Positions 1 through 27,699 of a DNA stretch of 27,699 nucleotides are shown here, one piece after another (the first letter of the stretch is position 1; each line of letters starts with the position of its first letter). The DNA lies in IMG/VR virus record IMGVR_UViG_3300031952_004490, positions 1 to 27,699 of that record. One strand, written 5' to 3'. The DNA is from a virus. A program made the position numbers and the translations under genes. The notes beneath the pieces are model-generated. The model was not told the origin of the DNA. It saw nothing but the letters and a program-made list of their open reading frames with translations, and ran no database searches.

Positions 1-74
1 AAGGCATCGGTTTTTAAAGCGGCATCCCAATCTGCCTGCCACTTCTCGAAGTCATTGTAATCTTGATCTTTCAT
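1..74 (-). CDS. Unknown protein, N-terminal 24 residues only (runs off left edge)
   Basis: An open frame begins with ATG at 74 and runs out of the window without a stop. The visible peptide starts MKDQDYNDFEKWQADWDAAL and is charged and tryptophan-containing, which suits a small soluble helical protein. No family is recognised. No clear Shine-Dalgarno precedes the ATG. Instead the ATG lies in one arm of a short dyad (69-96). The gene follows the stop of the 203-codon upstream ORF by about 22 nt, so it is probably cotranscribed. Confidence 0.5.
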   Translation of the reverse strand, partial: MKDQDYNDFEKWQADWDAALKTDA

Positions 75-96
75 AATAATTTATATAGTTATGAAA
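69..96 (-). promoter_or_regulatory. Dyad with TATATAAAT loop covering the start codon
   Basis: Eight-base perfect arms (69-76 and 89-96) flank a 12-nt loop that reads CTATATAAATTA on the minus strand. One arm contains the ATG of the leftmost gene. The arrangement recalls the hairpins in front of the two endonuclease genes at 3.4 and 14.06 kb, but with a weaker A/T-rich stem and no Shine-Dalgarno. It could be an embedded promoter, a translation block or a weak terminator for the gene ending at 97. Confidence 0.35.
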
Positions 97-696
97 TTAT
101 GGTTTTACTAACAATTCTCGAACTTTCTTCTGGCTGGGTGCTTTGCCACTCATAGCCCCATAATAAAATTGATTATACCAACCAGTCATTTTCCCACGAT
201 AGCTAGTATTGCCTTCCAAAAACCAATTGACAGCATACGCTGTATTTTTCAAATACACTTGACCTTCAATAACATCGGGCACATTAAAAGTCTTTCTGTT
301 AAACTTTTTCCCCGCTCGCAATAAAATAGTGAACAAAGAACGTCGCATAGAAAAATTAGTCCACCATCTCGACGGTTTAACCCACACAACATCCTCTTGA
401 TTCGTTGGACCGAATTCTGTTTTTGGCGTTACATCTAATTTATCTTCAATGTGTTGAATAAATGCGGCAATATTTTTCAATCTGGTTTTTTCACTGCAAT
501 ACAAGAACTTATCTATTCTGTAAGATTCAGTCTGAAACGCATCTCGACATTTCATCCAACCCGAAACCGTTCCTTTAGCTTTTTTCTTGCCTGCCAACAA
601 CGCAAAACTACCACTTCTACGTGTGTTGTAATAAGACAAATTAAGTTCTTCGAAATCAAATTTGCTATCAGAAAAATTTTTCAATTTTAGTGCCAC
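97..696 (-). CDS. Unknown protein, about 199 aa
   Basis: No family is recognised. The protein is basic and rich in aromatic residues (WWTNFSMRR, a WYNQFYYG stretch near the C-terminus) with no signal peptide or membrane segment. The longest reading starts at a TTG (708) inside the upstream gene. I prefer GTG at 696 because GAGGTG sits a few bases before it, giving the N-terminus MALKLKNFSD. It lies just downstream of the 131-aa gene and is probably in the same transcript. Confidence 0.65.
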   Translation of the reverse strand: MALKLKNFSDSKFDFEELNLSYYNTRRSGSFALLAGKKKAKGTVSGWMKCRDAFQTESYRIDKFLYCSEKTRLKNIAAFIQHIEDKLDVTPKTEFGPTNQEDVVWVKPSRWWTNFSMRRSLFTILLRAGKKFNRKTFNVPDVIEGQVYLKNTAYAVNWFLEGNTSYRGKMTGWYNQFYYGAMSGKAPSQKKVRELLVKP

Positions 697-704
697 AATA
701 CACC

Positions 705-1100
705 TCAAAGATTAAGTAAAGAAATGCTGTCCCAATGAGGATCAGCCGGAAGATACTTAGGATCACAATAATAAAATATTTCCATTTTGTATTTATAAGG
801 TTTTTCCAAAACCTGCTCTCTAGTCATGCCATTCGCCATGTCTTCGGCTATTTCACGAGGAATACGAATTGAATCGCCTTCAGTTGCATACAACAAATTT
901 TTCATGATTTGAGAGGCTGACACACCTTTATTGGGCATATGCAACAAGTCAATCATTTGTTTCTTTTCATTGCTAGATACGAATTCAGCTATTGCTGAAT
1001 ATCTAACCATAATTTGACCTTTTTGTAAAGTATGATTTCTGACATCGAAAAAATATTTACTAAAATTCGTTTCATCAATAATTAATTCAGGTTCAGTCAT
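705..1100 (-). CDS. Unknown protein, 131 aa
   Basis: The ATG at 1100 overlaps the dnaE C-half stop by 4 nt (ATGA), so it is probably translationally coupled to the polymerase fragment. The sequence is soluble, mixed alpha/beta in character, with an acidic N-terminus (MTEPELIIDETNF) and a segment IRIPREIAEDMANGMTREQV that may be helical. No catalytic motif or known domain is apparent. Coupling to dnaE suggests, but does not show, a replication-related role. Confidence 0.7.
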   Translation of the reverse strand: MTEPELIIDETNFSKYFFDVRNHTLQKGQIMVRYSAIAEFVSSNEKKQMIDLLHMPNKGVSASQIMKNLLYATEGDSIRIPREIAEDMANGMTREQVLEKPYKYKMEIFYYCDPKYLPADPHWDSISLLNL

Positions 1101-4100
1101 ACTTCTAACACCTTAATTCCAAGATTGATAAGTTGATTGGGGTAACTCATTGGCTGGAATGCTTCCGTTTCATCCAATATTGTCGGTCTAGCCATAACCA
1201 CAATACGATGATCTTTGTCTTTTTCTTTTGGCAATTCCTTCCAACGATTTTGTTTAGAAGGTGCATCAAAAGTATATGATTGCCAACCACCCTCTGGCTT
1301 TTTCAAACGAATGCTTAAATAATTGCCTTTTCTAACATCGTTTTCCCAATATTCTAATTCTTCTTTAAATCTATCATAGTCGTCAGACCAGAATGTAATA
1401 GTTTGCGACTTGGAATTTGCATCTTCAACTAAAACCGTGTAATAAATTGTCTTTTTATTTTTCGATTCTTTTCGCTTAGGGCGTTCCACAACATGTAGCT
1501 CACAAGCACGAACCGAAACAGTCTCGTCTTCTTCAAAATCAGAAAATGCTCTGTCGCCTTGGAAATCTGGACTGCTCTCTAATAAGTGTTTCCAACTAAA
1601 TCCATAATATTTACTTTCAGCTACCTGCGGCACCTCGCACAAAAGCTCTTTCATGTCCGCAGTCAACACGCCACTCGGTATAAATCCTTCTAAAGGATCA
1701 ATAATAACTTCTTTATTAGAATTAGCTATCGATCTTTTATATTTTTGAACCGCCTTCCATAACGCCTTCATATCCTCTGCACTAATACTATGCCAAGGGC
1801 ACTCTGCATCCTGCGCAGCCTGCATCTCTGTGTGGAAATCTTCTTCTAAATCAAACTCCGCACCCCATGTTAAAACTTTCTCATATTTTGGATTTATTTC
1901 GAATTCAGTTACCTGCTTAGTCGGCATCTTACCTTTAAGTGCCAAAAACATTAAGAGCCATTTATTTCTAGGAGATAAATCTTCTTCGCCTTCTGGTCCG
2001 GTATATTTTTCCTCCATCGGCGACAAGATAGCTTCTGTTTCTATGATAAGCCTTTTCCGATTATCTGCCGCTCTTTTTTGAGCATCCATGAATTTTTTAT
2101 GTGCTGCTTTGTAATATTCATAATATTCATATAATTGAACAGGCTCATCATCCTCAAAAATACGCAAAGCAATTAAAGCTTTTACCACATTGGCATCTGT
2201 GCCGAAACGATGTAGAAAATCTTCGAAACCTGAATAAGGTTGGTTGGCTACTATCTTTTCAGCGACTTCATCACCAATGCCTTTTATATTAGCAAAACCC
2301 ATATAAATGGAGTCATCGGTAATATCAAATTTAACCTTTGATTTATTGAGCGTGACACGCCCAATACTTATACCCATGCTTTCCGCCTCTTGTCGGTATC
2401 CCTTGATTTTCGTAGCATCTTTTTCACAACTCAAAGTCGCCGTAAAAAATTCCAAAGGATAATGAGCTTTCAACCAAAGTAAACGACTAGAAATATACGC
2501 ATAGGCAACAGAATGACTGTTTGATGTTATAATTCCTGTGGGCAATATAAAGTTGTGCGTTGGGCAGGCAACTTCAAGATCATACATTTGTCGTTTGCCC
2601 ACGGCACGGACTCGTACAATTTTCCTAGACACCAAATTCCTGGTATCGGATATCCCAGCATGTAAGTTAGAACCTGGAACCACTCTTCCTTCATTGCTCC
2701 ATTTGACGATTTGAAACATTCCATACCTGCTCTGATTAAAGTTATATTCTTGCGGGAAATTGCTTCTTCTTTGAGCATTTGATCCCGTTCTTGAATAATA
2801 CTCCAAGGTCTGTTCCATTTCACAGGCCACGTCTCTTTGAAATGATGAGGACCATCGATTTCTATCCAAACATGGTCTTTCACAAAATCCACTTGTTTGC
2901 GAAATTCCCCACATCGAATTTTCGACATCTCCCATCCCAAAGTTGCTTTCAACCACTGTTCCATTCTTGATCGTTTGGAACTTTTCCAAGCTGCTTCGGT
3001 GCAGGCGGCAAACTTCTCTGGATTGTTTTTTCGCCATTCGCTCAACTGTTTCGCCCGAGCAGCCAATATTTCTGGTCTCGAAGAAGTCTTCTTCGCTGTC
3101 TCGGAAAAAATTGCTTTCCTTTCGGGAGACAAATTGTCTGCATTTAACTTCTCCATTTTGATCCGAATATTTTCGGCTTTGACAATGTTGCATTTGGAGC
3201 AGGTCTTTAAATGAGCCTCTCGCAATCTCCAAGTTACAAAAGTTTCTCCACATCTTGCCGTATGAACTATTGTTTCTCCATTGGGTTTTTTCTTCCAAGC
3301 CGTTCGGATACATTTCTCGCAAGACTTGTGATGAGCATACATCATTCTTTGAGAATTCACAATTTGTCCGCACCGAGTCGTCCATATATTTTTCATCCAC
3401 GCTCCTATAGTTAGGGTCACTATATATAGTAGAGCGTGTTCTGCAAATTTTTCGTAAAGAAATTTGTCCTTCTGGAGTTAAAAATTTATGATCTAAACTA
3501 CAAATTATTAAATATCCATCATCAAATGTTACTTCATAACCCTCTATAATCCCATGATTATGTAAAGCCACAACAGGTGATTTTATAGTTTCGCCTTGTT
3601 CGTTCACAGAATAAACAATATCACCAGGGACAAAATCTTCTATTTTCTTCAATCCTTTATCAGTTGGAACTAAAGTTCCTTTGGTCACACTTTTATTGAA
3701 TCCGTAATCAGCAAATGCCTCAATTTGATCCCATAATCCTTGAACTTGTGCCTCAGTCCATCCCAAAGTCTTCTGTCCATTTTTAATGAACATTTCTTTG
3801 TATCGACCAAATATCTTGATTTTCTTTTTAGATACGGCTTTACGAACAATTTCGCAATGCATATCGGGAACATTCCCAACTACACGCAGAATCTTCATCA
3901 ATTGTTCTTGGAATGCCATAACACCATAGGTCGAACCTAAAATAGGTTGCAACACAGGATGCAATTCATATTGTTCATAACCCCGTTTACGAGATACATA
4001 AACATCATGCATTCCCAAGCCCATCGGACCAGGGCGATACAGTGCCGAATAAGCTGCCAAATCGTCAAATGAATCAACGCCACCACGCCGCACTAATTCT

Positions 4101-5050
4101 CGAATGCCCTCACTGTCAAATTGGAATATACATTTCAATTTACCTTCATTAGCCAAAGCTAATGCGGCTGGATCATTCAAATAAGCCGTATCGCTCCAAT
4201 CTGATTGTCCTGGCATGGCACAAATAGAATCGATACCATGTCGTTCTTTGATAATTTTACAAGCTTTTGCAATCTGCAAGAGGTTTATAATGGCCAATAA
4301 ATCGAATTTAATCAATCCTAATGGACCTAAATCCGTCCCGTGCAAACCTTCAACGAAGGCAGAAACGTGAGCCCCATCTTTACCACGAACTAACGGAACC
4401 AATGTATCTATAGGGCGGCTAGATATGATGAGACCCGCCGCATGCATACCAGTGCCACGATTACGATTTAATAGCTTCTTGGCAGCTTCTGCTACGTCTG
4501 GATTTTCTTCACAATATTTCTTTAAATCAGGATATTGCTCCAATGCTTTGTCCCAAGTCAAAGCATTGCCGTCATCATCTTTCAAACCCATTTTAGTAGT
4601 AAGTTTTAAGACTTCACTACGATCTTTGCCATGCACCCGAGCCATGTCAATTAAAGATGATTTGATGCCGAACGTTGTGTAATTGCCAATAGCACAAACG
4701 TTATCGACGCCAAATTCTTTTAATGCCCATTCGGTTTTAAGATAATCCCGAACTACAGGCAAATAATCCATATCTATATCTGGAAATTCACCTTGAACAT
4801 AAACTGGAGGTTCATCGATATCAAAATCATCGACTAAACCCAAAAGATAAGCAAAGAATAAATTGTTTTCATTCTTGGCGAATTTACATTTCTTTTTATA
4901 TAGATCATAAAAATACTCAAACTCCATCAAAGCTTCAATTTCTTTGACTTCTGATGTGAGTCGATCAACAAAATTCCCTTGGGTTAACCCCAAGGCAACC
5001 ATACGATCACGACAAGCGTGAAACAAAACGCTTTTAACATCTACTTCCAT
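1097..5050 (-). CDS. dnaE: DNA polymerase III alpha subunit, C-terminal half, with intein
   Basis: This encodes the catalytic C-terminal part of a bacterial-type (C-family) replicative polymerase; the PHP and first palm motif are in a separate gene at 16.4-17.8 kb. After about 85 residues without clear counterpart come PDIDMD (about 90-95, catalytic Asp91 and Asp93, equivalent to E. coli D401/D403), GTGMHAAGLIIS, and LIKFDLL (Asp250, equivalent to D555). Next are LYRPGPMGLG, TYGVMAFQEQ and FADYGFNK, where an intein of about 391 aa (454-844) interrupts before SHSVAYAYIS. Then follow a helix-hairpin-helix (ANIKGIGDEVAEKI) and an OB-like domain (YYTVLVEDANSKSQTITFW). No beta-clamp motif was identified with confidence. 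The start ATG has AAGGAA upstream. The mature protein after splicing would be about 926 aa. Confidence 0.95.
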   Translation of the reverse strand: MEVDVKSVLFHACRDRMVALGLTQGNFVDRLTSEVKEIEALMEFEYFYDLYKKKCKFAKNENNLFFAYLLGLVDDFDIDEPPVYVQGEFPDIDMDYLPVVRDYLKTEWALKEFGVDNVCAIGNYTTFGIKSSLIDMARVHGKDRSEVLKLTTKMGLKDDDGNALTWDKALEQYPDLKKYCEENPDVAEAAKKLLNRNRGTGMHAAGLIISSRPIDTLVPLVRGKDGAHVSAFVEGLHGTDLGPLGLIKFDLLAIINLLQIAKACKIIKERHGIDSICAMPGQSDWSDTAYLNDPAALALANEGKLKCIFQFDSEGIRELVRRGGVDSFDDLAAYSALYRPGPMGLGMHDVYVSRKRGYEQYELHPVLQPILGSTYGVMAFQEQLMKILRVVGNVPDMHCEIVRKAVSKKKIKIFGRYKEMFIKNGQKTLGWTEAQVQGLWDQIEAFADYGFNKSVTKGTLVPTDKGLKKIEDFVPGDIVYSVNEQGETIKSPVVALHNHGIIEGYEVTFDDGYLIICSLDHKFLTPEGQISLRKICRTRSTIYSDPNYRSVDEKYMDDSVRTNCEFSKNDVCSSQVLREMYPNGLEEKTQWRNNSSYGKMWRNFCNLEIARGSFKDLLQMQHCQSRKYSDQNGEVKCRQFVSRKESNFFRDSEEDFFETRNIGCSGETVERMAKKQSREVCRLHRSSLEKFQTIKNGTVVESNFGMGDVENSMWGISQTSGFCERPCLDRNRWSSSFQRDVACEMEQTLEYYSRTGSNAQRRSNFPQEYNFNQSRYGMFQIVKWSNEGRVVPGSNLHAGISDTRNLVSRKIVRVRAVGKRQMYDLEVACPTHNFILPTGIITSNSHSVAYAYISSRLLWLKAHYPLEFFTATLSCEKDATKIKGYRQEAESMGISIGRVTLNKSKVKFDITDDSIYMGFANIKGIGDEVAEKIVANQPYSGFEDFLHRFGTDANVVKALIALRIFEDDEPVQLYEYYEYYKAAHKKFMDAQKRAADNRKRLIIETEAILSPMEEKYTGPEGEEDLSPRNKWLLMFLALKGKMPTKQVTEFEINPKYEKVLTWGAEFDLEEDFHTEMQAAQDAECPWHSISAEDMKALWKAVQKYKRSIANSNKEVIIDPLEGFIPSGVLTADMKELLCEVPQVAESKYYGFSWKHLLESSPDFQGDRAFSDFEEDETVSVRACELHVVERPKRKESKNKKTIYYTVLVEDANSKSQTITFWSDDYDRFKEELEYWENDVRKGNYLSIRLKKPEGGWQSYTFDAPSKQNRWKELPKEKDKDHRIVVMARPTILDETEAFQPMSYPNQLINLGIKVLEV
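2527..3396 (-). CDS. Vsr-like (EDxHH) putative homing endonuclease, out of frame inside the intein
   Basis: A 289-aa protein encoded wholly within the intein DNA, in the +1 frame relative to dnaE. The ATG at 3396 has AGGAG five bases upstream. The N-terminus has two tandem zinc-binding repeats with identical spacing: Cys9/His22/Cys26/Cys29 and Cys49/His62/Cys66/Cys69. A charged linker is followed by a Vsr/PD-(D/E)XK-type core, QVDFV (Asp170) and WIEIDGPHHF (Glu179, Asp181, His184, His185), then IRAG. These are hallmarks of very-short-patch-repair-like homing nucleases. The last ~37 residues are read from the same DNA as intein blocks F/G, and the stop lies 8 nt before the intein boundary. It probably cuts intein-less dnaE alleles. 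Read-through of both frames across about 870 nt is striking. Confidence 0.85.
   Translation of the reverse strand: MKNIWTTRCGQIVNSQRMMYAHHKSCEKCIRTAWKKKPNGETIVHTARCGETFVTWRLREAHLKTCSKCNIVKAENIRIKMEKLNADNLSPERKAIFSETAKKTSSRPEILAARAKQLSEWRKNNPEKFAACTEAAWKSSKRSRMEQWLKATLGWEMSKIRCGEFRKQVDFVKDHVWIEIDGPHHFKETWPVKWNRPWSIIQERDQMLKEEAISRKNITLIRAGMECFKSSNGAMKEEWFQVLTYMLGYPIPGIWCLGKLYESVPWANDKCMILKLPAQRTTLYCPQEL
3398..3438 (-). promoter_or_regulatory. RBS-sequestering hairpin with embedded TATATATA, before nested endonuclease
   Basis: Perfect 7-bp GC-rich arms (CACGCTC at 3438-3432 pairing with GAGCGTG at 3404-3398, minus-strand sense) enclose a 27-nt loop. Most of the Shine-Dalgarno AGGAG (3406-3402) lies in the 3' arm. 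The loop contains ACTATATATAGT. Transcripts from dnaE would form the hairpin and hide the RBS; a transcript starting within the loop would lack the 5' arm. The same architecture is known for T4 I-TevI and is inferred here. Confidence 0.6.
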
Positions 5051-5101
5051 TTATTTTTCCTTATGGAAGTAGAATATCAAAGAATCTAAAGTCTGCCTAG
5101 A

Positions 5102-5581
5102 CTAGATTGCAGATAAACCGAGTAGTTTAAAAACTTCGGTTAAATATTCAGAAGTAGCTACATTCGTGCCGCCATAAGTCTTTTCGGCATTGCCAGCTAC
5201 ATTAAGAGTTTCAATATTATTTTCTAAAAGCCAATCCACTACTTCTTGCGCCGGACGAGGATCATTCAAATCCACATCGATATGTGGCTTTTTATATTGT
5301 TCAATGGCTTTTAATGTGCAAATTTCACCCGGTGATTGGAAATTAAAAGCAAGACGAATTGTCCCATCGGCATCTTTAACATTTTGATATGTTCTGGGGA
5401 CATAACTAGCTGAAGCGTGTTCTACAATACCATAAAGGCTCTCATATTGCGGTTTAGGACCATCCGTTGTAATCCAACCCTTGGGCATAATGCCGCCCGT
5501 AGGCAAACCAAACTTCTTAGCAGTCGCTAACCCTGCAATGTCGGCACCACTTTGAGCCCCTGATCTTACGAATTTAAGCAT
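5102..5581 (-). CDS. Putative molybdenum-cofactor carrier-like SLOG protein
   Basis: The 159-aa sequence opens with VRSGAQSGADIAGLATAKK and continues with LPTGGIMPKGW, the glycine-rich nucleotide or ligand-binding start of the putative Mo-carrier (SLOG/lysine-decarboxylase-like Rossmann) family. The family otherwise shows SGGQTGVDRAAL and TGGWCPKG. Further family-like segments are IRLAF, CTLKAIEQYKKP, and the C-terminal LNVAGNAEKTYGG (usually LNVAGPRxS). Family members are usually about this length. In phages such SLOG proteins may bind or process nucleotide-derived ligands; the ligand here is unknown. The ATG overlaps the upstream stop (ATGCTTAA). Confidence 0.75.
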   Translation of the reverse strand: MLKFVRSGAQSGADIAGLATAKKFGLPTGGIMPKGWITTDGPKPQYESLYGIVEHASASYVPRTYQNVKDADGTIRLAFNFQSPGEICTLKAIEQYKKPHIDVDLNDPRPAQEVVDWLLENNIETLNVAGNAEKTYGGTNVATSEYLTEVFKLLGLSAI

Positions 5582-5762
5582 CTTTTTTCAACTCATATTC
5601 AACATGTTCTAGATCATTATCTTCAACCTCTACAAATTGCAACCCATGTGCTTGAAGTAGCCGATTAACAGATCGCATTACCTCTTGTGTGTGGCTATAA
5701 ATATCATCAATGATATCACGCTCATAATAAGATTCGCCAACACCAATAGATAATTTAGTCAT
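5574..5762 (-). CDS. Unknown small protein, 62 aa
   Basis: A longer in-frame reading begins at 5795, but ATG at 5762 overlaps the AAA-ATPase stop by 8 nt (ATGACTAA) and fits the coupled style of the neighbours, giving MTKLSIGVGESYYERDIIDD. The peptide is soluble, predicted largely helical, with an acidic/basic C-terminus (VEDNDLEHVEYELKKDA). No family is recognised. It links the AAA ATPase and the SLOG protein in one transcript. Confidence 0.6.
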   Translation of the reverse strand: MTKLSIGVGESYYERDIIDDIYSHTQEVMRSVNRLLQAHGLQFVEVEDNDLEHVEYELKKDA

Positions 5763-6765
5763 CTTTATCTTTGCCTTCAAAATGGGTAAAGCCAAAATTG
5801 TTTTTATCGTCTTCCTCAGAAGATACTTTTTCTTCCACCATGCTCTTTAAGCTTTTAATGACCCCATCATATGGATCACCTAAAATACAAACAGCAATAT
5901 ATAACTCCTTCAAATGAGCAACTGACATTTTCGCCGTATCTTTCACCCAGCGATTAAGATCATAATCGTGCGTCTTATCTTTAAACAAATGCTCGAAATA
6001 AAGACGACGAGAAGCTTCTTTAGGATGCGGCATTTTGTAACGACGATCAAACCGACTAGGACGATTAATGATTCGTGGTCCTAGTTTTTCAGGATAATTC
6101 GTTGTTGCCAAATAAACAACTTTATCAATTGATTCAATGCCATCTAGAATGTTGAGAACATCAGTTTCTCCCCATTCTTCAATCGTGGCATCAATATCCT
6201 CCATTAATACAACTAATGGGGTATCTTTTTGAATTGTGCGAATAACACGAATACATTCAATAAATATATTGGGCACACCAAATTTAATGGCAATCCCATT
6301 ACGCTCAAATACATCCCGCAGGATTAATTTGATGGTGCTGCTTTTGCCACTGCCCGGTGGACCCCATAAAATAACGCCTCGTTTATAGGGCAATTTATTT
6401 TCTCGAAACTTAGCTTCTAATTCCCAAAATTTTTGAATTTCAGCAACAACACGTTGAGAATTTGTTTCTGGAAATTCCAGCAAACCCTCTGTATTGCAAT
6501 CTACCTTTTCAAGAAAATAGCCTCGATTAGGACAATACTTTGGCTCCCATAAAGCCGGGCCAAGTTCATCATAAGTTCTTCCCGCAGGAAAGAATTTGAT
6601 ATTGTCTGTCGAAGTCCATTGTTGATATGCGCCCGAAGATTCTTCTTCTTCATCTGGTGCGTCATATTCGTAAGGACGTGGAGCTTTAATTTTAGCTTTA
6701 ACAACCTTCGCTACTTCGGATGCCAAAATTTTATTTAGCTCTTTATTTTCTGTTTGTAATGACAT
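5755..6765 (-). CDS. AAA+ ATPase, BCS1-like
   Basis: The 336-aa protein has a single AAA module: Walker A GPPGSGKS (about 135-142), Walker B VVLMEDID (about 185-192) and sensor-1 YLATTNYPEKL (Asn223). An arginine-finger segment NRPSRFDRR (about 234-242) is the BCS1/AAA arrangement. The N-terminal ~125 residues include an acidic patch (DAPDEEEESS) and lack a transmembrane helix, unlike mitochondrial BCS1. The lid region after 250 is short. AAA proteins of this type remodel or unfold protein partners; the substrate is unknown. It sits in a coupled run with the 62-aa and SLOG genes. The ATG at 6765 follows AGG. Confidence 0.88.
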   Translation of the reverse strand: MSLQTENKELNKILASEVAKVVKAKIKAPRPYEYDAPDEEEESSGAYQQWTSTDNIKFFPAGRTYDELGPALWEPKYCPNRGYFLEKVDCNTEGLLEFPETNSQRVVAEIQKFWELEAKFRENKLPYKRGVILWGPPGSGKSSTIKLILRDVFERNGIAIKFGVPNIFIECIRVIRTIQKDTPLVVLMEDIDATIEEWGETDVLNILDGIESIDKVVYLATTNYPEKLGPRIINRPSRFDRRYKMPHPKEASRRLYFEHLFKDKTHDYDLNRWVKDTAKMSVAHLKELYIAVCILGDPYDGVIKSLKSMVEEKVSSEEDDKNNFGFTHFEGKDKDD

Positions 6766-6802
6766 AGCCTAATTTTATTAAAATCAAAAACAAAAATCAA
6801 TA

Positions 6803-8029
6803 TCAACTTAAATACTTTGTGTCAATCCGAGACTTCAAAAATGAAAAGTTCTGCTGCGGTGCCCAATAAACTCTTTTCCAACGAATCCCATGCAATAAAA
6901 CTACCTTAACCAACATGCGATCAACCGGCAGCAACTTTGACGCCAAGACCGACATGCTGCTATCAGCACCCATAAATCGGTTGCAATTTTTCAATAATTC
7001 AATCGATTCCAACATACTCGTCTGACCCGATAAATCTACTAAACTAGAATGCGTGGGGATAGATTCTTTTTTATCATTTAAAACATATCCCTGAACTTGT
7101 TTATCTTCCAAAAATGATAAAACAGAAGCCCAATCAGCATCATCAAAATTCCTGGTCACTTCACAAGGTGATCCATCAGCATTTCTAAAACTGCCGCTGG
7201 CATATGGACAAATTACCACATAATCATCTGCCGAATTTGCCTCTTTAAGCCAACTCGAATTGTTATATGTTAAATTGCCTGCGGTGATTTGAGGGAACAC
7301 ATTGAAAATACTGCAATCCAACGATTGCAGTAATCCCTCCGAAGGATTCGGAATCAAATCTAAACAATCCTGTTTATATTTGAAATTGGAAAAATTTCTC
7401 CAATCATCCCAAACAATGACATGCTCAACATCATATACGGCACTGATTAAATTGTGAATAATAGAATGTTGTTTAGTGGCATAATAAACAGTTTTAAGCT
7501 TGCTTCTAAAAGCATCGCTGAAAAAACTATCCAAGGCAAAAATATCACCAATGCCGCCTGTGATAAAAATAGAGTCAGAATTTTCAAAATCCAACCGAGG
7601 TGTTGGATAATGATAATGCATTTCAGGCTCACAACCAACAACAACAATGTGTTCTTTTGCAAATAAATCAGCAAGGCTTTGAGCGAAACCAACCTCCACT
7701 AAGCCAAAATCAAAATCAGCATCTGAATGACGAGCCGTGCCAACATAGGAATAAACATTGGAATCAATCGCCCCAAATGTTAATTTGTGGGAACCTAGCT
7801 GAACTTCAAATGACGTTGGACCAATACGATACGCCGTCGCAATGTTGAGGATAGAATCCGTTTTGTATTCGACAAGATAATTAGAATGCAGTTCGCCGCT
7901 CTCGGTCAAAGGCAAAAGACAACAACCTGCCCCTTGCCCTTCGTTTTTGGGAATACACTCACGCTTATTTTCATCCAAAATCATTACATGCATGTAAGGA
8001 TACATGTAATGAAAAATATCATCACTCAT
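6803..8029 (-). CDS. Glycosyltransferase-like protein (GT-B, GT9/heptosyltransferase-like)
   Basis: The 408-aa protein has a middle segment IFITGGIGDIFALDSFFSDA, the glycine-rich first Rossmann strand of GT9-type enzymes (GxGD). The C-terminal half reads VDLSGQTSMLESIELLKNCN then RFMGADSSMSVLASKL, matching the GT9 donor-binding region (DLxGxTSLxExxxLL and xxGxDSGxxHLA). The first ~140 residues are extra and unassigned. It could decorate host surface polysaccharide, phage DNA or a protein, but substrate specificity is not readable. The ATG overlaps the gyrA stop by 4 nt. The family call rests on these two motif regions and is moderate. Confidence 0.6.
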   Translation of the reverse strand: MSDDIFHYMYPYMHVMILDENKRECIPKNEGQGAGCCLLPLTESGELHSNYLVEYKTDSILNIATAYRIGPTSFEVQLGSHKLTFGAIDSNVYSYVGTARHSDADFDFGLVEVGFAQSLADLFAKEHIVVVGCEPEMHYHYPTPRLDFENSDSIFITGGIGDIFALDSFFSDAFRSKLKTVYYATKQHSIIHNLISAVYDVEHVIVWDDWRNFSNFKYKQDCLDLIPNPSEGLLQSLDCSIFNVFPQITAGNLTYNNSSWLKEANSADDYVVICPYASGSFRNADGSPCEVTRNFDDADWASVLSFLEDKQVQGYVLNDKKESIPTHSSLVDLSGQTSMLESIELLKNCNRFMGADSSMSVLASKLLPVDRMLVKVVLLHGIRWKRVYWAPQQNFSFLKSRIDTKYLS

Positions 8030-10476
8030 TCTGCTGATACCTTTGCCATTTTAACGACACTCTCATTCGAATCCAACTTGATGATTCTAACTCCACTAGT
8101 GGTTCTTCCTGTTTCTCTTATGTCATGAGAATCAATTCGGATACATTTGCCCGCCGAAGTCAAAGCCAACAAGCAATCGCCCTTCGAGACCGCACAAGCC
8201 CCTACCACATCACCATTTTTAACCAAAGTATTCTTTTTAATCACACTATAGCCTTTAACCTGTCGATTGGTCAAAGCACGATACTCTTTCGATGAAGTTC
8301 GTTTGCCATAACCGCCGCTTGTGACCACCAAAATATCTGGTACGTCTTTAGCGTCTAAAGTAAATACTTGGGCAACAGCATCATCTAAATCCAATTTCAA
8401 AGCACGACTACCTCTTGTTGCTCGTCCTTGGATCGGAACGATCTTCTCATTGTAACGGACACATTGCCCCTTGGCAGTCGTAATAAACACGTCTCGTTTG
8501 CCATCAGTCACACAAGCAAAAGCAACACAATCGCCCATACCCAACACAATCGCCGTAATACCACTATTTTTTCTAGTGGTGTCGTATTCACTAATTTCGC
8601 TTTTCTTAATGACGCCATTCGTGGTAACGATAACTAGGAACCCTGATTGCTCCAAACTTTTTACCGAAACCATATTCGTGACAAATTCATCAGCAGCCAA
8701 ACTCAACAAATTACTAGCGTGAAGTCCTTTGCCTGTTTTTGAGCCCTGTGGAATTTCATAGGCTTTTCGTTGATAAACCAAACCACGATTGGTGAAGAAC
8801 ATCACCAAACTCTTACTATTGCTCTCAAACATTTCAAAAATGTTTTCTGGCTTATCAGATTTGCTGACAGCCATTGAGCCCATGCCGCCCCGTTGTTGAG
8901 TTTTATAGTTTTCCAATGGCACCGATTTAACATAACCATCGCCTGTCAACGAGATCAACAATTGTTCATCCTTGACCAAATCCTCATCGGCAATTTCTTC
9001 AACATCTTGGACCAATTGAGTCCGACGTTCATCCCCGAGTTTTTTGGCAATCTCTTCTTGCTCTTGAATGATTAACTTGGCAATTTCCCCAGGGTCTTTC
9101 AAAACCATCTTCAACCAAGTAACTCGTTCCTTCAACTTATTCAATTCTTCAGTCAACTTCTTGACTTCTAGTTTGGACAGTTGACGTAGCGTCAACGACA
9201 ACACTGCTTTGGCTTGCTCAATGGTTTTTACATATTTTTTTGCCAGCAAATCATTTTCTGGATCATCCGATGCACGAATCAACTTAATGACTGCATCTAA
9301 TACATCGAAAATGCCAATCAAACCTTCAAGGATATGAATACGAGCCAAAGCCCGAGCCAATTCAGCCGTGAATTTCTTAGTAAGAATTTCAGTGCGATGA
9401 TCGACAAAAGCCTTTAACAACTGAATCAAACTAGCTTCTGGAACTACTTTGCCATCAATCAATACCGTTTGGTTGACCGAAATGAATTTTCTCAAACACG
9501 TTTGCTTGAGCAACTGATTCAAAATTAAATTAGCGTTGCCAGATTTGGCGACTTCAATGACAACTCGAATGCCAGTCTTCTTAGACGACAAGTTTTTCAA
9601 ATCTGAGATGCCAACGATTTTATCGGTATCCACCAACTGCTTGATACGAACACACAATTCATCAGGGCTCGATTGATAAGGCAATTCAGTTACAATAATG
9701 CGAAAAATGCCTTTGGCATCTTTTTCAATAACATAAGTGCCTTCAAGCGTAATCCGACCCCGACCTGTCTTATAGTAATCTAGAACGCCTTCTTGTCCCA
9801 ACATCTTCCCGCCTGTCGGAAAGTCCGGTCCAGGCATGATCTTTAACAGCTTCTCGGCTGTGATGTTAGGATTTTCAATATATTTTCTAATTGCAACAGC
9901 AATTTCTCTGAGATTATGAGGCAACATTTTTGTTGCCCAACCAACAGCAATTCCTTCACAACCGTTCACCAATAAATTGGGAAGCAAACTTGGAAGAATG
10001 GTTGGTTCTTTACGTTTTTCATTATAGTTGGGCACATAAGGCACAACATCATCTGACAAATCTGCCAACATGGCTTCGCCAAACCGAGAAAGCTTGCTCT
10101 CAGTGTAACGCATGGCAGCAGGTGGATCGCCGTCAGGATTTCCAAAATTACCCTGCCCAGTTAACAATGGATATCGCAAAACCCAACTTTGCACCAAACG
10201 ATACATGGTTGGATAAACAACCGCTTCACCATGAGGATGATAATTGCCGCTTGTATCGCCGCAAATCTTAGCAGATTTCTCTGTAGCTGAGCCTGTTGAA
10301 AGTCCCAAATCGTGCATGGCAACCAATACACGACGCTGCGATGGTTTCAAGCCATCTCGGGCATCAGGCAAAGCCCGATCTTCCAAGCTCATGAACGCAT
10401 ATTGCGTGAATCTAGAATCTAAAGCTGAAGCTAATTCTTCTTCCGCTAAATGTTGATCTGCTGTCGTTTTGCTCAT
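8026..10476 (-). CDS. gyrA: DNA gyrase/topoisomerase IV subunit A (gyrase A-like)
   Basis: This is the DNA cleavage-rejoining subunit of a type IIA topoisomerase. At 816 aa it is near the usual GyrA length. The N-terminus has the canonical ALPDARDGLKPSQRRVL, the catalytic tyrosine is Tyr124 in AAMRYTESKLS, and the breakage-reunion core continues with GPDFPTGG. A long coiled coil near 390-490 is followed by a beta-pinwheel C-terminal domain with repeated strands. The segment QQRGGMG resembles the GyrA box, favouring gyrase over topoisomerase IV. In the quinolone-determining region YHPHGEAVVYPT has Ala at the E. coli Ser83 position and Pro at Asp87. It follows gyrB with one small gene between, all overlapping by 4 nt. 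Confidence 0.95.
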   Translation of the reverse strand: MSKTTADQHLAEEELASALDSRFTQYAFMSLEDRALPDARDGLKPSQRRVLVAMHDLGLSTGSATEKSAKICGDTSGNYHPHGEAVVYPTMYRLVQSWVLRYPLLTGQGNFGNPDGDPPAAMRYTESKLSRFGEAMLADLSDDVVPYVPNYNEKRKEPTILPSLLPNLLVNGCEGIAVGWATKMLPHNLREIAVAIRKYIENPNITAEKLLKIMPGPDFPTGGKMLGQEGVLDYYKTGRGRITLEGTYVIEKDAKGIFRIIVTELPYQSSPDELCVRIKQLVDTDKIVGISDLKNLSSKKTGIRVVIEVAKSGNANLILNQLLKQTCLRKFISVNQTVLIDGKVVPEASLIQLLKAFVDHRTEILTKKFTAELARALARIHILEGLIGIFDVLDAVIKLIRASDDPENDLLAKKYVKTIEQAKAVLSLTLRQLSKLEVKKLTEELNKLKERVTWLKMVLKDPGEIAKLIIQEQEEIAKKLGDERRTQLVQDVEEIADEDLVKDEQLLISLTGDGYVKSVPLENYKTQQRGGMGSMAVSKSDKPENIFEMFESNSKSLVMFFTNRGLVYQRKAYEIPQGSKTGKGLHASNLLSLAADEFVTNMVSVKSLEQSGFLVIVTTNGVIKKSEISEYDTTRKNSGITAIVLGMGDCVAFACVTDGKRDVFITTAKGQCVRYNEKIVPIQGRATRGSRALKLDLDDAVAQVFTLDAKDVPDILVVTSGGYGKRTSSKEYRALTNRQVKGYSVIKKNTLVKNGDVVGACAVSKGDCLLALTSAGKCIRIDSHDIRETGRTTSGVRIIKLDSNESVVKMAKVSAE

Positions 10477-10754
10477 AAATCACCTAATTTTTCCACACGT
10501 TTATAACCGGCAGCTTTCAACAAATCAGGAAGAGTTCCGGCTTCCAAATAATCTTCAGTTTTCATGACAAGCCATTCGCCATCACAACCGAAATAAGCAT
10601 CTTCATCACCAGCCGCATATTCTTTATAAGATCGTGTACAAGACTCGCACATTTGAGTTTCGTGAATCCAATCCCAAGCAGCATCTTCGTTGTCAAAGCC
10701 AGAGCGTGATCGATCTGATTGGCCTGCTGGCATGTAAACTGCCGTCCAACTCAT
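10473..10754 (-). CDS. Unknown protein, 93 aa, between gyrB and gyrA
   Basis: The ATG overlaps the gyrB stop and the stop overlaps the gyrA start, each by 4 nt, so all three are translationally coupled. The protein begins MSWTAVYMPAGQSDRSRSGF and has an acidic centre. A CESC motif (about residues 36-39) and a further Cys (about 57, FGCDGEWLVM) could bind metal or form a disulfide; the two-plus-one pattern is not a standard zinc finger. No family is recognised. Placement suggests expression with gyrase, but a gyrase-modulating role is only a guess. Confidence 0.7.
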   Translation of the reverse strand: MSWTAVYMPAGQSDRSRSGFDNEDAAWDWIHETQMCESCTRSYKEYAAGDEDAYFGCDGEWLVMKTEDYLEAGTLPDLLKAAGYKRVEKLGDL

Positions 10755-12673
10755 TTTTTCACCACACTATTTACTTGATTGATGATATGTTCTTTTCGCA
10801 ATTGAACATTGCTGCCCATCAACACAGAAACCATATGTTCTGATTCACCCACATCATTAATTTGCATTCTAATTAAACGTCGAGTTTCAGGTTGCATAGT
10901 AGTTTCTGCGAGTTGTTCGGCGTCCATTTCGCCAAGCCCTTTAAACCGCACAATCTTTACTTTGCCATTTTTAACCGCTGCTGTCATTTCTTTATCAGTC
11001 CAACAATAGCTTTTCTGTTTGCCGGATTCAATACAGAAAAGTGGAGGTTGTGCCAAATAAATATGACCACCCGTAACCAACGGTCGCATATAGCGATAAA
11101 AGAACGTCAACAACAATGTCGCAATATGACAACCGTCATCATCGGCATCTGCCATGATAATGATTTTATTGTATCTCAATCGAGCTAAATCAAAATTATC
11201 TTTGATGCCTGTGCCAATCGCCACAATCAACGCATTGATTTCTTTATTCTCTAGCAAATCAGCAATATCATTTTTCTCAGCATTGATGACTTTGCCTCGC
11301 ACTGGCAAAATAGCCTGCAATTCGGGATCACGACCATCTTTAGCTGACCCAGCCGCACTATCGCCCTCCACAATGAATAATTCTGAAAGTTCTTTCTTTT
11401 CAGTATTGCAATCGTAGAGTTTTCCTGGCATGCGATTGTTTTTGCCAAGGATTCCTTTTCGTTTAACTAATTCAGCACTGCGTTTAGAAGCTGTGCGTGC
11501 CTCTTGAGCAAGAATAGCTCGCTCAACAATCTTCTTCAAAACTCCAGCATTTTTGTCGAAATAACTAGTCAAAGCCGCTGTGGCAACATTGCTCACAGCC
11601 GTTTCAATTTCGGTGCTTCCCAATTTAGTTTTTGTTTGAGAAGTAAATTCAGGTCTAGGAAATCGAACACTAACAATTGACGTAAGACCTTCCCGAATAT
11701 CATCGCCATTTAAATTACTAGCGTTGTCTTTTAGCAATTTATTGTTTCTGGCAATCGTATTAATAACTCGGGTCAATGAATTTTTGAAACCAGTTACGTG
11801 CGTGCCACCATCAGAAGTAATGATGTTATTGCAAAAAGAAACAACCGATTCATCATCTTCTTCTGAATACAATAAAGCGAATTGAACTTGGCAAGAACCT
11901 GGACGTGAAGTGAGATCAACTTTACCTTCGCCATAAATTACTTCAGCAGGATAACAAGCGGTCTTAGCTTCACAAAGATATTTCGTGTAATCAGCGATAC
12001 CGCCTGTTGAATGAAACGTTTCTTTGCAGCCAGTGGCATCATTTTGATAAGATATTTTCAAACCACGATTCAAAAAAGCCATTTCACGTATTCTGCGAAT
12101 GACTAAGGTGTCGTCGGTTTTCACCCCATTTTTAAATACATCTTTATCGGCATGCCATGTAATCTTTGTTCCATGTTTTCCCTTTTTACATTCCTCGACT
12201 TTGAGGACTTTTGTTAAGGGTTTGCCGATGGAATATTTTTGTCGATAAAGCCAGCCTTCTCGACATACTTCAGCAATTAAACTATCAGATAAAGCATTTA
12301 CACAAGAAGCTCCTACGCCGTGGAGCCCACCAGAAGCTTCATAGGTGCCGCCTGCTTCTCCAAATTTACCACCAGCATGCAGAGTAGTTAAAACTACTTC
12401 TAATGCTGATCGTTTTTCAGTGGGATGCATATCAACGGGGATGCCACGACCATTGTCTTCAACACTGATCGTTTCTCCGTCTTTTGCTACATGGATAAAT
12501 ATCTCAGTGCAAAATCCCGCCATTGCTTCGTCAACAGAATTGTCAACGATTTCCCAAATTAAATGGTGGAAGCCTTTTTTATCGGTATCACCGACATACA
12601 TGCCGGGTGACTTACGAACAGCTTCCAAGCCTTTGAGAATAGAAATATGTGATGCGTTGTATTCAGGTGCCAT
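10751..12673 (-). CDS. gyrB: DNA gyrase subunit B
   Basis: This is the ATPase/TOPRIM subunit of the type IIA topoisomerase, pairing with the GyrA-like product downstream. At 640 aa it has the short GyrB/ParE form without the E. coli insertion. The GHKL ATPase shows EIVDNSVDEAMAG, VEDNGRGIPVDMH and GGLHGVGASCVNALS near the N-terminus. The TOPRIM domain shows IVEGDSAAGSAK, PVRGKVINAEK and MADADDDGCHIATLLLTFF (metal-binding Asp triad). The tail has RFKGLGEMDAEQL. I choose ATG at 12673, preceded by GGAAAG; an in-frame TTG at 12685 would add MERF. A strong extended -10 promoter lies just upstream. Confidence 0.96.
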   Translation of the reverse strand: MAPEYNASHISILKGLEAVRKSPGMYVGDTDKKGFHHLIWEIVDNSVDEAMAGFCTEIFIHVAKDGETISVEDNGRGIPVDMHPTEKRSALEVVLTTLHAGGKFGEAGGTYEASGGLHGVGASCVNALSDSLIAEVCREGWLYRQKYSIGKPLTKVLKVEECKKGKHGTKITWHADKDVFKNGVKTDDTLVIRRIREMAFLNRGLKISYQNDATGCKETFHSTGGIADYTKYLCEAKTACYPAEVIYGEGKVDLTSRPGSCQVQFALLYSEEDDESVVSFCNNIITSDGGTHVTGFKNSLTRVINTIARNNKLLKDNASNLNGDDIREGLTSIVSVRFPRPEFTSQTKTKLGSTEIETAVSNVATAALTSYFDKNAGVLKKIVERAILAQEARTASKRSAELVKRKGILGKNNRMPGKLYDCNTEKKELSELFIVEGDSAAGSAKDGRDPELQAILPVRGKVINAEKNDIADLLENKEINALIVAIGTGIKDNFDLARLRYNKIIIMADADDDGCHIATLLLTFFYRYMRPLVTGGHIYLAQPPLFCIESGKQKSYCWTDKEMTAAVKNGKVKIVRFKGLGEMDAEQLAETTMQPETRRLIRMQINDVGESEHMVSVLMGSNVQLRKEHIINQVNSVVKK

Positions 12674-12706
12674 AAATCTTTCCAAAATTTGAAATGTTGT
12701 TTGCCG

Positions 12707-12735
12707 ATTATACCATGTATATCGTCAAATGTAAC
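12707..12735 (-). promoter_or_regulatory. Sigma70-like promoter for gyrB
   Basis: On the minus strand GTTACA (12735-12730) and TATAAT (12712-12707) are separated by 17 nt. A TGG precedes the -10, forming an extended -10. The expected start site is about 30 nt upstream of the gyrB ATG. The perfect -10 implies recognition by host housekeeping RNA polymerase. Confidence 0.7.
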
Positions 12736-12753
12736 CCCAAACTTTAGAAGACT

Positions 12754-13167
12754 TTAGCGCAATCTCCCCAACGTCAAATGGAAGTTGAATGCTTTTTCAG
12801 GCAAACCTAATTCCTTTCTAAATACCCAAAGTTGCGGACACCAAACATCGAGCCATGCATGCATTTTATTATCACAACGAACAATATTGCTATAATAAAA
12901 TTTTATCTTTTCGTGTTTGAAACCCCAAAGATGTTTATTAATTGGTTCTTCGCCTTTAATCCAACTAATGTGCGGACCCCAAGCGGTAGCTTTGTCAATA
13001 GGCATGCCCCATTTCAAACAAAGCCAAGAATAAAAATCAATGATGCCTCGATCACACATAACGAGTGACCACCAAGGCTCATATAATTTAGGATCAGACT
13101 TACGGGGATCATAAAGTATCCGACCGTAAGAATAATGTGGAAAATATTCTTCGTTTCTGCTGCTCAT
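12754..13167 (-). CDS. 2H phosphoesterase (LigT-like) superfamily protein, 137 aa
   Basis: Two H-x-(S/T) motifs, the signature of 2H phosphoesterases, are seen: PHISW at His66-Ser68 and FHLTLGRLR at His130-Thr132, about 62 residues apart and with the second at the C-terminal strand. The superfamily cleaves or ligates 2',5'- or 2',3'-cyclic phosphodiester bonds in RNA or cyclic nucleotides. Its small size is compatible with the phage anti-CBASS nucleases of the Acb1 type, which belong to this superfamily, but specific identity cannot be read here. The protein is rich in Trp (WGPHISWIKGEE, AWLDVWCPQLWVF). It ends 18 nt before the gyrB promoter. Confidence 0.68.
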   Translation of the reverse strand: MSSRNEEYFPHYSYGRILYDPRKSDPKLYEPWWSLVMCDRGIIDFYSWLCLKWGMPIDKATAWGPHISWIKGEEPINKHLWGFKHEKIKFYYSNIVRCDNKMHAWLDVWCPQLWVFRKELGLPEKAFNFHLTLGRLR

Positions 13168-13176
13168 CGTTCTTCA

Positions 13177-13419
13177 TCAAATTCCATATTTTCTATGGAA
13201 ATCGAGTTCTGCTTGCTTCAGGGCATTTTTTATGGCCAAACTTGATTCTGAACATGTGAAAAAATCTGACCCATGAAATTGTCGAAGGATTTTTTCTTTT
13301 TGATATTGCATGTAACTTTTTTTAGCCTGTTCGATTAGTTGCAATAATTCTTTGTCATCATCGTCATCATCATCGTATTCCTCACCAAAACTCCCACCCA
13401 TCCCATTGTAATGCGGCAT
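13177..13419 (-). CDS. Unknown small acidic protein, 80 aa
   Basis: An excellent AGGAGG stands 3-4 nt before the ATG. The N-terminus is glycine-rich, then a run of seven aspartates (EEYDDDDDDDKELLQ) leads into a probable helical/coiled-coil segment (LIEQAKKSYMQYQKEKIL) and a basic C-terminus (LDFHRKYGI). No family is recognised. It ends 9 nt before the 2H-phosphoesterase gene, so the two are probably cotranscribed. Confidence 0.7.
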   Translation of the reverse strand: MPHYNGMGGSFGEEYDDDDDDDKELLQLIEQAKKSYMQYQKEKILRQFHGSDFFTCSESSLAIKNALKQAELDFHRKYGI

Positions 13420-13502
13420 GCGCCTCCTATTCTTTTGTTAATTTGCATCCTAACTGTGCATCCCCATTACTTTATTTTGTGACCCTTTTTCGTGCATCAT
13501 AG

Positions 13503-14051
13503 TTATGAACGGGTGGCGTCATTTTCTACAACTGCACGACAAAATTTTACAACTTCCTCCCCATCCCAGCCATTCTTCGCATATTGTGCAATCAAAGAAA
13601 CAAACTGAACATTACCTTTAACATATCCTTTAGAACTATCAATACGATCCAAACTTGCTTGATCTGGTCTTGTCGGAATACTAAATCTTCTGTTTGTTGT
13701 AGGAAGAATAAATAAATTCCAACCAGTAAAAGGACAAAGACCTTTTTGTTTGTCCCATTGTATTTTCAAATCAGTTAATGTAATAGAAAATTCTCTTTTG
13801 TCTGATCTTGATTGTGAATGCCTCTTGCAAGAATTAAACAAACATCGAAAAGCAGAGAACTCATCTAACTCATGTCCTTTTTTTAATTTCGAAACATCTT
13901 TGTTTCTTTTATCTCCGAAATTATCTGCATTGGCTTTGCCTGCACATGATAAAGAACAATATATTTTTCGACTATTTTTTTTACTCCGATTTACTTCCGC
14001 AGGTCTTCTTTGAAATTCATTCCCGCAGACTTCACAAATTAAATTTATCAT
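13503..14051 (-). CDS. HNH endonuclease with N-terminal zinc finger, beside tmRNA
   Basis: The 182-aa protein has a treble-clef-like zinc site at the N-terminus (ICEVCGNEF and IYCSLSCAGKA, two CxxC-type pairs). A C-terminal HNH-like fold follows: KQKGLCPFTGWNLF, ASLDRIDSSKGYVKGNVQFV and SLIAQYAKNGW, the order typical of phage-associated HNH nucleases. The start is ATG at 14051 with GGAGG five bases upstream; an in-frame GTG-like extension to 14063 would include the RBS and is rejected. It lies immediately downstream of the tmRNA terminator, so it is a probable free-standing homing endonuclease using the tmRNA locus as its niche. The RBS lies in a hairpin. Confidence 0.82.
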   Translation of the reverse strand: MINLICEVCGNEFQRRPAEVNRSKKNSRKIYCSLSCAGKANADNFGDKRNKDVSKLKKGHELDEFSAFRCLFNSCKRHSQSRSDKREFSITLTDLKIQWDKQKGLCPFTGWNLFILPTTNRRFSIPTRPDQASLDRIDSSKGYVKGNVQFVSLIAQYAKNGWDGEEVVKFCRAVVENDATRS

Positions 14052-14056
14052 ATCCA

Positions 14057-14084
14057 CCTCCAAATATAAAATATATAGTGGAGG
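14057..14084 (-). promoter_or_regulatory. RBS-sequestering hairpin with embedded ACTATATAT, before HNH gene
   Basis: Arms CCTCCA (14084-14079, minus sense) and TGGAGG (14062-14057) form a 6-bp stem around a 16-nt A/T loop. A mismatch and two further G-C pairs can extend it outward. The Shine-Dalgarno GGAGG is entirely inside the 3' arm. The loop starts CTATATAT, matching the motif in the hairpin of the intein-nested endonuclease. Confidence 0.6.
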
Positions 14085-14100
14085 CGGACAAATTTCAAAT

Positions 14101-14140
14101 AAAAAAACTCCGCTCGACTTTGCAAAGTCGAGCGGAGTTT
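14101..14140 (-). terminator. Rho-independent terminator of tmRNA
   Basis: A perfect 36-nt palindrome (14105-14140) is followed on the minus strand by a T-tract (14107-14101). It begins 3 nt after the tmRNA 3' end, so it also needs processing to release the mature 3' terminus. Confidence 0.88.
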
Positions 14141-14142
14141 AG

Positions 14143-14503
14143 TGGAGCCGAGGGGAATCGAACCCCTTTCTTCTGCAACTTATAAAAAGACCTCTACGTG
14201 CGTGTCTTATTGTTTTCGCTTTCGCATCTCATTGCATTAATCCACATAAAGCTAAGGATTTAATGCAACCAGCAGAATCTTTGTCTCGTTCTAGTATCTC
14301 TGCGTGAACTAAAACCAGTTGAAATTTGCAACAAGTTTTCGGACGCCTTCAACGAGCTTCCTAAACCTGCTCGCTACTTCTTAGGCAGCGAGAGCATACT
14401 GAGTTTCGCCGGTTAAGGCTTAGACGATTTTTTAAGTGGCCTTTCGTCCAACCACTGCACGCCATCTGATTACTACATTGTGAATCGATGCCGGTACGGC
14501 CCC
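14143..14503 (-). ncRNA. ssrA: tmRNA (ssrA), 361 nt, tag ALTGETQYALAA
   Basis: The 5' end GGGGCCG pairs with 3' CGGCTCC to form a 7-bp acceptor stem with one G-U. The T-arm reads AGGGGTTCGATTCCCCT. The discriminator A is not followed by an encoded CCA. The tag frame runs from GCC at 14419 to TAA at 14383 and encodes ALTGETQYALAA, ending in the ALAA degron seen in bacterial tmRNA tags. The stop lies within a hairpin (TCGCTGCC with AGTAGCGA), as expected around the reading-frame end. The RNA rescues stalled ribosomes and targets products to ClpXP-type proteases. It uses two sigma70-like promoters upstream and a strong terminator. An HNH gene follows directly. Confidence 0.95.
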
Positions 14504-14524
14504 AAAATTAAACCAAACCCCTAC

Positions 14525-14566
14525 GTTCAAGAGGCGATAAAATTATAATTTTATCGCCTCTTGAAC
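14525..14566. repeat. Perfect 42-nt loopless palindrome upstream of tmRNA
   Basis: Two 21-base arms (GTTCAAGAGGCGATAAAATTA and its exact complement) abut without a spacer. Neither side has a T-tract, so it is not an ordinary terminator. It lies between the possible leader RNA and tmRNA 5' end and may be an RNase III-type processing stem or a cruciform. Confidence 0.85.
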
Positions 14567-14783
14567 AGGTCACCTCGACACTCGCCACCTATTTCTAGGG
14601 GCAGGGGAGTTGCATCAAAAGGACGCCTCATGTTCCACTAGCCAGTCGCCATCTGGACATTCTAATCCCCTTATCTTGCGGTCGTCTTCACCGCCTTACG
14701 GTTAAGCCCAGGCAAGCGGGCACTTTAGCGTCATGAACTAGGTGTCAACAGTCTTTTTTCAACCTCTACCCGTGTCCAATTGT
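14567..14783 (-). ncRNA. Possible structured RNA or long tmRNA leader
   Basis: About 215 nt without a plausible gene, downstream of a good promoter (14790-14817) and ending at the 42-nt palindrome. Minus-strand local helices are visible: GCCC/GGGC (near 14700), ACCG-TAAGG-CGGT, CCAG/CTGG, and GCCCCTA-GAAA-TAGGTGGC, the last with a GAAA tetraloop and a U bulge. I compared it by eye with RNase P, SRP and group I intron cores and saw no convincing match. It may be a separate small RNA or a cleaved 5' leader of tmRNA. Confidence 0.4.
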
Positions 14784-14789
14784 CCTCAC

Positions 14790-14817
14790 ATCTTATCAAA
14801 AATCGGTTTTTCGTCAA
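14790..14817 (-). promoter_or_regulatory. Sigma70-like promoter P2 for tmRNA/leader RNA
   Basis: TTGACG (14817-14812) and TAAGAT (14795-14790) are separated by 16 nt on the minus strand. It lies in a region without genes and reads towards the leader RNA and tmRNA. Confidence 0.6.
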
Positions 14818-14943
14818 GAGCTTTCTTAATGGAGAACGCAAATGCCGGAAAAACCGAAACCCACATTCGCCGCTTTCGCCGCTTTCTCTCTGCTTTTGAC
14901 GTGCCCCACGCTAGGAACTTTCGTTCTTCGGTCGGGTAGTTCA

Positions 14944-14971
14944 ATTATACGCCAAAAACTGAGTTTGTAAA
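14944..14971 (-). promoter_or_regulatory. Sigma70-like promoter P1 upstream of tmRNA region
   Basis: TTTACA (14971-14966) and a perfect TATAAT (14949-14944) are 16 nt apart on the minus strand. Between it and P2 (14818-14943) there are about 125 nt without a supported gene, holding G/C-rich stretches that could be leader structure. Confidence 0.65.
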
Positions 14972-15001
14972 GCGGCTCCAAAAAAATTTCTTGTTACTCC
15001 T

Positions 15002-15046
15002 ATCTATGCTGTGAAACTGGGAAAATCCACAGTTTCTCTCATAGAT
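15002..15046 (+). promoter_or_regulatory. 5'-UTR hairpin before PspC-domain gene
   Basis: ATCTATG (15002-15008) pairs with CATAGAT (15040-15046), and an inner AAACTG (15014-15019) pairs with CAGTTT (15030-15035). The structure ends 40 nt upstream of the PspC-like start codon. A convincing plus-strand promoter was not found in the preceding 50 nt. It may stabilise the mRNA or bind a regulator. Confidence 0.4.
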
Positions 15047-15086
15047 AATGCAGAGCAACAGTCTACATAATAAATCAAGGAGGATC

Positions 15087-15257
15087 ATGAATAAGAGTTC
15101 AACTGATAAAGTCATAGCAGGAGTTTGCGGCAGTTTAGCTCAATACACTGGAATCGATTCATTTTTCATCCGAATTGGTGTTGTATTGGCTACTTTAAGC
15201 ACTGGAATTGTTCCAGGGATATTCGTCTATGTAATTGCTGCATCATTAATGAAATAA
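15087..15257 (+). CDS. PspC-domain small membrane protein, 56 aa
   Basis: AAGGAGG precedes ATG at 15087. The protein KVIAGVCGSLAQYTGIDSFF then IRIGVVLATLSTGIVPGIFV ends YVIAASLMK. This matches the PspC domain: an amphipathic GVCGGLAEYFGID segment then a hydrophobic hairpin or transmembrane helix. It is minimal, a single domain without the usual cytoplasmic extension. In bacteria PspC proteins sense or buffer envelope stress; here it may stabilise the host inner membrane, by inference. It heads a two-gene plus-strand unit opposite to all other genes. Confidence 0.8.
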   Translation: MNKSSTDKVIAGVCGSLAQYTGIDSFFIRIGVVLATLSTGIVPGIFVYVIAASLMK

Positions 15258-15279
15258 ATACCCGTAACGGAGAAAATAA

Positions 15280-16317
15280 ATGTTCAAAAAGTTCACGAAT
15301 TATATCGAGGAAAGAAAAGAAGGCGTCGATGCCAAAAGTGGTTTAGTCGGATCGCCAAAAGTAAAATTAGTTGCCGATTACGACGGTCCTGATCCTCACA
15401 ATCCAACTAAAGGTCAAGGACAAGGCGACCTAGCACCTTATAAATCTGCCAATGGTAATGCCGCTGCTCAAAAAGCAGAAAAAGGTGGTTTTGCCGATTT
15501 AGGTGATAGCAAATTAAAATACGAACCTGATATGAAAGACGGCAATTCTAAATTAACCGCTCTTGGAAAAGAATTAGGCGGCGATTGGCCAAAAGGTGGC
15601 AAGCTTAGCAAAACCGAACAGTTTTTAAACAAAACCAGCGATCTATCAGCAAGTGAATTTGCTAAATATATGGCTAAACAATCTCGGGATACATTTGACA
15701 ACTTGCCAACCGTTTCGATTGATGAATCTGGTCATCCCCATCCATCTGAAGCAATTCACTATATTGCCGCTCTTTCCACTAAGAACAAGAAATTCATTGA
15801 AAACCTTATTTTTGATATGAAACGAGCCGGAAGTCTTGGTCGTTTATTAGAAGCCGCTCTAGAACATCCAGAAGCTTATAAAGAATTGACTCGTTTATTC
15901 GGTGATGAAAAAGGCGAAAAAAGAGCCCGTAATTTAGCCCGTGCTATGGCACTAGAAGCCGTTGGTCCCCCAATGGGTTTGGGCAATGGCGAAGCAAATG
16001 CCGATGGCGATAGAGATATGGACGACGATAAAGTCGAACCAGAAGATGATGAATTAGAAGACGATGACGATGAAGAAACTGATCCAGACGAAGAACATGA
16101 TGACACTGACGAAGATGACGATGAAGAAGAAAACGGCGACTTCGACGATGAATCAGATGGCGATCTAGGTCATGACGATGAAGAAGGTTCTGATCCATTT
16201 GGAAAAGATGATGAATCGCCAGATCAAAACGTCAATCCAATGAAAAAGAAACTCCCGCACGAGCATCTAAAGGATGCTTTGCAAAGAGCATTTATGAAAG
16301 CCTTCATGAATAAATAA
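15280..16317 (+). CDS. Unknown protein with long acidic C-terminal tail, 345 aa
   Basis: The start has CGGAGA 6 nt upstream and lies 22 nt after the PspC-like gene. The N-terminal ~100 residues are Gly/Lys-rich and look disordered. Residues about 110-230 look helical (FLNKTSDLSASEFAKYMAKQ; IENLIFDMKRAGSLGRLLEA), ending with KRARNLARAMALEA. Then about 90 residues are almost entirely Asp/Glu with few others, before a basic amphipathic end (LKDALQRAFMKAFMNK). No family is recognised. A virion scaffold-like or DNA-mimic role are possibilities only. A rho-independent terminator follows. Confidence 0.75.
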   Translation: MFKKFTNYIEERKEGVDAKSGLVGSPKVKLVADYDGPDPHNPTKGQGQGDLAPYKSANGNAAAQKAEKGGFADLGDSKLKYEPDMKDGNSKLTALGKELGGDWPKGGKLSKTEQFLNKTSDLSASEFAKYMAKQSRDTFDNLPTVSIDESGHPHPSEAIHYIAALSTKNKKFIENLIFDMKRAGSLGRLLEAALEHPEAYKELTRLFGDEKGEKRARNLARAMALEAVGPPMGLGNGEANADGDRDMDDDKVEPEDDELEDDDDEETDPDEEHDDTDEDDDEEENGDFDDESDGDLGHDDEEGSDPFGKDDESPDQNVNPMKKKLPHEHLKDALQRAFMKAFMNK

Positions 16318-16321
16318 ATCT

Positions 16322-16343
16322 AAGCCCCGCAAGGGGCTTTTTT
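16322..16343 (+). terminator. Rho-independent terminator of the plus-strand unit
   Basis: A 7-bp stem AAGCCCC/GGGGCTT with loop GCAA is followed by six T. It sits 5 nt past the acidic-protein stop. The inverted repeat is also suited to end the converging minus-strand dnaE N-half transcript, although the A-run is only short on that side. Confidence 0.88.
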
Positions 16344-16380
16344 ATTTCCAATCCCAATTAGCAACATAAGTTAGAAATCA

Positions 16381-17810
16381 TTAAAAAGGACAACTTTCTG
16401 CAACTTGTTCCATATAAATAGGGTCTGATGTAAATTTAGTTTTCAACGTTTTACCACCACGAGCAGGGCTAAGAAATCTAGAAAACAACAGATCATGTTT
16501 AATAGAGTCCACATCATGAATTCCTAAACAATAAGCCACTAAACTCCCGCAGACACTGCCTCGCCCAGGACCAACCGCTTCAGACCCATCACCCCAACCT
16601 AGTAATTCAGGGCATTTCCTACGAGCTTCATCCGTCATTTTCTTTTGAATCAAAAAATAAGAAGAAAAACCTTTCTGAGTAATTAGCGACAATTCTTCTT
16701 CTATTCTTTTTCTGTAATCGGTCTGTTGGGGCAATCCTCTACGTATAAATCCTGCAATTGTGGCTTCTTTGAGTTTCTGATCGGCGGAATCAAATTGTGG
16801 CAATTTAATTGTTCGATCTAACTGCACTCCCCTAGCTAATTCACAAATTGCAACTGTATTCTTTTTAGCCTGTTGCAACAAATCGAAATCAACAATGTCA
16901 CTATAATGTGACCGCCACTTGGCAGTAATTTCTTCTTCAGATTTCATCCACAGGTTTTGATCCTGTAGTTCGAACATATCTGCTGTTTCATCTTCCTCAA
17001 GAGCTTTTTGGATATCTTGAATCGTCTTCCCAGTTTGCACCATCAAGGTCAAACGTTGCATTTTACTATCTTCTTGCAGACAGTAATGGCAATCGTTGGT
17101 AATAATTAATGGAATGCCATATTTCAAATGTGCCCGAATAATAAAGGCATCAAATGGTTTTTGTTTAGCAAAATCTAAGAACATAAGTTCCAAGTAGAAG
17201 TTTTTGCCAAACATCGCCATGTATTTTTCGACCATTGCAAACCCGGCTTCATCGCCGCCACGGTCGAAAGCTTGACCAATTTCACCGTTGTAACAACAAC
17301 TAGTAAAAATGATCCCTTCTTTATATTTCAGCAATTGTTCATGGTTTACTCTAGGACGATAGTAAAAACCTTTCGTCCAGCCCCATGATGACAATTTAAC
17401 AAGATTAGAATAACCTACATCTGTATAGGCTATTGCCAATAAATGATACGATTTTCTGAATCGTTTTTTAGCTTCGGGATCGAATTGTTTGGCAAACTCA
17501 CCACCAGCTTCACCTTCTTTTAATTCTGGCTGCTGTGGGTTGACATACAATTCGCAAGCGAATATGGGATTTATTTTATGTTCTTCGCAAGCACGAATTT
17601 GTCTTGGAATAGAACCCATCACCCCATGATCGGAAATACACAGATATTGCTGATTTATTTGTCTGGCACGTTCTGCATATTCTTCTACTGTCCCATAGCC
17701 GTCGAGTAGAGAAAATTCAATTTTGATTATCCCCCGAAAGAAATTCTTTCGGGGGATAATCAGTCGGAGTGAAGATGTAAATGCTCAAAGCCAACGCATT
17801 TATCCTTCAC
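16381..17810 (-). CDS. dnaE: DNA polymerase III alpha, N-terminal half (PHP + first palm motif), interrupted by 47 nt
   Basis: The product supplies the PHP domain and start of the palm of the split polymerase. GTG at 17810 follows AAGGGAG and encodes 16 codons ending in the PHP metal motif HLHLHS (17783-17766) and Asp (17765-17763), directly followed by TGA. The family continuation FSLLDGYG resumes at 17715, in a different frame, 47 nt later. Downstream come SDHG (17634-17623), ACELY, YHLLAIAY, NDCHY (Asp and His ligands), and at the C-terminal end GPGRGSVCGSLVAYCLGI, then LLFSRFLSP. It stops before the PDxDxD motif, which is in the other half at 1.1-5.05 kb. Without joining, the protein from GTG 17622 would lack the first PHP motif. 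A ribosomal bypass, a -1 frameshift (adding about 16 residues), a sequencing error or decay are all possible. Confidence 0.85.
17725..17761. repeat. Perfect 37-nt palindrome inside the dnaE N-half coding gap
   Basis: Two 18-base arms flank one central base. It starts at the second base of the TGA that stops the 16-codon PHP start and occupies most of the 47-nt gap. No T-tract follows. A G-rich GGGGGA lies about 12 nt before the first codon of the resumed frame. Confidence 0.92.
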
Positions 17811-17814
17811 TCCG
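17765..17814 (-). promoter_or_regulatory. Stem-loop spanning the first 16 codons of dnaE N-half
   Basis: CGGAGTGAAG (17814-17805) pairs perfectly with CTTCACTCCG (17774-17765), and TAAATGC (17802-17796) with GCATTTA (17784-17778), separated by a small internal loop, with an 11-nt apical loop. The GTG start codon lies in the outer stem, and the structure ends with the first base of the last sense codon. It abuts the 37-nt palindrome with only 3 nt between. Confidence 0.8.
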
Positions 17815-17841
17815 TCTCCCTTCTTTATAAAAATGTCCAAT

Positions 17842-18180
17842 TTAAATACCTTTATGTTTCAACCAATTAACAAATTCTACAGTGGAATATTTAGCACCTT
17901 TAACATTGTTCGCATGTTGCGATAAAGGCTGCAAATTGTCAAGAGCATTTATGATTTTAAAATCATAAATGCTGTGATCTAAAAATGCTTTTATAGGGAA
18001 AATATGATCTACATGCCAAATGTTATTTTTTACATTATCCCAATTTGGATGTGATTCAATATGTTTCTGCAATTGTTTGTAATCATATCCCAAAATACTT
18101 GCTGTTTTATTATCTTTAACACGACCTGTTGCTTGCAATGTGGCCATTACTAATCCGCAACAACGTTTTCTAAAAAACAA
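17842..18180 (-). CDS. HNH endonuclease upstream of dnaE N-half
   Basis: The C-terminal part shows an HNH nuclease: NIWHVDHIFPIKAFLDHSIY then INALDNLQPLSQHANNVKGAK, with the H-x-D-H-I metal motif and the LQPL..N..K helix. Length is about 112 aa from TTG at 18180. No ATG is available further upstream, but the frame is open to 18256 and would add NIVKWLTANHPNWNPDRKQI, which repeats the HPNW word found again downstream (ESHPNWDNV). So the true start may be non-standard, coupled to the overlapping upstream gene, or an ATG at 18147 may be used. It ends 31 nt before the dnaE N-half start, as expected of a homing nuclease next to a target exon. Confidence 0.75.
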   Translation of the reverse strand: MFFRKRCCGLVMATLQATGRVKDNKTASILGYDYKQLQKHIESHPNWDNVKNNIWHVDHIFPIKAFLDHSIYDFKIINALDNLQPLSQHANNVKGAKYSTVEFVNWLKHKGI

Positions 18181-18230
18181 ATTATTTTCAATTTGTTTTC
18201 TATCTGGATTCCAATTTGGATGATTAGCAG

Positions 18231-18596
18231 TCAGCCACTTAACAATGTTATAATTGATCTAATGCCGTCGATAATAGAACCGCCGCCATCCCAATTTGAA
18301 TTTACCTGAGCAATGAAATCATGAACTGCATCTTCTTCTGCATCACGTTCATTAATTAGAACTATAACAGCATCTGACAAATGCACGTTTTGATCTAAAT
18401 TTTTACAATTATCTATTAGCAACTGACTAATTTTAGCACATTCGGTGCGGTAGGAATGAATGATTTTATCCTGTTCATGCATCGCATCTGCTTGTGCAAC
18501 AATTAAAGCTTTATGATCTTTGATTTTCTTTTCAAGATCAATAACATGTTGTCGCAAAAGCTTATTTTCTTCAGTCGCCATCCAGAAATTAGACAT
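18231..18596 (-). CDS. Unknown coiled-coil protein, 121 aa
   Basis: The ATG overlaps the upstream stop by 8 nt. Residues about 8-60 form a heptad-like helix (EENKLLRQHVIDLEKKIKDH), and the C-terminal half carries an acidic helix (INERDAEEDAVHDFIAQV) and a glycine-rich NWDGGGSIIDGI. No family is recognised. Its last codons are overlapped by the upstream extension of the HNH frame, suggesting the nuclease gene was inserted against its 3' end. Confidence 0.65.
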   Translation of the reverse strand: MSNFWMATEENKLLRQHVIDLEKKIKDHKALIVAQADAMHEQDKIIHSYRTECAKISQLLIDNCKNLDQNVHLSDAVIVLINERDAEEDAVHDFIAQVNSNWDGGGSIIDGIRSIITLLSG

Positions 18597-19230
18597 TATT
18601 TGGTTCCTTATAAGCTTCTTCTACTATATCACATTCGTAGTCAAGTTCAATATACGTACTGAAAGAGGGCCATGCCTGCCAAGATATTTTTATTTCACCC
18701 GTTTTATAATTAATAGTGCAATTTTCGACATCAATTGGCTCGGACACTTTAAACTTAAATTTACCATTTTCATCAATTTGAAAACTATTGATTTGCACTC
18801 CACCTACAGCCACTCGACCCATTATTGTTCCTGCATCCGGTAGGTATTTCATTGCAGAGAAACAAGTTTCATACCGATCATTGCCAATCGTTACAACTTC
18901 ATTTTGAATAAGTTGTCGCTGATAGTAAAAAGGCTCAGCTTCAATTTTTATGGCATCCACATGTGCAAAAAATTCTTCATCACTCTTTTTGTATTCCTCG
19001 TAATTCAATGTCTCTTGAATAGCCCAATCAAGCATTCTATCCAATACTTCAACCGCAGCAGCTTTATGCTCTGCTGGAATAAAAGATAACAATAAATCAC
19101 GATCAGGATCAGCTATTTTATCAGATAAATATTCTGCGCCTGCATCGACACCCCAAGCTCCGCACGCCAAACCCCATTGTATGCCTTCAGCAACAACATT
19201 ATCTTTTTTTTTCAACCAATGATTGACCAT
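18589..19230 (-). CDS. Unknown protein, 213 aa
   Basis: I choose ATG at 19230, overlapping the preceding stop (TAATG); a longer in-frame reading to 19269 would lie within the upstream gene. The N-terminal ~100 residues look helical with an amphipathic segment (VAEGIQWGLACGAWGVDAGA), the middle has FYYQRQLIQNE, and the C-terminal half appears beta-rich (KFKFKVSEPIDVENCTINYK; YIELDYECDIVEE). No family or catalytic motif is recognised. Confidence 0.7.
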   Translation of the reverse strand: MVNHWLKKKDNVVAEGIQWGLACGAWGVDAGAEYLSDKIADPDRDLLLSFIPAEHKAAAVEVLDRMLDWAIQETLNYEEYKKSDEEFFAHVDAIKIEAEPFYYQRQLIQNEVVTIGNDRYETCFSAMKYLPDAGTIMGRVAVGGVQINSFQIDENGKFKFKVSEPIDVENCTINYKTGEIKISWQAWPSFSTYIELDYECDIVEEAYKEPNNV

Positions 19231-19442
19231 TATTCTGTCGTCCCTTTGCTTGCTTTGAAAGCTTCCCATTCTTGTTGTAAAGCTTTCGCTTCATCATCAA
19301 TGGCTTTTAATTCCACTTTGATTTTGTCATAAATTTGCTTTAATTCATCTTGTTTGCTTTTCTTGCGATCAAAAATTTCTTTGATCTTCTGCGAGAAAAC
19401 CTGAAACTCTTCTGTTAATAAAAATTCTAAACTTTCAGACAT
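19230..19442 (-). CDS. Unknown small coiled-coil protein, 70 aa
   Basis: The protein is nearly all predicted helix, with a charged heptad pattern (FSQKIKEIFDRKKSKQDELK and IKVELKAIDDEAKALQQEWE). The ATG overlaps the end of the gene before it by 8 nt. It could be a small structural or chaperone coiled coil; no family is recognised. Confidence 0.68.
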   Translation of the reverse strand: MSESLEFLLTEEFQVFSQKIKEIFDRKKSKQDELKQIYDKIKVELKAIDDEAKALQQEWEAFKASKGTTE

Positions 19443-20046
19443 TATGTGCCTCCTTTTGTAATTTAAATTTACGCCATTTTATTTTTTGATTATCATCTCG
19501 ATTTTTATCTTTTCCGTATTCCCAAACATTATTCTCTTTTTTCAGCCAAAGAACTTTATCTCTTGGGACTTCATATAATCTTTCAATATTTTCCTTGGCT
19601 TTGCCTTTACATTTTGCATATCTCCATGATGCATTTGCGGCATCTTTGTAAGCAATCCATGCCCCCAACGTTCCTTCTTTATTAAAAAGAATAAAATAAT
19701 CTGGCGGGTGTTGTTGGGTTCCTTTTTTTGATACCTCATAAGAAAAATCAATTTTTCTACCCAAAACTTGAACCGTCGCTCTAGGAAAGGGGCAATAATA
19801 ATTTTTACATTTTTCCAATGTCCAATCAATACTAGACTCTTTAATTTCTACTTCAAATCTATACCAAACATCAGCATCGGCATCGGCAAATTTAACCTTT
19901 AAATCAGCTTTCCAATCGTCTGTTTCCCAAGGATTGATATCTAATATTTTTGAACACCCAGCAAATTGAAATGCATCTGTAGCATAAGTTCGAGCCAAAA
20001 TATCGTAATGAGCTAATTCTACATCATATTGTTTTCTTTGCGTCAT
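19435..20046 (-). CDS. Unknown protein, 203 aa
   Basis: ATG overlaps the ClpP-like stop by 4 nt. The sequence is mixed alpha/beta: a helical start (YDVELAHYDILARTYATDAF), then DADVWYRFEVEIKESSIDW, YFILFNKEGTLGAWIAYKD, and a basic C-terminus with EYGKDKNRDDNQKIKWRKFK. The D...FEVEIKE strand pair weakly recalls a PD-(D/E)XK-like core, but the evidence is thin and I leave it unassigned. Confidence 0.68.
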   Translation of the reverse strand: MTQRKQYDVELAHYDILARTYATDAFQFAGCSKILDINPWETDDWKADLKVKFADADADVWYRFEVEIKESSIDWTLEKCKNYYCPFPRATVQVLGRKIDFSYEVSKKGTQQHPPDYFILFNKEGTLGAWIAYKDAANASWRYAKCKGKAKENIERLYEVPRDKVLWLKKENNVWEYGKDKNRDDNQKIKWRKFKLQKEAHNV

Positions 20047-20744
20047 AGTTTGCCTTTAAATTTTTCGTATATTCGCAATTGATCCGGTGTCTCGTGTCCC
20101 GCTGTCCCAAGAATGCCATCTGCAAAGCCCATGTAGATGGCTTCTTCGGCATTCAAAAACCAATCGCCTTTGTCTTTTATTTTACGGTCAATGTATGCTC
20201 TAATTTTAGTTTCATTGTATCCACGTTCTTTAAAAAATTTGCCCGTCTTCGCACGACGAGCAAAAATATCCAACATTCTCTTGCAAGAACGTTCATTCAC
20301 ATCAATCGCAGACTTTACTGCCATCGACGTATCACTCAAAGCTATCGATCCATGATGGATCATAAATTCACAATCAGGTGTGATAATCCGATAATCCGCA
20401 GCTTGCAATAAAATTCCAGTCATCGATGATGCTTGAGCATAGGCTAAGATAGATACTGGTGCCGTGGAAAAACGAATAGCATTGAACATCGCCATTCCAT
20501 CATTCCACTCGCCACCCACACTATGCATATGAACCAATATCGGAGCTTCCGCATTTTGATTCAACAATACATGCAAATTCTTGACAAATGTCGTAGCCAT
20601 CCGATAATCAACACCACGCTCAAACCCGTCTTCATCATCTCCCCAACAACTATGAAGATAAATATCCCTGGTATGATAATTTAAATGGTAGCTGTGTATA
20701 TCGTTGATTAACTGCTCTAATTCCGTCTTCTTTTTGACTGACAT
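20043..20744 (-). CDS. ClpP-like serine protease
   Basis: The protein of 233 aa has the ClpP/crotonase-like fold: YLHSCWGDDEDGF, ILVHMHSVGGEWNDGMAMFN (like ClpP's IxxxINSPGG), then AYAQASSMTGILLQAAD with the probable nucleophile Ser107. CEFMIHHGS gives the His130 base, and DWFLNAEEAIYMGFADG is the ClpP C-terminal landmark with the probable acid Asp nearby. An N-terminal extension MSVKKKTELEQLINDIHSYH replaces the ClpP axial loop. I choose ATG at 20744, with GGAG 10 nt upstream; another ATG at 20795 lies upstream of the promoter -10. In phages ClpP-like proteins act as prohead or accessory proteases. With tmRNA and PrkA nearby, a proteolysis role is inferred. Confidence 0.88.
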   Translation of the reverse strand: MSVKKKTELEQLINDIHSYHLNYHTRDIYLHSCWGDDEDGFERGVDYRMATTFVKNLHVLLNQNAEAPILVHMHSVGGEWNDGMAMFNAIRFSTAPVSILAYAQASSMTGILLQAADYRIITPDCEFMIHHGSIALSDTSMAVKSAIDVNERSCKRMLDIFARRAKTGKFFKERGYNETKIRAYIDRKIKDKGDWFLNAEEAIYMGFADGILGTAGHETPDQLRIYEKFKGKL

Positions 20745-20777
20745 GTAGGTCGTTCTCCATTTAAAAGTTCCCCTATA

Positions 20778-20806
20778 TAAATAGAGTTCGACCATACATT
20801 TAACAA
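20778..20806 (-). promoter_or_regulatory. Sigma70-like promoter for ClpP-like gene
   Basis: TTGTTA (20806-20801) and TATTTA (20783-20778) are 17 nt apart on the minus strand. The sequence CTATATAAATAG on the plus strand includes the T4-late-like TATAAATA, but no plus-strand gene follows. Confidence 0.5.
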
Positions 20807-20825
20807 ATATTAAATTAATAACTTT

Positions 20826-21167
20826 CTAAGTGCTATCACTGCTAGCATTTACGACAGTTATTCGACATTCTTGCAAAAGTCCATTTTTACCCCAATTGAT
20901 GCTTTCAATGCTATATTGACTCTGATATCGAGGGTCAAATTTATGCATTACCTGTTCTTTCATTTGAAAAATATGAGCCTCTTCAATAGCCCACAAATGA
21001 ACAGAATGACAATCATCAAATTGATAAACATCAATTCTTGGCAATGAACCTTGGCTTGGATCGCCTAGATCAATATCTTTGTAAACAAAATCATATTCTT
21101 CCACAGGAACCACATGATTCTGTCCATCGGATTCCAAACAAACAATATTTTTCAATAATTCAATCAT
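20826..21167 (-). CDS. Unknown protein, 113 aa
   Basis: ATG at 21167 overlaps the upstream stop by 8 nt; a longer in-frame reading to 21209 is less likely. The protein is acidic and beta-rich (FVYKDIDLGDPSQGSLPRID; VYQFDDCHSVHLWAIEEAHI) with no transmembrane segment. It precedes the ClpP-like gene with an 81-nt gap that contains a promoter. No family is recognised. Confidence 0.65.
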   Translation of the reverse strand: MIELLKNIVCLESDGQNHVVPVEEYDFVYKDIDLGDPSQGSLPRIDVYQFDDCHSVHLWAIEEAHIFQMKEQVMHKFDPRYQSQYSIESINWGKNGLLQECRITVVNASSDST

Positions 21168-21375
21168 AAAGCACCGCCGCTGTATCGTTAGAGGGTTCAA
21201 TGTCTGCAATGATGATGTTATATATTTTTCCTAGCAAATCATTCATTTGACTGATTGCTTTTGAAAATTCATCACTGCCTAATTCTCCTGCGTATGCCAC
21301 AGGAAAAGATCGTCCATAGACAGATGAAAACTCATTCAAATAAGCAACTAATTCAACTGCTGTGGATTTTTTCAT
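21160..21375 (-). CDS. Unknown protein, 71 aa
   Basis: ATG overlaps the spoVR stop by 4 nt, and its stop overlaps the next gene. The sequence is a small helical protein (VELVAYLNEFSSVYGRSF; FSKAISQMNDLLGKIYNIII) with an acidic end. No family is recognised. It may be an accessory to the PrkA/DUF444/SpoVR set by coupling alone. Confidence 0.65.
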   Translation of the reverse strand: MKKSTAVELVAYLNEFSSVYGRSFPVAYAGELGSDEFSKAISQMNDLLGKIYNIIIADIEPSNDTAAVLYD

Positions 21376-22985
21376 CCGTTTTTGCTCCTTGAAACTTCAT
21401 CTTCATATCGTTCTCGTGTTGTGATTCCCACATCACCATCGCCAGTGCCGATGCATTCATACACAATTTCATTGCCATCTCTATCATTCGTAGCCAAGAA
21501 AATCTCTCGACCCCAAAAGAAATATAAAGATTGCATAACTGCTTCCACATACGAAGAATAAAGCGTTTGCCCTTCATTCTTGTGCTGAAGCAGCATATAG
21601 CCTTTGCCACGATGATTAGGATCAACCATCACAATCTCTGGTAATCCACCATTGGCATATTTACGCATCAACTTAGATTTGATTTTTTTGAAATCACGAT
21701 CTTCTAATTGGATATCGCCGTTAGGCATACGTTTCCAATCAAAAAATTCATATTTATCACAAAAATCAGGCGTGAAAAATTCATTCAATGCCGTCAAGTC
21801 ATTGTAATGCTTGCGAACTTCAAATATCTTTTCTTGACCCAATCCAAGTTTTTCATCCCATACACGACGTTCTTCGAGATTGTCGCACTCATCATACATC
21901 GTGCCAAAACGTCCCTTATTCCAACGTTCTTCCACCTCCATAAATAGGCAAAAGCCAAGTTTATAAGGATTCGTGGAATATTTGCCGCCCAACACACCCA
22001 TTTTGTGATGAGCATATTCAAAAATGCCAGAGTCGTGAGTTTTTTGACCCAAACCAACCAAGCCTTGACGGCACATAATTTGTTGATCGGTAAAGCTAGC
22101 CCAACCTTCATTGAGCATTTTTGTCAAACGTTGTGGAGCGAAATACATGCTTTCTTGATAAAGCATATCCACAATATCAGCCTGCCAGGGTTTCAATGGT
22201 GCGTTGTCACGAATAAAGCCCATGATATCTTTAGTGGAACCTTTAAAGATACCAAGCTCCGCAGCCACTTCTTCACGTTCAATTTTATCTAATTGCTTTT
22301 TATTCCAAGCTTCAGTGTTGATGTGTGGTTCCATATATTCATGACCTTCACCAACATTTAATCGTTTAGGATGCTTCCATTTGCGACTATCGGTAATAAC
22401 AGGCTCTTTGATTTTTCGTTTGTTCCAAGCCTTGGAAAAATCAATAAGCGTATCAATTCTTAAACAATGATCGATAAATTCAGTAACTCGTTCTTTACCC
22501 CAACGAGCAATATATTTGCGAATTCTTGTTCCATGATTAGCCAACTGGTTCATCATGTTTTGAGAAGTTGGGCTGAAAAATACATTATTTTTGAAAAAAT
22601 CATTATGACCCAAAGCGTGAGCGATAACTGTTACGTTATCGACCATCGTATTGGAATCCAGGCAATAAATATAACAAGGATTTGTATTGATAACCATTTC
22701 GTAGATTCTGTGCATTCCATGCTCATATCCACGTTGCAACTCTTCGTATTCCATTCCCCACTGCCAATGCGGATAACGAACAGGAAATCCACCATAAGCG
22801 GCGACTTCGCTAATTTCATCATAAGTAAGCATTTGCACAACGGTAGGATAAAAATCCAAACCGAAATCACGACATGCTTTGAAAATATCTGGAATTAGCT
22901 TCTTCAAATCCTCAGGGATTTGAAGACCGGGAACCGTATTATCGCCCATAAGTAGCGATGTGCCATGCAGAAAGTTATTTGACAT
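21372..22985 (-). CDS. spoVR: SpoVR family protein
   Basis: The 537-aa protein matches the SpoVR/YcgB family, typically about 450-510 aa. Landmarks are FGLDFYPTVVQMLTYDEISE, YGGFPVRYPHWQWGMEYEEL, YEMVINTNPCYIYCLDSNTM, VIAHALGHNDFFKNN, and the later VNP-less DPNHRGKGYMLLQHKNEG. His/Asp clusters in HALGHNDFF could bind metal. The function in E. coli is unknown, but ycgB and yeaGH are linked in stationary-phase and nutrient-stress responses. It directly abuts the DUF444 gene (TAA then ATG), completing the set prkA-yeaH-spoVR in bacterial order. Confidence 0.93.
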   Translation of the reverse strand: MSNNFLHGTSLLMGDNTVPGLQIPEDLKKLIPDIFKACRDFGLDFYPTVVQMLTYDEISEVAAYGGFPVRYPHWQWGMEYEELQRGYEHGMHRIYEMVINTNPCYIYCLDSNTMVDNVTVIAHALGHNDFFKNNVFFSPTSQNMMNQLANHGTRIRKYIARWGKERVTEFIDHCLRIDTLIDFSKAWNKRKIKEPVITDSRKWKHPKRLNVGEGHEYMEPHINTEAWNKKQLDKIEREEVAAELGIFKGSTKDIMGFIRDNAPLKPWQADIVDMLYQESMYFAPQRLTKMLNEGWASFTDQQIMCRQGLVGLGQKTHDSGIFEYAHHKMGVLGGKYSTNPYKLGFCLFMEVEERWNKGRFGTMYDECDNLEERRVWDEKLGLGQEKIFEVRKHYNDLTALNEFFTPDFCDKYEFFDWKRMPNGDIQLEDRDFKKIKSKLMRKYANGGLPEIVMVDPNHRGKGYMLLQHKNEGQTLYSSYVEAVMQSLYFFWGREIFLATNDRDGNEIVYECIGTGDGDVGITTRERYEDEVSRSKNG

Positions 22986-24230
22986 TTAAACCCCTCCCGG
23001 TGTGAGTTGACCACTATCAGCTTTTTTACTAGGCTTTTTTGCACCAAGCAAATCTATAATTGCTTTTTTAATCTGAGAATCTCGTTCTTCATCAGACAAC
23101 TGCGGCGAGTATCCGTAATTGTTTTGAGAACTTTGCTTATTATTCTCAATTCCCACGGCTGTAGTGCGAATATTTTCCACACTCGCTAATTCCTTATCAA
23201 CATATTGTTTCAAACTATCTTGATAAGCCCCAGCCATCACTTGAGTAATACCTACGAAATTCACGGTATCTGGCGGGAATTGCTCTTTAATGGTATTTAC
23301 AAACTCTTTGTTGTCATCGTGCCAATTTTCACCATCCGTGAAATAAAACACATAAAAATTCCATTTATTTGGCGGGAATCTACTTTCGAATTGTTTGCCA
23401 ATTAATTTAAGTGCTGAACTGCAAATTGTGCCGCCACCGTAACGATAACGATAAAACTTGTTTTCATCTACTTCAGCAGCATTGGTATCGTGCCAAACAT
23501 AACAACGCTCAACTCGCTTATAAAATCGGCGAATCCAGATATCAATCCACCAGCACATGTCGGAAACAATATCGCACTTATATTGATCCATTGATGCTGA
23601 TCCATCTCTTGCGAAAAAGATAACAGCATTGCTGGCAGGTTTTTTGATAATCTTATATTGTCGATAACGACGGTCGGAATTAATTGGCGTTATCAACTGT
23701 ACTGGCTGGTCGAAGCCAGGAATCCAATGTAATTTATTTAAATCACCTGTTGCAGCATGTCGCTTCAAAGCTTGAATCATTGTGCGACGACGATGAATTA
23801 AACTTTGAGGACCAACCAATGAAATACTTGTATATTTCAATTCTTCTTCTTCGAAAGTTTCATTGGGTTTTGGCTTAAGATCAGGCAATTGCAATTCATC
23901 TTGCAAGAATTTTAATACTTCTTCTAAATCCAAAGAAATGATGATTCCATCACCTTCTCCTTGACCGGCACCATTACCTTGTCCATCCTTTGGACCTTTC
24001 TTGATAATATCGCCCTTTTTGCCTTTGCCTCGTCCTACACCTTCTCCATTATCGCCATGAACGATATGAGGAATATCCATTTTAGGGATAGTAATAGGAA
24101 CTCTTTGACCATTGGGACGTGTGCGAAAAATAGTCCCATTATTGACAAACTTCTTTAATGCTTTACGGATTCTACCGCCGTATACATCACGGAAGTCCTT
24201 GTGATCTTCCTCAATTCTGCGTGGGCACAT
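22986..24230 (-). CDS. yeaH: DUF444 (YeaH-like) von Willebrand A-like protein
   Basis: The 414-aa protein has a Gly/Lys-rich disordered region (about 59-95, rich in GKG and GQG). It is followed by an RRRTMIQALKRHAATGDL segment and a vWA-like fold with MIDAS-type FFARDGSASM (Asp209, Ser211, Ser213), WHDTNAAEV, YGGGTICSSAL and VFYFTDGENW. These match E. coli YeaH/DUF444. The family partners with the PrkA/YeaG kinase and probably acts as its target or adapter in stress signalling. The ATG follows AAGGAAC. A promoter with dyad (24306-24340) lies upstream. Confidence 0.92.
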   Translation of the reverse strand: MCPRRIEEDHKDFRDVYGGRIRKALKKFVNNGTIFRTRPNGQRVPITIPKMDIPHIVHGDNGEGVGRGKGKKGDIIKKGPKDGQGNGAGQGEGDGIIISLDLEEVLKFLQDELQLPDLKPKPNETFEEEELKYTSISLVGPQSLIHRRRTMIQALKRHAATGDLNKLHWIPGFDQPVQLITPINSDRRYRQYKIIKKPASNAVIFFARDGSASMDQYKCDIVSDMCWWIDIWIRRFYKRVERCYVWHDTNAAEVDENKFYRYRYGGGTICSSALKLIGKQFESRFPPNKWNFYVFYFTDGENWHDDNKEFVNTIKEQFPPDTVNFVGITQVMAGAYQDSLKQYVDKELASVENIRTTAVGIENNKQSSQNNYGYSPQLSDEERDSQIKKAIIDLLGAKKPSKKADSGQLTPGGV

Positions 24231-24270
24231 GAGTTTGTTCCTTTACAACAGTTTTATATTTTTTAAACAT
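24211..24270 (-). CDS. Possible 19-codon leader ORF overlapping yeaH start
   Basis: ATG at 24270 has GGAAAAG five bases before it. It encodes MFKKYKTVVKEQTHVPTQN and stops with TGA 20 nt past the yeaH start codon, in another frame. It could couple translation, or be chance; the start of yeaH has its own Shine-Dalgarno inside the leader ORF. Confidence 0.3.
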   Translation of the reverse strand: MFKKYKTVVKEQTHVPTQN

Positions 24271-24305
24271 ATCACTTTTCCAAGTACTAGTTTTGACCCA
24301 CTGCA

Positions 24306-24340
24306 AGTATAACTGATATATTTATTTTTTCAATATCAGT
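24306..24340 (-). promoter_or_regulatory. Sigma70-like promoter with overlapping dyad, upstream of yeaH
   Basis: TTGAAA (24333-24328) and TATACT (24311-24306) are 16 nt apart. Inverted arms ACTGATAT (24340-24333) and ATATCAGT (24319-24312) flank the spacer, so a dimeric repressor site could overlap the promoter. The remaining gap (24231-24391) contains this promoter, a terminator and the leader ORF. Confidence 0.6.
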
Positions 24341-24345
24341 TTACG

Positions 24346-24371
24346 AAAACAGCACCCGAAGGTGCTGTTTT
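24346..24371 (-). terminator. Rho-independent terminator after 75-aa gene
   Basis: An 11-bp stem AAAACAGCACC/GGTGCTGTTTT with a 4-nt loop (TTCG on the minus strand) lies 20 nt downstream of the 75-aa gene. T-runs sit within both arms, so it can act in either direction. Confidence 0.8.
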
Positions 24372-24391
24372 GTTTGTGTGTTTTATTCAAC

Positions 24392-24619
24392 TTACTTTAC
24401 AAAATTAGGTTGTCCGTCATTGACTTCCCAATACAAATGCACCCATCCCAATGGGATATAATGCGAAACGTTTTGCTTATCGAAAACCCTATGTCCATTT
24501 CGAGACACATTTAATTGCAAAGGATTTTCAATCTTAACCGCTTTATCGCCAAAATCATAAACTCGATATTTCTCGGAAGAGATATCTGTAAATTTCAAAT
24601 CAGTACCGTTATTAAACAT
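24392..24619 (-). CDS. Unknown protein, 75 aa
   Basis: I choose ATG at 24619, preceded by AAGGAAAT; a longer in-frame reading to 24709 runs through a terminator hairpin. The peptide begins MFNNGTDLKFTDISSEKYRV and is beta-rich with a hydrophobic middle (HYIPLGWVHLYWEVNDGQPN). No family is recognised. It sits between prkA and yeaH, with terminators on either side, so it may be expressed separately from the cassette. Confidence 0.68.
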   Translation of the reverse strand: MFNNGTDLKFTDISSEKYRVYDFGDKAVKIENPLQLNVSRNGHRVFDKQNVSHYIPLGWVHLYWEVNDGQPNFVK

Positions 24620-24654
24620 TTTATTTCCTTTTCTATTCTGTGCGTTACTGTTAG

Positions 24655-24695
24655 TTAAAACAAACGGCAACTCAACAACAGCGTTGAGTTGCCGT
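24655..24695 (-). terminator. Rho-independent terminator downstream of prkA
   Basis: A 13-bp perfect stem (24664-24676 with 24683-24695), 6-nt loop, is followed on the minus strand by TTTGTTTT. It lies about 100 nt after the prkA stop and would attenuate reading into the downstream genes. Confidence 0.75.
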
Positions 24696-24751
24696 GGTTT
24701 AATCTTCAATCGAACTCAATTTCAGTTGTCCCGGTGCGAAAGTTGCCGACT

Positions 24752-24800
24752 TTAATTCAAATAGGGGTGAGAATTTAAATTCTCACCCCTATTGAATTAA
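24752..24800. repeat. 49-nt near-perfect palindrome at the prkA 3' end
   Basis: Two 24-base arms match except for a single bulged A; there is no loop. It overlaps the prkA stop codon (24797-24799). No clear T-tract follows, so it may protect the prkA mRNA 3' end or act as a processing stem. Confidence 0.8.
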
Positions 24801-26887
24801 TTTTCGTCTGCTACGTCTCCCCGAGCGAATATGCTGCCCACGTAGTTCAAAATATCCGTAGCCGACTGTTCGTTGTAACCGTGTTGCTTGATAAGACGAT
24901 GCTTGATGGCATCAATCTTTTCTTGCAAAGCATTATCAACAACAGTTGCACCACTAGTATTCAAAGCAGACAATTTAATATGATCCTTCGTGTCTTCGAA
25001 TAGCTTTGCCTCTAAAGCCTTCTTCAGCTTAGGGTTACTGTCCCAAGTGAATTGCTTTTTCTGAGCCGATAAAGTTCCCATGAACGAAGTGATGCTGCGT
25101 CGGAAATCATCAACACCAATTTCAGGGATATCGATCTTCTCTTCAATCGAACGCATTAATCGTTCATCTGGTTCTTGTTCCTTACCCGTGTAAGGATTAA
25201 CAACCTTCGAATCGTTAATGAATGCGACAACATTATCGATATAATTTGCACACAAGCGGATAATTGTTTCTTCATCACCAACCAAAGCCTTTTGAACTTC
25301 AGTTTTAAGAATCTGATCCAATTCCTTCATGGCGGCATCGATACAAGTAATATACTTGTTTTGTTCATCCTTGTTTGTAATCAAGGAAGAATTCGCTACG
25401 CCATCTCGCAATTCATTTAAGACCATGAATGGATTGATATAATCGTGATGAGACGACAAACAATTTGCAATCTTATCTTGAACATATCGTGCCGAGACAC
25501 CAGCATACATGCCTTCGTCAGGATATTTGTCTCGCAATTCCTTAACGGTATCTTCGGTATATCCTGGGAGGTATTTGCCATCATACAACTTGGCCTTATC
25601 GACCAAAGATAGCTTCCCATCCTTATCATCACTTAAACGGGTCAAAATAGCCCATAATGAGGCAACTTCGAGCGTATGTGGTGCAATGTGCTGTTTGACC
25701 TTATTAGGACCGTAATCCTGCTTTAAAACAGCCAATTCATCACTGTGACGGAGAAGATAAGGAACGTCGATTTTCACTGTGCGATCTCGCAAAGCTTCCA
25801 TCGTCGTATCGTTTTTGAGCTTCTCATATTCAGGATTATTAGTGTGACCAATTAGCACTTCATCAATCGAAATTTGAGCAAATTTCTTAGGTTTGATGCT
25901 GCGTTCTTGGCTGGCACCTAACAAATCGTAAAGGAAAGCTTTATCGAGCTTCAACATTTCGATAAATTCAGCAATTCCACGATTACCAACTTCCAATTCG
26001 CCGTCAAAGTTGAAAGCACGAGGATCGGAATCGGCACCGAAGTGTGGCAATTTGCTGTAATCAATATCGCCGGTCAATTCCGTAGCATCCTGGTTCTTTT
26101 CGTCCTTCGGTTGGAAGGTAGCGATACCAACACGGTCTGCTTCCGAATAAACCTTGCGAACAACACGAATGTGTTCGCCCACAACCTTGAGCCAATCGCC
26201 CTTATAACGAAGAAGAAGTTCAGACATAAACTTCTTGCAACGAGGGTTCAATTCGCCTTCGCTCTTAAGCGTATAAGCCGAAATCTTGTCTTTTTCAGGA
26301 GTTTGTTCCAACATAACTTCGTTCAATTGAGCGAAGAATTTATTGCGAATTTCTTGAGGGATTAACTTCAAAGGATCATCGTGCATCGGGCATTCATCTT
26401 CAGCATGCGTATAAATGCCATCTTTGCCTGTTGGCAAACCAATCCATTTGTAGGTGTACCAAGCACCATCATCAAGCTTGGAATAATCTTCCAAGCCTCT
26501 CTTCAAGAGACGGCAGATTGTAGATTTTGAAGAACCCACAGGACCGTGCAACAATAGAATACGCTTTTCAGTGCCATAACCACCCGCCGCACCACGGACA
26601 AATTTAACAAACTTGTCCAACGTATCTTCTAGACCGAAAATAGGGATTTTTTCATTGTCAAAGAAACTGTAATGCGTATACGTTTTACGGTAACGCTTAC
26701 ATTGCTTTGTGCCCTTGCTCATAATCATATCGTATAAACGTTGATATGCACTACGAGCGAGTTTTGGACGAGCTTGGCAAAGATCAATATATTGAGAAAA
26801 TGACATTTCTTCATGAAGCGTTTTAAATTCATCATGATTAAATTGACCTGCTAACCAATCTAGTCCTGTTTTTAATTCTTCACCCAT
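24797..26887 (-). CDS. prkA: PrkA-family serine protein kinase / AAA+ protein
   Basis: The 696-aa protein is close to the usual PrkA/YeaG length (about 640-690). After an N-terminal helical region comes the AAA module: Walker A GPVGSSKST (115-123), the PrkA-typical GLPTGKDGIY region, then FAQLNEVMLEQTPEK and ISIDEVLIGHTNNPEYEKLK, which resembles the sensor-1 region. The DRTVKIDVPYLLRHSDEL segment is the typical PrkA RTxxIxVPYxL motif. A C-terminal kinase-like region ends in YVGSIFARGDVADEN. In bacteria it acts with YeaH and SpoVR in stress and stationary-phase control. AGAGGA lies upstream of the ATG, and a good promoter lies at 26970-26998. Confidence 0.94.
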   Translation of the reverse strand: MGEELKTGLDWLAGQFNHDEFKTLHEEMSFSQYIDLCQARPKLARSAYQRLYDMIMSKGTKQCKRYRKTYTHYSFFDNEKIPIFGLEDTLDKFVKFVRGAAGGYGTEKRILLLHGPVGSSKSTICRLLKRGLEDYSKLDDGAWYTYKWIGLPTGKDGIYTHAEDECPMHDDPLKLIPQEIRNKFFAQLNEVMLEQTPEKDKISAYTLKSEGELNPRCKKFMSELLLRYKGDWLKVVGEHIRVVRKVYSEADRVGIATFQPKDEKNQDATELTGDIDYSKLPHFGADSDPRAFNFDGELEVGNRGIAEFIEMLKLDKAFLYDLLGASQERSIKPKKFAQISIDEVLIGHTNNPEYEKLKNDTTMEALRDRTVKIDVPYLLRHSDELAVLKQDYGPNKVKQHIAPHTLEVASLWAILTRLSDDKDGKLSLVDKAKLYDGKYLPGYTEDTVKELRDKYPDEGMYAGVSARYVQDKIANCLSSHHDYINPFMVLNELRDGVANSSLITNKDEQNKYITCIDAAMKELDQILKTEVQKALVGDEETIIRLCANYIDNVVAFINDSKVVNPYTGKEQEPDERLMRSIEEKIDIPEIGVDDFRRSITSFMGTLSAQKKQFTWDSNPKLKKALEAKLFEDTKDHIKLSALNTSGATVVDNALQEKIDAIKHRLIKQHGYNEQSATDILNYVGSIFARGDVADEN

Positions 26888-26969
26888 TATTTTTTCCTCT
26901 GATTAGAATGAGAACTTAAGATCAGTGCCTTAATCTCGTTTGTGGATGAGATCAATTAGCACATGAGAA

Positions 26970-26998
26970 AGTATAAAAGGAAAACAAATAGAGAACAA
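26970..26998 (-). promoter_or_regulatory. Sigma70-like promoter for prkA
   Basis: TTGTTC (26998-26993) and TATACT (26975-26970) are 17 nt apart on the minus strand. The start would lie about 75 nt upstream of prkA, with a short ATCTC/GAGAT hairpin in the leader. Confidence 0.6.
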
Positions 26999-27018
26999 GT
27001 CCAAAAGATAAAATTATT

Positions 27019-27114
27019 TTAATCCCCAAGATCAATGCCTAGATATCCAAAAATTATAGCCGAGAGCAATACACCAACAATTATCGCTAAAAACAAAACA
27101 ATTAGATTTGTCAT
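27019..27114 (-). CDS. Tiny single-span membrane peptide, 31 aa
   Basis: ATG at 27114 starts MTNLIVLFLAIIVGVLLSAI, followed by IFGYLGIDLGD and TAA. A continuous hydrophobic helix of about 23 residues fits a single transmembrane segment with a short acidic tail. A weak CGGAA lies upstream. It directly follows the FmdB-like gene (14 nt), suggesting cotranscription. It could be a small membrane regulator or holin-like peptide, but no family is recognised. Confidence 0.5.
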   Translation of the reverse strand: MTNLIVLFLAIIVGVLLSAIIFGYLGIDLGD

Positions 27115-27128
27115 TTTAAATTCCGAAA

Positions 27129-27467
27129 TTATTTAACGTCACCGAAGTGTTTACCATGAGAAATGTCATCAATATTTCTATAAGGGTTTTTGCCCACATG
27201 ACTGAGTTTTTCCGCAGTTTCACGGTCTTTTTTCAATTTAGGTTGCACATATCTAAATCGATAATCATGCCCTTGTCCATCAGAAGTCCAGCGATCTGTG
27301 CCTACTGGATTAGAGAAATTAAAGTTCCCCATACTTACCAATTTGGTTTTTCTAGATGAATTGCAAGCTGGGCATTTGACGCCCTTATATTTGCCTGTTT
27401 CGTCAAAAGAAGTTAATTCTTCGTAGTATGCACCACATTTTTTACATTCGAATTCGTAAAACGCCAT
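27129..27467 (-). CDS. FmdB-type zinc-ribbon protein, 112 aa
   Basis: The N-terminus MAFYEFECKKCGAYYEELTS and the second knuckle VKCPACNSSRK form a CxxC-CxxC zinc ribbon, as in FmdB/CxxC_CxxC_SSSS regulatory proteins (IYEYRCxxCG, then CPxC). The C-terminal 60 residues are basic and unassigned. A single ATG overlaps the preceding gene's stop (TAATG). It may bind nucleic acid, or be a small adaptor; the exact function is unknown. Confidence 0.82.
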   Translation of the reverse strand: MAFYEFECKKCGAYYEELTSFDETGKYKGVKCPACNSSRKTKLVSMGNFNFSNPVGTDRWTSDGQGHDYRFRYVQPKLKKDRETAEKLSHVGKNPYRNIDDISHGKHFGDVK

Positions 27468-27699
27468 TATTCCTCATGTTCTGAAATCAGTTTGGAAAAT
27501 GTCTTATAAGACTCTGAGATCATCTTTAACTTAGTTTTATAAGAAACAAATTTCCACAAAAAAGAATTTTCTAACATTTTAATTGCGCCCGCTAGAATTC
27601 TTCGATTCAAATTAGCTTCTACTAAAGCTAATTCAGCCATTTTTATGCCATTATTTTCATACGCCATATCATCGACATCATCAAAGTCATCGTGAAAAA
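27467..27699 (-). CDS. Unknown small protein, probably N-terminally truncated by the window edge
   Basis: An ATG at 27667 gives a 66-aa helical basic protein (MAYENNGIKMAELALVEANL), but it has no Shine-Dalgarno. The frame remains open to the right edge with codons for FHDDFDDVDD. The real start may thus lie outside the window. The C-terminal half is basic (FLWKFVSYKTKLKMISESYK). The stop overlaps the FmdB-like start. No family is recognised. Confidence 0.55.
   Translation of the reverse strand, partial: FHDDFDDVDDMAYENNGIKMAELALVEANLNRRILAGAIKMLENSFLWKFVSYKTKLKMISESYKTFSKLISEHEE

Follow-up and report, generated by a model that had tools for sequence, protein, structure and literature searches.

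The first half of dnaE in the window, which is the whole 27,699-nt stretch of viral DNA analysed here, is interrupted within the first metal motif of its PHP domain. On the minus strand, the reading frame breaks after EHLHLHSD and FSLLDG resumes in another frame. The sequence strongly suggests that the ribosome bypasses the intervening nucleotides. Here, the insert is likely to be a programmed bypass site at which a 5' hairpin pulls the mRNA, and which was probably selected since such inserts would destroy a homing-endonuclease site. The initial annotation of this DNA had raised bypassing as a candidate, and this is the best supported of the readings considered below, owing to exact restoration of the motif, covariation in the hairpin and the lengths of the inserts.

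The first open reading frame (ORF1; 17763–17810, minus strand, as are all dnaE features below) begins at a GTG (17810–17808) preceded by a Shine-Dalgarno-like AAGGGAG (17816–17822). Its 16 codons, VKDKCVGFEHLHLHSD, encode the first metal motif of the PHP domain, which was aligned via the intact relative L003 to a DnaE1-type PHP domain (HLHNHTEYSMLDG), a chain that we take to be M. tuberculosis DnaE1. Judged by the family motif, the take-off codon would be GAC (Asp; 17763–17765), and a TGA stop (17760–17762) lies directly 3' of it. This is followed by ORF2 (16381–17715), which opens at 17715 with TTT TCT CTA CTC GAC GGC (FSLLDG) and encodes the remaining PHP domain and the beginning of the polymerase NTPase domain. 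Thus, the start, the ribosome-binding sequence, the 16 codons, the stop and the resumption 47 nt later in another frame are all where the initial annotation had placed them. The 47-nt non-coding gap (17716–17762) has no counterpart in the sister gene of L003. A palindrome that starts in the TGA was also described; it is perfect as claimed, but is 39 nt long (17724–17762; -30.2 kcal/mol) and not 37 nt, with arms of 19 nt each (17724–17742 and 17744–17762) separated by 1 nt. Within one arm lies GGGGGA (17730–17735), by sequence a weak possible Shine-Dalgarno-like element, 11 nt ahead of the putative landing codon as compared to the T4-type spacing of about 6 nt.

A second stem-loop, the 5' hairpin, spans positions 17765–17814 and emerges both from folding and from comparison of the family. 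It has two stems, one outer and one inner, and reaches to the first base of the take-off GAC, in keeping with the two-stem hairpin that had been noted at the last sense codon. Its folding energy is -23.6 kcal/mol versus -13.0 +/- 3.6 kcal/mol expected for synonymous sequence, and only 31 of 5000 synonymous shuffles fold as low.

Loci bearing this half of dnaE were collected from IMG/VR, one bacterial-bin contig and one large-phage record. Including the window, the comparison set comprises 90 loci in 66 clusters at 95% identity. Searching relatives for genes with and without the insert was the check proposed at the outset; both kinds were found, and the inserts differ while the layout is the same. 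Intact relatives vary little from the motif EHLHLH(T/S)D(F/Y)SxLDG. Among sequenced phages, the window DNA had no DNA-level match; the closest record with a name, an unannotated 595-kb phage, is 59% identical and has an intact site save for one extra residue.

At this one spot, dnaE of these uncultured phages is interrupted by numerous unrelated inserts, which fall into three classes. Class a comprises inserts of 40–47 nt with a strong hairpin, located after HLHLH(T/S)D (the window, L026, L036, L043, L069 and L084–L087; also L121 and L122). Class b comprises inserts of 5–8 nt that begin with TAG or TGA directly after HLHLH (L014, L020, L023, L027, L031, L035, L054, L055, L059, L061–L063, L082, L088 and L089, with L162, L177 and L240 added from pattern scans). 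Class c comprises 6-nt inserts that form Leu-stop-Leu, so that nine nucleotides stand for one residue; these lie after FSVL in L005, L056 and L058, and within HLHL in L090. In addition, L039 has a group I intron at the D|F junction of the motif, and L008–L010 have theirs a few codons further on. One dnaE, in L048 (also L174; approximately 5900–6000), has two gaps six codons apart, 8 nt after HLHLH and a 46-nt hairpin after FSLL, and would need two hops in succession.

Removal of the gap yields the exact family motif in 38 of the 38 gap-bearing loci tabulated (22 distinct gaps). The gap lengths are 5, 6, 7, 8, 40, 41, 42 and 47 nt and cover all three frame classes. A stop codon comes first in every short insert, directly 3' of the take-off codon. 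A stop in this position is absent from most long-insert lineages other than the window, and L026 and L036 have no frame-0 stop within the gap at all, so slow decoding in these two must have another cause. A stem-loop at or after the take-off codon is present in the window and absent in the class with 5–8-nt inserts.

Two general explanations for the inserts were rejected. An alternative genetic code does not apply, as TAG, TGA and TAA all end long open reading frames in most contigs. A dispersed mobile repeat was dismissed because the GCCCCCGG-type hairpin occurs in nine IMG/VR contigs, all of which are known carriers of the dnaE site, and the exact palindrome of the window was found in no second IMG/VR contig, in a scan that may leave out close copies of the window genome.

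The 5' hairpin is the feature that the insert classes have in common. Its mean energy is -24.1 kcal/mol with 40–47-nt inserts and -20.0 kcal/mol with 5–8-nt inserts, versus -6.8 kcal/mol in 36 intact clusters, and all insert classes together differ from intact genes with p=1.5e-10 (clusters at 95% identity). The position of the hairpin shifts with the take-off site, and this includes the Leu stop-hop class. The 3' arm stops at the sixth residue of EHLHLH in class b and 6 nt beyond this in class a; in class c the hairpin is further downstream still, with its 5' arm at CACCGTGAAATC. Over 18 sequences, 214 of 216 class b stem pairs are standard, and at four positions both sides have changed, whereas intact genes in the same register pair at 50%. 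Folding 52 nt makes class c hairpins look weak, as their 5' arm sits further upstream; in a 66-nt fold they reach -16.8 to -18.7 kcal/mol, whereas two close intact relatives give about -6 and a third gives -11.7. Taken gene by gene, class c hairpins stand out only moderately (z -1.7 to -3.0). L240, which was found by its stop-codon pattern alone, has the hairpin as well, together with an HNH gene and CAT as a cognate landing codon. The 5' hairpin is missing from genes with an intron at the same site, consistent with their having no need of one.

The last three nucleotides of the gap, where the ribosome would land, match the take-off amino acid only in the Leu stop-hops of class c and in L240. 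Landing would be non-cognate in all 40–47-nt inserts and in most 5–8-nt inserts. In class a it would be from GAY to GAA or AAC, and in the window from GAC to GAA (17716–17718), the latter not being cognate to tRNA-Asp. The lack of a cognate landing codon, conceded when bypassing was first suggested, is therefore real and, with the exceptions just named, general in the family. Take-off in class b is from CAY, and NAY stands at the end of 11 of the 15 distinct gaps (versus 1 in 8 expected, p is about 1e-7 with the gaps taken as independent, which is only partly true), as if two of three bases suffice for landing. Work on T4 by Herr and co-workers (2004), cited in PMC3014915, reportedly holds, to go by its title, that minimal conventional pairing can suffice. 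The T4 mechanism also involves a nascent-peptide signal, KKYK, that acts about 30 residues ahead of take-off. This signal is missing from the window, where the 16 codons before take-off leave no room for it.

Together, these features suggest the following sequence of events. The ribosome would read the 16 codons to GAC (Asp), with TGA in the A site, and the peptidyl-tRNA would release the mRNA. As the mRNA emerges behind the ribosome, the 5' hairpin would zip up, and the palindrome of the gap would subsequently fold behind the ribosome as well, so that both structures would favour forward sliding. The peptidyl-tRNA would then re-pair beside TTT, and the product, EHLHLHSD-FSLLDG, would have an intact PHP metal motif. 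In related phages, a similar 5' hairpin would drive shorter hops, of 5–8 nt, across a stop. Selection probably favoured the inserts since the target of a homing endonuclease is destroyed while the protein is still made.

Alternatively, part of the gap could be translated, by a programmed single-nucleotide frameshift or by stop readthrough, so that the PHP motif gains residues. The initial annotation had pointed out that the resumed frame of the window is open through the gap and that a -1 shift at GAC-TGA would lengthen the product by about 16 residues; this is correct, and +1 or -1 shifts at single 7- or 8-nt inserts could similarly give two to three extra residues. As an explanation, however, frameshifting loses ground in the family, where gap lengths modulo 3 of 0, 1 and 2 would require -1, +1 and readthrough alike. 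Even a single family of closely similar inserts occurs in lengths of 40, 41 and 42 nt (L043, L036 and L084, respectively), each in a different frame, so no single frameshift serves, and in L084 there is a stop in the frame that would have to be read. There is no slippery heptamer at GAC-TGA in the window, no constant frame relation in the family, and none of the intact relatives compared has an insertion of two or more residues at the motif. Frameshifting is consequently considered improbable. Less probable again is that the two frames are never joined, with ORF1 being a leader peptide and DnaE being initiated downstream without the first PHP motif. ORF1 is indeed short, with a good ribosome site, and the hairpin that overlies it could be regulatory; but the residues flanking the gap are exactly those of intact genes and the HxH pair is part of the PHP metal site. 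Furthermore, the first in-frame start after the gap lies 31 codons into the conserved domain in the window, and at least 30 codons in for L014, L031, L058, L082 and L084.

That the gap is a tiny intron, or what is left of a group I intron, and is cut out of the RNA is very unlikely. The true group I introns at or near this site give the idea some appeal, but a gap of 40–47 nt is far below ribozyme size, and inserts of 5–8 nt with a similar 5' hairpin cannot be introns. The window contains no Rfam intron, and the 5' hairpin is missing in the intron carriers. A group I intron in the window was rejected, as a ribozyme core was found in L008 and L039 but had no match in the window. That the gap is an assembly error, or the gene a pseudogene, hardly merits belief. 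The exact insert of the window is known from a single contig, which would fit an error; however, many phages have this layout with distinct inserts, and identical inserts recur in up to six separate metagenomes. A sequencing error is very unlikely because phages from other samples share the arrangement with different inserts. Against a pseudogene is a dN/dS far below 1: it is 0.01–0.085 between pairs in which both genes bear inserts, and similar in intact pairs. Thus, the insert-bearing dnaE genes are under purifying selection and have kept their function. The tree requires about 17 changes between insert and intact states, of which at least 13 are forced by supported branches for the intact label; inserts are repeatedly gained or lost at one spot.

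What would select for a bypassed insert is suggested by the gene directly upstream of dnaE, which encodes an HNH (endonuclease VII-like) protein by PHROGs (17842–18180, minus strand). The upstream family matches PHROG 559 (HNH endonuclease) and PHROG 1035 (endonuclease VII), whereas Pfam gave no HNH match on the upstream open reading frames at 0.001 or 0.01. The window gene is shorter than its orthologues, and by sequence it is probably a truncated homing endonuclease that may be decayed; the corresponding T4 gene, mobA, is also thought to be decayed (PMC3014915). The gene contains a perfect 15+15-nt inverted repeat with no spacer (17944–17973). The sister phage L003, 77% identical, has neither HNH gene nor insert, and the window has about 1.1 kb extra upstream by comparison, HNH gene included. 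The stretch without an L003 counterpart (17735–18986, minus strand) contains the end of the upstream gene, a 121-aa open reading frame and the HNH gene, and it extends over ORF1 and most of the insert, a region too dissimilar to L003 at the DNA level for alignment. As in a T4 mobA-type cassette, an adjacent endonuclease gene and an insert occur together and both are missing at the empty site of L003.

Across the family, an HNH gene or gene fragment lies directly upstream in 13 of 29 insert or intron clusters versus 1 of 36 intact clusters (Fisher p=4e-5). Six of the 13 have fragments only. The intron carriers L008–L010 and L039 keep weak fragments upstream, and the HNH gene is missing in 16 insert lineages. 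Of the tree-independent pairs, about five join the HNH gene to the insert and none shows the reverse; in this strict tree-corrected test the median p is 0.06, short of 0.05. Most economically, inserts and introns alike would shield dnaE from the HNH endonuclease, a role argued for less firmly than bypassing itself. Protection from a neighbouring endonuclease was also proposed for the T4 gap (PMC5009743). The sole intact gene with an upstream HNH gene (L083, 2–1300) has an altered motif, HLHCHSHYS, which might represent resistance by substitution rather than by insertion.

T4 gene 60 is, to our knowledge, the only well-studied bacterial or phage example of ribosome bypassing. It has a stop after the take-off codon and a 5' stem-loop that pulls the mRNA (PMC5009743, PMC11194080, PMC3014915). 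The likeness in layout that was noted at the outset extends further than proposed, to an empty-site relative, an adjacent HNH gene and a family-wide 5' hairpin that accompanies bypass-type inserts. Both systems are phage replication genes with a stop after take-off, a gap of about 50 nt, a 5' stem-loop and a further stem-loop at or in the gap. In both, an HNH endonuclease gene is adjacent, and in T4 this is thought to explain the gap (PMC3014915, PMC5009743); related phages lack gap and endonuclease alike; and the protein itself is split in two genes (PMC3014915, PMC5009743). The geometry of the 5' hairpin fits the T4 model, where base pairs that form behind the ribosome pull on the mRNA (PMC5009743, PMC11194080), and we infer that the model applies here. 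The differences are the gene and its PHP motif, a hairpin that reaches up to the take-off codon, unmatched landing, the lack of room for KKYK, recurrence of inserts in many lineages and hops that range from 5 to 47 nt. With gap, stop and stem-loops present and matched codons and peptide signal absent, the window dnaE would still appear to work like T4 gene 60.

The byps of Magnusiomyces capitatus mitochondria resemble the dnaE inserts in being many, short and bypassed between codons that are not always matched (PMC5009743). They are spread over many mitochondrial genes, seemingly independent of mRNA context, whereas the dnaE inserts occupy one site in one gene and have a dedicated 5' hairpin. 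The Leu-stop-Leu arrangement in L005, L056, L058 and L090 is that of synthetic stop-hops, but is natural and comes with a 5' hairpin; as of 2016, no natural in-frame stop-hop was known (PMC5009743). A further parallel is F-CphI of cyanophage S-PM2, a free-standing EndoVII-motif endonuclease engaged in collaborative homing with group I introns (PMC6083498, PMC2988022). There, as here, a free-standing EndoVII-like/HNH gene neighbours a gene that has an intron in a conserved position; in contrast, most dnaE insert carriers would use bypass in place of an intron, and cleavage of dnaE is putative. A search of the open-access literature found nothing on bypassing in dnaE or PHP motifs.

Efficient bypassing in bacteria and phages has so far rested essentially on T4 gene 60 alone. 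The dnaE family offers about two dozen natural variants that differ in hop length and in take-off and landing codons and have the kind of hairpin in common; sister genes that are intact or bear introns can serve as controls. It is now possible to test whether a hairpin alone can pull the ribosome, how little pairing suffices for landing, and whether bypass protects against a homing endonuclease. More broadly, we lean somewhat towards the view that hopping is evolvable and has been reinvented again and again in answer to attack by homing endonucleases, in which a 5' hairpin suffices for hops of 5–47 nt, over stops and often with non-cognate landing, at a hot spot shared with group I introns. 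On a practical note, gene callers miss the starts of insert-bearing dnaE polymerases.

The second half of DnaE is a separate gene (1097–5050, minus strand; Pfam), about 11 kb from the first (16381–17715), and the protein is split between RFLSPARGG and PDIDMDY. As the first-half reading frame ends alike in most relatives checked, the split is old in this phage group. The second-half gene bears an intein, detected as a Pfam intein splicing domain just under the cut-off, and an open reading frame at 2527–3420 overlaps it in another frame. In L038 and L040, just upstream of position 6001, what appears to be an intein lies about 50 residues deeper in the PHP domain, ending HN before CELYxNPLQP, and the L038 contig also bears a class b insert (L177). 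These apparent inteins indicate that the PHP domain attracts several kinds of selfish element. The window also encodes a phage tmRNA (14142–14503; tag GETQYALAA), which is present in several relatives and might rescue ribosomes that fail the hop. A second HNH/endonuclease-like gene (13503–14063) adjoins the tmRNA gene.
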